Shown here: one piece after another, positions 1-64,000 of the stretch | How the letters are laid out: each line of letters starts with the position of its first letter | How positions within the stretch are numbered: position 1 is the first letter of the stretch | Notes under the pieces: model-generated | What the model was told of the DNA's origin: nothing | Seen by the model: the letters and a program-made list of their open reading frames with translations, nothing else | The model's database searches: none | Made by a program: the position numbers and the translations under genes | Assembly (NCBI RefSeq): GCF_028735875.1 | Contig: NZ_CP117834.1 | Span: 3,894,001-3,958,000 of the forward strand | Reading direction: 5' to 3' | DNA length: 64,000 nucleotides | Source: Shouchella hunanensis | Lineage (GTDB): Bacteria > Bacillota > Bacilli > Bacillales > Bacillaceae_D

Positions 1-15
1 CCCCGCCTTATTCGA

Positions 16-1113
16 TTAATCTAGCTCTTGTTCAAGAAGATCTTCATCTAGGGTTTCCTCAGCGTCAAGTAGTCCTAACTCTCTAGCTTCTGTTTCGTTT
101 TTGATATCGATTTTCCAACCGGTTAATTTGGCTGCTAAACGCGCATTTTGACCACGTTTTCCGATTGCTAGAGAAAGCTGATAATCAGGTACGATGACTT
201 GAGTCATTTTCTCCTCTTCGTTTACATTCACACGCATAACTTTCGCTGGGCTTAGAGCGTTTGCGATGTAAACAACTGGATCTTCAGACCATTCAACAAT
301 ATCAATTTTTTCCCCTTTAAGTTCGTCCACAATGGTTTGAACACGTTGGCCTCTTTGTCCAACACATGCACCAACAGAATCGACTTCAGGGTTTTCAGAA
401 TGAACAGCAATCTTTGAACGATCACCAGCTTCTCGTGATACGGATTTAATTTCAACGGTTCCGTCGTAAATTTCCGGTACTTCTAGTTCAAATAATCGCT
501 TTAATAAACCAGGATGAGTACGGGAAATTAAAATTTGTGGTCCTTTTGTTGTTTTTTCGACTTTCGTAATATAAGCCTTAATACGATCATTATGGCGGTA
601 TACTTCGTTTGGCATTTGTTCTGTTAATGGTAATAGTGCTTCTACTTTACCGAGATCAACATAAATAAAGCGGTGATCTTGCCTTTGCACAATTCCATTC
701 ATAATGTCTTCTTCACGATCAATAAAGTCTGAATAAATAATGCCACGCTCTGCTTCACGCACACGCTGCGTTACAACTTGCTTTGCCGTTTGGGCTGCAA
801 TTCGGCCAAAGTCTTTCGGCGTGACTTCGATTTCGACAACGTCGTCTACTTCAAAGTTTTGATTAATCCCTTGTGCTTCTTCCTCTGAAATTTCTAGTCT
901 TTTATCAAACACTTCTTCGACAACGACTTTACGTGCAAACACGCGGATGCTTCCGTTCGTACGGTTCACATCAACGCGAACGTTTTGTGCTTGCCCGAAA
1001 TTCCGTTTATAACCAGAAATAAGTGCTGCTTCAATCGCTTCTATGATGACTTCCTTTTTAATCCCTTTGTCAGCTTCAAGGGTTGTTAAAGCTTCCATAA
1101 ATTCGCTATTCAT
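16..1113 (-). CDS. nusA: Transcription elongation/termination factor NusA
   Basis: NusA binds RNA polymerase and nascent RNA and modulates pausing, intrinsic termination and antitermination. The 365-residue product shows the expected order: N-terminal polymerase-binding domain (about 1-130), an S1 domain starting near GIVQRQDHRFIYV, then two KH domains. The first KH contains GACVGQRGQRVQTIV, the second IGKRGQNARLAAKLTGW. The C-terminus is a short acidic tail without the extra repeats of enterobacterial NusA, as usual for Bacillus. I chose the ATG at 1113 because AAGGAGGTG lies about 6 nt upstream; an in-frame GTG at 1122 lies inside that Shine-Dalgarno sequence. It follows rimP by 27 nt, in the conserved rimP-nusA operon. 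The bases below position 16 carry AAGGCGGGG on the minus strand, probably the ribosome-binding site of the next gene (ylxR in related genomes). Confidence 0.97.
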   Translation of the reverse strand: MNSEFMEALTTLEADKGIKKEVIIEAIEAALISGYKRNFGQAQNVRVDVNRTNGSIRVFARKVVVEEVFDKRLEISEEEAQGINQNFEVDDVVEIEVTPKDFGRIAAQTAKQVVTQRVREAERGIIYSDFIDREEDIMNGIVQRQDHRFIYVDLGKVEALLPLTEQMPNEVYRHNDRIKAYITKVEKTTKGPQILISRTHPGLLKRLFELEVPEIYDGTVEIKSVSREAGDRSKIAVHSENPEVDSVGACVGQRGQRVQTIVDELKGEKIDIVEWSEDPVVYIANALSPAKVMRVNVNEEEKMTQVIVPDYQLSLAIGKRGQNARLAAKLTGWKIDIKNETEARELGLLDAEETLDEDLLEQELD

Positions 1114-1140
1114 GGAAAGCACCTCCTTCGTTTTCTTAAC

Positions 1141-1611
1141 CTAGAACAGAATCGATAAACGGATATTCGCAATTTTATCGTATGGAATAGTATACGTCAC
1201 AGTACGTGTTTTCACTTTTGTATCAACTGTAAGCTGATCATCTTCAAAAGCTTTCAGCGTACCTTCAAACGTTTTTTCGCCATTTAAAGGTTCGTATGTT
1301 GTGATGTAAACGCCTTTTCCAACCGCTTTCTCCACGTCTGCTTTTTTCTTTAATGGACGCTCTGCCCCTGGTGAAGATACTTCAAGAAAATAAGCTTCTT
1401 TAATAGGATCCGCTTCGTCTAGCTGTTCACTAAGCTTTTCGCTGACCTTTTCGCAGTCATCTAGATCAACGCCTTTATCTGAATCAATATAAACGCGTAA
1501 AAACCAGTTCGGCCCTTCTTTTTTGTATTCTACTTCTACTAATTCAAGCTGTAAGTCGTCTACAATTGGAAGGACCAATTGTTCCACTTTACTAGAGACA
1601 ATTTTACTCAA
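1141..1611 (-). CDS. rimP: Ribosome maturation factor RimP
   Basis: RimP (YlxS in B. subtilis) assists maturation of the 30S ribosomal subunit. The 156-residue product has the family length and the conserved segment [16 protein letters not shown] in its N-terminal domain, followed by the small Sm-like C-terminal domain. The start codon is TTG at 1611, preceded by AAAGGAGGG about 8 nt upstream; an ATG two nucleotides upstream is out of frame. It is the first gene of the rimP-nusA pair. Two hairpins separate it from polC, and the nearer one looks like a leader terminator or attenuator (see 1641-1684). Identity is firm from sequence and position. Confidence 0.95.
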
Positions 1612-1640
1612 ACATCTGTCCCTCCTTTTATCACATAATA

Positions 1641-1684
1641 AAAAAACGTATGCCTATAACCAGCATACGTCATCAGGCATATCC
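1641..1684 (-). promoter_or_regulatory. Attenuator-like hairpin in the rimP-nusA leader
   Basis: On the minus strand, 8-bp arms ACGTATGC and GCATACGT with a 9-nt loop (1646-1670) are followed at once by six or more T residues, about 30 nt before the rimP start. This is a textbook intrinsic terminator. A TATGCC just upstream (about 1677-1682) can pair with the GGCATA of the 3' arm instead, giving a competing antiterminator. From memory, B. subtilis NusA is reported to autoregulate its operon through leader termination, which would fit. The structure is seen by eye only; no folding energies were computed. Confidence 0.6.
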
Positions 1685-1714
1685 AACTTTTCATGCGCCT
1701 AGCGAGTTGCGAAC

Positions 1715-1742
1715 AAAAAGAGTGGGTTGCCCCACTCTTTCA
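1715..1742 (-). terminator. Terminator after polC
   Basis: Perfect 10-bp inverted repeat (AAAGAGTGGG / CCCACTCTTT) with a 4-nt loop. On the minus strand it is followed by a T-rich run (TTTTTG). It lies about 75 nt downstream of the polC stop codon. Confidence 0.85.
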
Positions 1743-1817
1743 TCATTCCGTATGCTAACTATTACCATAAACGATTTTATCACAGGATAGAGCCTCGCGC
1801 AAGGCTTGTTCTTTTTC

Positions 1818-4800
1818 TTAAAATAGTGATAGCTGATTTGATTCAGGAAGATCGTGTAAACATCCGTGATCAGATAAATTCTCGACAACTGTTTTTGTCA
1901 ACTTCGCTCGTTGCTGTAGATCCTCTTTTGACAAAAAGTGACCATTTTCTCTTGCTTTCACAATATTAAGCGCCGCGTTTGTACCAACTCCGTTTAATGA
2001 ATTAAACGGCGGAAGTAACGTATCGCCATCCACAATGAATTCGGTTGCTGACGATTTATAAAGATCGACTTTTTGGAAACCAAAGCCGCGTTCACACATC
2101 TCAAGAGAAAGTTCAAGTACTGTTAGGACAGCTTTCTCTTTTGGCGCAGCGTCTAAGCCTTTTGCATTAATTTCATCGATTTTAGCACGAATCGAACTTG
2201 ATCCTTTTATCATCACGTCCATCTCAAAATCATCTGCTCGTACCGTAAAATACGTAGCATAATAAAGGATAGGATGATGCACTTTGAAATATGCAATTCG
2301 TACGGCCATTAATACGTATGCCGCTGCATGGGCTTTAGGGAACATATATTTTATTTTCGTACAGGAATCAATGTACCAATCTGGCACATCATGCTTTTTC
2401 ATTTCTTCAACCCATTCAGGCTGAAGTCCTTTTCCTTTACGAACAAATTCCATAATTTTAAATGCCAATGACGACTCTAGCCCTTTGTATATTAAATAGA
2501 CCATAATATCATCACGACACCCAATAACGTCTTTCAATTCACACGTACCATTATAAATCAATTCATTCGCGTTACCAAGCCATACATCCGTACCGTGGGA
2601 TAACCCAGAAATTTGCAGAAGTTCAGAGAATGTGCTCGGCTTTGTTTCTTCGAGCATTTGACGAACGAAACGTGTTCCAAATTCAGGAATGCCTAAAGTT
2701 CCCGTCTTACACATAATCTGCTCTTCTGTTACGCCTAAAATGTCTGGAGAGGCAAATATTTTCATAACGTCTGGGTCATCCGTTGGAATCGTCTTTGGAT
2801 CAATACCACTTAAATCTTGAAGCATTCGAATTGCCGTTGGATCATCGTGTCCAAGAATATCGAGTTTCAGAAGATTGTCGTGAATTGAATGGAAATCAAA
2901 ATGAGTGGTTTTCCACTCTGAGTTTTTGTCGTCTGCTGGATATTGTATAGGTGAAAAATCGTGAATGTCTTTATAATCCGGCACAACGATAATTCCGCCT
3001 GGATGTTGTCCAGTCGTTCGTTTAACACCGGTACAACCTGAAACGAGCCGGTCAATTTCTGCTCCTCTCATTAACAAATCGTGATCACCTTGATAGCCTT
3101 TCACAAAACCGTACGCAGTCTTTTCGGCAACCGTACCGATTGTTCCAGCTCGATAGACATATTCCTCACCAAACAAGTCTTTCGTATACGCATGGGCTCT
3201 CGGCTGATACTCACCAGAAAAGTTCAAATCAATATCGGGTACTTTATCTCCTTTGAAGCCTAGAAACGTTTCAAACGGGATATCTTGACCATCTTTTTGA
3301 TAAGCCGATCCGCATTCAGGACAGTTTGCATCTGGCAAATCATACCCAGACGCAACAGAACCATCATCGAAAAAATGCGAGTGCTGGCAGTTCGGGCAAA
3401 CATAGTGTGGCGGTAGAGGGTTGACTTCAGTAATTTCCGTCATGGTTGCGACAAATGAAGAACCAACGGAACCACGGGAACCTACCAGATAGCCATCATC
3501 AAGTGATTTTTTAACAAGCTTCTGTGAAATTAAATAAATAACTGCGAAGCCGTGTCCAATAATACTGTTAAGTTCTTTTTCTAGTCGTGCCTCAACAATT
3601 TCAGGAAGCGGATTTCCGTATATAGCTCTTGCTCTTCCATAGCTCATTTCGCGCATTTCATCATCTGCACCTTCAATTTTTGGTGCGTATAATTCGTCCG
3701 GAATAGGGTGAACCTCTCCAACTTCGTTTGCAATACGATTCGAATTTGTCACAACGAGGTCGTGAGCTTTTTCTTCTCCAAGAAATGCAAACTCAGCCAT
3801 CATTTCATCTGTTGTCCGGAAATGAACAAGTGGAAGTGCTTGACGATTTAATGGGTTCGCTCCACCTTGAGAAGCAATTAAAATTTTACGATAGATTGCG
3901 TCATTTTCGTTAACGTAATGAACGTTGCCCGTTGCTACAACAGGTATGTTGAGCTGTTCTCCCAACGAAATAATTTTACCGATAATTTCTTGAAGAGCCT
4001 GTTCATCTTTAATCAGTTCTCGTTCAATAAGGTGGCGGTAATTACCCGGTGGTTGAATCTCTAGGAAATCATAGAATCGTGCGATGTTTTCAACTTCGTC
4101 GGCTGATTTCTGCATCATTCCTTCAAATACTTCGCCTTTATCACATGCTGATCCGATAAACAAACCTTCTCGATGCTTGCTTAATTCAGAACGCGGAATT
4201 CTTGGTGTACGGAAATAATAATTGACGTGAGACATCGTGACAAGTCGGTAAAGATTTTTTAATCCTTCTTGAGACGTTACATGAATGGTTGCGTGAAAAG
4301 GGCGCTGTCGATGAAAATTGCCTTGCCCCATATGATTATTCAGTTCATCATGAAACATAATCTCTTTTTCCGCTGCATCTTTTACCATTTTCCATAATAA
4401 ATAGGCTGTTGCTTGAGTATCGTATATAGCTCGGTGATGGCTGACTAATTCAATATCGAATTTCTTACATAATGTATTTAACCGATGATTTTTTAATTCA
4501 GGGTAAAGAAAACGACCCAGTTCCAATGTATCAATGACTGGATTTTTCACTTCTGTAAAGCCCATCTTCTTATATCCCACATTTAAGAAGCCGATATCAA
4601 AGCTCGCATTATGGGCAACAATCGTTCCGTTTCCTGCAAATTCTTTGAATTGCTTGAGTACGTCTAACGGGTCAGGAGCGCCTTGAAGCATGTCATCAGT
4701 TATCCCTGTTAAGTCAATGATCGTTGACGATAGTGGCTCTTTAGGGTCAGCAAACGATTCAAATGTATCAACAATTTCTCCATTTTTAATTTTGACTGCC

Positions 4801-6110
4801 GCCAGCTCAATAACCGTATTGTATACAGCAGACAAACCTGTTGTCTCTACGTCGAATACAACATATTCTTCATCCAATAGCTTACGATGATCTGAATTGT
4901 AGGCAATAGGTACGCCGTCATCAACAATATTGGCTTCCATTCCAAAAATAACTTTTATTCCGTGCTTTTTACTAGCGTTATAGGCTTCAGGAAAGGCTTG
5001 TACAACACCATGATCCGTAATCGCTACCGCACTATGTCCCCATTTCGCTGCTTGTTCCACATATTGACCAACCGATGCCATTCCATCCATTTGGCTCATC
5101 GTTGAATGAGTATGCAGTTCGACTCGCTTTTCTTCTGCTGTATCAATACGAGATTTAGGCGTTATTTGATTAAAATCATTCGCAATCATCACAAGATCGC
5201 GAACGAATGTATCGTTTTGGATACCTCCACGGACCTTCATCCACATGCCTTTTTTCACTGCTTGTAAAATCGGAATATCTTCTTTATCACGTGAAAACAT
5301 TTTTACTAATATCGAATCGGTGTAATCTGTAATTTTAAACGTTAACAGCGTTCGACCACTTCTTAGCTCTCGGGTCTCTGCAGCAAACACATATCCTTGA
5401 ACCGTAATTCTTCGCTCTTCATCCACAATCGCTTCAAGAGGAATAGGGTCATCTTTAATTGGATAGCCCATTGATAAATTCGCAGCCGAAACTTGTTTCG
5501 TCATCTCTTCCTCTTGACGTTTTTTCTCAAGCATTGCTTCCACGACTTTAGAATGATCTTCTTCTTGGCGCTTTCGTACAAATTCATCATACGCTTCTTT
5601 TGATTCTTCCACCGATATGTGCAATGGAATCGTCGGCAAACCATAACGAGTACAAATTTGTTTGAACGGTTCAACGAGCTTCCGCTTCATTGCTTGACCC
5701 TCTGCATCATTTTGTGCAACAAGTGCCAGTGTGCCTTTGCTCATATCTGGCGTTTGCTTTTGTAGTGCAGATGCAAGAGGTGGTGACAATAGCGAAAACT
5801 CACTCATAATGATTGGCCAGTAGTTGTTCCAAGCGTCTACTGTCATCTCGTTATGATCGTACGTAAATGTACAAGTTGCTTTAGCAATTTCTTTAAACGT
5901 TACTTCTAATTTCGATCTAAACAGTTGAGCTAAATCAGCTGGAAGTACCGTTTGCAAATGAATATAAAAATGCCACGATTTCGTCTCTCGCGTGATCGCC
6001 AATTTTTTTATATAGCCGTTTTCGAAATAGGTATGTCCATCTGTCGGGACTTGTAATTGTTCGAGTAATAAACGAAGGCGTTCTTCTCTTGATCCCATCT
6101 CATTGTTCAC
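1818..6110 (-). CDS. polC: DNA polymerase III alpha subunit, PolC type
   Basis: Replicative DNA polymerase of low-GC Gram-positive bacteria, carrying its own proofreading exonuclease. At 1430 residues it is close to the B. subtilis enzyme. Domains in order: N-terminal region, OB fold, PHP domain beginning at [15 protein letters not shown], an inserted DnaQ-like 3'-5' exonuclease starting at [12 protein letters not shown], the rest of PHP, then the catalytic core with the PolC zinc finger (CPNCQH ... CPECG) and the [10 protein letters not shown] segment. The C-terminal helix-hairpin-helix motif lies near [13 protein letters not shown]. The likely start is GTG at 6110, about 7-8 nt after GGGGGAGTG. 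It follows proS in the conserved rasP-proS-polC order. Confidence 0.98.
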
Positions 6111-6134
6111 TAAAAATCACTCCCCCGTGCAAGG

Positions 6135-6164
6135 AAATGGACTGACCGATTGGCCAGTCCACTT
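6135..6164 (-). terminator. Weak hairpin between proS and polC
   Basis: Arms TGGACTG and CAGTCCA (6138-6144 and 6155-6161) can extend inward by two C-G pairs around a GATT loop with one mismatch. The following minus-strand sequence (ATTTCCTT) is only a poor T-tract. This may be a weak terminator or processing site; polC is probably reached by readthrough. Confidence 0.4.
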
Positions 6165-6167
6165 CTG

Positions 6168-7865
6168 TCAATTGGCAAATTCCTTTACCCATTGTACTAG
6201 ATCTTCTTTTGTTAGCTCAAGCTGTTCGCCTGTTTTTCTTACTTTTACTTCAACAATTCCTTCACCTGCACGTTTACCAACTGCGATTCGTATAGGAAGG
6301 CCAATCAGATCTGCATCTTTGAATTTCACACCAGCTCGCTCACCACGATCATCAAATAATACATCGATTCCCGCCTGTTTTAAGTCTGCATAAATCGCTT
6401 TCGCTAATGCTTGCTGCTCTTCATTTTTCACATTAAGGGCTAGTAGGTGAACGAGAAACGGCGCAATAGATGTGGGCCAAACGATACCATTCTCATCGTG
6501 ATGCTGTTCAATCACTGCCGCAATGGTTCTTGAAACACCAATTCCATAGCAGCCCATTAGAAACGTCTGCGCTTTGCCGTTTTGGTCAAGGTACTTTGCT
6601 TGTAATGATTCAGAATACTTGCGACCAAGTTTGAATACTTGACCTACTTCAATGCCTTCTGCAAATTGAAGGGTGCCTTGTCCATCAGGAGATGGATCCC
6701 CTTCTTTTACTGTACGTAAATCTTTATAAGCTGTGGCTTGATAATCTTTACCCGGTCCGACATTGATATAATGGTAGCCGGTGTCATTCGCACCACAAGC
6801 AATGGTTTCCATTCCATGAATACGGTGATCTGCATAAATTGGTACAGTGGTCACATTGATGGGGCCAATAGAGCCTGGTGTCGCCCCAAATAACTCAACA
6901 ACTTCTTCCTCTGTTGCCATACGCAGTTCTTTAGCACCTAGCTCATGAAGAGCTTTTACTTCATTTAACTCATCATTTCCGCGAAGCAGTAAAAGCGAAC
7001 CTTTGCCATCGATGAATACCACTAACGCTTTTAAAATATGATCAGGGTCGATACCTAAGACAGCTGCCGCATCATTGACCGTTTTCGCTCCAGGAGTCGC
7101 TTTCTTTTCAAGCAAGCCATATTCCTGTGCTTGAGGCGGCTCTGGTGCAAGGCTTGAAGCCATTTCAAGGTTCGCTGCATAGTCCGAGCCGTCTGAATAA
7201 GCAATGGTGTCTTCACCAACCGAAGCGAGTGCCATAAATTCATGGGTGTCCTTACCACCCATCGTACCAGAATCAGCAATAACCGGGCGGAATGTTAGCC
7301 CTACACGTGAAAAAATGCGAGAATACGCTTCGTGCATAGCCCAATAGGTTTCATTTAAACTTTCTTCTGTGTCATGAAACGAATACGCGTCTTTCATAAT
7401 AAATTCACGCCCACGCAATAAACCGAAGCGCGGACGGCGCTCATCCCTGAATTTCGTTTGGATTTGATAGACATTTAATGGAAGCTTTTTATATGACGTA
7501 ATGCCATCTTTAATAATGGTTGTAATCACTTCCTCATGGGTTGCACCGAGGGCAAAATCACGATTGTGACGATCTTTTAAACGAATCAATTCATCGCCCA
7601 TATCTTCCCACCGACCAGATTCTTGCCAGAGCTCAGCTGGGTGTAAAGCTGGCAATGTTAATTCTTGCGCGCCAATTCCATCTAATTCTTCACGAATAAT
7701 CGCTTCAATCTTCGTCATCGCTCTTTTCGCTAATGGAAGATAGGCATATACTCCTGATGCAAGTTGGCGCATCATTCCTGCCCGAAGCATAAGTTGGTGA
7801 CTTCTCGCTTCAGCGTCAGCAGGCACATCACGCATCGTTGGTACTAAATAAGTTGACTGTCTCAT
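6168..7865 (-). CDS. proS: Prolyl-tRNA synthetase
   Basis: Charges tRNA-Pro with proline. The 565-residue protein is the long bacterial-type class II ProRS with the editing (INS) domain between motifs 2 and 3. Visible landmarks are the N-terminal region RQSTYLVPTMRDVP, a motif 2 region around TKFRDERRPRFGLLRGREF, and a motif 3 region near GCYGIGVSRTIAAV. The C-terminal anticodon-binding domain ends in LVQWVKEFAN. The start is the ATG at 7865 (MRQSTYL), with AAAGGAAGTG about 6 nt upstream; a start seven codons earlier would lie in this ribosome-binding site. It sits between rasP and polC as in B. subtilis. Confidence 0.97.
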   Translation of the reverse strand: MRQSTYLVPTMRDVPADAEARSHQLMLRAGMMRQLASGVYAYLPLAKRAMTKIEAIIREELDGIGAQELTLPALHPAELWQESGRWEDMGDELIRLKDRHNRDFALGATHEEVITTIIKDGITSYKKLPLNVYQIQTKFRDERRPRFGLLRGREFIMKDAYSFHDTEESLNETYWAMHEAYSRIFSRVGLTFRPVIADSGTMGGKDTHEFMALASVGEDTIAYSDGSDYAANLEMASSLAPEPPQAQEYGLLEKKATPGAKTVNDAAAVLGIDPDHILKALVVFIDGKGSLLLLRGNDELNEVKALHELGAKELRMATEEEVVELFGATPGSIGPINVTTVPIYADHRIHGMETIACGANDTGYHYINVGPGKDYQATAYKDLRTVKEGDPSPDGQGTLQFAEGIEVGQVFKLGRKYSESLQAKYLDQNGKAQTFLMGCYGIGVSRTIAAVIEQHHDENGIVWPTSIAPFLVHLLALNVKNEEQQALAKAIYADLKQAGIDVLFDDRGERAGVKFKDADLIGLPIRIAVGKRAGEGIVEVKVRKTGEQLELTKEDLVQWVKEFAN

Positions 7866-7896
7866 TGCGTCACTTCCTTTACTCACTTCATCTAAC

Positions 7897-9150
7897 TTAA
7901 GAGAATAGCTTGCTTATATCGTTCCACGTCACCACGATCATCAATAACATCACTAAAGCAAAGCCAATAAATTGAATAGCACCTTCTTTTTCTGGCGAGA
8001 CAGGTTTACCTCGTATAGCTTCGTACGCCAGAAACATTAATCGTCCGCCGTCCAAAGCAGGAATTGGGAACAAATTAATTACACCAAGGTTGACACTTAG
8101 CAGTGCCGCAAAAAAGAATACCTGGTACGTTCCTGCCGCCACAGCAGAATCCGTTATATTATAAATCCCAACAGGACCAGAAATATAATCAAGTGAAAAC
8201 TCACCAGTAAGAATCAAACCTAATGTACTAAAAATAGATGTGGCAAAATCCACAAATGTAGTTGCCGATTCACCAACAGCTGCAACGAATCCAGATTCTC
8301 TTAATGGAGCTACGCCAATCACACCGATTTCTTCGTCAATTTCTGACACATAGTTTGAGCCAGTTGTCAGCGTTACTTCTTGCTGTGCACCTTCACGTTC
8401 AAACGTAATCGCCACATCTTGGTTTGGTCTTTCACCAATAGCTTGCTGCATATCTTGCCAACGTTCTGTTGCATTGCCATCTACAGCGACGATTAAATCT
8501 CCAGCTTGCAAACCTGCTTGTTCTGCCGGCGATCCTTCTATTGGGTCAATTTGATTTGTCGAAAAGCCCGCAATGGAAAACAATCCTAGCAAAATAACAT
8601 ACGCTAAAATAAAGTTCATTAGCGGTCCAGCGAAAATCGCCATTGCACGAGCCCCTAATGATTTTGAACCAAACTGACGATGCCATGGTGCATTCATTTG
8701 CGCAACTTCATCTTGGACAATCATTGCTTTTTCGTGAATGGGATAGCGTACAAGCTCACCTGAATCCTCATCAATGGTTTCAATATAAAGATCGTGAACA
8801 AGATCAATTCGTTCAACCTGTACAACATGAGCTTCGGGGTGCTTTGATTTATTGTTGACAATAATTTCGGTTACACGCTGCTGGTCATCAAATACGAGTC
8901 CAACTTCATAACCTGGTCGAATAACCGTTTGCTCTGGCTCTTCACCAGCCATGCGAACGTAGCCACCAATCGGTAGTAGACGCACTGTATAAATGGTGTC
9001 GTTTCTTTCAAAAGCAAACAGCTTCGGCCCCATTCCGATTGCAAATTCGTAGCAAAGAATGCCTGCCCTCTTCGCAAAAAATAAATGACCCCATTCGTGT
9101 ACAAATACAAGCACACTGAATATGGCAATAAAAGCTAGTAACGTATTCAA
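7897..9150 (-). CDS. rasP: Site-2 intramembrane zinc metalloprotease RasP/RseP
   Basis: Site-2 protease of the M50 family. It cleaves membrane-spanning anti-sigma factors and remnant signal peptides within the membrane. The zinc-binding HEWGH (His18, Glu19, His22) lies in the first transmembrane segment, and the second metal-ligand motif is NLFPIPALDGGR near the C-terminus. A PDZ domain lies between them (SPAEQAGLQAGDLIVAVDG). At 417 residues it matches B. subtilis RasP (YluC). It sits between dxr and proS with short gaps, in the uppS-cdsA-dxr-rasP-proS run. Known roles of the B. subtilis protein include RsiW and FtsL processing; that is inferred, not shown here. Confidence 0.96.
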   Translation of the reverse strand: MNTLLAFIAIFSVLVFVHEWGHLFFAKRAGILCYEFAIGMGPKLFAFERNDTIYTVRLLPIGGYVRMAGEEPEQTVIRPGYEVGLVFDDQQRVTEIIVNNKSKHPEAHVVQVERIDLVHDLYIETIDEDSGELVRYPIHEKAMIVQDEVAQMNAPWHRQFGSKSLGARAMAIFAGPLMNFILAYVILLGLFSIAGFSTNQIDPIEGSPAEQAGLQAGDLIVAVDGNATERWQDMQQAIGERPNQDVAITFEREGAQQEVTLTTGSNYVSEIDEEIGVIGVAPLRESGFVAAVGESATTFVDFATSIFSTLGLILTGEFSLDYISGPVGIYNITDSAVAAGTYQVFFFAALLSVNLGVINLFPIPALDGGRLMFLAYEAIRGKPVSPEKEGAIQFIGFALVMLLMIVVTWNDISKLFS

Positions 9151-9169
9151 CAGCCATACCGCCTTCCTG

Positions 9170-10312
9170 TTAGTTGTTCATTACACGTGCACGAACTGCT
9201 TGATCAACAGCAAGAATTTCTTCAAGTGAAGGATTTGCTTGCTTTGTGTGTGTATGTAATGCTTGTTCAATCACGTCTTCAATCTGTAGAAAAGTAATCT
9301 CGCCTTTCAAAAACTTCGCCACTGCCACTTCATTTGCTGCATTTAAAACGGTTGGCATAGTGCCTCCACTTTTGCCTGCTTCATAAGCAAATTTCATACA
9401 GCGATAACGTTCAAAATCAAGATCCTTAAAATGAAGTTTACCGATTTCGGCAAGATTCAATCGCTCTCCTTCAGGTCGTGCATAACGATCAGGGTACGTC
9501 AACGCATACTGAATGGGCACACGCATATCTGGTGTTCCTAATTGAGCGATCACACTCCGGTCATGAAACTCTACCATTGAATGAATAATACTCTCTTTAT
9601 GGATTACTACATCAATATGGTTATAGTCCATGTTAAATAACCAATTTGCTTCAATCACTTCCAAGCCTTTATTCATCATTGTAGCAGAATCAATCGTAAT
9701 CTTTGCTCCCATTGACCAGTTTGGATGGGATAGAGCCTGTTCCACAGTGACATCTTGGAGCTCATGTCGAGCTTTATCTCGGAAACTTCCTCCTGATGCA
9801 GTTAAAATTAACCGATCAATTGCTTTATGAGGTTCTCCATTTAAAGCTTGAAAAATAGCAGAGTGCTCACTATCGACAGGAATAAGTGGAACAGCTTGTT
9901 TTTTCGCTGCTTCCATTACTAGATGCCCTGCTGTTACAAGGGTTTCTTTGTTCGCAATGGCAACAGGTTTGCCTGCTTCAATGGCAGCCAGCGTTGGCAG
10001 CAAGCCGACAGATCCTGTAATAGCGGTAACCACAACATCGGCATCAGACGACTTTGCAACTTCTACTAAACCAGAGTCGCCATAATAGAATTCCACTTCT
10101 TTGCCAAATTCCCTTTGAAGCGTTTTAGCATCCTCTTCTTTTGCCACCGAAACGAGGTTCGGTTTAAATTCTTTAATTTGGTTACGAGCCAGCTCGATAT
10201 TTACACCACAGGACAATGCTACTAAGGAAAATGCTTGAGGATGTTCCCGAATAACATCTAATGTCTGTGTACCAATTGAACCTGTTGAGCCTAATAAACT
10301 AATTTTTTTCAT
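9170..10312 (-). CDS. dxr: 1-deoxy-D-xylulose-5-phosphate reductoisomerase
   Basis: NADPH-dependent conversion of deoxyxylulose phosphate to methylerythritol phosphate, the committed step of the MEP isoprenoid pathway. The 380-residue protein starts with a Rossmann dinucleotide-binding motif ([16 protein letters not shown]). It contains the metal- and substrate-binding region [11 protein letters not shown] and a serine-rich catalytic loop around LTASGGSF. The isoprenoid product feeds UppS, encoded upstream in the same run. Start ATG at 10312. Family and position are unambiguous. Confidence 0.97.
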
Positions 10313-10352
10313 CGTTTCTCCTCCCCATCTCGCAAGCGAACTACTTCATCTT

Positions 10353-11150
10353 TTATATTAATTGCAAAAGATGCAAGAGCGGCATGACAAAGATTAAGCT
10401 ATCAAACCGATCCAATATACCACCATGTCCAGGTAATACATTTCCTGAATCTTTCACGGCATAATGGCGTTTTAACGCTGACTCTACTAAATCACCAATT
10501 TGCCCAAAAACGGCAGTGGCAAGCATAATAAAGACTGCGGTTATGTATGAAGTAAATGCCGGCGTAAGGAAAAAGAACAAACTTCCGACGATAACAGCTA
10601 AAACAATCCCACCGAGAGAGCCTTCAATCGTCTTATTCGGACTAATTTCTGGCCAAAGCTTATGTTTTCCCATCGCTTTCCCAACAAAATAGGCACCAGA
10701 GTCGGTTGTCCAAATTAAGACAATGACAAATAAAACGAGCCACAGACCAACTTCGGTTACATTTCGAGCCTCTATCAAGAAGTGAAAACCAAACCCAACA
10801 TAAACGCTTGATAGTATCATAAATCCAACCTCATCAAAGGTTAGTTTATTCTTTGTTAACACCGTCAGCATTAACAAAATAAGGATGAGAAAAATAAACA
10901 ATTCTATTTTTGTATTTTCTATCGGAATAAATTGATCAAACCAGTTCGTTGGAATTAATAGCAGCCACATTGATATAAGCCCGGCTATTCCTCTTAACGA
11001 TAAGGCTTGAATTTTTTTCATTTTAAGTAATTCCATCATCGCGATCGTTGCCATTAAGGTTACAAAAATGGAAAACCACCAGCCACCTAGAAAAACAAAT
11101 GCTAAAATGACAACCCCAATCGCTAATCCTGTTACAATTCGTGTTTTCAT
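10353..11150 (-). CDS. cdsA: Phosphatidate cytidylyltransferase (CDP-diglyceride synthase)
   Basis: Integral membrane enzyme making CDP-diacylglycerol from phosphatidic acid and CTP, the branch point of phospholipid synthesis. The 265-residue protein is strongly hydrophobic with about seven or eight predicted membrane segments. It carries the family signature near the C-terminus: SALKRHYAVKDSGNVLPGHG followed by GILDR. It lies 14 nt after uppS and 40 nt before dxr, consistent with one lipid-precursor operon. Confidence 0.96.
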   Translation of the reverse strand: MKTRIVTGLAIGVVILAFVFLGGWWFSIFVTLMATIAMMELLKMKKIQALSLRGIAGLISMWLLLIPTNWFDQFIPIENTKIELFIFLILILLMLTVLTKNKLTFDEVGFMILSSVYVGFGFHFLIEARNVTEVGLWLVLFVIVLIWTTDSGAYFVGKAMGKHKLWPEISPNKTIEGSLGGIVLAVIVGSLFFFLTPAFTSYITAVFIMLATAVFGQIGDLVESALKRHYAVKDSGNVLPGHGGILDRFDSLIFVMPLLHLLQLI

Positions 11151-11164
11151 TACTGTCGCCCTTC

Positions 11165-11941
11165 CTATAATCCTCCGTAACGTCTACCACGATTTTGATA
11201 GGTCGCAATGGCTTCACGGAAATGATTCTCATTAAAATCGGGCCAAAGTACAGGTGTGAACCAGAATTCACTATAAGCAAGCTGCCACAGCATAAAATTA
11301 CTTAATCTGATTTCACCACTCGTGCGAATCAATAAGTCTGGATCCTTTAGCTGACAACTCATTAAATGCGCACCAATCACATCTTCATTAATGTCTTCTG
11401 CTCGAAGCTCACCTGATTCTACTTTAAACGCAATTTGTTTCATTGCTTCCGCCATCTCAAATCGACTGCCATAATTAAGGGCAAAGTTTAGAATTAACCC
11501 GGTATTATGCTTTGTCTTTTCAATTGCTTCATCCACAGCTCGAATTGTATGAACCGGCAACTCTTCTTTCGTTCCCATAATTCGGACTTGTACATTTTCT
11601 TTAATAAGAGTCGGGAGTTCGCTTTTAAGGTAGCGTTCCGGTAAACTTAATAAAAAATCAACCTCCGCTTTCGGGCGCATCCAATTCTCTGTTGAAAACG
11701 CATAAAGGGTAAGTGCTTCCACCTGTAACGCATTTGCCGCTCGGACAATTTTGTTTACATTTTTCATCCCTTCACGATGACCAGCAATGCGAGGGAGGCC
11801 TCGGTTGGATGCCCATCTGCCATTGCCATCCATAATAATGGCGACATGCTTTGGAATCCGACTTAAATCAAGGTTTCTATCATATTGCTTTTCCTCTTCT
11901 GTATGAAAAGCTTGCTTCCATTTAGAAAATTTCTCGAGCAT
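11165..11941 (-). CDS. uppS: Undecaprenyl diphosphate synthase (isoprenyl transferase)
   Basis: cis-Prenyltransferase that condenses isopentenyl diphosphate onto farnesyl diphosphate to give the C55 lipid carrier for cell-wall synthesis. The 258-residue protein has the diagnostic catalytic region HVAIIMDGNGRWA with the active-site Asp, followed by RIAGHREGM. The C-terminal substrate-binding signature is DLLIRTSGEIRLSNFMLWQ. An N-terminal extension of about 28 residues precedes the core, as in B. subtilis. A strong terminator lies upstream after frr, so a promoter may sit in the short gap, but I could not identify one. Confidence 0.96.
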   Translation of the reverse strand: MLEKFSKWKQAFHTEEEKQYDRNLDLSRIPKHVAIIMDGNGRWASNRGLPRIAGHREGMKNVNKIVRAANALQVEALTLYAFSTENWMRPKAEVDFLLSLPERYLKSELPTLIKENVQVRIMGTKEELPVHTIRAVDEAIEKTKHNTGLILNFALNYGSRFEMAEAMKQIAFKVESGELRAEDINEDVIGAHLMSCQLKDPDLLIRTSGEIRLSNFMLWQLAYSEFWFTPVLWPDFNENHFREAIATYQNRGRRYGGL

Positions 11942-11992
11942 TCTTCGCCCTCCGTCTCACTAGCGGTTCGCCCTTCACGATGCTTAAAAGTG

Positions 11993-12020
11993 TAAAAAAC
12001 CCCCTATTAAAGAGGGTCTC
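11993..12020 (-). terminator. Terminator after frr
   Basis: On the minus strand, ACCCTC pairs with GGGGGT (one G-T pair) across a short loop, followed by six T residues. It lies about 35 nt after the frr stop codon and separates translation genes from the uppS lipid run. Confidence 0.8.
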
Positions 12021-12050
12021 CTACTTTTCTTTATCATACACGTAAATTGA

Positions 12051-12608
12051 TCAGACTTCCATAATTTCCTCTTCTTTTTCTTTAGCACGTGTATCAATCT
12101 TACTAATATAAGAGTCTGTTAACTTTTGAATGTTGTCCGTCTCTCCACGTAGCTCGTCCTCTGTCATCTCGCCGTCTTTTTGAAGCTTTTTCAAGTCATC
12201 ATTCGCATCACGACGAATATTACGAACAGCTACTTTCGAATCTTCAGCTGTTCTTGACACAATTTTACTTAATTCTTTCCGACGCTCTTCTGTTAGTGCT
12301 GGAATAATAATACGTATTACTTGTCCATCACTTGATGGTGTCAAGCCAAGATCAGCCTTCATAATCGCTTTTTCAATATTACTAATGGCTGATTTATCAA
12401 AAGGCGTAATTAAAAGTAAACGCGCTTCCGGTACCGTAATAGAAGCAAGTTGATTTAACGGTGTTTCTGCTCCATAATACTCTACTGTAACACGGTCTAA
12501 AAGAGCTGGATTTGCACGTCCAGCACGAAGTTTCGCTAGTTCACGATTTAAAGACTCAATGGCTTTATCCATTCTTCCTTTAGTATCATCTTGAATTTGT
12601 TTTGACAT
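12051..12608 (-). CDS. frr: Ribosome recycling factor
   Basis: RRF works with EF-G to split post-termination ribosomes. The 185-residue product is the standard length and has the family core [20 protein letters not shown] near the N-terminus, [17 protein letters not shown] in the middle, and a long helical C-terminal half with [20 protein letters not shown]. It is preceded by pyrH with a 5-nt gap, the usual tsf-pyrH-frr order. A GGGGG ribosome-binding site lies upstream of the ATG at 12608. Confidence 0.98.
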
Positions 12609-12613
12609 AACAA

Positions 12614-13330
12614 TTATTTCCCCCTGACCACTGTACCAATTTTTTCACCTAAAACGGCGCGTTTAATGTTGCCTTCTTCCATTATAGAGAATACGACAAG
12701 TGGAATGTCGTTGTCCATACATAAGGATGAAGCAGTTGAATCCATTACTTGAAGCCCTTCTTTTAAAACATCCATATACGTAATCGTGTCATATTTTGTT
12801 GCATCCTCATTCGTACGAGGGTCCGCATTATAAACGCCATCTACATTATTTTTCGCCATTAAGATGACTTCTGCCTCGATTTCCGCCGCACGTAGCGCAG
12901 AAGTAGTATCAGTTGAAAAGTATGGGTTCCCTGTTCCAGCTGCAAAAATAACAACACGCTTCTTCTCAAGATGACGAATCGCTTTTCTACGAATATAAGG
13001 CTCTGCCACTTGTCTCATTTCAATTGATGTTTGCACTCGTGATTCAACACCAATCGATTCAAGGCTATCTTGAAGAGCAAGGGAATTCATAACTGTCGCC
13101 AGCATGCCCATATAATCTGCAGTGGCACGATCCATTCCTTGAGCACTACCAGCCATTCCGCGCCAAATATTACCGGCACCAACAACGACGGCTACCTCTA
13201 CTTCTAGTTCAACAATCTCTCTAATTTGCGTAGCAATAGATTTAATGATTGTCGGATCAATTCCATACCCTTGTTCTCCAGCTAATGCTTCTCCACTAAG
13301 CTTTAAAACGACACGATTGTATTTGTTCAT
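12614..13330 (-). CDS. pyrH: UMP kinase
   Basis: Hexameric bacterial UMP kinase of the amino-acid-kinase fold. It converts UMP to UDP and is typically regulated by GTP and UTP. The 238-residue protein has the N-terminal [13 protein letters not shown] nucleotide-binding segment, the [10 protein letters not shown] glycine-rich loop, and the ATP-binding region [20 protein letters not shown]. Start ATG at 13330 with GGAGGTC upstream. It is flanked by tsf and frr as in most Bacillota. Confidence 0.97.
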
Positions 13331-13369
13331 TGTGACCTCCGAATTTGCTTTGTTCCTTATCTGTTCTTG

Positions 13370-13406
13370 TAAAAAAGGGACACGAACGAATGTTGTGTCC
13401 CTTTAC
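13370..13406 (-). terminator. Terminator after tsf
   Basis: Inverted repeat AAAGGGACAC / GTGTCCCTTT with a loop of about 11 nt, followed on the minus strand by a T run. It lies within 10 nt of the tsf stop codon. Since pyrH begins about 40 nt further on with no clear promoter, partial readthrough is likely. Confidence 0.8.
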
Positions 13407-13413
13407 TAGGTTG

Positions 13414-14298
13414 TTATTTTTTCACTTGAGACATAACTTCTTCAGCAAAGTTATCTTCACGCTTTTCAATACCTTCGCCTACTTCGTAACGAACGAATGC
13501 TTTCACAGTAGCATTTTTTCCTTTTACATACTTACCAACTTTTTGATCGCCATCTTTTACGAAAGGCTGGTCAAGTAGACATACTTGTTCAAAGAATTTG
13601 CTTAAGCGACCTTCAACCATTTTTTCAACGATGTTTTCAGGTTTGCCTTCGTTAAGCGCTTGTTGCTTAAGTACTTCGCGCTCACGATCAACAACATCAC
13701 CCGTTACTTCATCGCGAGAAACATAGGTTGGGTTAATTGCAGCAACGTGCATCGCAATGTCTTTCGCAAGTTCTTCATCATTTGAAGTACCAATTAACGT
13801 AAGAACTCCGATACGGCCACCCATGTGTAGGTATGAGCCAAATACATCACTGTCTTCTTTTTCAACAACCGTGAAACGGCGTAGAGAAAGTTTTTCACCA
13901 ATTTTTGCAATCGAAGAATTAATGTGAGAGAGAACGGTATCGTCTCCACCTTTAAAGTTTTGCTCTAACGCCTCTTCAACTGTTGCTGGGTTTTCAGCTA
14001 AAACGTGCTCAGCCAATTCTTTAACAAGACCTTGGAAGTTTTCGTTTTTCGCAACGAAATCTGTCTCAGAGTTCACTTCAACGATAACCGCTTTGTTTCC
14101 ACTTGTTACAACTGACGCAAGACCCTCTGCTGCAACACGGTCTGCTTTCTTCTCAGCTTTTGCAATACCCTTTTCGCGTAGAAAATCAATTGCTTTGTCC
14201 ATATCTCCATCAACTTCAACAAGCGCTTTCTTACAATCCATCATGCCAGCGCCTGTTTTTTCACGAAGTTCTTTTACCATACTCGCTGTAACTGCCAT
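13414..14298 (-). CDS. tsf: Elongation factor Ts
   Basis: Guanine-nucleotide exchange factor for EF-Tu. The 294-residue protein begins with the UBA-like N-terminal domain ([21 protein letters not shown]) that contacts EF-Tu. It contains the conserved [15 protein letters not shown] of the core domain. Start ATG at 14298 with TAGGAGGAA about 5 nt upstream. It lies downstream of rpsB, separated by a terminator-like hairpin that probably adjusts its level relative to S2. Confidence 0.98.
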
Positions 14299-14328
14299 TT
14301 AAATTCCTCCTATTTACAAATCTTTTTC

Positions 14329-14374
14329 ACAAAAAAAAGGCGGGAAAGGGTTAATCTCCCTTCACCACCCTTTT
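14329..14374 (-). terminator. Hairpin with T-tract between rpsB and tsf
   Basis: On the minus strand, a long stem (GGTGGTGAAGGG with CCCTTTCCCGCC, wobble pairs and one mismatch) has a short loop and is followed by eight T residues. It starts about 15 nt after the rpsB stop. It resembles an intrinsic terminator that lets part of the transcription continue into tsf. Confidence 0.75.
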
Positions 14375-14387
14375 TGGAGTCCAACAT

Positions 14388-15131
14388 TTATGCTGTCGTC
14401 GTTTCCTCAACGTCTTCAGAATTTGTATCTTCTAAGACTACTTCTTCTTCACCAGCAGTTGCTTCGATTACAGCATCAGCCATTTTTCCAGTTAGTAATT
14501 TAACGGCGCGAATCGCGTCATCATTACCTGGAATCACGTAATCCACTTCATCTGGATCGCAGTTTGTGTCTACAATCGCAACGATTGGAATATTTAGCTT
14601 GTGTGCTTCCGCAATTGCAATACGCTCTTTACGTGGGTCAATAACGAATAAAGCGTCAGGAATGCTATTCATGTCTTTAATACCGCCTAAGAATTTCTCT
14701 AGACGATCCATTTCTTTTTTAAGAAGGATAACTTCTTTTTTAGGAAGAACATCAAATGTACCGTCTTCCTGCATTTTTTCAAGATTCTTTAGACGTGTAA
14801 TACGCTTTTGAATCGTTTCGAAGTTTGTTAATGTTCCACCTAACCAACGTTGGTTAATGTAGTACATTCCAGAACGAATCGCTTCGTCACGAACTGAATC
14901 CTGTGCTTGTTTCTTTGTACCAACGAAAAGAATTTTTCCTCCGTCAGCTGCAAGATCACGAACAAAATTGTACGCACTCTCGACTTTCTTGACCGTTTTT
15001 TGAAGGTCAATAATATAAATACCGTTTCTTTCTGTGAAGATGTAGCGATCCATTTTTGGGTTCCAACGACGAGTCTGATGACCGAAGTGAACACCAGCTT
15101 CTAGTAATTGTTTCATGGAGATAACTGCCAC
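14388..15131 (-). CDS. rpsB: 30S ribosomal protein S2
   Basis: S2 of the small ribosomal subunit. The 247-residue protein begins [19 protein letters not shown] (first residue read as Met) and contains the S2 signatures [11 protein letters not shown] and [15 protein letters not shown], with an acidic C-terminal tail. The likely start is GTG at 15131, because AAGGAGGTG lies about 6 nt upstream and this aligns with the B. subtilis N-terminus. A longer in-frame extension to 15191 falls in the leader and has no ribosome-binding site. The gene follows a well-defined promoter and a structured 5' leader. Confidence 0.97.
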
Positions 15132-15179
15132 ACCAAACACCTCCTTATGGTTTTTTTTATCCTCCGCAGCATTCATTTC

Positions 15180-15251
15180 TTGACGACACACTTATCTATG
15201 ATAAGAGCACCTTCGCCAAAATCCTTCTGCGTGTGTATTTAACACCGTCAA
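15180..15251 (-). promoter_or_regulatory. Structured 5' leader of rpsB, candidate S2 autoregulatory element
   Basis: On the minus strand three nested pairings are visible. TTGACG (15251-15246) pairs with CGTCAA (15185-15180). ACACAC (15236-15231) pairs with GTGTGT (15191-15186). Inside them, TTATC/GATAA forms a small hairpin. The enclosed segment carries the purine-rich GCAGAAGGATTTTGGCG. Ribosomal protein operons often use such leaders for feedback, so S2 binding is a reasonable guess, not an observation. The predicted transcription start falls within the outermost 5' strand, so that helix may be shorter than drawn. Confidence 0.5.
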
Positions 15252-15253
15252 TT

Positions 15254-15282
15254 ATCGTATCATATTTGCTGTTGATAAGCAA
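15254..15282 (-). promoter_or_regulatory. SigmaA-type promoter of rpsB
   Basis: -35 TTGCTT (15282-15277), 17-bp spacer, -10 TACGAT (15259-15254), on the minus strand about 120 nt before the rpsB start. It separates the ribosomal protein genes from the fla/che operon. Confidence 0.65.
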
Positions 15283-15292
15283 GGTGACGGCG

Positions 15293-15697
15293 CTAATTAT
15301 TTTGGTTTTGCTTATTTACATGTTGAATAAGCTCGACTTCTCGTATTCCAATCTTTAACGTTTTGGCAATATCAGCAGCATGATGGCCATTGCGTTGATA
15401 GGTTCGAATCCGATCGACTACTTGATCACGGTTTAATTCAGGTTGTTTTTCAGTAGAACGGGTCGTATCGGTTTTAACATCAACACTAGTAGACTGCTTT
15501 TCGTTCGTTCGATTGAGCTGCTGATGAAATGCATCGATGACAATTTCATTATCCTTCTTGATATCGTGTAAAAAAAGAGCAAGCGCTTCTTCTAACTCTT
15601 CTTTTGTTAAACGTTGATTTACCTGATGCTGAAGCTTTGCAATCTTGAGACCTAATCCAACGACAGCGAGTATAAGTAAGCTGATCCATATCCCCAT
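15293..15697 (-). CDS. swrB: SwrB-like protein (YlxL family)
   Basis: Last gene of the fla/che operon, directly after sigD. The 134-residue product has one N-terminal membrane helix (GIWISLLILAVVGLGLKIA), a charged coiled-coil-like middle, and a C-terminal helix-turn-helix-like stretch (AADIAKTLKIGIREVEL). B. subtilis SwrB in this position promotes assembly of the flagellar export apparatus and hook-basal body and supports swarming. The start is ATG at 15697 with AGAAGGAGGG 6-7 nt upstream; longer in-frame starts overlap the end of sigD. Assignment rests on position, topology and length as much as on sequence. Confidence 0.75.
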   Translation of the reverse strand: MGIWISLLILAVVGLGLKIAKLQHQVNQRLTKEELEEALALFLHDIKKDNEIVIDAFHQQLNRTNEKQSTSVDVKTDTTRSTEKQPELNRDQVVDRIRTYQRNGHHAADIAKTLKIGIREVELIQHVNKQNQNN

Positions 15698-15710
15698 TAG
15701 ATCCCTCCTT

Positions 15711-16466
15711 CTAACGAACGAACGCTCGTTCCACAAACCCCTGCTTTAGTTTTTTGATCGCTTTTGCGTGAATCTGTGAAATTCTTGACGTAGATAGATT
15801 TAACACTCTTCCAATGTCCGTTAACGATAATTCTTCGAAATAACTGAGTTGAATGACGAGCTGCTCGTTTTCGTTCAACGCCTTTAACCGCTCAATCAGT
15901 TCATTCTTTGTGTCTGTTTGAATAAGACGTTCACCGGGTTGTTCTATTTGTTCGTCTTTTACCTGTGTTTGATAGACACCATCACCTGTTGATGACACTA
16001 GCTCGTCAAACGAAATATTCATACTCGTAAATTGATCATATCTAATCGATGAAACTTCTTTTGCTGATAACTTCATTTCAGCAGCAATTTCCTTTTCATG
16101 AACGGATCGACCTTGAACTTGCTCAAGTTGCTCAACAATTTGGTCCATTCGTTTGATCTTTTCTCGAACCGTCCGTGGCAAGCGGTCTTCTTTTCGAAGA
16201 CCATCAATCATGGCACCACGAATGCGAAACGACGCATATGTATCAAATTTTAAATCCCGACTTGGGTCAAATCGCTGGATGGCATCAAATAAGCCTTCTA
16301 AAGCATGACTTTTTAACTCATCTTTTGTCACCGTTGCTGGCAAAGTTTTTGATACACGCTGAACATGAAATTGAACGAGAGGTAAATAATAGTGAATTAA
16401 TGCTTCAATCGCTTCACTTGATTTTGATTCGTGCCACAATGCCCAAAGCTCAGCTTCTGATTTCAT
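15711..16466 (-). CDS. sigD: Flagellar/motility sigma factor SigD (FliA family)
   Basis: Sigma-28 family factor directing RNA polymerase to late flagellar, chemotaxis and autolysin genes. The 251-residue protein shows region 2 (GLFDAIQRFDPSRDLKFDTY, then ASFRIRGAMIDGLRKEDRLP) and region 4 with a helix-turn-helix (LTDIGRVLNLSTSRISQIHAKAIKKL). Start ATG at 16466, 5 nt after a GAAGGAGAGG site. It sits between cheD and swrB as in B. subtilis. Its antagonist FlgM is not in the window. Confidence 0.97.
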   Translation of the reverse strand: MKSEAELWALWHESKSSEAIEALIHYYLPLVQFHVQRVSKTLPATVTKDELKSHALEGLFDAIQRFDPSRDLKFDTYASFRIRGAMIDGLRKEDRLPRTVREKIKRMDQIVEQLEQVQGRSVHEKEIAAEMKLSAKEVSSIRYDQFTSMNISFDELVSSTGDGVYQTQVKDEQIEQPGERLIQTDTKNELIERLKALNENEQLVIQLSYFEELSLTDIGRVLNLSTSRISQIHAKAIKKLKQGFVERAFVR

Positions 16467-16481
16467 TCTCTTCCTCTCCTT

Positions 16482-16967
16482 CTATATCTGTTTAATCGTT
16501 TTGCTCGCTGTACGCACGTGCATGGTGAACGTAGGTAGTGTAAATTCTACGGTTCTCCCACACGCTCCACCTACATCTTTTGCTACCACTGGAATATGGG
16601 CATCTTCAAGCCATAGCGTTACAGCTTCTACATTTCGCTTTCCGATTTGCATGTATTCTTGTCGCATCGCATGACGGAACATTTGCGCTCCTCCTGCTAT
16701 CTTTGCTTGTAAGTTGCTAGCACCTTGATTGACTAACTCCCTGTGTAAAAGTGTCAACGCTGTATCCGCATAGCGCCAAGGATTAAATGCTGTTTTTCTA
16801 GCTTGGTTTGAATCTGGAAGCATAATATGAACCATACCGGCGTGTACATAAGTATCATCATAGAGAACAACACAAACACAAGAGCCTAACCCACATGTTC
16901 GCAGTGTTCCTGAACGACTTAATACTTTCCATTCACCAATTGAGATTGTTTCACGTTGCTCATTCAT
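16482..16967 (-). CDS. cheD: Chemoreceptor glutamine deamidase CheD
   Basis: Deamidates glutamines on methyl-accepting chemotaxis proteins and binds CheC, stimulating its CheY-P phosphatase. The 161-residue protein keeps the cysteine-hydrolase triad: Cys30 in RTCGLGSC, His47 in GMVHIMLP and Thr24, with spacing as remembered from the Thermotoga enzyme. It overlaps the end of cheC by 4 nt (ATGA), so the two are translationally coupled. Its partner cheC is intact, but cheA and cheW are missing from the locus. Confidence 0.95.
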   Translation of the reverse strand: MNEQRETISIGEWKVLSRSGTLRTCGLGSCVCVVLYDDTYVHAGMVHIMLPDSNQARKTAFNPWRYADTALTLLHRELVNQGASNLQAKIAGGAQMFRHAMRQEYMQIGKRNVEAVTLWLEDAHIPVVAKDVGGACGRTVEFTLPTFTMHVRTASKTIKQI

Positions 16968-17569
16968 GTACGATCTCTTTCAAGGGCTCTTTTTAGTACT
17001 GCGACAGCCCTCTCATTTGGTATAAAAAGCAAAAATCCTTCCATTCCTTCTTCTTCGTTTTTTACTTTCATGGACGTTTCCATTAGAAAAAACTGATCTA
17101 CTTCAACGAGTTGATAGGTCGCCTCTGCCAGAACCGCACTTCCGATATCGATGGTTAACTCCGTTACAAGTGGATAAAGCGTTAATGACGTTAGAGAACC
17201 AATCGCTGTCACATAAGAGCCTATGACAATATTGCCAATCTCTTGGAACGCCGAAGAAGCAAGCGGGTACGTGTGTACATCAAGATCACTTTCTACATTA
17301 GGTAAGACCATTTTTACTAGGCGCACCGCTGTATCCATACTTGTTAAGAAAAACATTGTCCCTTCCACATCACCAGCGATTGGTGCATGTACCGTAGCAC
17401 ACACCTCTTGGTGGTAAGCACTCAACCGCGGTAAATCTTCCATTGCATGAAGGGCAATTTCCGGCACATTCATCGCTACTTGGCGCTGTAAAAGAGTTGA
17501 TAAAGCCGTTGCCGCAAAGCCAGTGCTAATGTTAGCAACTTCCTTTAACAGATCTTTTTCCATTGTCAC
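16964..17569 (-). CDS. cheC: CheY-P phosphatase CheC
   Basis: Dephosphorylates CheY-P and is activated by CheD. The 201-residue protein has two copies of the CheC/FliY/CheX active-site pattern D/S-x3-E-x2-N. The first is in KDLLKEVANIS, with a proline 23 residues after the Asn. The second is in SAFQEIGNIV, with a proline 20 residues after the Asn. Both look complete. The probable start is GTG at 17569, which overlaps the stop of the preceding cheB-like gene (GTGA) and lies 7 nt after AAGGGGAG; an ATG two codons later is the alternative. Confidence 0.93.
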   Translation of the reverse strand: MTMEKDLLKEVANISTGFAATALSTLLQRQVAMNVPEIALHAMEDLPRLSAYHQEVCATVHAPIAGDVEGTMFFLTSMDTAVRLVKMVLPNVESDLDVHTYPLASSAFQEIGNIVIGSYVTAIGSLTSLTLYPLVTELTIDIGSAVLAEATYQLVEVDQFFLMETSMKVKNEEEGMEGFLLFIPNERAVAVLKRALERDRT

Positions 17570-18177
17570 AGTGAGGCTCCCCTTTCGTGTAACCATTTTC
17601 CAATATCAATATGAGTCAATTCCCAGTCTACTTGCCCGGTCCTGACTGCTGCATGAGGCATACCCGAAATAATGGCACTTTCTTCTGCTTCTGCTAAAAT
17701 GGTGCAGCCACCTGATTGTTTTACTGGTTGTAAGGAAGCCGAACCATCTCTACCCATGCCGGTTAAAATAATCAAGATTTTTTTGTTGAAAAATGTAGTC
17801 GAAGCAAACAATGTATTAATTGATGGATGATACAAATCATTCTGATTCGGTTCTGTTATCTGGAAAAAAGCACGATTTCCTCTCTGAATAAGCGTAGTTT
17901 GCCATCCTCCAGGCGCTATATAAACAACACCAGTTTGTACAGGTTCATCATGTTGCGCTTCCTTTATTTGAAATGAAAACTGTTCATTTAAACGCTTAGC
18001 TAGTAAAGCGGTAAAATGCCCTGGCATATGTTGGGCAATAACAATCGGATACGGCAATTGATTTGGCAGCTGTTCAAACAGCTTTTGCAAAGCATTTGGG
18101 CCACCAGTTGAGCTGCCGATGGCAACAATCACAGAGGGGCCATTCCGATGATCCACTTGATCTCGTTCAATCATCAT
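17566..18177 (-). CDS. cheB: Receiver-less CheB: chemoreceptor methylesterase domain only
   Basis: Matches the C-terminal methylesterase/deamidase half of CheB, which removes methyl groups from chemoreceptor glutamates. The catalytic triad is visible: Ser23 in GSSTGGP, His50 in AQHMPGH and Asp144 in LTGMGRDGS. At about 203 residues it is far shorter than typical CheB (about 350). Only about 15 residues (MMIERDQVDHRNGPS) precede the catalytic domain, so the phosphoacceptor receiver domain is gone. No receiver remnant lies upstream, where the gene abuts the FlhG-like ORF through an ATGA overlap (start 18177; ATG at 18174 is an alternative). In studied CheB proteins the receiver inhibits the enzyme until phosphorylated by CheA, so this form may be constitutive. 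The family call is firm; the functional consequence is inferred. Confidence 0.9.
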   Translation of the reverse strand: MMIERDQVDHRNGPSVIVAIGSSTGGPNALQKLFEQLPNQLPYPIVIAQHMPGHFTALLAKRLNEQFSFQIKEAQHDEPVQTGVVYIAPGGWQTTLIQRGNRAFFQITEPNQNDLYHPSINTLFASTTFFNKKILIILTGMGRDGSASLQPVKQSGGCTILAEAEESAIISGMPHAAVRTGQVDWELTHIDIGKWLHERGASL

Positions 18178-18758
18178 TTTGCCATTAACCAATCTTTTAT
18201 TAATAACCCAATTGCCTCATAGACCGCATCCGTAAAACCGGCGCTTGCTTGATTTACTAATCCGAGATCCACTACATCAATCTCCAGAAAACGACTTGCC
18301 GTTTTGCGTAAATTTAATCGCGCTTGTTGATTTCGTTCGTTCGAATCCACTTCAGCTCCGATGATATAGGCGCGGGGAGGTGTATGATTTTTCAATAATT
18401 GATAAGCATCGAGGAGACGCTCTTCATTTGCTGATAAAAACAAAATAGCCGGAATATCGGCTGAACGAAGCACCTCTTCTCCTTCTACCTGGATGAAAAG
18501 ACATACGTCAATTCGCAAAGACGAAGATTGTTGTAGAACATCTGGATGCAATAGCTGATCTTGAAATTTCGGTCTGAACCGTGCCTTCGCCTCTGGTGTG
18601 GCGACGCAAAACGATTCATACCCATAATCACTCAATGATTGAATCAATTGCTCAATAATAAACGCTTCTTCTTTATGCTGTATATAAAGATGTAAGGACT
18701 TTCTTTTTTTTAGTGCATGCTCAACTGATCGTTGTCGTAGATCATACGCTTGATCCAT
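18174..18758 (-). CDS. Degenerate FlhG: MinD-like fold without Walker A, with FlhF-activator helix
   Basis: This 194-residue ORF occupies the flhG (ylxH) slot between flhF and cheB. It begins MDQAYDLRQR, matching the DQAxxLR helix with which FlhG stimulates the FlhF GTPase. The rest aligns by eye with FlhG. The first strand-loop-helix, where FlhG has the deviant Walker A (KGGVGKS-type), reads LYIQHKEEAFIIEQ and lacks the Gly-Lys-Ser/Thr residues. Later segments match: ERLLDAYQLLKNH with FlhG's SITDAYGMMKH-type helix, and RKTASRFLEIDVVDLGLV with its C-terminal part. About 100 residues are missing in the middle, including the switch regions. A good ribosome-binding site (GGAGGGGGA) precedes ATG 18758, which overlaps flhF by 17 nt. 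It reads as an intact, translated, ATPase-dead FlhG rather than a pseudogene. Confidence 0.78.
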   Translation of the reverse strand: MDQAYDLRQRSVEHALKKRKSLHLYIQHKEEAFIIEQLIQSLSDYGYESFCVATPEAKARFRPKFQDQLLHPDVLQQSSSLRIDVCLFIQVEGEEVLRSADIPAILFLSANEERLLDAYQLLKNHTPPRAYIIGAEVDSNERNQQARLNLRKTASRFLEIDVVDLGLVNQASAGFTDAVYEAIGLLIKDWLMAK

Positions 18759-19728
18759 TGTGTTCCCCCTCCAAGCGTAGCCATCCGATTAACTGCTCGG
18801 CAGTCGGATAACACAAATCATTTGGTACATGTTGTCCTGTTGTTACACAGGAAATTGGCTCTTTTCGTTTGTAAAGTAGTTCTGTTAGTAACGACATCGT
18901 TCGTGTTTCATCTTTTTTCGTTAAGATGAAACTATCGATTGTGACACTTGAAAACGGCTTTAACAGTTGCTCAAGATCGCTTGATTTCATCGTTAAACTT
19001 AACGCGACATGGCATTCTACGTCGCTCCTTGTTGTTAGAAATTGAACAAGTGGATCAGCGAGCTTTGACTGCAAGTAATTATCTCCTGGTGTATCAATAA
19101 AGATCCTATCAGCGGTTACGTTATTGCAAAGGGATGTTAATTCAGAAGCATCGTATGCAACATGGCACGGACAGTCTAAAATCTCGCTATACTTCTTTAG
19201 TTGCTCGACGGCCGCAATTCGGAACGTGTCTAACGTAATAAAAGCGATTGATTTTCCTTGATCATAACGAGCGTGAGCAGCGAGCTTCGCGACGGTCGTT
19301 GTCTTTCCTACACCAGTTGGTCCCAATACACAACATATTCGCTTTTCTCCGATTACCGCCGTTTGCGGTTTTAAAACAGCCTGTAGCATTTGGTTATAAA
19401 TTGTTTCTACTCCTATGACACCGCGATCTTCTATCATTTTTGCTGTGAGGGCTAATCCTTTTTTTACGGTTGGCGTAACTTCTAAACGATCAATATATGG
19501 TTTGACGCTCTGCACTTCTTTTACAATGGTACTTTCATGGAGGTGGGTTCGTTGCTTCTGTTCTTCAATGCCAATCGTTAGTTGACAAACTTCTTTTTTG
19601 AAAAAACCGAGCCAACCACCTTCCTTTACATAGCGAGAGTGCAAAATAACGGCTTTTGAACCAATGCTCTGGCGCATCAGCTCATAGGCTTGCTCGTACG
19701 TAGGTGCTTTGATTTTTTTTATGATCAC
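18742..19728 (-). CDS. flhF: Flagellar SRP-type GTPase FlhF
   Basis: FlhF is the third SRP-family GTPase and influences flagellar number and placement. The 328-residue protein has a short N-terminal basic B domain (MIIKKIKAPTYEQAYELMRQ), then the NG domains. G1 is [18 protein letters not shown]2 is LDTFRIAAVEQLKKYSEIL, G4 is TKKDET and G5 lies around CVTTGQ. The G3 motif is atypical: FIDTPGDNYL, whereas Ffh and FtsY in this window have DTAGR. It is somewhat shorter than B. subtilis FlhF (366 residues). It overlaps flhA by 4 nt and the FlhG-like gene by 17 nt. Confidence 0.94.
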   Translation of the reverse strand: MIIKKIKAPTYEQAYELMRQSIGSKAVILHSRYVKEGGWLGFFKKEVCQLTIGIEEQKQRTHLHESTIVKEVQSVKPYIDRLEVTPTVKKGLALTAKMIEDRGVIGVETIYNQMLQAVLKPQTAVIGEKRICCVLGPTGVGKTTTVAKLAAHARYDQGKSIAFITLDTFRIAAVEQLKKYSEILDCPCHVAYDASELTSLCNNVTADRIFIDTPGDNYLQSKLADPLVQFLTTRSDVECHVALSLTMKSSDLEQLLKPFSSVTIDSFILTKKDETRTMSLLTELLYKRKEPISCVTTGQHVPNDLCYPTAEQLIGWLRLEGEHNGSSV

Positions 19729-21764
19729 TGCAATCTCACCACCCCTACGCTTTGTACTTCAACATTAGCATCTAGTTCGTTGTATGAAATGACGGGTACT
19801 TGAGGAAGATAACGTTCAATTAAATGTCGCATATACATTCGAACAGCTGGTGAGCATAAAATGACTGCCTGTTGTCCCATTTCTGCTAGTTTCGTTGTTT
19901 CTGATGCGGTTTGCTGCAGAATCGTTTGCGAGTCAGCCGGTGCTAACGCTAAAAAATGCCCGTTTTCATTTTGTCCAACTGCATCAGCAATACGCTTCTC
20001 AACTTCACTAGCCAGTGTAATAACGGCTAGTTTATTCTGCTCGTCTGTTAACTGCTCCGAAATCTGCCGAGAAAGCGCTTGACGAACATACTCGGTCACC
20101 ACGTCCATATCTTTTGTTCGTGAACCGTAATCCGCAAGGGTCTCGAAAATCATTGGTAAATTACGAATGGATAATTGTTCTCTTAAAAGATTCTTCAATA
20201 CTTTCTGTACATCTCCAATAGATAAAGGTGTTGGGGTTACCTCTTCAACTAGGGTTGGGTACGTTTCTTTCACATGGTCTATCAAGGCTTTGGTTTCTTC
20301 TCTTCCTAGAAGTTCGTGCGCATAGGTTTTTAACAACTCGGTTAAATGAGTCGAGATAACCGTTGGCGGATCAACAACCGTATAGCCTGACAGTTCCGCT
20401 TCTTCTTTTACATCTTCTGTTACCCACATGGCTTCTAAACCAAAAGCAGGCTCGACCGTTGGAATGCCTGTAATACGCTCGTCATCAATACCTGTACTCA
20501 TCGCCATATAATGATCAAGAAGGACCTCTCCCTTTGCCACCACATCACCTTTAATTTTTATTGTATACGCGTTAGGCTCCAACGATAGGTTGTCTCGAAT
20601 GCGAATAACGGGAATCATTGTTCCAAGTTCAAGTGCCATTTGTTTACGAATCATAACGACTCGATCAAGCAAATCGCCTCCTTGAGTCGCATCCGCAAGT
20701 GGAATTAAGCCATAGCCAAATTCGAATTCGATTGGATCCATTTTCATTAACGACAAAACAGATTCAGGTCCTGTTGGCTCTGGTACATCTGCTGTTTCTT
20801 CTTGTAGCTGATGTTCCATTTCCTCTTCAACTGCTCGAGTTTTTGATAAACGGTAACCAGCAAATGCAAGCAGTCCAGCAACAGAAAACGTCACGACTTT
20901 TGTAATAGGCGTTGTAACTCCTAAAAGGAAAATCGTCGAAGCGGTAACGTACAATAGTTTTGGGTAAGCAAAAAGTTGCTTTGTTAAGTCATTTCCTAAG
21001 CTCCCCTCAGAAGCAGCTTTTGTGACAATAACACCTGTTGCAGTAGAAATGAGTAATGCCGGGATTTGTGTAACAAGACCGTCTCCAACAGTAAGTAATG
21101 TATACGTGCTCGCAGCAGTAGATAGATCCATTCCCATTTGCATCATGCCAATAACAAGACCAAAAACCATATTAATAATGACGATTATAATGCTAGCAAT
21201 AGCATCGCCCTTTACAAATTTACTCGCTCCGTCCATTGAGCCATAAAAATCTGCTTCATTTTCAATTTTTTCACGGCGGGCTTTTGCTTCACGATCGGAA
21301 ATTAACCCGGCATTCAAATCGGCATCAATACTCATTTGCTTTCCTGGCATTGCATCAAGGGTAAATCGGGCACCGACTTCTGACACTCGTTCAGCCCCTT
21401 TTGTAATAACAAGGAACTGAATAATAATGAGAATCAAGAACACAACAAACCCTACAACCGCATTCCCACCAATAACGAAGCTTCCAAACGTATCAATCAC
21501 GTTTCCAGCATGTGCTTCCCCTAAAATGGAACGGGTTGTTGAAACACTTAACCCTAAACGAAACAATGTCACAAGAAGAAGCATTGTTGGAAACACAGAA
21601 AATTGAAGCGCATTTTTTGTATTCAGTGCCACAAGTAAAATGAGTAGCGATAAAGAGATATTAAAAATAATTAACACGTCTAACAAAAATGGAGGGAGTG
21701 GTATGATGAGCATCACAATGATAAGAATCACACCAGCAAGTACACTTAAATCTTTCGCTTTCAT
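19725..21764 (-). CDS. flhA: Flagellar export gate protein FlhA
   Basis: Inner-membrane component of the flagellar type III export gate, with a large cytoplasmic domain that docks late substrates and chaperones. The 679-residue protein has about eight N-terminal membrane segments. The FHIPEP-family signature follows around RFTLDAMPGKQMSIDADLNA, with the conserved loop SDREAKARREKIENEADFYG. The C-terminal half is soluble. It lies between flhB (18-nt gap) and flhF (4-nt overlap). Confidence 0.98.
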   Translation of the reverse strand: MKAKDLSVLAGVILIIVMLIIPLPPFLLDVLIIFNISLSLLILLVALNTKNALQFSVFPTMLLLVTLFRLGLSVSTTRSILGEAHAGNVIDTFGSFVIGGNAVVGFVVFLILIIIQFLVITKGAERVSEVGARFTLDAMPGKQMSIDADLNAGLISDREAKARREKIENEADFYGSMDGASKFVKGDAIASIIIVIINMVFGLVIGMMQMGMDLSTAASTYTLLTVGDGLVTQIPALLISTATGVIVTKAASEGSLGNDLTKQLFAYPKLLYVTASTIFLLGVTTPITKVVTFSVAGLLAFAGYRLSKTRAVEEEMEHQLQEETADVPEPTGPESVLSLMKMDPIEFEFGYGLIPLADATQGGDLLDRVVMIRKQMALELGTMIPVIRIRDNLSLEPNAYTIKIKGDVVAKGEVLLDHYMAMSTGIDDERITGIPTVEPAFGLEAMWVTEDVKEEAELSGYTVVDPPTVISTHLTELLKTYAHELLGREETKALIDHVKETYPTLVEEVTPTPLSIGDVQKVLKNLLREQLSIRNLPMIFETLADYGSRTKDMDVVTEYVRQALSRQISEQLTDEQNKLAVITLASEVEKRIADAVGQNENGHFLALAPADSQTILQQTASETTKLAEMGQQAVILCSPAVRMYMRHLIERYLPQVPVISYNELDANVEVQSVGVVRLQ

Positions 21765-21782
21765 TGTTCCCCTCCTTCATCT

Positions 21783-22871
21783 TTATGTATTGCCATTTAG
21801 TTGGTACACATAGGCCAAAACTTCAGCTACCGCTTCAAACATCTCTTCGTTGACTTGGTCATTCACTTGTAAGTTGGCATACATCGTCCGTGCAAGCCAT
21901 ACATTTTCAACCATTGGTACGTGATGTTCACGGGCAATTTTTTTTATTCTTTCTGCAGCATAATCCATTCCTTTAGCAAGAACATAAGGAGCATCCGCTT
22001 TCTCTTGATCGTATTTAAGAGCAACTGCAAAATGAGTCGGGTTCGTAATAATGACGTCTGCTTTTGGAACATCTTGTGCCAATCGTGCCATCGACATTTC
22101 CAATTGCTTCTGCTTTCGTCTTGCCCGAATTTTTGGATCACCTTCACTTGTCTTGTGCTCATCACGAATGTCTTTTTTCGACATTCGTATTTGCTTTTCA
22201 TGATCGTACCGTTGATAAAGGTAATCGGGTATGGCTAAGATGAGCAAAAGAATAGCAGCGACAATCCCCATCATTAGCGCTAGTTCTCCTACAGTAACAG
22301 CACTCACTTCTATATTTTTTTGCGACAACAGTAAAACATCCTCAATGTTGATATACAAGACAATAACCACTGCTGCCCCAACAAAAACTATTTTTAAAAT
22401 CGATTTCGCTAGCTCTACTAACGCTCTCGCAGAAAAGATTCGCTTTGCCCCTTTTATAGGGTCAAGCTTTTCAAGCTTTAGCTTTAATGGATCTGTTGTA
22501 AAAAGCGATCCTACTTGTAGAAAGCTCCCAAAAGCACCAGCAAGAACCGTAATAACCATGAGAGGCAACACAAGTATGGCCATATTCCACGTTAACTTCT
22601 GAAACAAGCTAGCAATGTTTGGCTCAGTCACATCAACATGAAGGAAGCGAGAAAGACTATCGAGCATCATTCCTTGTAAGCCACTAAAAATAGCTGGTCC
22701 CGCAAACAGCCATAAGATAATAAACGCTACAAAGAGCATAAGCGCTGTATTGACATCCTGACTCTTTGGAATTTGTCCTTTTTTTCTAGAATCTTGCCGC
22801 TTTTTCGGTGTTGCTTTTTCGGTTTTTTCATCAGCAAACCATTGTAAATCCATCACAAGTCTACTGTTCAC
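21783..22871 (-). CDS. flhB: Flagellar export switch protein FlhB
   Basis: Export-gate subunit whose self-cleavage switches substrate specificity from rod/hook to filament proteins. The 362-residue protein has a charged N-terminus (DEKTEKATPKKRQDSRKKGQ), four membrane segments, and a cytoplasmic domain with the autocleavage site NPTH in VIITNPTHFAVALKY. It overlaps fliR by 4 nt. The cleavage site is intact, so normal FliK-controlled switching is expected. Confidence 0.98.
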   Translation of the reverse strand: MNSRLVMDLQWFADEKTEKATPKKRQDSRKKGQIPKSQDVNTALMLFVAFIILWLFAGPAIFSGLQGMMLDSLSRFLHVDVTEPNIASLFQKLTWNMAILVLPLMVITVLAGAFGSFLQVGSLFTTDPLKLKLEKLDPIKGAKRIFSARALVELAKSILKIVFVGAAVVIVLYINIEDVLLLSQKNIEVSAVTVGELALMMGIVAAILLLILAIPDYLYQRYDHEKQIRMSKKDIRDEHKTSEGDPKIRARRKQKQLEMSMARLAQDVPKADVIITNPTHFAVALKYDQEKADAPYVLAKGMDYAAERIKKIAREHHVPMVENVWLARTMYANLQVNDQVNEEMFEAVAEVLAYVYQLNGNT

Positions 22872-23647
22872 CCTGATCCACCGAACCCTTCTAACAACTC
22901 CCGCATGGCAAGAATCATTTCTTTAAACAAATAGTTCATACTCATAAAGAAAACGCCGATATAAATAAAGAGAATAATAAGACCAGCCATTAGTTTAATT
23001 GGCATACCAACAACAAATACATTCATTTGTGGAACCGTTCTAGAGACAATCCCTAGCGCAATATCAACTAAAAATAAGGAACCAACTACTGGAAACGCCA
23101 TCGAAACGCCAAAGGCAAATAGAAAGCCCATTAACATCGCGACCTGCTCGACTATTGCCCCTTGTGCTAATGGGAGAAACAATTGATCAATTGGTACAAA
23201 CTCAAAGCTATACACAGCACCATCCAACAATAAATGATGACCGTCAATAATTAGTAAGTATAGTAGGGCGAATACATATAAGTAGCTACCAGTAAGTGGA
23301 CTTTGCGCACCAGTTTGTGGATCAACAACGTTTGCAAGCATAAAGCCCATATGAAAATCAATTAATCCCCCAGCAATTTGCACAGCATACAAAAGCATCA
23401 TCGCGACTAATCCAGTTAAAAGACCCACGAGTGCTTCTTTTATAAGTAAAATGGCGAACGTTGCATCTATTGAGACTGTCGGAAAATCAACTGACATAAC
23501 AAGAAGCAGCGCAACGATACTAGCAATACCGACTTTAAAAGGTAGTGGAATCGTCCGATAGTTGTATAGCGGGAGCACAAGAAAGAAAGAAGCAATCCGA
23601 ACGAAAACAAGTAAAAACGTCGGATACAATTGAATAAATACGTCCAT
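22868..23647 (-). CDS. fliR: Flagellar export gate protein FliR
   Basis: Polytopic membrane protein of the FliPQR export channel. The 259-residue product is hydrophobic with about six predicted membrane segments. It contains the family region GGLIDFHMGFMLANVVDP and a C-terminal segment ending in LLEGFGGSG. It starts immediately after the fliQ stop and overlaps flhB by 4 nt. Confidence 0.97.
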   Translation of the reverse strand: MDVFIQLYPTFLLVFVRIASFFLVLPLYNYRTIPLPFKVGIASIVALLLVMSVDFPTVSIDATFAILLIKEALVGLLTGLVAMMLLYAVQIAGGLIDFHMGFMLANVVDPQTGAQSPLTGSYLYVFALLYLLIIDGHHLLLDGAVYSFEFVPIDQLFLPLAQGAIVEQVAMLMGFLFAFGVSMAFPVVGSLFLVDIALGIVSRTVPQMNVFVVGMPIKLMAGLIILFIYIGVFFMSMNYLFKEMILAMRELLEGFGGSG

Positions 23648-23917
23648 TTAGCCAATATACCTAAATAAGTTGCTATAGATGCTATAGGTCATTTCCGTTA
23701 GCTGTGATAGCATCCATGGCCCAAGAATAACCAACCCAACTAAAACCCCAACGATTTTCGGGATGAAAGCAAGTGTTTGTTCTTGGATTTGTGTCGTTGC
23801 TTGAAAGATACTCACGAAAAGACCTAAAGCTAACGCAATAAGTAAAAGTGGTCCGGCGACAAGCAAAACCGTCCATACACCGCTTTGAGCTAGGTTCGTT
23901 ACCGTTTCAAGATTCAT
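23648..23917 (-). CDS. fliQ: Flagellar export gate protein FliQ
   Basis: Small two-helix membrane subunit of the flagellar export channel. The 89-residue protein shows the family pattern: first helix TVLLVAGPLLLIALALGLFV, the connecting loop SIFQATTQIQEQTLAFIPK, then the second helix. It lies between fliP and fliR with no spacer before fliR. Confidence 0.97.
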   Translation of the reverse strand: MNLETVTNLAQSGVWTVLLVAGPLLLIALALGLFVSIFQATTQIQEQTLAFIPKIVGVLVGLVILGPWMLSQLTEMTYSIYSNLFRYIG

Positions 23918-23932
23918 ACAACACGCTCCTTC

Positions 23933-24613
23933 CTATTGATAGCTAATGAGCAGACTCTGTACAACGAGATACCAGCCATCAACGAGAACAAATAACAAAA
24001 TTTTAAAAGGTAATGCGATCATAACTGGCGGTAACATCATCATCCCCATTGACATTAAAATACTTGCGACAATCATATCGATGACAAGAAATGGAATAAA
24101 TATTAGAAATCCAATTTGAAAGGCTGTTTTTAATTCGCTTATTGCAAACGCTGGGATAAGCGCTGTAATCGGCACATCTTCTAAAGTCTCAGGTTGCTCA
24201 TAGCCGCCGTAGCCCATAAACAAAGCAAGATCCTTTTCTCTTGTGTGTTGCGCCATAAATTGCTTTATTGGCACAATCGCCGCATCGAGTGCCTCTTCTC
24301 CTGTAAGCTCACCCTCTGTTAGCGGAATATAAGCTGATTCATACACATCTTGGATCACTGGTGCCATAATAAAAAATGTCATAAAAAGAGCAAGTCCGAT
24401 TAATACTTGATTGGGTGGTGTCGTTTGTGTTGCTAACCCTTGCCGGACAAAAGAAAGTACGATAATAATCCTCGTAAAGCAAGTCATTAAAATTAATATC
24501 CCTGGTGCAATCGACAAGATGGTTATGAGTAAAACAATTTGTAGCGTAGTTGCAATGGTGCCTTCATTTGTTAAGTCGACATTTAAAAACGAAAGAATAA
24601 ACAAATCCATCAT
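23933..24613 (-). CDS. fliP: Flagellar export gate protein FliP
   Basis: Core subunit of the FliPQR channel. The 226-residue protein has the FliP signatures TCFTRIIIVLSFVRQGL and PAFAISELKTAFQIGFLIF, and ends with hydrophobic segments around MMMLPPVMIALPFKILLFVL. An N-terminal hydrophobic stretch could be a signal sequence, as in other FliP proteins. It overlaps the fliO/fliZ stop by 4 nt. Confidence 0.98.
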   Translation of the reverse strand: MMDLFILSFLNVDLTNEGTIATTLQIVLLITILSIAPGILILMTCFTRIIIVLSFVRQGLATQTTPPNQVLIGLALFMTFFIMAPVIQDVYESAYIPLTEGELTGEEALDAAIVPIKQFMAQHTREKDLALFMGYGGYEQPETLEDVPITALIPAFAISELKTAFQIGFLIFIPFLVIDMIVASILMSMGMMMLPPVMIALPFKILLFVLVDGWYLVVQSLLISYQ

Positions 24614-25236
24614 AGAGACTTCGGACCTTCATCATGCATTCTTACTTTCTTTTTCAACCCTTGATTCTCTAGATTTAAACGAGAAGTCAAGATGTCTTGA
24701 AACGTTGAAGACGATTGTCGTTGGTTATCTGCCGTCTTTAACCAAGGTAAAACTTGCGTTAGTCCACCTTGTTCCCCTTCAGGTTGATGCTTTTTGAGGA
24801 TGGCTTCCATTTCATCTGAATCGTCTATCGTATCCAATAACTGAACTTGATCACTTACACCAATGACAAGTAGCTTTTCTCCAACACGCACCAGTTGTAC
24901 CGATCGGTTGCCACCTAATGAGACACCAGAAAGCAACGACAGTCCTTTTGCTTCTTGAAAAGAACGTGAGCGTTTGTTTATAAACTTCAATAGCGTTACA
25001 AGTAAAAAAATCACAACAAGCAGCGCACCAATCATTTTTAATCCACTAACCCATGGAGATTCGGTTGCTACTGCCGTTTCCTCTACCTCGGCATCAGAAG
25101 AAGCACATGCTTCTGACTCCATTGCTTCTTGTACACTGCAATCTTTCGCTAAGGCGTGCTCGTGCTCTACAAGGGCAAAGCAAAGCACGACCACTACGAA
25201 AAGTAACCCCTTAACCGATTGCTTTAGAAATGGCAT
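24610..25236 (-). CDS. fliZ: Flagellar biosynthesis protein FliO/FliZ
   Basis: FliO-type accessory protein that assists FliP assembly; called FliZ in B. subtilis. The roughly 208-residue protein starts MPFLKQSVKGLLFVVVV, an N-terminal signal-like hydrophobic segment. A short cysteine-containing acidic region follows (DCSVQEAMESEACASSD), then one membrane helix (MIGALLVVIFLLVTLLKFI). A cytoplasmic beta-rich domain contains the family motif VSLGGNRSVQLVRVGEKLLVIGV. I chose ATG 25236, which overlaps the cheY stop by 26 nt; further in-frame starts lie inside cheY. The exact start is uncertain because no strong ribosome-binding site precedes it. Confidence 0.88.
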   Translation of the reverse strand: MPFLKQSVKGLLFVVVVLCFALVEHEHALAKDCSVQEAMESEACASSDAEVEETAVATESPWVSGLKMIGALLVVIFLLVTLLKFINKRSRSFQEAKGLSLLSGVSLGGNRSVQLVRVGEKLLVIGVSDQVQLLDTIDDSDEMEAILKKHQPEGEQGGLTQVLPWLKTADNQRQSSSTFQDILTSRLNLENQGLKKKVRMHDEGPKSL

Positions 25237-25573
25237 CAATGACCCGATCGGCTTGGAAAGGTTTGACAATAAAGTCTTTTGCCCCTGCTTGGATTGCATC
25301 AATAACCATTGCTTGTTGTCCCATTGCCGAGCACATAATGACATTAGCATTGGGATCATACTCTTTAATTTCCTTTAGTGCGCTTATCCCATCTTTGTCA
25401 GGCATTGTAATATCCATGGTTACTAAATCTGGAGCTGTTTCTTTGTATTTCTCAAGTGCTTCGTTTCCATCGTTCGCTTCTGCCACAACGGTATACCCAT
25501 TTTTTTCTAAAATATCTTTTAACATCATTCTCATAAAAGCTGCATCATCTACAATTAAAATTTGTTTCGCCAT
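25211..25573 (-). CDS. cheY: Chemotaxis response regulator CheY
   Basis: Single-domain receiver that binds the flagellar switch when phosphorylated. It has all receiver residues: the acidic pair in ILIVDDAAFMR, the phosphoacceptor Asp in LVTMDITMPDKDG, a Ser/Thr switch position in MCSAMGQQ, and Lys in FIVKPFQADR. I take the ATG at 25573 (MAKQILIVDD) as the start, with AAAGGGAGAAAAC upstream; an in-frame start at 25597 would fall at the end of fliY. It sits between fliY and fliO/fliZ. Its cognate kinase gene cheA is not found at the usual place in this locus. Confidence 0.96.
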   Translation of the reverse strand: MAKQILIVDDAAFMRMMLKDILEKNGYTVVAEANDGNEALEKYKETAPDLVTMDITMPDKDGISALKEIKEYDPNANVIMCSAMGQQAMVIDAIQAGAKDFIVKPFQADRVIDAISKAIG

Positions 25574-25597
25574 CGTTGTTTTCTCCCTTTTTCTCAA

Positions 25598-26743
25598 CTA
25601 ATTCAAGTGATTAATTCGTTCTTTTTTACTAACGATATCTGTTATTCTAACGCCGAAATTCTCATCAATTACGACTACTTCTCCCTTAGCAATAAGTCGA
25701 TCGTTTACGCGAACATCGACAGGTTCACCAGCTAATTTATCCAGCTCAATAATAGATCCTTGTGAAATCGTTAAAATTTCTTGTATCGTTTTTTTCGTTC
25801 TACCTAGTTCCACCTTTACTTCTAAAGGTATTTCTAAGAGCATATCTAAATTTTTCATCTCGCTATCTGGTAAGTTTGGTTTTTCAAAATTAGAAAAGAC
25901 CGCTTTTTCTACAAGATGCTCTTTCGCCATAGTTGGAGTTGGTTGTTTAACGCGATTCGGTTCCTCTTCTTGTTTAAAGAATGTAGGTTCTTCAACCGGT
26001 TCCTCTTTTTCTACATGCGTTGCTTCAACTTCATTTGTTTCTCCGAGCAAGGCTTGCGCATAACTTTTTCCAAATGGCACGTTAATAATCTGTAATAATT
26101 GTGAGTCAATTAAATCACCTAACTTCAACGAAAATGAAATACCGATAAGATGATCGCCTTCTGGCACATACTCCGGTTTTTTTTGTGAATTAAAGTCGAC
26201 AATTTGCACCCGAGGAGGGGAAATATCGACTCTCCTATTAAATAATGTTGACATTGATGTTGAAGCAGACCCCATCATTTGATTCATCGCTTCTTGGACA
26301 GCACTTAAGTGCATATCTGTTAACGTTTCATCTGGTTGCTCGCCAGTACCACCTAACATTAAGTCTGCTATAATGGCAGCATCTTTGGTCGTAATAACGA
26401 ATAAATTAGAGCCTTCAAAGCCCTCTGTATAATCAACATGAACAACGACATGAGGATGAGGGAACAAATCATGTAATGTGGATTGATCAATTGACTTAAC
26501 AGTAGGCGTTGTTATTTCCACTTTTTGATTTAACAAAGTGGATAGTGCTGTCGCTGAGCTCCCAAAAGAAATATTTCCTATTTCACCAATGGTGTCTTGC
26601 TCCATCGGTGTGAGAATATCAGTAATTTCCACTGTTTCAAGCTCATGCTCTTCGTCATTTTTCTCGGGGGCAGATGAGTCATCTTCTTTTAACCCTTGTA
26701 ATAATGCGTTAATTTCGTCTTGAGAAAGAGGTCTATCATTCAT
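25598..26743 (-). CDS. fliY: Flagellar switch protein and CheY-P phosphatase FliY
   Basis: Switch-complex protein of Gram-positive flagella, a fusion of a CheC-like phosphatase with a FliN domain. The 381-residue protein starts with a CheY-P-binding peptide (PLSQDEINALLQGL). It carries two phosphatase sites of the D/S-x3-E-x2-N pattern with proline 23 residues later: DTIGEIGN ... P and SAVQEAMN ... P. The C-terminal FliN-like domain follows, with VELGRTKKTIQEILTISQGS. It overlaps the fliM stop by 8 nt. Confidence 0.97.
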   Translation of the reverse strand: MNDRPLSQDEINALLQGLKEDDSSAPEKNDEEHELETVEITDILTPMEQDTIGEIGNISFGSSATALSTLLNQKVEITTPTVKSIDQSTLHDLFPHPHVVVHVDYTEGFEGSNLFVITTKDAAIIADLMLGGTGEQPDETLTDMHLSAVQEAMNQMMGSASTSMSTLFNRRVDISPPRVQIVDFNSQKKPEYVPEGDHLIGISFSLKLGDLIDSQLLQIINVPFGKSYAQALLGETNEVEATHVEKEEPVEEPTFFKQEEEPNRVKQPTPTMAKEHLVEKAVFSNFEKPNLPDSEMKNLDMLLEIPLEVKVELGRTKKTIQEILTISQGSIIELDKLAGEPVDVRVNDRLIAKGEVVVIDENFGVRITDIVSKKERINHLN

Positions 26744-27725
26744 CTTCCGTTCCTCCTACAATATCTGTCACCTGAATAGCCATCCTGTCTCGTTGTAAGC
26801 CTGGTTGGCCCTTAAATTTTAATGCGCCACCGACATTCATATGTAAAGGTGATGATAGTTCTTGGTCTAGCGTTATAACATCATCGATGCTTAGTTTTAA
26901 AAACTCTTCAATTGTAATAGTAGACCTTCCTAATTCTACAGCGACATCAATTGTGGTTTTTTTCAGCTGTCGGTTCATCATTTCTTCTTCTTCAGGCGAA
27001 ATGGAACGTCTTTGCTCTTGGAACCAATGATGATTAGTCAACTTAGGTAATACGTCTTCTAAGACAACATGTGGTAAACAGATTGTCATTAACCCAGACG
27101 TCTCTGCAATACTCGTCGCTAGTGAAATGACAACAACCGTTTCATTCGGCGAAACCATCTGCAAAAAGTGTGGGTTAACTTCTGTTACTTCTGAAACCGG
27201 TTCAAGTTGAACGACAGATGACCACGCTTCTGCAAAACTTCGAACCATTGAATCAAACAGTCCGGAAAGGATGTTCTTCTCAATATCCGTTAAATTATCA
27301 ATTTTGTTAATGCTTGTTCCTCTACCACCAAGCACACGATCAAACATCGCATAAGCAACATTGGGGTTTGTTTCAAGCAAAAATCGACCACTCAACGGTC
27401 TTGGTTCAACTACATTTAAAAACGTCATCGACGGTATGGAACGAACATATTCTTCGTATGGCACTTGCTCCACTGACGCAACTTGAATCTGAACAAGTGA
27501 ACGGAGCCTTGCAGAAAAATAAGTTGTTAAAATGCGTGCGTAGTTTTCATGAATGCGTGACAAGTTTCTCATCTGGTCTTTAGAAAAACGAAGGGCGCGT
27601 TTAAAATCGTACGTTCGCACCTTTTTTTCCGCTTCAACCTTTAATAAGTCCTCTGCACTCTTTTCACCGGTTGTTAATGCTGAAAGAAGTTCGTCAATCT
27701 CCCCTTGTGACAATACATCTGCCAT
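26736..27725 (-). CDS. fliM: Flagellar motor switch protein FliM
   Basis: C-ring protein that receives CheY-P and controls rotation. The 329-residue protein has the N-terminal CheY-binding motif LSQGEIDELLSAL. The CheC-like middle domain follows (for example GLFDSMVRSFAEAW), and the C-terminal FliN-like domain has VELGRSTITIEEFLKLSIDD. It is encoded between fliL and fliY, as expected. Confidence 0.98.
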   Translation of the reverse strand: MADVLSQGEIDELLSALTTGEKSAEDLLKVEAEKKVRTYDFKRALRFSKDQMRNLSRIHENYARILTTYFSARLRSLVQIQVASVEQVPYEEYVRSIPSMTFLNVVEPRPLSGRFLLETNPNVAYAMFDRVLGGRGTSINKIDNLTDIEKNILSGLFDSMVRSFAEAWSSVVQLEPVSEVTEVNPHFLQMVSPNETVVVISLATSIAETSGLMTICLPHVVLEDVLPKLTNHHWFQEQRRSISPEEEEMMNRQLKKTTIDVAVELGRSTITIEEFLKLSIDDVITLDQELSSPLHMNVGGALKFKGQPGLQRDRMAIQVTDIVGGTEDE

Positions 27726-27740
27726 AAGCTCACCTCTTCT

Positions 27741-28169
27741 TTACTGAACAACTTTAGTCGTAGTATATACCGCTTCCACACTCCCAGAATCGAGGTGTTG
27801 GTTTAATTGCGCCTTCATTTCTTCTTCTAGCTCTTGGATGCCTTCTGCACCTAACAAATCTTCTGCTGATGTTTCAGCTAATGCTAACAGGACCACATGC
27901 TTGACTTGAAAATCCCGCTCTTCAAGTTCCGTTAATGTGGTTGCATCATCAAGCTGAATACGAAACTGGGCACGGATAAATTCACCGCTTTTTAAATTGG
28001 TCGTAATTTCTTCTGTGTCAAATGAGCGTTTATTAATGTTCTCAATAGAAGCATTTGCTTGCTCTGTGTCATTATGAAATGGACCTATCCCTAAAAGATA
28101 CAGCCCTCCTACAAGAAGAGCAGCACCCATAACAATACTGAGGAAAACACCTATAATACGTTTACTCAT
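27741..28169 (-). CDS. fliL: Flagellar basal body-associated protein FliL
   Basis: Single-pass membrane protein near the stator that supports motor torque. The 142-residue protein has a short cytoplasmic start, one membrane helix (VFLSIVMGAALLVGGLYLLGI), and a periplasm-facing domain rich in acidic residues with the segment LLGAEGIQELEEEMKAQLNQ. It overlaps swrD by 4 nt. Confidence 0.93.
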   Translation of the reverse strand: MSKRIIGVFLSIVMGAALLVGGLYLLGIGPFHNDTEQANASIENINKRSFDTEEITTNLKSGEFIRAQFRIQLDDATTLTELEERDFQVKHVVLLALAETSAEDLLGAEGIQELEEEMKAQLNQHLDSGSVEAVYTTTKVVQ

Positions 28170-28384
28170 TCTTCATCCACTCTTTGCTGCTTATAGGAAC
28201 CAACGAGCCCAATCTCTCTCATGGCTTGATTGATGTTCTTACCTACCGTTTCTATTGAATCAGCAACAACGATTTTCTTGCCGCTCACGAGTGTAATCGT
28301 CGTATCAGGGTGCGCTTCAATTTGCTCGATTAATAATAGATTTAAGAGCATGGAACGCCCGTTTAATCGCGTAACCGAAATCAT
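28166..28384 (-). CDS. swrD: FlbD/SwrD family flagellar protein
   Basis: A 72-residue FlbD-family protein (YlzI/SwrD in B. subtilis), encoded between flgE and fliL. In B. subtilis it increases motor power for swarming. The start MISVTRLNGRSMLLNLLLIEQIE followed by PDTTITLVSGKKIVV matches the family pattern of a short N-terminal beta-strand, LNG motif and hydrophobic core. The C-terminus is charged. Translationally coupled to fliL. Confidence 0.9.
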   Translation of the reverse strand: MISVTRLNGRSMLLNLLLIEQIEAHPDTTITLVSGKKIVVADSIETVGKNINQAMREIGLVGSYKQQRVDEE

Positions 28385-28393
28385 AGTTATCTC

Positions 28394-29170
28394 CTATCTC
28401 TTTAAGTTAACAATTTCTTGTAATATTTCATCAGATGTAGTGATCACTCGGGAATTAGCCTGAAACCCTCGTTGTGCCACGATCATTTCTGTAAATTCAT
28501 CGGTTAAATCTACATTGGACATTTCTAAAAATCCACTTTGAACTTCTCCAGCTCCATTAGTATCAGTTATGTTTGGTGCTCCAGAAGCTGCCGTTGCTGA
28601 AAATAAATTGCCGCCTACCTTTGTTAATCCATCAGGATTTGCAAAAGTCGCAACTTGTAACGTTGTCCCTGGCGCATCGGAGCCAACAAAGTTTATCGTT
28701 CCTTCAGAATCAATCGTCACTTCTGTTGCATCCTCTGGTACCTCAATTCGTTCGCCAGCTTGATTGAGTAAATACGCTCCAGAACTGTTGACAATGTTAT
28801 TGTTTGAATCAATATAGAAGTTTCCAGCCCTTGTGTAGTATGTTTCTCCATTTGATTGGACTGCGAAAAAACCAGCACCGTTCATCATTAAATCTAAGCT
28901 ACGACCCGTGTATTGCGCAGGACCCTCGCCATGAACCGTATCAATCGCTCCTACAGTCGAACCTGTACCTACTTGCTGCGGATTTACACCGCCTTGATTC
29001 GCACCTGGGGCAAGAGCTGATTGCATTTGTTGACTCATTAGATCTTGGAACATGACGCGCCCTTTTTTAAAACCGTGCGTATTAACATTGGCGATATTAT
29101 TTCCGATGACATCTAACTTTGTTTGAAACCCTTTCATGCCTGAAATGCCTGAATACATTGATCGAATCAT
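28394..29170 (-). CDS. flgE: Flagellar hook protein FlgE
   Basis: Hook structural protein of the FlgE/F/G family. The 258-residue protein begins with the conserved N-terminal helix (MIRSMYSGISGMKGFQTKLD) and the rod/hook motif NNIANVNTHGFKKGR. It ends with the conserved C-terminal helix containing SNVDLTDEFTEMIVAQRGFQ and ANSRVITTSDEILQEIVNL. It is short like the hook protein at this position in B. subtilis (about 264 residues). Since family members are similar, position after flgD supports the hook assignment. Confidence 0.93.
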   Translation of the reverse strand: MIRSMYSGISGMKGFQTKLDVIGNNIANVNTHGFKKGRVMFQDLMSQQMQSALAPGANQGGVNPQQVGTGSTVGAIDTVHGEGPAQYTGRSLDLMMNGAGFFAVQSNGETYYTRAGNFYIDSNNNIVNSSGAYLLNQAGERIEVPEDATEVTIDSEGTINFVGSDAPGTTLQVATFANPDGLTKVGGNLFSATAASGAPNITDTNGAGEVQSGFLEMSNVDLTDEFTEMIVAQRGFQANSRVITTSDEILQEIVNLKR

Positions 29171-29172
29171 GC

Positions 29173-29613
29173 TTATCGCTCCTTTTCTGTTTGTGTAGCC
29201 TGTGTAATTTGTAATAAATGACCTGCTTTAATCCATTCATCACGATTAATTTCGACGATTAGTTCTCCGTTTTTATCATACTTTACAGCGGTTACCTCTC
29301 CACTGCCTTCCTTATCTTCATTTTTCCAGGTCACATGTTTACCGATTAATTCACTTAAACTCATAAGCTGCTGACTTTTCTGATCTAAATACATATATTG
29401 CATCGTTGCATTTAGCTGAGTTAACTGCTCTAGCTGAGAAAAGGTTGCCAATTGCGCAATATATTCTCGATCTTCCATAGGATTTGTTGGGTCTTGATGC
29501 TGTAGTTGAGTGATTAATAGTTTTAAAAAAGCTTCTTGACCTAAAGGATTCGATTGTGACTTCGCTTGTTGCTTTTGTGAGGAAAGCATTAGACTTGGAT
29601 CAATTTGCGTCAT
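29173..29613 (-). CDS. flgD: Hook assembly scaffold protein FlgD
   Basis: Hook-cap protein needed for hook polymerisation. The 146-residue protein has the FlgD N-terminal region NPLGQEAFLKLLITQLQHQD followed by PTNPMEDREYIAQLATFSQLEQL. It is short compared with enterobacterial FlgD but typical of Bacillus. Start choice: AGGGGAG lies 9 nt before the ATG at 29613; an ATG two codons earlier (29619) is too close to it. It overlaps the end of fliK. Confidence 0.94.
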   Translation of the reverse strand: MTQIDPSLMLSSQKQQAKSQSNPLGQEAFLKLLITQLQHQDPTNPMEDREYIAQLATFSQLEQLTQLNATMQYMYLDQKSQQLMSLSELIGKHVTWKNEDKEGSGEVTAVKYDKNGELIVEINRDEWIKAGHLLQITQATQTEKER

Positions 29614-31132
29614 ACTCATTCACTCCCCTACTTAATATAGTGGACATCCAGTCTTGAAAATCAGTTGTTTTTTTCTTTTGAGCCGCCTCTAGCAATCGTT
29701 GTTTTCTCATCTGGTCATTTTCCTCTTGACGCCCTTGCTGCTTTTCTTGCTCAGACCAATCATCTTCCATCTTCACCACTTCGACTTTTGTATCCTGTAA
29801 GGAACTAAGCTGACGAAGTTGATTAAGAGAGCGATCTAATGCTTCTTTCGCCGTCTGGCGCTCAGCGATAATTTTCACTACGAATCCTTGGCCTTGCTGC
29901 ATAAATTGAATGGTTACTCTTCCAAGAGACTCAGGGTGAAGCTTAACGAGCACCTGCTGGTGTCGCTCAGCTGTATAGGTTGTTTTAGCTGCACGAATAA
30001 TTCTCAGAAGTTGGCGGGTTAATAGCGAGTCATTTGACTCTTGTGGTTTTACAGGCTCCGCTACCACCTTGCCTACCGGCTGCTTGTCAACTACGTATCG
30101 TTCCCCCGCGTGCATACGATCATCTTGTTTGGTCGGTTCTGAAGAGATTGTCACCGTATGTGTATGTTGCTGACGAGTCGTTCCCGATTGCGATAACTCT
30201 TTTTGCGCATGCTCTTCTGTTAAGCCATGCTTCTCCATATTGAGGAGGTCGAGATCATCTGCACTTGCCTCTTCCACTTGACCATCATTTGAATGCAAGA
30301 GCTTCTCGTCTAACGTTCTCATTTTCACAACATCTGTCGTTCCTTTTTTTAACGAAGCTTGCTCTATGTCTTGCGGCTCTATCTCTTGTTGCTTTATATT
30401 TTCTTGCTTTAAAGGCAACTCTTCTTCCTGTACGATCATGTCAGCAGAAACTTGAGGCCTTTCCTCATTCACTACTCGTCCATTCAATCGAGGGACGGCT
30501 CCATCAAATGGTGTTGCTTCACTTTCAATAAACGGCATGGATGCATCCGCTTTATTTAGCAACACTGATTCACTACGTTGTCCGTCATAAGAAGTCCTTG
30601 TTCCTTCTACCGATTGAATCATGACCGGCCGCGTCTCCGTGTCTTTATACTGCCCATCGTCTATTCTCAAAGAAGTATGAAGCTTTTGAGTCGACTGTGG
30701 CATTGGAATTTCAGATAAATCGGATGCTTTGACTTGCTTTGTTTCCCCTATTTGATTGGACGTTTCGCTCACTTCTGCTGAATAAAAAGTTTGCTTATTT
30801 ACTATGTGCGATTCATCTACAAGCTTATCTTCTTTTATAGGTACGTCTTGCTCTAAATGGGGCATTAATTCTGTAAGATAAAGCATACTTGCCACTTCAT
30901 GATTCCCCTGTAATGGCGTTTGCGATTGATTGTCGTGTGCGACTATCAGCTCACCGTCTAGTTGCTCTTCCTTATGATTCCTTTCCATTTGCCAAGAAAC
31001 TTGTTCCTTGAATAAATCCATTGTAGTTGAAAATAAAGTCGTTTCCATAGACTTTGGAGAGCCTCTTTTCGTAAGAGTAGAGCCAACAATGGTTGAGCGA
31101 CCTTCCATTACTGTATTTGCTTGGTGCGTCAT
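29600..31132 (-). CDS. fliK: Flagellar hook-length control protein FliK
   Basis: Secreted ruler that switches FlhB specificity when the hook is complete. The roughly 510-residue protein has a long, low-complexity, Gln/Glu/Thr-rich and variable N-terminal two thirds. The C-terminal hook-length domain is recognised by QVLVKLHPESLGRVTIQFMQ followed by VKIIAERQTAKEALDRSL. The very C-terminus is charged. Start ATG at 31132 (MTHQANT), overlapping the ylxF stop. The N-terminal part shows no recognisable domain, normal for this family. Confidence 0.9.
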   Translation of the reverse strand: MTHQANTVMEGRSTIVGSTLTKRGSPKSMETTLFSTTMDLFKEQVSWQMERNHKEEQLDGELIVAHDNQSQTPLQGNHEVASMLYLTELMPHLEQDVPIKEDKLVDESHIVNKQTFYSAEVSETSNQIGETKQVKASDLSEIPMPQSTQKLHTSLRIDDGQYKDTETRPVMIQSVEGTRTSYDGQRSESVLLNKADASMPFIESEATPFDGAVPRLNGRVVNEERPQVSADMIVQEEELPLKQENIKQQEIEPQDIEQASLKKGTTDVVKMRTLDEKLLHSNDGQVEEASADDLDLLNMEKHGLTEEHAQKELSQSGTTRQQHTHTVTISSEPTKQDDRMHAGERYVVDKQPVGKVVAEPVKPQESNDSLLTRQLLRIIRAAKTTYTAERHQQVLVKLHPESLGRVTIQFMQQGQGFVVKIIAERQTAKEALDRSLNQLRQLSSLQDTKVEVVKMEDDWSEQEKQQGRQEENDQMRKQRLLEAAQKKKTTDFQDWMSTILSRGVNEYDAN

Positions 31133-31136
31133 TTTC

Positions 31137-31676
31137 TTAGCCACCCTCATTCGCTAATCGTTCTATTAATTCAGCTCCTTTTTCAGCCGGTAAACGTCCT
31201 ATGATTGAAGCTCTTAGTGATTCATCCATTGCTTGTACATGTGCGAACGCTTCCTCAAAGGGGAGTTCATCGATAATCGCTGCTGCCCGCTTAGATGACA
31301 TTTCTTTATATGTATTTACAACAGAACGGAGTCGGTTCTCCTGTTCGGTATTCACATTCACTTGCTCCGGAACGGTAGCTGTTTCCTGTACACTAGTTTC
31401 TTCTTCTGACGCTTGCGAAGTACTACTCATTACCGCTAATTCATTTTCTGTTTCACGAAGCTGTGTTTGTAATTGTATGATTTCTTGTTCCAACTCTGCT
31501 ATCGTTTCTTCAACTGCCTGATCCACATCAGAACGATTTTCCTGGAACAGAGATCCTGCGCTTGGTAAGCCAAATAATGGACCTATATAAATATAGCCAA
31601 CAATGAGCAGCAGAATGAACGGTACAAATATAGAGACGAGAAGCATTTTTGATTGTTTCCGCTTGTCTTTCTTCAT
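31137..31676 (-). CDS. ylxF: YlxF, MotE/MgtE-N-like flagellar membrane protein
   Basis: A 179-residue protein with a basic N-terminus, one membrane helix (MLLVSIFVPFILLLIVGYIY), a coiled coil (ETIAELEQEIIQLQTQLRET), and a C-terminal MgtE-N-like module. That module contains YKEMSSKRAAAIIDELPFEE and LRASIIGRLPAEKGAELIERL. It is the gene between fliJ and fliK in Bacillus. In other bacteria the related MotE acts as a chaperone for a stator component; the role here is inferred. Confidence 0.85.
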   Translation of the reverse strand: MKKDKRKQSKMLLVSIFVPFILLLIVGYIYIGPLFGLPSAGSLFQENRSDVDQAVEETIAELEQEIIQLQTQLRETENELAVMSSTSQASEEETSVQETATVPEQVNVNTEQENRLRSVVNTYKEMSSKRAAAIIDELPFEEAFAHVQAMDESLRASIIGRLPAEKGAELIERLANEGG

Positions 31677-32119
31677 CCGATTAAAGCCCGATTAAACTGA
31701 TTTACACTTATTTCATCCATTTGCTGTTGTTCACGTTTCCGTTCATCCTGCTCGTATTGCTGTGCTTGTCTTTCTTTTAACCGTTCAAATTGCTTGTGTG
31801 AACGCGCAGTAAATTGATACCGTTCTTCTTGTCTCTGCATTTCCACTCGTGCTTGATCTGTTTCTTCTTTAATTTTCATAATAGCCTTCTCTAGCTGTGA
31901 AAGATAAAGCGACATTTGTACACACTCACTCACTTTCATTCCTACAGCTTGATTTGAATGAACTGATTTCTCAAGCGTTTCTTTCTCTTTCAATCGTTCA
32001 TATAAAGACGTTGCCGTACGTTCGAAAGAAGCTCGTGCCAAGTCGACTTGTTTTTTTGCTTGGATTTGATCATGTTTCTTCACATCCATTACTTGTTGAA
32101 GAGAAAATGAAAATGTCAT
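31673..32119 (-). CDS. fliJ: Flagellar export chaperone FliJ
   Basis: Coiled-coil cytoplasmic protein that links the FliI ATPase to FlhA. The 148-residue protein starts TFSFSLQQVMDVKKHDQIQAK and is almost entirely alpha-helical with many Gln, Glu, Lys and Arg residues. It overlaps fliI by 1 nt and ylxF by 4 nt. Sequence similarity in this family is low, so assignment rests on position, length and coiled-coil character. Confidence 0.9.
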   Translation of the reverse strand: MTFSFSLQQVMDVKKHDQIQAKKQVDLARASFERTATSLYERLKEKETLEKSVHSNQAVGMKVSECVQMSLYLSQLEKAIMKIKEETDQARVEMQRQEERYQFTARSHKQFERLKERQAQQYEQDERKREQQQMDEISVNQFNRALIG

Positions 32120-33444
32120 TATTCTTTCTTTACTCCTTTCACTAAGTGCATCATTTCGGCGAATGTAGACGAGAAATCATAACATTCGCCAGAGCGCTGT
32201 GACAAAAACTGCAACAGCTGCGGCATCGCTTCAATCGCACGGTCGATTGCCGGCGACGCACCCTGCTTATAGGCACCAAGCTGTATTAAATCTTCTGTTT
32301 CTTCATAATCAGCAAGCCAGCGTCTCATTTCTTTTGCAGCTTGAGCATGATCGTCGCTTACTAACTCACTCATTAAACGACTAACACTTTTCAACAAATG
32401 AATTGCTGGAAACTGTCCTTTGTTTGCCAAACCTCGATCAAGAATAAAATGCCCATCTAAAATACCACGGACAGCATCTGCAATTGGCTCATTCATGTCA
32501 TCCCCGTCAACTAAGACAGTGTAAAATGCGGTAATGGTCCCTTTTTCACTCGTACCTGCTCGCTCTAATAATTGCGGTAACTTTGCAAACACAGATGGTG
32601 GATACCCTTTGGAAGTTGGGGGCTCACCAATCGCTAGTCCGATTTCTCGATGGGCCATAGCAAAACGTGTAACAGAGTCCATCATTAAGTTAACCGCCAG
32701 ACCTTGATCACGGAAATATTCTGCGATAGCGGTTGCGGTTAAAGCACCTTTTACTCGCTGTAAAGGGGGTTGATCAGAGGTTACGACAATCAGTACAGAT
32801 TTCTGTAATCCTTCTGGGCCAAGATCTCTTTCAATAAAATCCCTTACTTCCCTGCCCCTCTCACCGATAAGAGCAATAACGTTCACATCTGCATCCGACT
32901 GTTTTGCAATCATTGACATCAACGTACTTTTACCGACGCCACTTCCAGCAAAAATTCCAACGCGTTGCCCTTTCCCCATCGTGAGCATGCTATCAATAGC
33001 TTTCACCCCAACGCTCATTGTTTCACTAATTCGAGGTCGAGTCATTGGTGGAGGCGGCTCACTGTCAGCTGGATAAAACCTATCAAAAGAATCTATGTGC
33101 CCATCAGCGAGGTCAAATGGTGTACCGACACCGTCTACTAATTTCCCAATCAATGCAGGTCCCACTGGAATCATTAAGGATTGTTTTGTTGTTTCCACTA
33201 AGCTACCTAATTCTATATGATCGATGCGATCAAGAGGCATGAGCAATACACGGTCGTGGTCAAAGCCAACAACTTCTGCACGAATCTTCTTTTTTTTATC
33301 TTGACCTGTCCATATATAACAGAGCTCTCCGATAAACGATCGAGGTCCTGACGATTCAATCGTTAGTCCCGTCACTTTCTTCACTTGTCCGTACCATTTA
33401 TAAAGTGTGCTCGCCTCGACTTGATCAATTAGTTGTTTCCACAT
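32119..33444 (-). CDS. fliI: Flagellum-specific ATPase FliI
   Basis: F1-beta-like ATPase that energises flagellar protein export. The 441-residue protein has Walker A GIFAGSGVGKSTLMSM and a Walker B region LAVNLMMDSVTRFAMAHRE. It also has the catalytic segment ALIGERGREVRDFIERDLG and the PPTSKGYPPSVFAKLP loop. It overlaps the fliH stop by 20 nt and ends at fliJ. Confidence 0.98.
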   Translation of the reverse strand: MWKQLIDQVEASTLYKWYGQVKKVTGLTIESSGPRSFIGELCYIWTGQDKKKKIRAEVVGFDHDRVLLMPLDRIDHIELGSLVETTKQSLMIPVGPALIGKLVDGVGTPFDLADGHIDSFDRFYPADSEPPPPMTRPRISETMSVGVKAIDSMLTMGKGQRVGIFAGSGVGKSTLMSMIAKQSDADVNVIALIGERGREVRDFIERDLGPEGLQKSVLIVVTSDQPPLQRVKGALTATAIAEYFRDQGLAVNLMMDSVTRFAMAHREIGLAIGEPPTSKGYPPSVFAKLPQLLERAGTSEKGTITAFYTVLVDGDDMNEPIADAVRGILDGHFILDRGLANKGQFPAIHLLKSVSRLMSELVSDDHAQAAKEMRRWLADYEETEDLIQLGAYKQGASPAIDRAIEAMPQLLQFLSQRSGECYDFSSTFAEMMHLVKGVKKE

Positions 33445-34207
33445 AGTCTTTTCCTATCACACGCATTAGTTGTTGTTTTAATTCAAGTAGCTGTGTATCT
33501 AAAGAAGCATCAAGCCGCCCCGCATTCGTAACAATGACACATTCTGTTTCATTCCTTTGAGCGTCTGGAATAATTCTAAAATCTTGGCATGCTGGTAGCT
33601 GTTGCTGAAGCTCTGCTTTCGAATCAACAAGCTTTTTATACCATGAAGGGTGTACATACACTTTAATTAATTCCATATCTTTCACTTCTTGCAAAATTTG
33701 GGCGAGCATTGTAGCAAGCGTATTCTCATGTTCTAACTCACTTTTTAACACACGCCTTACGATGGAAAGAGCCAGCTCAATTAAAAACGGTTCATTTCTT
33801 TCAATCGATTGCTCCACTTCGTCTTGAGCTTGCTCCAATAAATGACGTGCTTCTGTTAACTTCCCTTCATAAATCGACAGCGCCTGAGATTCGCCGGCGT
33901 TAAAACCGGTTTCATATCCTTCTGATTGTGCTTGTAGCTTACGTTCTTCCCATTGTTGTTCCAATTGGGTTGCTCGTTCCGCTAGTTCTACATCAATCTG
34001 TTGAGCGCGTGCTCTTGCTTCCATTAGAATAGCCTCAGCTTCTCGGTTCGCTTGAGCGACAAGTTGCTTGCTGTCATCGTCCAACGTCTTAACTACTTCT
34101 ATGTCAGACTTAGATTCAATTTCAGATGGAAGGTTCTGTTCTATTTGCTGGATACCAATGGCTCGTTTTTTAGACAACTCTGTGCTTACACGAATAACGT
34201 TAGACAA
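33425..34207 (-). CDS. fliH: Flagellar export ATPase regulator FliH
   Basis: FliI-binding regulator that tethers the ATPase to the C-ring. The roughly 260-residue protein has a long coiled coil (AQANREAEAILMEARARAQQ and onward), the Gly-containing helix EGYETGFNAGESQALSIYEG, and a C-terminal domain with LALSIVRRVLKSELEHE and CVIVTNAGRLDASLDTQL. The start is uncertain. TTG at 34207 has GGAGAGG six nt upstream and overlaps fliG by 8 nt; ATG at 34222 is further inside fliG. I favour the TTG. Confidence 0.9.
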   Translation of the reverse strand: MSNVIRVSTELSKKRAIGIQQIEQNLPSEIESKSDIEVVKTLDDDSKQLVAQANREAEAILMEARARAQQIDVELAERATQLEQQWEERKLQAQSEGYETGFNAGESQALSIYEGKLTEARHLLEQAQDEVEQSIERNEPFLIELALSIVRRVLKSELEHENTLATMLAQILQEVKDMELIKVYVHPSWYKKLVDSKAELQQQLPACQDFRIIPDAQRNETECVIVTNAGRLDASLDTQLLELKQQLMRVIGKDYVETTN

Positions 34208-35207
34208 GGATGTCCTCTCCATTCGTTCGCGCTAAAACGATTTCACCCATATCTTCAAGGTCACGAATTTTCGCAACAATTCTAGACTGGGCTTCTTCTA
34301 CATCTCGTAAACGAACCGGACCCATATATTCCATTTCATCTCTAAACGCCTCAGCCATACGCTGTGACATATTTGAAAAGATCGATTCTTTCACATCATC
34401 ACTCGCTACTTTTAAGGCCAACTGTAAATCATCGTTTTGTACGTCTCGAATAACACGCTGAATAGCTCTCTTTTCAAGAGTAACAATATCCTCGAACACA
34501 AACATTCGTTTCTTAATTTCTTCTGCTAGCTCTGGATCTTGGATATACAATCCATCAAGGATCGTTCGTTCTGTGGATCGGTCGACTCCGTTTAACACCT
34601 CTACAACGGCTTCGATCCCGCCAGCCTCTGTATAGTCTTGGGTAATCGTTTGTGATAATTTTTCTTCTAATACTTTCTCTACTTGCGAGATCACTTCTGG
34701 TGAAGAGCGATCCATCATGGCAATTCTTCGCGCTACATCGGTTTGAATCATTTCGGGTAAAGATGAAATAATTTGACCAGCTTGCTTTGATGGAATATAC
34801 GATAGGACAACAGCAATTGTTTGAGGATGCTCATGCTGTATAAAATTCAAGATTTGCGATGGATCCAGTTTTCTTGCAAAATCAAACGGACGGACTTGAA
34901 TGGTTGCTGCCAAACGGTCAATAACAGAAGCAGCTTCTTCTTCACCTAACGCTTTTTCTAAAACAGATCGGGCATAACCAATGCCCCCTTGCGACAAATA
35001 TTCTCTCGCATCAACAATGGCTTTAAATTCATCTAGCACATTCGCTTGCGTCTCTTTATCAATTTTTCGAACTGCAGAAATTTCAAGTGACAACAATTCA
35101 ATTTCTTCTTCCGATAAATGCTTGTATACTTGTGCAGCTGAATCTGGGCCAAGCGAAATTAACAATACTGCCGCTTTTTGTTTCCCAGTTAATTGTACGA
35201 TAGCCAA
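34200..35207 (-). CDS. fliG: Flagellar motor switch protein FliG
   Basis: C-ring protein that couples the rotor to the stator and torque. The 335-residue protein has the FliG core: QKAAVLLISLGPDSAAQVYKH at the N-terminus, the middle-domain motif EHPQTIAVVLSYIP, and a C-terminal charged helix with DLQLALKVASDDVKESIFSN followed by MSQRMAEAFRDEMEY. Start codon TTG at 35207 with AAAGGAGTG about 7 nt upstream. The gap to fliF is 17 nt. Confidence 0.98.
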   Translation of the reverse strand: MAIVQLTGKQKAAVLLISLGPDSAAQVYKHLSEEEIELLSLEISAVRKIDKETQANVLDEFKAIVDAREYLSQGGIGYARSVLEKALGEEEAASVIDRLAATIQVRPFDFARKLDPSQILNFIQHEHPQTIAVVLSYIPSKQAGQIISSLPEMIQTDVARRIAMMDRSSPEVISQVEKVLEEKLSQTITQDYTEAGGIEAVVEVLNGVDRSTERTILDGLYIQDPELAEEIKKRMFVFEDIVTLEKRAIQRVIRDVQNDDLQLALKVASDDVKESIFSNMSQRMAEAFRDEMEYMGPVRLRDVEEAQSRIVAKIRDLEDMGEIVLARTNGEDILV

Positions 35208-35224
35208 GCGATCACACTCCTTTA

Positions 35225-36805
35225 CTAATCCTCAGACAACCACGTTCTAAGTAATTTAGAAAATTCTTCTGGGTTTTGATTCGCTAATTGATTCAACTCT
35301 TTCAGTTGCTTTTTCTCTTCTTTCTCTTCTTTTTCATTAAAGCGGATGGGCTCATCTTCTTCTATATCTAAATGGGTGCTCTGATCTTCTATCGCTATTG
35401 TATCTGCTTGTTTACGAGTCCGAATTAAAAGAACAATAAGCAAGACGATAAACAGAAGTAACGCTACAGCTGCGATGATCATCCACATCGGAATGCCTTG
35501 TGCAGGTTGCTCATTTTCGATTTGGGCCGATTCAGCGAACGGAACAGACGAGATGGAGACTCGATTCGTTGCTGCTGGAGCCTCTTCTACCGTTGCTGGT
35601 ATCGTTGTCTCAACAATTGTATTGAGCATTGCTGATAGATTGTCCATTTGCTGAGCCGGAAGCTGCATCATTCCTTCTGGCGGATTAACCATAGCCTGTA
35701 TGCTTACATCTCGAATCCGATAGGGGCTTTCAATAATTTCTTTATGGATTCGGTTAAATTCATAATTAATGCGTTCTTCAGTACGTTCTGACTCACTGTC
35801 TCCTCCAGCAACCGTTCCAGTGTAATTTGGAATTTCATCACCAGTACCAGCTACGCCACCTTCACCAGCTCCTGTACCTTCATAAAATTCGGTAATACGT
35901 TCTGCACTAACCGCTAACCCTTCCATGTCCTCTTCATTAATAGGCTCAACTAAGTCTTCTGTTCGCTGTTCCTGGGTAAAATCAATATCTGTTGTGACAG
36001 AGACAATGGCATTATTTGGTCCAACAACGGCATGAAGAAGTTGCATAATGGTTTGCTCTAAATCTGCTTCAATTTGTTGTTTAATTTCTCTTTGAGATTC
36101 AAACGAACCAGCTGCGTATGATGAATCTTCTTCTTGATATGTATAACTCATAAAATTTGAATCAGATAAAACGATATTTTCTACTGGTAGATTCGGTACG
36201 CTTCTTGCTATTAAGTGATAGAGTGCTTTTACTTGAGTTTGATCGAGGGTTGTACCCGGAGCTAAATCCAATACAACAGCGGCTGTAGCTGATTCTTGAC
36301 CTGAATTTAACCAAACGCTGTCTTCCGCCAACGTAATAACAACATTGGCATTTTGTACACCTGATATGCTGCTTATTAACCCTGCTAACTCTGTCTGCAT
36401 GAGAGAGCGTTCAATGACGGTGAATTCATTATCCGTCATCCCAAATCCCATTTGCTCTTGAAAGAAACTATAATCAATGCTTCCGCTTTGCGGTAATCCT
36501 TCGGCTGCTAAATCAACTTTTAAACGGTCCACTTCTCGCTCCGGAACGAGGATGGTTGTACCATCATTTGCTACTTCCGTTGTAACCCCTCTGCTTTCAA
36601 GTACTTCTTGAATTTGACCAGCCTCTGCTAGCGATAAATTGCTGTATAAAGGTGCATAATTTGTACGAAAGCTGAGCGCAATAAGCGCGGCAATAAGTAG
36701 CATTAGGACGAATACACTTGCCACAAGTAACACTTTCTGTATTTTTGTTCGCTCATTCCATTGAAGCTTTGCCTTATTTGCTATGTTCGTTACTTTTTCG
36801 TTCAT
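35225..36805 (-). CDS. fliF: Flagellar MS-ring protein FliF
   Basis: Forms the membrane MS-ring. The 526-residue protein has an N-terminal membrane helix (VLLVASVFVLMLLIAALIALS) and ring-building domains with YAPLYSNLSLAEAGQIQEVL and VPEREVDRLKVDLAAEGLP. A second membrane helix lies near IPMWMIIAAVALLLFIVLLIV. The cytoplasmic C-terminal tail ends PEEFSKLLRTWLSED, which binds FliG. Typical length and position. Confidence 0.98.
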   Translation of the reverse strand: MNEKVTNIANKAKLQWNERTKIQKVLLVASVFVLMLLIAALIALSFRTNYAPLYSNLSLAEAGQIQEVLESRGVTTEVANDGTTILVPEREVDRLKVDLAAEGLPQSGSIDYSFFQEQMGFGMTDNEFTVIERSLMQTELAGLISSISGVQNANVVITLAEDSVWLNSGQESATAAVVLDLAPGTTLDQTQVKALYHLIARSVPNLPVENIVLSDSNFMSYTYQEEDSSYAAGSFESQREIKQQIEADLEQTIMQLLHAVVGPNNAIVSVTTDIDFTQEQRTEDLVEPINEEDMEGLAVSAERITEFYEGTGAGEGGVAGTGDEIPNYTGTVAGGDSESERTEERINYEFNRIHKEIIESPYRIRDVSIQAMVNPPEGMMQLPAQQMDNLSAMLNTIVETTIPATVEEAPAATNRVSISSVPFAESAQIENEQPAQGIPMWMIIAAVALLLFIVLLIVLLIRTRKQADTIAIEDQSTHLDIEEDEPIRFNEKEEKEEKKQLKELNQLANQNPEEFSKLLRTWLSED

Positions 36806-36827
36806 GACGCCTCCACATAGAGTTTCA

Positions 36828-37127
36828 TTATACTTGCATGCGCATCATTTCTTGATAGGCTTCTATTACTTTATTCCTTACTTCCAACGTACCTTGTAAA
36901 GCAACCGATGCTTTATTTGCCGCAATCATTACTTCATGAAGGTCAATCGGCTCTTTTCTCGCCATCGCTTGAGTGGCAGCGGAAGATTGCAATTGTGCTT
37001 CATTTACTTTTGATAAAGCATCTGTCAATACTTGTTGAAACGATTGATTCGTAGACACGCTTTGCTTAGAAGTCGTTCCTTGATCGATTCCTAATTGGAA
37101 AGGGGATTGCATGGAATGGATGTGCAT
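36828..37127 (-). CDS. fliE: Flagellar hook-basal body protein FliE
   Basis: Small rod component joining the MS-ring to the rod. The 99-residue protein contains SFQQVLTDALSKVNEAQLQS and ends with the conserved EVRNKVIEAYQEMMRMQV. It lies between flgC (9-nt gap) and fliF (22-nt gap). The first ATG at 37127 is used; an internal ATG at codon 6 is also possible. Confidence 0.96.
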   Translation of the reverse strand: MHIHSMQSPFQLGIDQGTTSKQSVSTNQSFQQVLTDALSKVNEAQLQSSAATQAMARKEPIDLHEVMIAANKASVALQGTLEVRNKVIEAYQEMMRMQV

Positions 37128-37136
37128 GGAATTAGC

Positions 37137-37568
37137 TTACCTCCCGATTTCTAATGACTTCATCAGCATATTTTTACTTGCTTGGAGAGCCGTGACATTC
37201 GCCTCATAAGAGCGAGTAGCACTTGTCATATCCACCATCTCACGGGCAATATCAACATTCGGTTTTGCCACATATCCTAAATCGTTCGCATCTGGATGAG
37301 TAGGATCATAAATAAGACTTGAAGGCGTTTGGTCATTAACAATGCCCGTTGCCACTACCCCTTCATTCAATTGTTCTTTAGCTCGATTTAAATGACTTGA
37401 AAACGATTGGGATTGTTGTACAACCATTTTTCGTTGGTATGGTTGCCACTCCCCATTAACGAGTTCTGCTCTCGTCGTATCTGCATTGGCAATGTTACTT
37501 GATGCCACGTCCATTCTTAAACGCTGCATCGTTAAAGCAGAACTTGATACATTCATACTATCGAACAT
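37137..37568 (-). CDS. flgC: Flagellar rod protein FlgC
   Basis: Proximal-rod protein. The 143-residue protein has the family N-terminus with SALTMQRLRMDVASSNIANAD and the C-terminal motif PNVDIAREMVDMTSATRSYEA followed by NVTALQASKNML. It lies in the standard flgB-flgC-fliE order. Confidence 0.97.
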   Translation of the reverse strand: MFDSMNVSSSALTMQRLRMDVASSNIANADTTRAELVNGEWQPYQRKMVVQQSQSFSSHLNRAKEQLNEGVVATGIVNDQTPSSLIYDPTHPDANDLGYVAKPNVDIAREMVDMTSATRSYEANVTALQASKNMLMKSLEIGR

Positions 37569-37579
37569 CTTGTTGCCTC

Positions 37580-37975
37580 CTATCTACTTCCTTTAATAGC
37601 AGTTTCTAATGATTGGAAATTACTAGATATCCGATCTACAAGCGCCTGATGGTAAAGTTGATTTTCTGCCATCTTACTCATCTGTTTATCAATATCAACA
37701 CTATTGCCATTGTGATTATACTGTTGCACTCGCTCTTGTAATCCCAGTGAATGAGAGTGTGGCAGTGGAAAGGCCAAGTGTCGTTCGTTTGTTTGTTTCG
37801 CTTGAAACTCATTAGAATTTGACTGAGCCGTTTGTAGGACATTTTGAAATGAAACTGACTTCTCTTTGTAATCTGGCGTATCAACATTAGCGATATTAGA
37901 CGAGATGACTTTCTGCTGATTAGCCGCAAAGTGAAGCGCTTCTTCTAAAACCGAAATCGATTGTGTCGTAAACAT
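37580..37975 (-). CDS. flgB: Flagellar rod protein FlgB, first gene of the fla/che operon
   Basis: Proximal-rod protein and the first gene of the fla/che cluster. The roughly 131-residue protein has the rod motif KVISSNIANVDTPDYKEKSVSF, a Gln/Asn-rich middle, and the C-terminal helix VDIDKQMSKMAENQLYHQAL. Start: the GGAGGG site lies only 1-2 nt before the ATG at 37978 and 4-5 nt before the next ATG (37975), so the latter is favoured. The upstream gap carries a candidate sigmaA promoter. Confidence 0.93.
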   Translation of the reverse strand: MFTTQSISVLEEALHFAANQQKVISSNIANVDTPDYKEKSVSFQNVLQTAQSNSNEFQAKQTNERHLAFPLPHSHSLGLQERVQQYNHNGNSVDIDKQMSKMAENQLYHQALVDRISSNFQSLETAIKGSR

Positions 37976-38282
37976 CATACCCTCCAATCACGTTAAAAAA
38001 GACCTACAACTTTTAAAATAAGCATATTTTTCCAGTTGCTTTACATATGATAAAATTTTACTAGTTATTTTATCTTTTGTCTAAGCACTTTTAGTTTTTT
38101 TTTGATTTTGAGCAAAAAGAACTAAGTACAAAAAGATTTAATAAAACTAAATGCCTATAAATAAATAAGGGTACACATCTAAAAACCTATATAAATTTTT
38201 CTAACTCTGCTAAAATAATGGAAATTGTACTATCCGAATGGAAATAGGTCTTATTTTCCAGCCTCTTCTACTCGCATCAAAA
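37976..38282 (-). other. AT-rich intergenic region upstream of flgB
   Basis: About 300 nt between the codY terminator and flgB, with no convincing ORF. The only promoter-like match I see is a sigmaA type at 38055-38084. I looked for a sigmaD promoter (TAAA ... GCCGATAT) and a good CodY box and found neither convincingly. Confidence 0.6.
38055..38084 (-). promoter_or_regulatory. Candidate sigmaA promoter of the fla/che operon
   Basis: On the minus strand: -35 TTAGAC (38084-38079), 18-bp spacer, -10 TAAAAT (38060-38055). It lies about 75 nt before flgB in a very AT-rich region, so chance matches are possible. Confidence 0.4.
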
Positions 38283-38316
38283 AAAGTGCTACAATCATAC
38301 GATTGTAGCACTTTAA
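38276..38316 (-). terminator. Terminator after codY
   Basis: Perfect 14-bp inverted repeat (AAAGTGCTACAATC / GATTGTAGCACTTT, 38283-38314) with a 4-nt loop, followed on the minus strand by a run of T residues. It starts about 13 nt past the codY stop. It implies that flgB is transcribed from its own promoter. Confidence 0.92.
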
Positions 38317-38326
38317 CTTTAACGAT

Positions 38327-39106
38327 TTAGTTTTCTTTTAAACGATCTAATTCAACTAAGAACTTATCATTTAATACTTTAATATACGTTCCTTTCATAC
38401 CTAAAGAACGTGATTCAATAACACCAGCACTTTCTAACTTACGAAGCGCATTTACGATTACAGAACGTGTAATACCAACACGGTCAGCAATCTTGCTTGC
38501 TACAAGTAAGCCTTCTCTGCCATCAAGCTCTTCAAAAATATGCTCAACCGCTTCAAGCTCACTGTAAGACAATGAACTAATAGCCATTTGTACAACCGCT
38601 TTACTTCTTGCTTCCTCTTCAATTTCTTGCGTCTTTTCATGAAGGATTTCCATACCTACTACTGTAGCACCGTACTCAGCTAAAATTAAATCATCGTCAC
38701 TGAAATGATTTTCTAATCTTGAAAGAATAAGAGAACCTAGACGTTGGCCGCCACCTTTAATTGGTACAATCGTTGTTAAGCCATTTTTAAAAATGTCGCG
38801 ATTTTCAACAGGGAACGCTGTGTATTCACTGTCCACTTCAATATTTGCAGAAGTTTCTTCAATTTTGAAAAGACCTTCTGTATACTCTTCTGGAAATTGA
38901 CGATCATCTAACATTTTTTTCATGCGATCATTTTCAATTTCTTCTTCAATTGAAAATCCAAGAAGCTTTCCTCTTCTACTTACAACAAAGACATTTGATC
39001 CAATTGCTTCTCGCAATGTGATCGCCATCTCTCTAAAGTTTACGTGCTGACCACTTGTCTTTTGTAGCATTTCGTTAATTTTCCTTGTTCTTGTTAATAA
39101 ATCCAT
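38327..39106 (-). CDS. codY: GTP- and branched-chain-amino-acid-sensing global repressor CodY
   Basis: Global nutritional regulator of low-GC Gram-positives. The 259-residue protein has the N-terminal GAF-like domain that binds isoleucine, leucine and valine ([20 protein letters not shown] and following). Its C-terminal winged helix carries the HTH segment [20 protein letters not shown]. It is the last gene of the xerC-hslV-hslU-codY operon, as in B. subtilis, and is followed by a strong terminator. Confidence 0.98.
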
Positions 39107-39127
39107 TACGATTCTCTCCTTAAATGT

Positions 39128-40531
39128 CTATAATATGAATTGACTTAAATCTTGATTCTTTGCAATTGTTCCGAGTTTTTCTTCAACGTACTGCTCTGTA
39201 ATCTCCAGTTGCTCCATGTTGATGTTCGGTGCTTCAAACGATAGATCTTCTAGCAATTTTTCTAAAAGCGTGTGCAATCTTCTTGCGCCAATGTTTTCTG
39301 TTTCTTGATTTACTTGACTTGCAATCGTCGCAATCTTATGAACAGCTTTGTCTGAAAAATGAATTTCTATACCTTCCGTTTGCAAAAGAGCTTGATATTG
39401 CTTTGTTAACGCATTATCCGGTTCAACTAATATCCGGACAAAGTCATCAACTGATAAGCTTCCGAGCTCGACCCGTATCGGGAACCGACCTTGTAGTTCA
39501 GGAATGAGGTCTGACGGTTTAGCCATATGAAATGCCCCTGCTGCAATAAACAAAATGTGGTCTGTTTTCACAGCTCCATATTTAGTCACAACTGTTGACC
39601 CTTCTACAATTGGTAAAATGTCACGCTGTACACCTTCTCGTGATACATTTGCCCCTTGATCATTCTTTCCCGCTACTTTATCGATCTCATCTATGAATAT
39701 CATGCCTACTTGTTCGGCACGTTTAATGGCTTCTTGCGTCACATCATCCATATCAATTAGCTTTTGCGCTTCCTCTTCTGTTAAAACGACCCGCGCATCA
39801 GCAACAGACATACGTCTTTTTTTCTTTTTCTTTGGAACCATATTCCCGAGCATTTCTTGCATATTCATGCCCATTTGCTCCATGCCAGCTCCACCTTGAA
39901 ACAAATCCATGAAGCCTTGCGATTGTTCAGAAACTTCAATGGTTACGACTCGATCTTCTAGTTCGCCATTTACAAGTTTATCGTACATTTTCTTTTTCAA
40001 GTTTGCACGATTTACATCTTCTTCTTCCTTCTTGCTCTCATCTTCATCTTCTTCATCCCCTGGAGATTGAAACAGCATCTCAAACGGATTTTTATAATTA
40101 TTTTCTTTCTTCAAAGATGGAACAAGAAGATTGATTAACTTCTTATCAGCTAATTCTTTTGCTTGTTCACGAACGAGGCCAACTCGCTCTTCTTTAACAA
40201 GCCGGACGCTAGACTCAACTAAGTCACGTACCATGGATTCGACATCTCGTCCTACATAACCAACTTCAGTAAACTTTGTCGCTTCAACTTTAATGAAGGG
40301 TGCACCAACAAGCTTTGCCAGTCTCCTAGCAATTTCTGTTTTCCCAACTCCTGTAGGACCAATCATTAAGATGTTTTTCGGTGTAATCTCATCTCTCATA
40401 TCTTGATCTAAAAGAGTCCGACGATAGCGATTCCTTAAAGCAATAGCAACAGAACGCTTAGCGCCTTGTTGACCTACAATATATTGATTCAGCCGTTCCA
40501 CAATTTGACTCGGTGTTAGTGAACTAGTCAT
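39128..40531 (-). CDS. hslU: HslU/ClpY ATPase subunit of the HslUV protease
   Basis: AAA+ unfoldase that feeds substrates to HslV. The 467-residue protein has Walker [19 protein letters not shown] and Walker [12 protein letters not shown]. The I-domain insertion between them is highly charged (for example [17 protein letters not shown]). The C-terminal sensor region has [18 protein letters not shown] and the tail ends DLSQFIL, which in HslU docks into HslV. The gap to hslV is 33 nt. Confidence 0.97.
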
Positions 40532-40564
40532 CTACTGCGCGCACTCCTTTGTCATGATTAAGAT

Positions 40565-41104
40565 TTAAAGCTCTTCAACAATAATTTGATCATTGGTATA
40601 CACACAAATTTCCGCCGCTGTCTTTAATGCTGCTTCTGCAATTTCTTTTGCCGATAGTTGCGGAGCAAACGTCTTTAAAGCCCGCCCCGCACTTAAAGCA
40701 TAGTTTCCACCGGAACCAATTGCTAGAATACCATCATCTGGTTGAATAACTTCTCCAGTTCCAGAAACTAGCAGAAGATCGCTTTTATCCATTACGATTA
40801 GCATTGCTTCAAGCTTTCTAAGAACTCGATCACTTCGCCATTCTTTTGCAAGCTCTACAGAAGCACGCTGCAAATTACCGTTGTACTCTTCAAGCTTTGC
40901 TTCAAACTTTTCAAACAATGTAAATGCGTCTGCAACAGAACCAGCAAAACCTGCAATCACGTTGCCCTTAAAAAGTTTTCTCACTTTTCGGGCAGTATGC
41001 TTCATAACAACAGCATTCCCAAGCGTCACTTGACCATCGCCAGACATCGCAAATTGCCCTTTATGAGAAACAGCAAAAATCGTTGTTGCGTGAAAAGATT
41101 CCAT
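40565..41104 (-). CDS. hslV: HslV/ClpQ peptidase subunit
   Basis: Threonine-type, proteasome-like peptidase partner of HslU. The 179-residue protein starts [12 protein letters not shown] and has the core motifs [20 protein letters not shown] and [17 protein letters not shown] chose ATG 41104, preceded by AAAGGAGCG, because it aligns with the B. subtilis N-terminus. In B. subtilis (CodW) position 2 is a serine reported, as I recall, to be the N-terminal nucleophile. Here residue 2 is Glu, so catalysis must work differently, perhaps through the internal Thr-Thr after processing. Confidence 0.94.
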
Positions 41105-41127
41105 TGTTAAGCGCTCCTTTTTTCGCA

Positions 41128-42033
41128 CTAGGCTCTCGGATGAGCATTTTTATAGACTGTATACAAACGCTCTTTACTTACATGCGTGTATATTTGTGTG
41201 GTTTTTAACGACTGATGACCCAACAACTCTTGTACGGTTCGTAAGTCCGCCCCGCCATTTAACAAGTGTGTAGCAAAGGAATGCCGAATCGCATGGGGAC
41301 TTATTTTTTTTTGTACAGCTGTTTGTTGAATCTTTTTTTCCACAATCTTCCGAATGCTTCGATCACTTAATTGGTTCCCTCTATTATTAAGAAACAACGC
41401 GGTTGATTGCACGCCTTCTTTTAACAATTTCGGTCTCGCTTCTTGTAAATAATCATGCAAAGCCGCTTCAGCTTTTTTTCCAAAAGGAACATAGCGCTCA
41501 CGCCGGCCTTTCCCGAACACTCGAACCGTTCCGCTTTGCCAATGAACTTGTTCAAGGTGTAACAAACTACATTCTGACACGCGAATGCCCGTAGCATAAA
41601 GCAATTCGATAATTGCTTTATCACGCCTATCATAAGGAGTATTTGTTGGTAGCAACCCTAACCAATGATCCATTTCCTCTTCGTATAAGAAGCGAGGTAG
41701 CTTCTTATCCTGTTTAGGAGAATACGCATGTAAAAAAGGATTGATCGTAAGAAATTCTTCTCTTTCTAAAAATTTCCCGAAGCTACGCAACGATGATAGT
41801 TTGCGGGCAATCGTACGTTTTGAATAGCCTTCATCAACAAGGTGACTAACGAAATAACGAACATCTTGATGAACAAGTTCTTCTAGATGTTTAGTCGTAT
41901 GTGTAGACAAATAGGTAAATAACTGTTCAATATCTTTCGAATAGTGAGTAACTGTCCATGCAGAACAATTTTTTTCTACTTCTAAATATCGAACAAACCA
42001 ACTCAGCCATTGCGCTTCCTTGGACTCCACCAC
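41128..42033 (-). CDS. xerC: Tyrosine recombinase XerC (CodV)
   Basis: Site-specific recombinase acting with XerD on the dif site to resolve chromosome dimers. The roughly 301-residue protein has an N-terminal SAM-like core-binding domain and the catalytic domain. Catalytic residues are visible: Arg in [20 protein letters not shown], His-x-x-Arg in [18 protein letters not shown], and His...Tyr in [17 protein letters not shown]. The GTG at 42033 is favoured by AAGGAGG 5 nt upstream; an adjacent GTG at 42030 is possible. An in-frame ATG at 42069 has no ribosome-binding site. Confidence 0.95.
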
Positions 42034-42095
42034 TTTGTCCTCCTTCTTAGAACTTATAAATTTTAACACATTTGCAGATCAAGAGGCAACAAAAG

Positions 42096-43406
42096 TCACA
42101 TATCTTTCATAAAATTCTGAATTGACCCTAATGCTCGTTGAGCTAACGCTTCGTAACGTTCTTTTTTGTCTTTTATCCGAACATTCATCGGTGGAACAAG
42201 ACCAAAGTTCGCATTCATCGGTTGAAAGTTGTCCGGGTTCGCTGTTGTAATGTACGCAGCCATACTACCAATCATCGTTTCCTCCGGGAAAGGAACTAGT
42301 TTTTCGCCAACACTTTGCTTGTACGCATTAATACCAGCCGTTAAACCTGCAGCAGCTGATTCTACATACCCTTCAACACCTGTAATTTGACCAGCGAAGA
42401 ACAAATCGTCACGCATATGAGTTTGATAAGTCGGACGCAACAGCTTTGGCGAATTCAAAAATGTATTACGATGCATCACGCCATAGCGAACAATATCTGC
42501 ATTTTCTAGACCTGGAATCATTCGAATGACTTCTTTTTGCGGTCCCCACTTCAAATGAGTTTGAAATCCAACCATATTATAAAGAGTACCAGATGTATTA
42601 TCTTGTCTTAGTTGAACGACTGCATAAGGTCGCTTCCCTGTTTTCGGATCATCTAAACCTACTGGCTTTAATGGACCAAAGAGCATCGTTTTCCTTCCTC
42701 TTCCAGCCATTACTTCAATCGGCATACAACCTTCAAAGAAAATTTCTTTTTCGAACTCTTTTAACGGTACGGTTTCTGCCGCAATAAGCGCTTCATAAAA
42801 TCGGTCAAACTCTTCTTCGGTCATTGGACAATTCAAGTAAGCAGCTTCACCTTTATCATAACGGCTTTTTAAATACACTTTGTCTCGGTCAATTGTTTCA
42901 GCATCGATAATAGGTGCAGCCGCATCATAGAAATAAAGTGATTCTTCCCCTGTTAGGGATTGTAGTTGCTCAGATAATGCTTTAGATGTTAAAGGGCCAG
43001 TTGCAATGATAGTTGGTCCATCTGGAATTGTTGTTAACTCTTCATTAACAACGGTTACATTTGGGTGCTCCTTGACATAGTTTGTTACTTTCGCTGCAAA
43101 ATCATGACGATCAACAGCTAGCGCTCCACCAGCAGGAACAGCAGCTTCATCAGCAGCTTTAATAATAACTGAATCCAATTGACGCATTTCTTCTTTTAAA
43201 ACACCGACGGCATTTGCAAGCGAATTCCCTCTTAACGAATTGCTACATACGAGCTCTGCGAATTTATCGGTATGATGCGCAGGCGTTTGCTTTACAGGTC
43301 TCATTTCGTACAACCTTACTTTACCGCCACGTTGAGCAATTTGCCACGCCGCTTCACTCCCTGCCAGACCAGCGCCAACTACGTGTATTTCTTTTCGCTC
43401 TGTCAT
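42096..43406 (-). CDS. trmFO: tRNA uracil-54 methyltransferase TrmFO
   Basis: Folate- and FAD-dependent enzyme making ribothymidine at position 54 of tRNA (Gid family). The 436-residue protein has the FAD-binding start [21 protein letters not shown] and the family stretch [20 protein letters not shown]. It also has [19 protein letters not shown] near the C-terminal end. Start choice: AAAGGGG lies about 7 nt before ATG 43406; ATG 43412 is too close to it. It is preceded by a leader with a hairpin and a small overlapping upstream ORF. Confidence 0.95.
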
Positions 43407-43518
43407 GTTCATTCCCCTTTAATTCAATAACTAGTGAACGTTCTTTACAGTATGTACGTTCTATTTTCCATCTTCTCTCTTCGGCTGTGCCTGTATAGAT
43501 GAACCGGCATTCGTTCAT
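43354..43518 (-). CDS. Possible small upstream ORF overlapping trmFO
   Basis: A 54-codon ORF starting [17 protein letters not shown]. The ATG at 43518 has GTGGAGGCG 7 nt upstream, a strong ribosome-binding site. That GGAGG lies in the 3' arm of an 11-bp hairpin (43525-43551), so it may be masked. The ORF runs out of frame across the trmFO start and stops 53 nt inside it. I do not recognise the product. It could be a regulatory leader ORF, a real small protein, or chance. Confidence 0.35.
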
Positions 43519-43524
43519 AGAAAC

Positions 43525-43551
43525 GCCTCCACTCTTCGGCAGAGTGAAGGC
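43525..43551 (-). promoter_or_regulatory. Hairpin in the trmFO leader sequestering an upstream RBS
   Basis: On the minus strand, GCCTTCACTCT pairs with AGAGTGGAGGC (11 bp, one G-T pair) across a 5-nt loop. The 3' arm contains the GGAGG that would start translation of the 54-codon ORF. The following T-tract (GTTTCT) is too weak for a convincing terminator. This is a candidate translational switch. Confidence 0.5.
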
Positions 43552-43572
43552 TTCTTTTGTGATCGTACTCAT

Positions 43573-43601
43573 ATCATAGTCTCTTTAGTCATTAATTTCA
43601 A
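43573..43601 (-). promoter_or_regulatory. SigmaA-type promoter of trmFO
   Basis: On the minus strand: -35 TTGAAA (43601-43596), exactly 17-bp spacer, -10 TATGAT (43578-43573). It lies in the topA-trmFO gap, about 165 nt before the trmFO start, giving a long leader. Confidence 0.7.
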
Positions 43602-43636
43602 CTAATAGCTACTATAAAACGATGAATTTCGACATT

Positions 43637-45709
43637 TTACTGTTTTTCTTCCTCATAATCACATGAAGTACATGCGACGAATACACCTTTTTTCGATTTC
43701 TTTTCAACTAAAAGGTTTTCACACTTCGGACAAGGACGGGCAATTGGCTTATCCCATGACACAAATTCACACTCTGGATAGCGATCACACCCATAAAAAA
43801 TGCGGCGTTTTTTACTTTTTCGTTCGACAATATTGCCTTCCTTACATGTCGGACATTTTACACCGATGTCTTTTACAATGGCTTTCGTGTTTCGGCAATC
43901 AGGAAAATTAGAACAAGCCATAAATTTACCATAGCGCCCCATTTTATAAACCATTTCATGGCCACACTTCTCGCAATCTTCCCCTGCTGGCTCGTCTTTA
44001 ATTTCAACTTCTTCCATTTCTTCTTCTGCTACTTCGAGTCGCTTCTCAAAGCTTTTATAAAATTGATCGATAATCTCAATCCAATTATCTCGTCCGTCTT
44101 CAATACTATCCAGATCTTCTTCCATTTTCGCCGTAAATTCAACATCCAAAATCTCTGGGAAAAACTCAACGATTAAATCTAATACAATTTCCCCTAACTC
44201 CGTTGGCACAAAGCGCTTTTCATCAAGTGCAACGTAGCCTCGACGCTGGATGGTATCAAGGGTAGGTGCATACGTTGATGGGCGTCCAATACCAAGTTCT
44301 TCTAACGTTTTTACGAGTCGTGCCTCCGTATAACGCGGAGGTGGCTGGGTAAAGTGTTGATTTGGATTAAGCTCTTGTTTTTCAACGATTTCACTTTCTT
44401 GCAAGTCAGGAAGAAGACGATCTTCTTCTTTTTTGTTATCGTCATTTCCTTCAATATACACTTTCATGAAACCTGGAAATTTTAGCTTTGAGCCGTTTGC
44501 ACGAAAAATAACACCATTATTTTCTAAATCTACGGTCATTGTATCCATTACAGCAGGTGCCATTTCACTTGCAACAAGGCGTTCCCATACTAAGCGATAT
44601 AAGCGTAACTGATCTCGAGACAAATATTCCTTCATTTGCTTAGGCTCATACATCACAGACGTTGGGCGAATCGCTTCGTGCGCATCCTGGGTTTTCTTAT
44701 CTTGCTTTTGCTTTTGCACTTCTTTTTTCGTATACTCTTCGCCATAATTTTTCTGAATGTACTCAAACGTCTCTTGTTTTGCAGTATCAGAAATTCTTGT
44801 AGAGTCTGTTCGCATATAGGTAATGAGACCAACCGTTCCTTGCTTTCCTAAATCAATCCCTTCATAAAGTTGCTGGGCAATAAGCATGGTTTTCTTTGCT
44901 CTAAAATTCAGCTTACGAGCAGCTTCTTGCTGTAAGGAAGAGGTTGTAAACGGTGCAACAGGATTTCGTTTGCGCTCACGTTTTTTCACTTCAGCGATAC
45001 GAAAATTGGCTCCACTCAATGTGCCGAGAACATGATTAACGTCTTCTTCGGTAGAAAGTGTCTCTTTGTTTCCGTTTATACTGTGGAATCGGGCTTCAAA
45101 TTGTTCTTGCCCATAAGAAAATTGTCCTTGAATACTCCAATACTCTTCTGGCACAAAAGATTGAATTTCTTTTTCTCGGTCTGTTATTAATTTGACAGCG
45201 ACAGATTGAACACGTCCTGCGCTTAGTCCTTTTTTTACTTTCTTCCATAATAACGGTGAAATGTTATAACCCACTAGTCGGTCAAGAATACGTCTTGCTT
45301 GTTGTGCATCAACGAGATCCATATTAATCGGTCTCGGCTGTTTAAAAGCATCTTTAATAGCATTTTTCGTAATCTCATTAAAAACAACACGACAGTCTGA
45401 GTGCTCATCAATATTAAGACTATGGGCTAAATGCCACGCAATTGCTTCCCCTTCACGATCCGGGTCAGCCGCAAGATAAATGCGCTTCGCTTTTTTTGCT
45501 GCAGTCTTTAATTCTTTTAACACTGGTCCTTTACCACGTATTGTAATATACCGAGGCTCATAATTTTCTTCTACACTAACGCCCATTTGGCTTTTAGGCA
45601 AATCTCTCACGTGACCCATAGAAGCTTTAACGACATACTTCTTACCTAAATACTTACCAATGGTTTTGGCTTTAGCGGGAGATTCCACGATTACTAAATA
45701 ATCGGACAT
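43637..45709 (-). CDS. topA: DNA topoisomerase I
   Basis: Type IA topoisomerase that relaxes negative supercoils. The 690-residue protein begins [20 protein letters not shown] (Toprim), with [18 protein letters not shown]. The active-site tyrosine lies in [14 protein letters not shown]. The C-terminus holds three zinc-finger-like Cys4 modules: [11 protein letters not shown] ... [15 protein letters not shown] ... CDRYPEC, and CPKCENLL ... CTSC. I chose ATG 45709 (MSDYLV), with GGGAG upstream, matching B. subtilis; an ATG six codons earlier overlaps the ribosome-binding site. It has its own strong promoter. Confidence 0.97.
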
Positions 45710-45761
45710 GTAAAGCAGCTCCCTCATCTTAGTTTCTCTATTTATGAATTAAATCTTCCTC

Positions 45762-45791
45762 ATTATTAAACAGACTTTCCCCGTTTGTCAA
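45762..45791 (-). promoter_or_regulatory. SigmaA-type promoter of topA
   Basis: On the minus strand: perfect -35 TTGACA (45791-45786), 18-bp spacer, -10 AATAAT (45767-45762), about 50 nt before the topA start. A TAATAA at 17 bp is an alternative reading of the -10. Confidence 0.75.
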
Positions 45792-45807
45792 ACCGAACTT
45801 CACTTAA

Positions 45808-46719
45808 TTAGGAAAATCGCTTTCGTTCGATGGAATTCGACATAAAGTTTGGCATGTATTCAAATAAAGCATTTTCATTGTATAGACAGTAAGCCCCCTG
45901 ACTAATTAGCCAGTTCGTTCCTTCTGATTCTGGCGCAAAAATAGAACCCGGCACCGCAAATACTTCTCGACCTTGCTCCAGAGCTAGGTCAGCTGTAATA
46001 AGGGAACCGCTTTTTCGCTTTGCTTCTATAATAATAGTGGCATAGGACAAGCCACTAATGATTCGGTTTCGTGTTGGAAAGTGCCATTTTTGTGGCTTCA
46101 CGTGGGGAGGGTATTCACTTACAACGAGCAATGATTGTGCAGAGGTATTTTGTAAAAATGTTTGATTTTCAGGTGGGTAGGGATGGGAAAAACCTGCAGC
46201 GGTAACTGCAATGGTACAGCCGCCTGTCTTGATGGCACTTTGGTGAGCTTCTGTATCTACTCCTCTAGCAAGACCACTTACAATCGCACTATTTGTTTCT
46301 ACTAAGACAGTCGACAGTTTTTTGACTACTTGTTTACCGTAAAGCGTTGGAGTACGAGAACCAACAACGGCCACTTTTTTCATCGTTAATAGCTGTAGAT
46401 TCCCTTTACAGTATAACAAAATAGGAGGATCATAAATGTGTGCGAGAAGAGAAGGATAATGTGGATCATTAATTGTAAGTGGATAGATATTGTGATGATG
46501 CAACATAGTGAGGTACTCGAAGGGATCAGATCGGTTAAGCCATTGCACGAGCTTTGTAGCAGCTAACTCGCTTATTAAAAGATTTTTCTTTATTTCATTT
46601 ACCGAGGCGTTGTAAATGTTTTGAATGGTCGGATCCCATGCTACTAAACGCTTCCATACGTTTGTTTGGGAATAAAGAATGGCATGTACATGAACGATGC
46701 GAGCACAGCGATGATCGAT
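45808..46719 (-). CDS. dprA: DNA processing/transformation protein DprA, apparent AUC start
   Basis: DprA loads RecA on incoming single-stranded DNA during transformation. The Rossmann-like domain is clear: KKVAVVGSRTPTLYGKQVV, SGLARGVDTEAHQ and KPQKWHFPTRNRIISGLS. The frame stays open upstream of the first GTG (46548) to 46719. The added 57 residues (IDHRCARIVHVHAILYSQTN and on) resemble the N-terminal helices of B. subtilis DprA and bring the length to 303 (297 in B. subtilis). No ATG, GTG or TTG occurs in this frame between the upstream stop (46735-46733) and 46548. AAAGGA lies 9 nt before an ATC codon at 46719, the best-supported start. If that is rejected, the ORF is an N-terminally truncated 246 codons. 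Confidence 0.8.
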   Translation of the reverse strand: MDHRCARIVHVHAILYSQTNVWKRLVAWDPTIQNIYNASVNEIKKNLLISELAATKLVQWLNRSDPFEYLTMLHHHNIYPLTINDPHYPSLLAHIYDPPILLYCKGNLQLLTMKKVAVVGSRTPTLYGKQVVKKLSTVLVETNSAIVSGLARGVDTEAHQSAIKTGGCTIAVTAAGFSHPYPPENQTFLQNTSAQSLLVVSEYPPHVKPQKWHFPTRNRIISGLSYATIIIEAKRKSGSLITADLALEQGREVFAVPGSIFAPESEGTNWLISQGAYCLYNENALFEYMPNFMSNSIERKRFS

Positions 46720-46745
46720 GGCACTCAGTCCTTTCTAGAAATTTA

Positions 46746-46778
46746 GAGAAAACTCCTTGCATGTCTGCAAGGAGTTTC
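46746..46778 (-). terminator. Terminator after sucD
   Basis: Perfect 11-bp inverted repeat AAACTCCTTGC / GCAAGGAGTTT with a 6-nt loop, starting about 10 nt after the sucD stop and followed by TTTTCTCT on the minus strand. It separates sucCD from dprA. Confidence 0.85.
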
Positions 46779-46786
46779 TTACCCTT

Positions 46787-47689
46787 TTAATGGGTAACAC
46801 TTTTGTCGTAAATGTCATTTGCTTTCAAAGATTCAATGAGTGTTTCACCCATAACAGATGGAGTTGCGGCAACGCGAATTCCACACGCTTCCATTGTTTT
46901 AATCTTTTCTTCCGCTGTTCCTTTACCGCCAGAGATAATCGCACCAGCATGGCCCATACGTTTTCCTGGAGGAGCCGTTTGGCCACCAATAAAGCCAACA
47001 ACAGGTTTCGTCATATTTGCTTTCACCCATTCAGCCGCTTCTTCTTCAGCTGTTCCACCAATTTCACCAATCATAATAACCGCATACGTATCAGGGTCAT
47101 CGTTGAAGAGTGATAACACATCAATAAAGTCCGTTCCGTTTACCGGATCTCCACCAATACCAACAGCAGAAGACTGACCAATACCAGCTGTTGAAAGTTG
47201 GTGAACCGCTTCATACGTAAGTGTTCCTGAACGAGACACAACACCAATATGGCCTTTTTTATGAATATAGCCTGGCATAATACCAATTTTACATTCATCT
47301 GGCGTAATGACACCAGGACAGTTTGGACCAATTAATCTCGTTTTCTTCCCTTTCATATAGCGCTTTACATTGACCATATCAAGCACTGGAATACCTTCTG
47401 TAATACAGATTGCTAGATCAAGCTCAGCATCTGTTGCTTCCATAATGGCATCCGCTGCAAATGCAGGTGGTACGTAAATAACGGTCGCATTCGCACCAGT
47501 CGCTTTTACCGCTTCTTCAACTGTATTAAAAACCGGAACCCCTTCAATTTCAGTGCCGCCTTTACCAGGAGTAACACCACCAACTACATTCGTACCATAC
47601 TCAAGCGCTTGCTTCGTATGAAACAAACCAGTAGCGCCAGTAATACCTTGAACAATCACTTTCGTATCTTTATTAATTAAGATGCTCAT
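46787..47689 (-). CDS. sucD: Succinyl-CoA synthetase alpha subunit
   Basis: Alpha subunit of succinate-CoA ligase in the citric acid cycle. The 300-residue protein has the CoA-binding Rossmann start [20 protein letters not shown] and the phosphohistidine region [18 protein letters not shown], plus [17 protein letters not shown]. It lies 18 nt after sucC. Length and motifs are standard. Confidence 0.98.
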
Positions 47690-47707
47690 TTGTCTAGCTC
47701 CACCCTT

Positions 47708-48868
47708 CTATTTCACTAAAGCTACAATTTTTTGTGCGCCATCGGCCATTGAATCAGCAGCTGTAATATTTAAGCCTGACTCTTTTAATAGTTGTTTTCC
47801 AAGCTCCACGTTCGTACCTTCTAAACGAACAACTAATGGAATCTCAAGTCCAACTTCTTTCGTAGCTGTAATGACGCCTTCAGCGATAATGTCACATTTC
47901 ATAATTCCTCCGAAAATGTTCACAAAAATACCTTTTACATTTTCATCAGATAAAATGAGCTTAAATGCTTCAGTTACTTTTTCCGCTGTCGCACCGCCCC
48001 CAACGTCAAGGAAGTTCGCGGGATCACCATTGTAATGCTTAATGATATCCATTGTAGCCATAGCGAGACCAGCTCCATTAACCATGCAGCCGATATTTCC
48101 ATCTAATGCAATATAATTTAAGTCATGTTTAGAAGCTTCAATCTCTTTTACATCTTCTTCTTCTAAATCACGTAATTCGACAATATCTTTATGACGATAA
48201 AGCGCATTGGAATCAAAATTGAATTTCGCATCAAGCGCCATTACTTTGCCATCTCCTGTTGTAACTAGAGGGTTAATTTCAGCAATGGATGCGTCTTTAT
48301 CAACAAACACTTTGTATAGACCCATCATAAATTTAACCGCTTGACCAACAAGCTCTTTCGGTATGTTTATGTTAAATGCAACACGTCTTGCTTGAAATCC
48401 TTGTAAGCCGACAGCTGGATCAATCACTTCTTTAAAGATTTTTTCAGGTGTTGCTTCCGCTACCTCTTCAATCTCTGTTCCACCTTCTTCAGATGCCATA
48501 AGGACAACGCTTGATGTTGCACGGTCGACTACGAGTCCAATATAGTACTCATTTTTGATGTCGCAACCTTCTTCAACGAGTAAGCGCTTTACTTCTTTAC
48601 CTGCTGGCCCAGTTTGGTGTGTAACAAGTGTTTTACCAAGAATCTCATCCGCATATGTACGAACGTCTTCCAAATTTTTTGCGACTTTAACGCCACCTGC
48701 TTTTCCACGTCCGCCTGCATGAATTTGCGCTTTTACGACAGACACAGAAGAACCAAGTTCCTTTGCCGCTTCTACTGCTTCGTCAACAGAGAATGCTACT
48801 TTACCGTTTGGAACGGCAACTCCGTAAGAACGAAGAATTTCTTTACCCTGATACTCATGGATATTCAT
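47708..48868 (-). CDS. sucC: Succinyl-CoA synthetase beta subunit
   Basis: ATP-grasp beta subunit that forms succinyl-CoA synthetase with SucD. The 386-residue protein begins [20 protein letters not shown], has the nucleotide-binding [18 protein letters not shown], and ends with the CoA-ligase domain ([17 protein letters not shown] and following). Start ATG at 48868 with a GGAGG-type site (CAGGAGGC) upstream. The promoter region carries an inverted repeat. Confidence 0.98.
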
Positions 48869-48890
48869 TCTCTCTCCAGCCTCCTGTTAT

Positions 48891-48919
48891 ATCATACACT
48901 CGACTCTCGTGTACGAGAA
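48891..48919 (-). promoter_or_regulatory. Candidate sucCD promoter with overlapping inverted repeat
   Basis: On the minus strand: -10 TATGAT (48896-48891), 17-bp spacer, weak -35 TTCTCG (48919-48914), about 25 nt before sucC. A near-palindrome TCTCGT-GT-ACGAGA (plus strand 48905-48918) covers the -35 and spacer and could be an operator. The -35 is poor, so the promoter is moderately supported. Confidence 0.45.
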
Positions 48920-49004
48920 TTTTCGTTACTAAGACGAAATCCTTTTTTATTTTAGCATTTTTTTTCATGCTTGTGGAGGGGTAAACGCTATCATTCCGAC
49001 AATT

Positions 49005-49172
49005 TCATTTCTTTTCTTTATTATTTTTCTTTTTTTCGGTTTTTTTCTTGTCTTTGTCACCTTTTTCAAACAATTCCTTAAATCCCTTTGCCTGCTGCTC
49101 TTGCTGAACCTGAGGAAACATTTGGCCAAATTCCCCTGAAAATTCTTCTTCATGATTCCGTTTGTTCGACAT
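49005..49172 (-). CDS. Small Lys-rich protein of unknown function
   Basis: A 55-codon ORF between the ylqG-position gene and sucC, too short to stand out by length. It has a clear ribosome-binding site (TGGAGGCG, 5-6 nt before ATG 49172). The product begins MSNKRNHEEEFSGEFGQMF and ends in a highly basic tail of Lys, Glu and Asn (KKKTEKKKNNKEKK). In B. subtilis this slot holds ylqH, a protein like the FlhB C-terminal domain; this ORF shows no resemblance to it. A longer, differently framed ORF over the same bases is Cys/Arg-rich and lacks a ribosome-binding site. I do not recognise a family. Confidence 0.5.
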   Translation of the reverse strand: MSNKRNHEEEFSGEFGQMFPQVQQEQQAKGFKELFEKGDKDKKKTEKKKNNKEKK

Positions 49173-49232
49173 ACACACGCCTCCATTTTTCTTTTTAATA
49201 TGGTCAAAATGAAGGCTTTTATGTACGTTGAA

Positions 49233-49907
49233 CTAAATTCGAAAGTCCAATGACATTTTTTGAGTCATTTGCTGTTGCTTTAAAGCGACGTATGCAAACA
49301 TACTCTTTTTAAAGTGATCTGTCGACGTATCCCAATGATGGTTTTTCAAACACGTATAGGCGGCTTGAACAGTCGTTAATGATGGTTGAGTACGGAGCGC
49401 ACCACCCTTTATCATGTCTGCACACTCTGGGAATTGATTTAGTTGTTGAGCAATCGTTTCCGGTGTTAACGCTTGCTGTTGGATCGTATGAATCCATAAA
49501 ACGTGTTCATCTGTTAGAGACAAATTCCACTCCTTCACACATTGATTAACAATCGTTTTAAAGCTGGTTGAGGTCATGTTCAACTGTTTTTTTAAGGTGA
49601 ATAGGTCGCGAATAAGGCTATGACTAATGGGACTTTGGCTAGTGTAATACACGTTTAATAACCACTCGTTTATACAGAAATATGCTGCTACAGCGGCTAT
49701 CGTTGGCTTTGTTTGAAGAAGACGCAGCGTCAGAGCTGGGGCAGGCTTTGTTAGTTGAAACCAATAGCTTTTTCCTACTACTAACTCTGCATCCGTATAG
49801 GCAATGAGCTGTTGATTCTGAATGCGAATTCTCGCTCTCTTTTTTTGTGGGTAAAGGGCAACGATTGCTCCAAAAACGAGTTGATTTGTTTTCCACACGA
49901 TTGCCAT
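49233..49907 (-). CDS. Conserved hypothetical protein in the ylqG position
   Basis: A 224-residue protein starting MAIVWKTNQLVFGAIVALYP, directly after rnhB (start codon adjacent to the rnhB stop). It has no membrane segment or recognised catalytic motif. The first half looks like a small beta domain (RARIRIQNQQLIAYTDAELV), the second is mostly helical. By position it corresponds to B. subtilis ylqG, but that protein is, as I recall, about 500 residues, so this one may be reduced. I assign no function. Confidence 0.7.
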   Translation of the reverse strand: MAIVWKTNQLVFGAIVALYPQKKRARIRIQNQQLIAYTDAELVVGKSYWFQLTKPAPALTLRLLQTKPTIAAVAAYFCINEWLLNVYYTSQSPISHSLIRDLFTLKKQLNMTSTSFKTIVNQCVKEWNLSLTDEHVLWIHTIQQQALTPETIAQQLNQFPECADMIKGGALRTQPSLTTVQAAYTCLKNHHWDTSTDHFKKSMFAYVALKQQQMTQKMSLDFRI

Positions 49908-50693
49908 CTATTGATCCTTCGGGTGAATACGCGACTTTCCCCGCTCAAGCACAGGTCTAAACGTACGACGATGTTCCCTTGTCATGCCGTACATTTCTAA
50001 TGCGTCTAGATGCTGTTTCGTCCCGTAACCAGCATGTTGCTCAAATCCATACTCTGGATAAACGTGGGCTAGTTGTTCCATGTAGTCATCGCGCCATACT
50101 TTAGCGAGTACCGAACCCGCTGCAATGGATATACTTTTTGAATCACCCTTAATGAGGGAACGTTGGGAAGTGTCTATTGGAAGCTCAATCGCATCAAGTA
50201 ATAAATAATCTGCTCCAACACGTAATTGTTGAATCGCTTGCACCATCGCTCGTTTTGTTGCAATCAAGATATTTGTTTCATCAATCTCTTTAGCAGACAT
50301 GCTTACAATTTGATAATCCACCGCGTGCTCTTTTATGTATGCTGCATACTGCTCACGATTTTCTTTCGATAATTTCTTTGAATCCGTTAAACCGAGTAAC
50401 TTAAAGTCTGTTGGTAAAATCACTGCAGCAGCTGTAACGGGTCCAGCCAATGGTCCTCTCCCTACTTCATCTACACCGCAAATGGCTTGGTACCCTTGTT
50501 GACGTAATTCAAGCTCATAAATGCTCATTTCTTGATGCATTTGCTCAATAGAAGCCATTCTCATTTGGGCCGCATCGTATCGTTTCAGTAGTGCCTGTAC
50601 ACCTTTTCGATGATCTTCTCTTAGTCCATTCACTTGTTCGGTCGTTAATTCGTTGTTCGCCAATTGGCTTTTTATGGTTGTTATTGAAATCAC
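49908..50693 (-). CDS. rnhB: Ribonuclease HII
   Basis: Removes RNA from RNA-DNA hybrids and single ribonucleotides from DNA. The 261-residue protein has an N-terminal extension of about 66 residues, as in B. subtilis. The catalytic core begins ICGVDEVGRGPLAGPVTAAAV (Asp-Glu of the DEVGRG motif), with further Asp residues in LLDAIELP and VLAKVWRDD. The start is GTG at 50693 with AAGGAGAAG upstream. The divergent gene at 50770 starts 76 nt away. Confidence 0.96.
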   Translation of the reverse strand: MISITTIKSQLANNELTTEQVNGLREDHRKGVQALLKRYDAAQMRMASIEQMHQEMSIYELELRQQGYQAICGVDEVGRGPLAGPVTAAAVILPTDFKLLGLTDSKKLSKENREQYAAYIKEHAVDYQIVSMSAKEIDETNILIATKRAMVQAIQQLRVGADYLLLDAIELPIDTSQRSLIKGDSKSISIAAGSVLAKVWRDDYMEQLAHVYPEYGFEQHAGYGTKQHLDALEMYGMTREHRRTFRPVLERGKSRIHPKDQ

Positions 50694-50769
50694 GTTCTTC
50701 TTCTCCTTTTTTTCTTTTCATCTATGATATAGTAGGAATGCATGATTTATAGAGTAGGAGTTTATATGT

Positions 50770-51525
50770 ATGGCATTATCAGAAGTCATTATTCTTATTG
50801 TTATCGGCTTTATAGCTGGAGTCATTAACACCGTTTCAGCAGGAGGTTCTTTATTAACATTACCATTACTACTTTTTATTGGGTTACCTGCAACAGAAGC
50901 AAACGCAACAAACCGAGTGGCGATCGTCGCTCAAAGCATCACGTCCATTATTACCTTTAAACGAAAGCAATCGCTTCAACTAAGAAAAAATGCAACGATC
51001 TATTTAACTTCGGCTGTTGGCGCTATTTTCGGTGCTTTTTCGGCTTTGTCGATTAGTGACCGTACATTCGTTTTTATTTTGGCTCTTACTATGGTCACAT
51101 CCATTTTATTTTTAATTTGGAATCCCCTCAAAGCTGTAAATCGCTCTGTTACACTAACGCCCTTCATGTCGTTTTTAGGTGGTGCACTAACGATTGGAAT
51201 TGGATTTTATAGTGGCTTCATTCAAGTCGGTGTCGGCTTTTATATTATGATTCTCGCTATCTTACTGTATAAAAGATCATTCGCTGAAGCAACGCTTATA
51301 AAAATCATTGTTGCTGGTGTATCTGTGTCACTCTCTCTTGTCATTTATGCAGCTAATGGACAAGTCAACTGGCTCGTAGGGGTTGTTCTCGCTTCTGGTA
51401 ATATGGCCGGAGCGCTATTAGGTAGCCGTATCGTTTTAGGAAAACAAACAAAATGGATTCGTATCGTTCTTATCTGCACGATCTTGTTAATGGCTATTCG
51501 CCTACTGTTCGAACTGTACACTTAA
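50770..51525 (+). CDS. TauE/SafE-family membrane permease (sulfite exporter-like)
   Basis: The only plus-strand gene in the window. The 251-residue product is a TauE/SafE (formerly DUF81) membrane protein with about seven or eight hydrophobic segments. It begins with IILIVIGFIAGVINTVSAGG, the family's characteristic first helix, and has a second repeat beginning around PFMSFLGGALTIGIGFYSGF. Homologues export sulfite, sulfoacetate and other organosulfur anions, but the substrate here cannot be told. AGGAG lies 9 nt before ATG 50770. It interrupts the rnhB-rbgA order and probably entered by insertion. Confidence 0.88.
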   Translation: MALSEVIILIVIGFIAGVINTVSAGGSLLTLPLLLFIGLPATEANATNRVAIVAQSITSIITFKRKQSLQLRKNATIYLTSAVGAIFGAFSALSISDRTFVFILALTMVTSILFLIWNPLKAVNRSVTLTPFMSFLGGALTIGIGFYSGFIQVGVGFYIMILAILLYKRSFAEATLIKIIVAGVSVSLSLVIYAANGQVNWLVGVVLASGNMAGALLGSRIVLGKQTKWIRIVLICTILLMAIRLLFELYT

Positions 51526-51540
51526 TCGTTTCTTACGCAC

Positions 51541-51574
51541 AAAACCGAGAATGCGATAACGCCATTCTCGGTCT
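51541..51574. terminator. Terminator between the convergent TauE-like gene and rbgA
   Basis: 10-bp inverted repeat ACCGAGAATG / CATTCTCGGT with a 9-nt loop (51544-51572). On the minus strand it is followed by TTTTGTG, good for rbgA transcripts. It also lies about 18 nt past the plus-strand gene, where the T-tract is poor, so it may serve both. Confidence 0.75.
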
Positions 51575-51585
51575 ATACGGTTCAC

Positions 51586-52449
51586 TTATTCAGGCGTTGG
51601 CACACGCTCTAACGTTATTCGTCCAATCGTGCCGCTTCTAAGCTCTCTTAATAGTAGTTCTGCCGTACGATCGTAATCAACAAGCCCTCCGCGCAACATA
51701 CAACCTCGTTTACGACCAATCTCATCAAACAGACTACCCATATCTTCACCATCTATATCATCGTCAAGCTGATAGCGCTTTTTTATGAGTTCAGGATAAA
51801 CGTCGAGACAATAGCGCAGAACGAACGCCGCCACGTCCCCATAATCAAGCAATTCATCTTTAATAGCGCCAGTCGCAGCTAAACGAAAACCAACTTCTTG
51901 GTCTTCAAATTTCGGCCATAATATTCCTGGGGTATCAAGTAGATCTAAACTTGTGCCTACTTTAATCCATTGCTGTTGCTTCGTAATTCCAGGTCGATCG
52001 CCTACTTTTGCTTGCCGTTTATTGACGAGGCGATTAATAAACGTCGACTTTCCAACATTAGGAATACCCAGAATGACCGCTCGAAGCGCCCTAGGCTTCA
52101 TTCCTTTTGATTCCCATTTTCTATATAAATCTTTTGCTAGTGCTTGGCACGCTGGTACAATCTTTTTGACTCCTTGACCGGTTTGGGAGTTTACTTCAAC
52201 GACTGCATGACCTTGCCGTTCAAAAAAATGCTTCCAGTGTTCTGTTTGTTTCGGATCTGCTAAATCTGTTTTATTTAATAAAATAAGACGAGGCTTATGC
52301 TGGACAAGCTCATCAATGACAGGGTTTTGCGAAGACACTGGAATTCGTGCGTCTAAGAGCTCAATGACAACGTCGATCATCGACAGTTTCTCATTGATCT
52401 CTCGTCGTGCTTTCGCCATATGCCCTGGATACCATTGAATGGTTTTCAT
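51586..52449 (-). CDS. rbgA: Ribosome biogenesis GTPase RbgA (YlqF)
   Basis: Circularly permuted GTPase needed for late 50S subunit assembly. The 287-residue protein has G4 LLNKTDLAD before G1 GIPNVGKSTFINRLVNK and G3 DTPG (LLDTPGILWPKF), the diagnostic permuted order. It begins TIQWYPGHMAKARREINEKL. It lies after lepB (15-nt gap) and is followed by a terminator shared with the convergent gene. Confidence 0.97.
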   Translation of the reverse strand: MKTIQWYPGHMAKARREINEKLSMIDVVIELLDARIPVSSQNPVIDELVQHKPRLILLNKTDLADPKQTEHWKHFFERQGHAVVEVNSQTGQGVKKIVPACQALAKDLYRKWESKGMKPRALRAVILGIPNVGKSTFINRLVNKRQAKVGDRPGITKQQQWIKVGTSLDLLDTPGILWPKFEDQEVGFRLAATGAIKDELLDYGDVAAFVLRYCLDVYPELIKKRYQLDDDIDGEDMGSLFDEIGRKRGCMLRGGLVDYDRTAELLLRELRSGTIGRITLERVPTPE

Positions 52450-52464
52450 TTCTACACCTACTTA

Positions 52465-53016
52465 CTATTCTACAATTGATATATTTTCAAAAGGGTAAAA
52501 GATGACATTTGCTTTTCCAATGACATCTTCTTTTGAAACGAGTCCGATGGCACGGCTATCTTTACTTAAGCGTCGATTATCTCCCATAACAAAATACGAT
52601 TCTTCTGGAATGATGGTATTACCTGTAATCTCTTCCAACGTAAAATCACCTGTTAACAGTTGACCTTGTTGGACGCTTTTCTTTAAACCTTCAAGATAGG
52701 GTTCTTCTACAGCCTCTCCGTTAATGAACAAAGTATCCTCTCGATAAACTAACTCATCACCTGGTACGCCAATTACTCGTTTAATATAATTTTTTCCTTC
52801 AGGGGCATGAAACACAATGATATCAAACCGCTCTGGTTTTGAAAATGCATATTCAATTTGATTCACAATCATTTTGTCACCAGAATCAAGCGTTGGCTGC
52901 ATCGAGTGACCGTCTACCACAATCGGCGCCAACAAAAACATGCGGACGAGAACAGTTGTAATTAAAGCAATGCTGAGGATCTTTGCCCACTCTACAAGAT
53001 TTGCGCGACTTTTCAT
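52465..53016 (-). CDS. lepB: Type I signal peptidase
   Basis: Membrane serine protease that removes signal peptides. The 183-residue protein has an N-terminal membrane helix (ILSIALITTVLVRMFLLAPI), the catalytic Ser38 in VDGHSMQPTL, the catalytic Lys79 in NYIKRVIGVPGDE, and the conserved GDNRRLSKDSR. It is the short Gram-positive (SipS-like) form. It lies between rplS and rbgA, as in several other Bacillus genomes. Confidence 0.95.
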   Translation of the reverse strand: MKSRANLVEWAKILSIALITTVLVRMFLLAPIVVDGHSMQPTLDSGDKMIVNQIEYAFSKPERFDIIVFHAPEGKNYIKRVIGVPGDELVYREDTLFINGEAVEEPYLEGLKKSVQQGQLLTGDFTLEEITGNTIIPEESYFVMGDNRRLSKDSRAIGLVSKEDVIGKANVIFYPFENISIVE

Positions 53017-53167
53017 CTCGTGCCCTCCCTTCCTTCTATCATACCATGTTTTAATCCGTCAGGCATCGAATATTGAAAAGGGTTTTTCCTTTTATAAGCG
53101 TAGCAGACAGTCCCTTTATTTCTTCATGTCGTACGTTTCCCTGAGAAAATAGACGTCTCATTGGACG

Positions 53168-53208
53168 CAAAAAGAAGCGCCCCTCATATCGAGGAACGCC
53201 TCTTCTTT
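53168..53208 (-). terminator. Terminator after rplS
   Basis: Long imperfect inverted repeat with AAAGAAG and CTTCTTT arms extended inward by GCG/CGC and TTCCTC/GAGGGG. On the minus strand it is followed by TTTTT. It lies about 35 nt after the rplS stop. Confidence 0.82.
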
Positions 53209-53242
53209 AGTGGTCATATAGACTACAACCACAGATGGTACA

Positions 53243-53590
53243 TTAACGACGGATTTCTTTAATACGTGCTTTTTTACCACGTAGGCTACGTAGGTAATAA
53301 AGTTTCGCACGACGTACGCGTCCTTGACGCTTCACTTCGATCTTTTCGATCTTTGGTGAATGTAATGGGAATGTACGTTCAACACCTACACCGTAAGAGA
53401 TTTTGCGTGCAATAAACGTTTCGCTGATACCAGATCCACGACGCTTAATGACAACACCTTCAAATAACTGAATACGCTCACGAGTACCCTCAACAACTTT
53501 TACGTGAATTGAAAGAGTATCCCCTGGACGAAAATCAGGATGATCAGTACGCAACTGCTCTGTAGTGATTTCTTTAATAAGGTTGCTCAT
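53243..53590 (-). CDS. rplS: 50S ribosomal protein L19
   Basis: L19, at the 30S-50S interface. The 115-residue product has the signature [21 protein letters not shown] and ends [12 protein letters not shown] 53590 is preceded by AGGGAGGGA. It has its own promoter and leader, although trmD and argS are upstream on the same strand. A strong terminator follows. Confidence 0.98.
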
Positions 53591-53679
53591 CGTATCGTTC
53601 CCTCCTTCCCTACAGACATTCTTGCTTACTTAAGCAGCGGAATATCGTAATCTCGCTAATGAATGCTCATTAGTCACAA
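53591..53679 (-). promoter_or_regulatory. Leader of rplS, candidate L19-type ribosomal leader
   Basis: The roughly 88-nt leader carries two perfect small hairpins on the minus strand: CTAATGA/TCATTAG around a GCAT loop (53656-53673) and GCTT/AAGC (53624-53635). From memory, an L19 leader is described upstream of rplS in Bacillus. The position fits, but I did not compare with its covariance model. Confidence 0.5.
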
Positions 53680-53684
53680 CTATT

Positions 53685-53713
53685 ATCATAGCATAAACCA
53701 TTGCCTTAGACAA
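53685..53713 (-). promoter_or_regulatory. SigmaA-type promoter of rplS
   Basis: On the minus strand: -35 TTGTCT (53713-53708), exactly 17-bp spacer, -10 TATGAT (53690-53685). It lies between argS and rplS, about 120 nt before the start codon. Confidence 0.75.
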
Positions 53714-53721
53714 CCAACCAA

Positions 53722-55551
53722 TTAAATTCTTTCAAGCTTCGGTAGCCCTAAAATTGAAAAGACAACTTCTAATTGCTGCTTGACGAGCTCTGTTAGTTTT
53801 AACCGTCTCTTTTGCTCGTCAGGTGTCGCTTTAATAACAGGACAAAGCGCATAGAAACGATTGTATAAACTTGCTAATTCAAATGCAAATGTACAAAGCA
53901 AATTCGGCTCTAATTCACTAATCGAGCGTTCAAATGTACCATTCCAGCCAGACACATGTTTGAGAATCGCTCGTTCAGCGTCTTCCGCTTCGGCAAATGA
54001 CCCTTCTGTTGAAGTTAAGTCGGCTGCTTGAGCTTTTTGCAAAATGCTATTTGCCCGTGCATACGTGTAAATTAAATAGATTCCTGTGTTACCTGTTACT
54101 TGTGTAGCCTCGTCTAAATCAAAAATAATATCCGATGTTGTGTTATAGCGCAACATATTGTAACGAATTGCGGCAAATGTCAGTGCTTGAATCGTTTGCT
54201 CATTTGCCTCTGGGCTTTGCACGCGTATGGCTTCTTTCATTTCCACAATTAACTCACTGATTTTGATGCCAATTCCTTTACGACCAGACATCGCATACAC
54301 TTCTTTCCCTTCTACCGTTTCTAAACCAAGCTTAGATGCCGTATTTTTACTAAGGGATACGACGCCGTAGGAAACGTGCTTTAATTGAGCAGCTTCCGTC
54401 TCGTAGCCAGCAGCGTGAAGGGCTTGCTTCACAACTTTCTGAGGATATTCTTGACGATAATCAATGACATTAATGACTGCGTTTCCTCGCCCAAACGGTT
54501 GTGGTTGCCCTACTGCACTGGTTGTCCAAAGAGTCTCTGTTTTTTGCTTGTACAAAAAGTCATTTTCTAGTAAACCAAATTTCCACATGTGGTAAGCAAT
54601 ATCTTTTGCCGTATACGTTAACACACCATTAGACCGGATCAATACTTTGTCTGCTTGATGTTCAGCAGACTCTTCATTTGCCTCTTGCTTATCATTCGTG
54701 CGAATGACCCAGCAGCCAGCTTGAGGACCGTGTTCTTGTTTAAAAAACACCTCAGTTGTTTTTAATTTTTCAAATGCCCGATCCCAGAATCCATTCGCAA
54801 TGATGTCTCGCTCCCACACTAACAAATCGTAAGTAATATCAAACTGTCCCATTTCTTCGACGTGCTCGGCAGACAACTTATCTGCAACTGCGTAACCAAG
54901 CCAAGAGATACTGTTATTACCTTCTTCAAGCTTATGTAATACATTATCACGCTTATCTGTAGATAACTCACCTTTATCGTACATCTGATTTAAAGACGAA
55001 TAAACATCCCAACAATAGTCACCAAAGCGGGTTGCCGGTTTATCAGACTCCGTATGAAGAAGTGCCGTAAGGGTATCTGCCAGCTGGTTACCGAGGTCAT
55101 CGATATAGTTATGCGTTTCCACTTCATGATGATCCTGTTTCATCATTCGTGCTAGCGTATCACCAATACATGCGTTTCGTAAATGGCCAATATGTGCTGA
55201 TTTATTTGGATTAATGGATGTATGCTCAATGACAACTTTTTGTTTATCCACCTGTTTGTCCGTTGATGCAAAGAAAGCGACCTTATCCCAAGCTATAAAG
55301 AAGTTAATAAACCCCGGTCGAACAACATCTATTTGTTTAACCGGCAACTTTGTTTCTACAAGCTTCTCTTTTAGATCAAGCGCAATATCATATGGATTTT
55401 TCTTCGCAACCCGCGCAAGTTTCATCGCAATATTCGTTGCGTAGTCACCATGAGCAAGCTGTGCTGGCTGCTCAATTTCCACCTGCACATCGCAATCGTA
55501 CGTTTTCACAATGTCTTTAATGGTTTGTTGAAGAATTTGGCCGATTTCCAT
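53722..55551 (-). CDS. argS: Divergent arginyl-tRNA synthetase
   Basis: Class I aminoacyl-tRNA synthetase charging tRNA-Arg. The 609-residue protein has the N-terminal Add-1-type domain (HGDYATNIAMKLARVAKKNP) and the HIGH motif (residues 120-123 in SAHIGHLRN). The KMSKS region is replaced by MSGRKGIGIKIS near residue 421. The C-terminal anticodon-binding domain ends with LGLPKLERI. It is not the usual Bacillus ArgRS (556 residues; VSANPTGDLHLGHARGAA and KMSKRTG). It lies between trmD (17-nt gap) and rplS, where B. subtilis has no gene. It is probably a second, horizontally acquired argS, if the standard one exists elsewhere. Confidence 0.9.
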   Translation of the reverse strand: MEIGQILQQTIKDIVKTYDCDVQVEIEQPAQLAHGDYATNIAMKLARVAKKNPYDIALDLKEKLVETKLPVKQIDVVRPGFINFFIAWDKVAFFASTDKQVDKQKVVIEHTSINPNKSAHIGHLRNACIGDTLARMMKQDHHEVETHNYIDDLGNQLADTLTALLHTESDKPATRFGDYCWDVYSSLNQMYDKGELSTDKRDNVLHKLEEGNNSISWLGYAVADKLSAEHVEEMGQFDITYDLLVWERDIIANGFWDRAFEKLKTTEVFFKQEHGPQAGCWVIRTNDKQEANEESAEHQADKVLIRSNGVLTYTAKDIAYHMWKFGLLENDFLYKQKTETLWTTSAVGQPQPFGRGNAVINVIDYRQEYPQKVVKQALHAAGYETEAAQLKHVSYGVVSLSKNTASKLGLETVEGKEVYAMSGRKGIGIKISELIVEMKEAIRVQSPEANEQTIQALTFAAIRYNMLRYNTTSDIIFDLDEATQVTGNTGIYLIYTYARANSILQKAQAADLTSTEGSFAEAEDAERAILKHVSGWNGTFERSISELEPNLLCTFAFELASLYNRFYALCPVIKATPDEQKRRLKLTELVKQQLEVVFSILGLPKLERI

Positions 55552-55568
55552 TCTATTACTCCTTTGTT

Positions 55569-56309
55569 TTATTGTTTCGTTTCGCTCTTTAACTGTTCAA
55601 TAAATGCTGCCTCTTCTTTTGTTAGTGCATACCCATTTAATAAATCCGGACGTCGCTTGAACGTTCGGCGCAACGATTCTTCTCTTCGCCACTTCTCAAT
55701 ATTTTCATGATGGCCAGAGCGCAAAACATCCGGAACGGTTAGACCTCGAAATGTAGCTGGCCTTGTATAATGAGGGTGTTCTAACAGCCCAGTAGAATAA
55801 GAATCGGTTACCGCAGAATCTTCATTACCAAGCACACCTGGAAGAAGACGTGTAATACTGTCAGCAAGAACCATTGCTGCGAGTTCACCACCAGTAAGAA
55901 CAAAATCACCAATTGAAATTTCATCTGTAACAAGTGACTCTCGCACCCGCTCATCAAAACCTTCATAATGTCCACAAAGGAAGACGATATGGTCTTCTTG
56001 AGAAAATTCTTCTGCTTTTGCTTGTGTAAAACGTTCCCCTTGAGGACATAGGAGTACAATTCTTGGCTTTTTCCCGCCTTGTTCAGTCACATGATCTACT
56101 GCATCAAAAATTGGTTGAGGGGTTAGCACCATGCCTGCACCACCGCCATATGGATAATCGTCCACTTTTCGATGTTTATTCGTTGTAAATTCGCGGAAAT
56201 CAATTGCTTGAAACGTAACGAGTCCTTTTTCCTGAGCTTGTTTTAATATAGATGACCCAAACACACCTGTAAACATTTCTGGAAATAGTGTTAAAATATC
56301 TATTTTCAT
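55569..56309 (-). CDS. trmD: tRNA (guanine-N1)-methyltransferase TrmD
   Basis: Makes m1G37 in tRNAs, needed to prevent frameshifting. The 246-residue SPOUT enzyme has the knot region [22 protein letters not shown] and upstream [17 protein letters not shown]. It overlaps rimM by 4 nt. The length and motifs are standard. Confidence 0.98.
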
Positions 56310-56827
56310 GCATCATCCAGTCCTTCAAGTAGGTGCACCTTGACTGTGCCTTCGTCTATGTTCACTTCTTTAATGACGTCTTCAATATAAGGAAGCAATA
56401 AGTCTTTCTTGCCTTTTCGTTCTACAACCCAGACGTCATTAGCGCCTGTTTCAATAATATCTTTAATGACCCCTAAAGAATGACCGTCTTCATCAACAGC
56501 TTGACAACCAATAATTTCATGGTAATAAAACTCGTGTTCTCCAAGCTCGCTTAATTGTTGTTCAGAAACGTATAAATAGTTTCCTTTAAACACTTCCACT
56601 TCATTTATGTTCGTATAGCCTTCGAATGTTAATAAGTCAAAATTTTTATGTTTACGATGGCTTTTTACGCTAATCATAGTGCCTCGTTCATCCGGTGAAG
56701 ATGCAATCTTCAACTGGGAACCAACTGCAAACCGCTCTTCACCAAAATCTGTATTCGATAGCACACGCACTTCTCCACGAACGCCATGTGTGTTTACTAA
56801 TCTTCCTACATTAAACCAGTTTGTCAT
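56306..56827 (-). CDS. rimM: Ribosome maturation factor RimM
   Basis: 16S rRNA processing and 30S assembly factor binding S19. The 173-residue protein starts with the RimM domain ([19 protein letters not shown]). It ends with a PRC-barrel domain containing [20 protein letters not shown] followed by IEDVIKEV. It overlaps ylqD and trmD by 4 nt each. Standard length. Confidence 0.97.
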
Positions 56828-57234
56828 GTGTCTCTGTTCTCACTTTCTCTAATCTCATGAACAACACCATCTTTAATAACAATCGTAAGCTCATTTTCAG
56901 CAGAAACCCACTTTGCACCAATTTCGACATCAATGAGCACGTCTGCCATTTCAAAGAACAACTCACTTCCTTCTGCCAAATGATTAAGCTGGTCCAATTT
57001 AAACTGAATCGATTGTTGTTTTTCTTGACGCCTGTTAATTTCATGATCGAATTTTTCTTTTAATGAAGGACCCATTTGCGAGGATGTTTTCTTTTGCGCA
57101 TGATGATATTGAAATTCTAGTTGTTTTATCTCACGATCTAGCTGCACCTTTTCTTCTTCAAATGATCGGGACAGTTCAGCTCGTTTCGTCGACGTTAATA
57201 CATGCTTAACAGACGCTTTTCGAATGCATTTCAT
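56824..57234 (-). CDS. ylqD: YlqD family protein
   Basis: A 136-residue protein matching the B. subtilis ylqD position between khpA and rimM. The N-terminal half is a charged coiled coil ([20 protein letters not shown]) and the C-terminal part is a beta segment ([20 protein letters not shown]). I chose ATG 57234, with GGAGG 8 nt upstream; a GTG one codon earlier is possible. Function is unknown; the neighbourhood suggests ribosome or tRNA maturation. Confidence 0.85.
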
Positions 57235-57252
57235 CACACATTCCTCCTATGC

Positions 57253-57286
57253 AAAAAAAGGGTGAGGTTTCCCTCTCCCTTTTCAG
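57253..57286 (-). terminator. Terminator between khpA and ylqD
   Basis: On the minus strand, AAAGGG-A-GAGG pairs with CCTC-A-CCCTTT around a GAAA tetraloop, with one internal mismatch. It is followed by seven T residues. It overlaps the khpA stop codon, so it probably reduces transcription of the distal genes. Confidence 0.8.
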
Positions 57287-57510
57287 TCAGCAATATCGAG
57301 TCGCACACGCTCATGTTGTTTGTTCGCAGCATAAAGCACTGAACGAATCGCCTTCGCTGTTCTTCCTTGCTTTCCAATCACTTTTCCCATATCATCTGGA
57401 TGTACAGAAAGACGCAAGACGGTTGTTCTTTCCTCATGGGCTTCTTCGACTTGCACAGCATCAGGGTAATCCACTAATGATTTCGCAATATGTTCAACCA
57501 AAGCTTTCAT
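57283..57510 (-). CDS. khpA: KH-domain RNA-binding protein KhpA (YlqC)
   Basis: A 75-residue single KH-domain protein. It has the KH GxxG loop in GKVIGKQGRTAKAIRSVLYA (DDMGKVIGKQGR). In other Firmicutes it pairs with KhpB and binds many RNAs, affecting cell elongation. It lies between rpsP (24-nt gap) and ylqD. Start ATG at 57510. Confidence 0.95.
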   Translation of the reverse strand: MKALVEHIAKSLVDYPDAVQVEEAHEERTTVLRLSVHPDDMGKVIGKQGRTAKAIRSVLYAANKQHERVRLDIAD

Positions 57511-57534
57511 CCATTTGATCCTCCTCGGGAGTGA

Positions 57535-57807
57535 TTATTTTGCGTTCTTTTCGTTGTGAAGCTTCTCCATAAGACCCGCATTTGAGAACAAGTTACGAAC
57601 GGTATCAGAAGGTTTTGCACCTTTTAACATCCACTCAAGTGCTTTGTCCTCTTTAATGTTCACTTGTGCTGGTTGAGCGATTGGGTTGTATGTTCCAATC
57701 TCTTCAATGAATCGTCCATCACGTGGGAAACGAGAATCTGCAACTACTACACGGTAAAATGGGGCTTTTTTAGATCCCATACGTTTTAATCGAATTTTAA
57801 CAGCCAT
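57535..57807 (-). CDS. rpsP: 30S ribosomal protein S16
   Basis: S16 of the small subunit. The 90-residue protein begins [23 protein letters not shown] 57807 is preceded by TTGGAGGTG and gives the canonical N-terminus; longer in-frame starts lie in the leader. It is preceded by its own promoter. Confidence 0.98.
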
Positions 57808-57846
57808 TAGCTGTACACCTCCAAATAATATTAAACACAATTTTTA

Positions 57847-57875
57847 ATCATATCATTAATGATACGTTCGGACAA
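57847..57875 (-). promoter_or_regulatory. SigmaA-type promoter of rpsP
   Basis: On the minus strand: -35 TTGTCC (57875-57870), exactly 17-bp spacer, -10 TATGAT (57852-57847), about 40 nt before the rpsP start. Confidence 0.72.
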
Positions 57876-57897
57876 GGTTTTTTTAAATCATTAAGAT

Positions 57898-59253
57898 TTA
57901 AAATGGGAGTTTAAACCCACCAAGACCTTTGCCGCGTTTCTTTCCTTTACCTGCCTGCATCCCTGTCATTTGCTTCATCATCTTCTTCATATCTTCAAAC
58001 TGCTTTAGCAAACGATTCACATCTTGAATGGTTGTACCGCTTCCTTTTGCAATTCGCTTCCGACGACTTCCGTTTATGACAGCGGGATCACGTTTTTCGA
58101 GAGGCGTCATTGACTTCACAATCGCTTCCACTCGAACGAGCTGATGTTCATCAACCTTTAAGTCTTTCATACCTTTTTTGTTCATTCCAGGCATCATGCC
58201 AAGTAAATCTTCTAAAGGACCCATGCTTTTAACTTGCTCGAGTTGCTCTAGAAAATCATCAAATGTAAAATCCATCGTCCGCAATTTCTTTTCAAGCTCT
58301 TTTGCTTTCTCTTCATCTACATTTGTTTGCGCCTTTTCAATTAAAGAGAGTACATCACCCATCCCAAGAATTCGAGACGCCATACGTTCAGGATGAAACG
58401 GCTCAAGCTGATCAATCTTTTCACCCATACCAGCAAACTTAATCGGTGTGTTTGTCACAGCTTTAATTGAAATGGCAGCCCCACCACGAGTATCGCCATC
58501 GAGCTTTGTTAACACTGCCCCGGTGACATCAAGCTGTTCGTTAAAACTTTCTGCAACGTTCACAGCATCTTGACCGGTCATTGAGTCAACGACAAGCAAG
58601 ATTTCATCTGGCTTAACCATTTCCTTAATATCGGTGAGCTCTTTCATTAACGTTTCATCAATGTGTAGACGACCTGCCGTATCAAGGATAACATAATCAT
58701 GATGCTCTTCTTTCGCCTTTTGAACCGCTTGTTTTGCAATTTCAACTGGACTTACTTGATCGCCTAGAGAAAACACAGGCATATCAAGCTGTTTACCAAG
58801 GGTTTCGAGCTGTTTAATGGCAGCTGGACGATAAATATCACAGGCCACTAAGAGAGGCTTTCGATTATGGTTTTTACGCAAATGATTCGCAAGCTTTGCA
58901 GTGGTTGTTGTTTTACCAGCCCCTTGCAAGCCAACCATCATGACAATCGTTGGGGCCTTAGGCGCTACAGCAATCTTACTTTGTTCAGAGCCCATTAGCG
59001 CTGTTAACTCTTCATTAACGACTTTTATCACTTGTTGACCTGGCGTCAGACTTTTCATGACCTCTTGTCCTAGCGCCTTTTCTTTTACACTCGCAATAAA
59101 CTGCTTCACGACTTTGAAGTTAACATCTGCTTCAAGAAGGGCGAGGCGAACTTCACGCATCATATCTTTAACGTCTTGTTCACTTACTTTCCCTTTTCCG
59201 CGGATTTTGGTTAACGTATCTTGCAGGCGTGCGGCGAGTCCTTCAAAAGCCAA
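57898..59253 (-). CDS. ffh: Signal recognition particle protein Ffh
   Basis: SRP54-type GTPase that binds signal peptides and 4.5S/scRNA and targets proteins to FtsY. The 451-residue protein has the N domain, G1 MVGLQGAGKTTTTAKLA, G3 LDTAGRLH, G4 TKLDGDTRGGAA and a Met-rich M domain ending GKKRGKGLGGFKLPF. It lies in the ftsY-ylxM-ffh order. Confidence 0.98.
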   Translation of the reverse strand: MAFEGLAARLQDTLTKIRGKGKVSEQDVKDMMREVRLALLEADVNFKVVKQFIASVKEKALGQEVMKSLTPGQQVIKVVNEELTALMGSEQSKIAVAPKAPTIVMMVGLQGAGKTTTTAKLANHLRKNHNRKPLLVACDIYRPAAIKQLETLGKQLDMPVFSLGDQVSPVEIAKQAVQKAKEEHHDYVILDTAGRLHIDETLMKELTDIKEMVKPDEILLVVDSMTGQDAVNVAESFNEQLDVTGAVLTKLDGDTRGGAAISIKAVTNTPIKFAGMGEKIDQLEPFHPERMASRILGMGDVLSLIEKAQTNVDEEKAKELEKKLRTMDFTFDDFLEQLEQVKSMGPLEDLLGMMPGMNKKGMKDLKVDEHQLVRVEAIVKSMTPLEKRDPAVINGSRRKRIAKGSGTTIQDVNRLLKQFEDMKKMMKQMTGMQAGKGKKRGKGLGGFKLPF

Positions 59254-59272
59254 TCAAATCGCCTCCTACGTC

Positions 59273-59602
59273 CTAATCAAGTTTCTCTAATTGATCCGTC
59301 AGTTCATTCAACAGTTGGCCACGATCGTCTTTTTTTGCATAATCTCGCAACTGAGCAAAAATAGAGCGACGGGCTTCAAACTTCTCTAGCAGACCAAGCT
59401 TTGCTTCGTAATCTTCAAGCATTGTTTCTGTTCGTCGAATGTTATCGTAGACCGCTTGGCGACTTACTTCGTATTCATCCGCAATTTCACCAAGCGAATA
59501 GTCATCTAAATAGTAACGGGTCATATAGTTTTGCTGTTTCTCCGTTAATAAGGGCTGATAAAAATCAAACAAGTAGTTCATGCGTAACGTTTTATCGAGC
59601 AT
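59273..59602 (-). CDS. ylxM: YlxM family putative HTH protein (SRP-associated)
   Basis: A 109-residue protein of the YlxM/p13 family encoded with ftsY and ffh. It has a sigma-factor region 4-like helix-turn-helix ([21 protein letters not shown]) after [20 protein letters not shown]. Related proteins have been proposed to modulate the SRP GTPase cycle. ATG 59602 has AAGGAGA about 8 nt upstream; an in-frame TTG two codons earlier is possible. Confidence 0.9.
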
Positions 59603-59695
59603 GGTCAAATCTCCTTGTTAAGTCAATTCCCTTTACGTTTAAACATGTTACTACATCAAGCTTCTACTGTCAAGATTTTATCTTAACAACATTTT

Positions 59696-60682
59696 TTATG
59701 CCTCTTTTGTTTCAATCATATCTTTAAATAAACCATATACAAATTGCTCTGCGTTAAACGGTTGTAGATCATCTTTTTGCTCTCCTAAACCAATAAACTT
59801 CACAGGTATATCAAGCTCTTGTCTTACCGCAATAACAATTCCACCTTTTGCTGTTCCATCAAGCTTCGTTAATACTAGCCCGGTAACATCTGTTGCTTGT
59901 CCAAATGCTTTCGCCTGCGCTAAGGCATTTTGCCCTGTAGTGGCATCAAGTGCGAGCAATACTTCGTGAGGAGCGCCAGGTACTTCTCGCTCAATAACTC
60001 GCTTTACTTTTGCTAACTCATTCATTAAGTTTACTTTATTTTGCAATCGTCCCGCCGTATCACAAATAAGTACGTCCGCTTTACGAGACTTTGCCGCTGC
60101 TACAGCATCATACATCACCGCCGCTGGATCAGAGCCTGCTTGCTGTTTTATAACAGGAACACCCACTCGTTCCCCCCATACGTCAAGCTGCTCAATCGCA
60201 CCAGCACGAAACGTATCTCCTGCTGCAAGAACAACAGATTTCCCTTGCGTTTTCAAGTAGTGAGCAAGCTTTCCAATAGACGTCGTTTTACCGACACCAT
60301 TTACGCCAACAACAAGAATAACCGTTAATTCTTGCTCCTGTATGTTTAAGGTCGTATCATCGCCATCTTTTTCAAGCAATCCAGCTAACTTCTCCGAGAT
60401 AACCGGCTGGATATCAGCGGTATCTTTAATGTTGCGAAGCTTTACTTCCTCTTTAAGCTCGTCAACCAATTCCATCACATTGGATACACCGACATCAGCA
60501 CTAATGAGAAGTTCTTCAAGCTCTTCAAAAAAATCTTCATCCACTTTACGATAGCGAGCAACGAGCTCATTCATTTTTCCTGAAAAATTTGTTCTTGTTT
60601 TTTCAAGCCCTGTCTTAAACTTATCTGTTACATCGGTGGTTTGTTGTGTCATTTTCTCTTTTAATTTTTTAAAGAAACTCAT
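59696..60682 (-). CDS. ftsY: SRP receptor FtsY
   Basis: Membrane-associated SRP receptor GTPase. The 328-residue protein has a short charged N-terminal region, the N domain, and the NG GTPase motifs: G1 VVGVNGVGKTTSIGKLA, G3 CDTAGRLQ and G4 TKLDGTAKGG. It lies 8 nt after smc and upstream of ylxM. Confidence 0.98.
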   Translation of the reverse strand: MSFFKKLKEKMTQQTTDVTDKFKTGLEKTRTNFSGKMNELVARYRKVDEDFFEELEELLISADVGVSNVMELVDELKEEVKLRNIKDTADIQPVISEKLAGLLEKDGDDTTLNIQEQELTVILVVGVNGVGKTTSIGKLAHYLKTQGKSVVLAAGDTFRAGAIEQLDVWGERVGVPVIKQQAGSDPAAVMYDAVAAAKSRKADVLICDTAGRLQNKVNLMNELAKVKRVIEREVPGAPHEVLLALDATTGQNALAQAKAFGQATDVTGLVLTKLDGTAKGGIVIAVRQELDIPVKFIGLGEQKDDLQPFNAEQFVYGLFKDMIETKEA

Positions 60683-60690
60683 TGGCTCAC

Positions 60691-63600
60691 CTAACTCTCT
60701 AGTAATTGTTTTGATTCCTCTAGTCGAACAGAGACGATTCTCGAAACGCCTGATTCTTCCATCGTTACCCCATATAATACATCCGCGCCTTCCATTGTGC
60801 CCTTACGGTGCGTGACGACGATAAATTGAGTTCGAGTCGAAAACTCCCGTAAATACTGAGCAAAACGGCTGACATTCGCTTCGTCTAAAGCTGCTTCTAC
60901 TTCGTCAAGAACACAGAATGGAACTGGACGAACTTGCAAGATTGCAAACAACAAAGCAATTGCGGTTAATGCCCGCTCTCCACCTGAAAGCAAGCCGAGC
61001 TGCTGCTTTTTCTTCCCAGGAGGTCGTGCAACAATATCGATCCCCGTTGTTAACGGTGCACTTGGGTCTGTTAAAACCAAGTCTGCGTCCCCGCCACCAA
61101 ATAATTTCACGAACACTTCTTGGAAATGCGTACGAATACTTACAAAAGTGGCCATAAACCGCTTGCTCATTTCCTCATCCATTTCGTCAATTGCTTGGTC
61201 AAGAGATTGACGCGCATCAAGAAGATCTGTTTTTTGAGCCGTTAAAAATTGATAGCGTCCATTAATTCGATCATACTCATCAATCGCACCTAAATTAATA
61301 ACTCCGAGCTCTTCAATGGAGCGCCTTAGTAAAGCTAATTGTTTTCTAGAATCGTCCAATGGTTCTGCTAACGGATACTGTTGTTTTGCACCTTCATAAG
61401 ACAGCTCATACTCTTCTCGCAAACGATTTAAGCGATAATCTAAATCGACATCGAGTCGGTTCACACGGACTTCTAATGCCTGGCTTTTCGATAAGACGGT
61501 TTCAAGTTCTTCTTGATTTCGCTTATTTTCTAACCCTAATCGTTCATACTGTTCGTTATAGAGTCGCTCTTCTTCTTGTAGTGAATGAAGTTGCTGAGAG
61601 AGTATCTCTTTTTCAGCGTTTGCATCAGCAATTAAGGTTGTTAACGATTCTTTCGTCATCGTCTGTTCCCCTGAAGTAGAATGCAGCAGTTGATAATTTT
61701 CTGTTTCTATTGCTAGAACCCGCTTCACTTCATCAAACTGTTTAGTCGTCTCTGCTAATTGTGTCTGGTGATACGTTAATTGTTGTCTGATTTCAGCACG
61801 TGCTACCTTTAACTCCGTTAATTCCGCTTGACCTTTTTCTTTTGCCAGTTGTTCATGATCAAGCTGAAGCTGGAGCTCTTCAATACGCTTTTCTAATTTT
61901 TCTGCTTCGGCAGCAGCTCGCTGTTCGCCTACCTCAATTTCCTTCAGACGATGTTTCGTTGCATCGCCTTCTTGCTTTTCACTTGCTTTCAATCGTTCTA
62001 GACGCTCATACTCTCGCTTCGATTGAGTCACTTCTAGCTCTTTGTTCTGGTAGCGTTCTCGTACTCGTTCGTACTCCGTTGTTAAGGCTAGTTCTTCTTT
62101 TTGCAGCTGTTGAATGTTCTGTTGTTTTTCAACACGAGCTGTTTTTAAATCTGTTACTTGTTTTTCAAGGGATTCAATCGCCTGATCGAGCTGTTTTTTC
62201 TTTCCATCCAGTTCTTCTTTTTCACGTTTTCGACTCAACAAAGAAGATTGATTTTGTTTAACACTCCCACCTGTCATCGAACCACCAGGATTCACCACAT
62301 CTCCATCCAATGTGACGATTCGATAACGGTGGCCCAATTGCTTAGCGATACGGTTTGCAGACGTTAACTCTTCTACAATAATGGTTGTGCCGAGCAAAGA
62401 TTCAACGATGGGACGATAGGAATCATCAACATGAACAGCTTCAGATGCCAAACGAACAAATCCCGGTTGACCTTTTAAACCATTGGCTACTGCCTCAGGC
62501 ATTGTACGTGGCTTAATCGTGCTAACAGGAAGGAATGTGGCTCGGCCAGCACGCTTTTCTTTTAAATAGCCAATCGCGGCACGAGCGGCTTGGTCCGTCT
62601 CAACTATGACGTGCTGCGCTTGTCCACCTAAAGCAATGTCAATCGCTTTTTCAACTTTTTGTGGTACATGAATTAATTCTGCGACAGCACCAATAACACC
62701 TGTTAGGTGCTCTCTCTGTTTTAAGACTTCTTTTACACCGTGGAAAAATCCAGAAAAGTCGTCTTCCATTTCTTGCAACGCTTCTCTTCGTCCATCTACT
62801 TTTTGCATCAATTTGTACGCTTCGTAGAGCTTTGTTTCTTTTTTAAATAACGCTTCCTTTGCTTCTTCTTCTGATGCTAGAAGCGTGCGTAACGCATTTT
62901 TTTGTTCATCTAGCTGCTGTTTTGTTGACTCCAGCTCGTTTTTCTCAAGAGATAACCCTTGTTCGCCTAATTCAAGAAACTGTTTTACCGTCGCCAATTC
63001 GCTTTCACTTTTAGTTGAGAAACGCTGTCTTTGCTCCACTTGTTCCTTTAAATAGCGGCGTTCATTTCGTAAGGAGGCCTGTTCATTTAACCATTCAATA
63101 TAATCCCCTTTTGCGTCTTCAATATCTGCAGCAATGGTTTCTTTTGATTGAGAAAGGGATTGTTCAATCTTTTGGTAGGCAGAATCAATTTCTTTACTCT
63201 TATCCTTTAACGATTGGTAAGTTTTTTCAAGAACGTCTTTCTTTTTAGCCAACTGTTCTTGTTCAGCTTTTTTTTGAATGAGTAACTGCTTGCTCTGTTG
63301 TTCATCCTTTTGTTTGCTTCGTTGTTTCTCTTCTAAAATGCCTTTACGGCCTTCATTCTTTTCAAGTTCTTCACTAACTTGAAGGTAGCGTTGCTGAATG
63401 GTCGAACTTTTCTCTCGGCTCAAGCGTTGTTTTTGTCGAATCGAATCTAATTCGTCTTCGTTTATTGCAAGCTGTTGGCGTTGTTCTCCAATCATAGCTT
63501 TTAGTTTTTTTAGTTCTGCTGTTTGACTCTCCCACTCTGTATGTAAATGAGAAATTTCTTCCGTTGTGACGGCTATATCAAGGTTTTCTTGCTCTTCTTT

Positions 63601-64000
63601 AAGGCGTGTAAATTCTTTTGCTAATGCCGCCTGTTCCCGAAGAGGCTCAACCTGATCTTCTAATTCATTTAAAATATCGTTTACACGATGCAAATTTTCT
63701 TCGGTTTGATTTAACCGCTTTTCTGCTGTTTGCTTCCGGGTTTTATACTTTAATACACCTGCAGCTTCTTCAAAAATCAACCGTCGCTGCTCTGCTTTAC
63801 TACTTAATATTTCTTCAATCTTCCCTTGACCGATAATGGAATAGGCTTCTCGTCCTAACCCAGAGTCAAGAAATAAATCGGTGACATCTTTTAAGCGACA
63901 GATTGTTCCATTTAATAAATATTCACTATCTCCAGACCGGTATAGTCTGCGAGTCACTCGCACTTCACTATAATCAATTGCTAAATGCTCGTCTTCGTTA
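60691..64000 (-). CDS. smc: Chromosome segregation protein SMC (5' end beyond the window)
   Basis: SMC ATPase of the bacterial condensin. About 1102 codons are present and the frame stays open to the window end, so roughly 85 N-terminal residues (including Walker A) are missing. The visible N-terminal segment includes SEVRVTRRLYRSGDSEYLLN and GQGKIEEILSSKAEQRR. Then come a long coiled coil, the hinge (GGSMTGGSVKQNQSSLLSRK), the second coiled coil, the signature LLSGGERALTAIAL and Walker B PFCVLDEVEAALDEAN. It is not a start at 63963; that GTG is internal. Confidence 0.97.
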   Translation of the reverse strand, partial: NEDEHLAIDYSEVRVTRRLYRSGDSEYLLNGTICRLKDVTDLFLDSGLGREAYSIIGQGKIEEILSSKAEQRRLIFEEAAGVLKYKTRKQTAEKRLNQTEENLHRVNDILNELEDQVEPLREQAALAKEFTRLKEEQENLDIAVTTEEISHLHTEWESQTAELKKLKAMIGEQRQQLAINEDELDSIRQKQRLSREKSSTIQQRYLQVSEELEKNEGRKGILEEKQRSKQKDEQQSKQLLIQKKAEQEQLAKKKDVLEKTYQSLKDKSKEIDSAYQKIEQSLSQSKETIAADIEDAKGDYIEWLNEQASLRNERRYLKEQVEQRQRFSTKSESELATVKQFLELGEQGLSLEKNELESTKQQLDEQKNALRTLLASEEEAKEALFKKETKLYEAYKLMQKVDGRREALQEMEDDFSGFFHGVKEVLKQREHLTGVIGAVAELIHVPQKVEKAIDIALGGQAQHVIVETDQAARAAIGYLKEKRAGRATFLPVSTIKPRTMPEAVANGLKGQPGFVRLASEAVHVDDSYRPIVESLLGTTIIVEELTSANRIAKQLGHRYRIVTLDGDVVNPGGSMTGGSVKQNQSSLLSRKREKEELDGKKKQLDQAIESLEKQVTDLKTARVEKQQNIQQLQKEELALTTEYERVRERYQNKELEVTQSKREYERLERLKASEKQEGDATKHRLKEIEVGEQRAAAEAEKLEKRIEELQLQLDHEQLAKEKGQAELTELKVARAEIRQQLTYHQTQLAETTKQFDEVKRVLAIETENYQLLHSTSGEQTMTKESLTTLIADANAEKEILSQQLHSLQEEERLYNEQYERLGLENKRNQEELETVLSKSQALEVRVNRLDVDLDYRLNRLREEYELSYEGAKQQYPLAEPLDDSRKQLALLRRSIEELGVINLGAIDEYDRINGRYQFLTAQKTDLLDARQSLDQAIDEMDEEMSKRFMATFVSIRTHFQEVFVKLFGGGDADLVLTDPSAPLTTGIDIVARPPGKKKQQLGLLSGGERALTAIALLFAILQVRPVPFCVLDEVEAALDEANVSRFAQYLREFSTRTQFIVVTHRKGTMEGADVLYGVTMEESGVSRIVSVRLEESKQLLES

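Follow-up and report, generated by a model that had tools for sequence, protein, structure and literature searches.

A short FlhG without a nucleotide-binding site in Shouchella, and apparent parallels across Bacillales

Introduction

What does an FlhG do once its ATP-binding site is gone? The question is raised by a 64,000-nt stretch of the Shouchella hunanensis genome (hereafter the window), in which the gene adjoining flhF encodes a 194-residue FlhG that has kept its N-terminal DQAxxLR helix and lost its P-loop. In the reviewed model (PMC12826062), the glutamine of this helix serves the FlhF homodimer as a co-catalytic element, and FlhG forms ATP-dependent dimers that attach to the membrane through a C-terminal helix. 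PMC12327844 reports that, in Bacillus subtilis, FlhG D65A, which does not hydrolyse ATP, leaves the hook distribution without discernible change, that FlhG without its membrane helix gives about 10% fewer puncta, and that FlhG Q8A resembles a flhG deletion. The same text asks what the primary function of FlhG might be, if neither its ATPase activity nor its membrane contact is critical.

A first-pass annotation made from the sequence had described the short FlhG as lacking the ATPase site, and interpreted it as a non-ATPase activator of FlhF maintained by selection. The observation is confirmed here, while the interpretation is partly supported. We add that the form is genus-wide, that the fold core appears to have been kept rather than cut out, that a second conserved element corresponds to a helix known to bind FliY, and that the loss seems to have been repeated in three other lineages.

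Results

A short flhG between flhF and cheB

The window comes from a complete genome of 4.06 Mb, and its minus strand carries an operon in the order fliM, fliY, ... flhB, flhA, flhF, short flhG, cheB, cheC, cheD, sigD (Table 1). The short flhG starts with an ATG at 18758, preceded by the ribosome-binding site GGAGGGGG, and its frame is open down to 18174. DQAYDLR occupies residues 2-8, and the alignment places QHKEE and gaps opposite the canonical SGKGGVGKS; the deviant Walker A motif (KGGxGK[ST]) is absent from the protein, which has no Pfam ParA, CbiA or AAA match. The gene had also been said to overlap both neighbours in phase. It does share 17 nt (18742-18758) with flhF, and it shares 19 nt with cheB if the listed TTG is taken as the cheB start or 4 nt if that start is an ATG five codons further on, but the overlapping frames differ, so "in phase" is incorrect. 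The adjoining FlhF matches TIGR03499 with an E-value of 4.1e-50 and 171.4 bits, against a cut-off of 174.15, and its G1 motif is intact; flhF is likewise adjacent to the short flhG in the genus loci listed.

Table 1. Features of the flagellar and chemotaxis operon in the window (positions are those of the window)
Feature	Position	Strand	Basis
Short FlhG without nucleotide-binding site, 194 aa	18174..18758	-	ORF, alignment, hhalign
DQAYDLR, codons 2-8, FlhF-activating helix motif (DQAxxLR; activation predicted)	18735..18755	-	
IQHKEEA, codons 26-32, in place of canonical SGKGGVGKS	18663..18683	-	alignment
Helix, codons 112-125, Y119xxxK123; K123 equivalent to FliY-binding Lys177 of GtFlhG	18384..18425	-	
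Codons 149-158; N149 and F157 at the GtFlhG Arg207 and Phe215 positions (FliY/GpsB binding)	18285..18314	-	
Ribosome-binding site GGAGGGGG of short flhG	18765..18772	-	
flhF, 328 aa, SRP-type GTPase	18742..19728	-	TIGR03499
cheB reduced to methylesterase domain	17566..18192	-	PF01339 only
flhA	19725..21764	-	ORF and motif; G001 and G002 matches at 83% and 79%
fliY with N-terminal LSQDEINALL motif, presumed FlhG ligand	25598..26743	-	
fliM with N-terminal LSQGEIDELL motif	26736..27725	-	

The short form is the only FlhG of Shouchella

The window protein is 99% identical to a protein of Shouchella miscanthi and 91% identical to one of S. oshimensis. Scanning 60 related genomes, we found the short form in 10 of the 11 other genomes of the genus; a family scan, which also counts the window's own genome and one more of the same species, found it in 12 of 13. 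The exception, a 2.6-Mb genome (G007), has no short FlhG and no match to FlhA (searched in three genomes), CheA or FlhF, and has probably lost flagella and chemotaxis. The gene was retained wherever flhA was found. Its length is nearly constant (191-194 aa in the ten members with an unshifted end); in one draft genome (G006; L010/L038) the frame is shifted close to the C-terminus, and it is open in the other 11 of the 12 genomes.

We built profile A2 from seven canonical FlhG sequences and searched it against the 13 genus genomes and 28 genomes of the six other genera of the family. All 28 of the latter gave a canonical FlhG at E <= 1.5e-67, with DQAxxLR and the deviant Walker A in one intact frame in 27, the remaining copy (G062) being broken over several frames. 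In the 13 Shouchella genomes no canonical FlhG was found with A2: the best matches reached only about 1e-30, were MinD-like, and began at column 17-19 without the DQA helix; for the window's genome, that match is interpreted as MinD (L032). Upon searching the window's genome with PF01656 for an intact second flhG, which the first-pass annotation had named as evidence against its own reading, we found five places, read as Soj/ParA, MinD, Mrp, a tyrosine kinase and Ffh. The short protein is the only FlhG of Shouchella.

FlhG ancestry and the parts that are missing

Searched against Pfam, NCBIfam and PDB sequences, the 194-aa protein gave no meaningful match. Comparing profiles with hhalign (11 short against 7 canonical FlhG sequences) gave a match of 94% probability and E 1.4e-7, in which columns 75-170 align to canonical columns 122-225; the first 74 columns have no hhalign support on their own. 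This match bears out the proposed FlhG ancestry and rules out another origin for the protein body. In the opposite direction, a profile of the short form (A1) finds flhG genes of sister genera down to E 8.2e-9.

Aligned with MAFFT, the protein reads b1 (SLHLYI), the emptied P-loop (QHKEE), a1, b2, b3 (IDVCLFI), b4 (IPAILFL), the YxxxK helix, b5, the N...F helix, b6 and the final helix of the core, so that the core order of strands and helices seems to be retained. The P-loop has been lost, along with switch I and the Asp of switch II; the SKAV segment and the basic amphipathic helix at the C-terminus are likewise absent. The earlier statement that the central part with the switch regions is gone is too strong, given the columns aligned by hhalign. 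Two low-confidence AlphaFold models, each built on a four-row alignment, show an element order compatible with a MinD core (pLDDT 46.4 and pTM 0.35 for the window protein; 58.1 and 0.56 for 166 residues of the JCM 19041 relative). Fold searches with the low-confidence model of the relative gave weak SIMIBI-type similarity only, and neither FlhG nor MinD was among the 50 matches listed by VIA-align, an absence that weighs neither for nor against a MinD fold.

By comparison with FlhG/YlxH of B. subtilis and Geobacillus thermodenitrificans (4RZ2/4RZ3), the window protein shares the place after flhF, the DQAxxLR helix and homologous profile columns, as well as YxxxK and the Phe on the surface that binds FliY, but lacks the P-loop, the switch residues and a recognisable membrane helix, and is about 100 residues shorter. 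Its kinship with the deviant Walker A ATPases MinD and ParA is a distant one through FlhG, with a similar order of elements but without the motif that defines that family.

Two conserved elements under selection

Fourteen positions (M1, D2, Q3, A4, L7, R8, L42, T54, F61, Y119, K123, G134, N149 and G166) are invariant in 11 Shouchella members. Six of them fall in the first 8 columns and 8 in the other 186, with a Fisher p of 1.1e-6 that is only a guide because the rows are related. DQAxxLR is the best-conserved stretch of the short FlhG, and outside it identity among members falls to about 30%. The idea that MDQA is conserved only through its overlap with flhF was considered and rejected, as the motif is present in L006-L009, where the overlap is about one base.

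The frame had been suspected to be under selection, and neutral drift is not borne out: NG86 dN/dS was 0.084-0.187 in nine flhG pairs (with saturated dS for L001-L003); four flhF pairs gave 0.093-0.158 and four cheB pairs 0.118-0.187. The second element corresponds to the part of Geobacillus FlhG that binds FliY independently of nucleotide and depends for this on Lys177, Arg207 and Phe215, according to PMC12327844 (which once prints 277 for 207). Counting residue equivalents on 4rz2 with an offset of 8, Lys177 corresponds to K123 in 11/11 Shouchella members, Arg207 to N149 in 11/11 (Asn also stands there in 7 of 16 canonical rows), and Phe215 to F157 in 10/11, with Tyr in the other. The EIDALL-like N-terminal motifs of FliM and FliY are kept in all nine regions read. 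The pattern points to purifying selection on both putative interaction elements.

P-loop loss elsewhere in Bacillales

We surveyed 397 genomes from 135 genera of the order. With profile A1, the short form turned up in no genus but that of the window, where 3 of the 4 genomes sampled had it; the nine other matching genomes have open frames of 288-303 aa. FlhF was present in 371 of the 397 genomes (E <= 1e-32) and canonical FlhG in 362 (E <= 1e-45), with a single genome (G168) having FlhG without FlhF at these thresholds. Ten genomes had FlhF without a canonical FlhG, three of them Shouchella, and we inspected the region downstream of flhF in the other seven and in G115, whose flhG has an intact P-loop and a frame broken further on.

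Five of the seven carry a P-loop-less FlhG downstream of flhF: 144 aa in G267 and G074 (family f35); 277 aa in G259 and G281 (f14), with SGHSRNSSQS or SGHSRNSAQS at the P-loop site; and 239 aa in G255 (f6), with LNAESTEKR. No FlhG adjoins flhF in the remaining two, G104 and G165 (f22). These two have a divergent flagellar locus (L098, L099), in which the gene after that for the 435-aa FlhF is of the flagellar rod/hook type. Because f35, f14 and f6 each include members with a canonical FlhG, such as G277 of the same genus as G255, the simplest reading of the sequences is at least four separate P-loop losses in Bacillales. FlhG origin was supported over the full length of the 277-aa form by profile comparison (probability 97.7%) and for the 239-aa form by BLASTP (E 6e-16); for the 144-aa g41 form it rests on place, helix and YxxxK, since hhalign finds only the 13-residue helix (E 1.9e-4).

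Across 16 P-loop-less FlhGs of four lineages (11 Shouchella and 5 others, with the near-identical G064 and L036-L038 not counted), D, Q, A, L and R of DQAxxLR and Y and K of YxxxK are present in 16/16, including all five from outside Shouchella. At the Phe position, 11 of them have F, 4 have Y and 1 has H, and a P-loop is found in none of the 16 as against 16/16 canonical rows. For the flhG pairs of g41 and g105, dN/dS was 0.115 and 0.258, compared with 0.076 and 0.120 for their flhF; the g105 copy is therefore under weaker constraint.

Among 58 FlhG loci inspected (28 of the family and 30 mostly lowest-scoring ones in the order), DQAxxLR was present in 57 and the deviant Walker A in 55. The three without the latter are the broken G062 and two full-length proteins: L119 (G111), with GKSGLGTSN and the P-loop Lys lost, and L133 (G206), with GVEGEGKS, an ordinary Walker A that has lost the signature Lys. 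It is possible that L119 and L133 are early stages of the same process of ATPase loss.

Order of loss of the P-loop and the membrane helix

The best amphipathic 11-mer near the C-terminus is positively charged in 15 of 16 canonical rows, whereas its charge is zero or negative in 9 of the 10 Shouchella members with a readable end, and no basic amphipathic membrane helix is recognisable in the window protein. The tenth, L011, is the most divergent Shouchella member; its C-terminal end, FFKSIRTFTEKVQSL, has a charge of +2 and resembles a kept membrane helix. Because L011 looks to keep the helix, the P-loop seems to have been lost first. The 239- and 277-aa FlhGs also have a C-terminal end that is still membrane-helix-like.

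Discussion

We think it likely that the Shouchella FlhG is a nucleotide-independent pseudo-ATPase that activates the FlhF GTPase while docked on the C-ring. Its DQAxxLR helix would enter the composite active site of the GTP-bound FlhF homodimer, where the glutamine would complete catalysis, after which FlhF would return to the monomer. The body would form a small Rossmann-like unit that uses its YxxxK helix and Phe to grip the N-terminus of FliY (or FliM); because of this hold, the activator would be delivered to FlhF with the C-ring, via FliY/FliM, rather than by an ATP-driven, membrane-bound FlhG dimer, and no ATP cycle would operate in vivo. The P-loop-less proteins look like natural versions of the B. 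subtilis mutant result. In Geobacillus the link to GpsB requires the ATP dimer of FlhG (PMC12327844), and in these proteins that link should be missing or different.

It is unlikely that only the FlhF-activating helix functions, with the body surviving as a neutral remnant for translation coupling or stability. The divergence to about 30% identity outside DQAxxLR and the shrinkage of the g41 version to 144 aa would suit such a remnant, but a whole-gene dN/dS of 0.08-0.19, the invariance of Y119, K123, N149 and G166, the YxxxK of all 16 proteins and the near-constant Shouchella length argue against it. The body could also be mainly a C-ring assembly factor, a chaperone of FliY/FliM for which FlhF activation is secondary; the kept FliY-binding Lys and Phe positions and the nucleotide independence of FliY binding in Geobacillus (PMC12327844) agree with this. 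Against it stand the rank of DQAxxLR as the most conserved element and the deletion-like behaviour of Q8A in B. subtilis (same source), and we regard this role as distinctly unlikely.

Decay towards loss is strongly disfavoured and hardly credible for the genus: the shifted draft copy and the raised dN/dS of the g105 pair are what a pseudogene would show, but the frame is open in every other genus genome that carries it, dN/dS is low, and the gene persists alongside flhA. Our preferred reading of a C-ring-docked FlhF activator has an analogue in the SRP RNA that activates Ffh-FtsY, also a catalytic helper in an SRP-GTPase active site (described in PMC12826062), with the differences that FlhG is a protein and that its activating role here is predicted.

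The apparently independent losses in Shouchella and three other lineages suggest that the energy cycle is unnecessary for FlhG's main job. Since the ATPase cycle appears to have been dropped at least four times in Bacillales, with the FlhF-activating and C-ring docking helices kept, we lean towards viewing FlhG as at heart a C-ring-borne FlhF GTPase activator, on which the MinD-like ATP and membrane cycle would be a removable regulatory layer. A loss that recurs four times in parallel carries more weight than a single aberrant genome. Lineages without both features but with DQAxxLR and the FliY-docking helix make the question posed in PMC12327844 directly testable. They offer a case in which nature has separated GTPase activation from the nucleotide cycle, as well as a minimal FlhG with which to solve structures together with FlhF and FliY. 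In the open full-text literature, a scope outside which most subscription papers fall, we found no paper on a naturally ATPase-less FlhG and none treating FlhG and clausii together; the three further Bacillales lineages with a separate P-loop loss (144, 239 and 277 aa) are new here.

Other features of the loci

The G3 motif of FlhF varies: it is DTPGDN in the window, DTAGDN in L003 and DTEGRN in L011, as against DTAGRN in the remaining members and relatives inspected; the nine complete Shouchella copies are 325-340 aa long. The receiver domain of CheB is being lost in the genus: Pfam finds it in L011 and not in L004 or L006, whose N-terminal part is still about 110 aa, and the window CheB consists of the methylesterase domain alone. 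A loss of CheA as part of a Shouchella chemotaxis decay was considered and set aside, since CheA lies elsewhere in 40 of 41 family genomes. Finally, open frames of about 640-680 aa are reported at flhG in G131, G301, G361, G234, G196 and G277, perhaps representing flhG in one frame with its neighbour.
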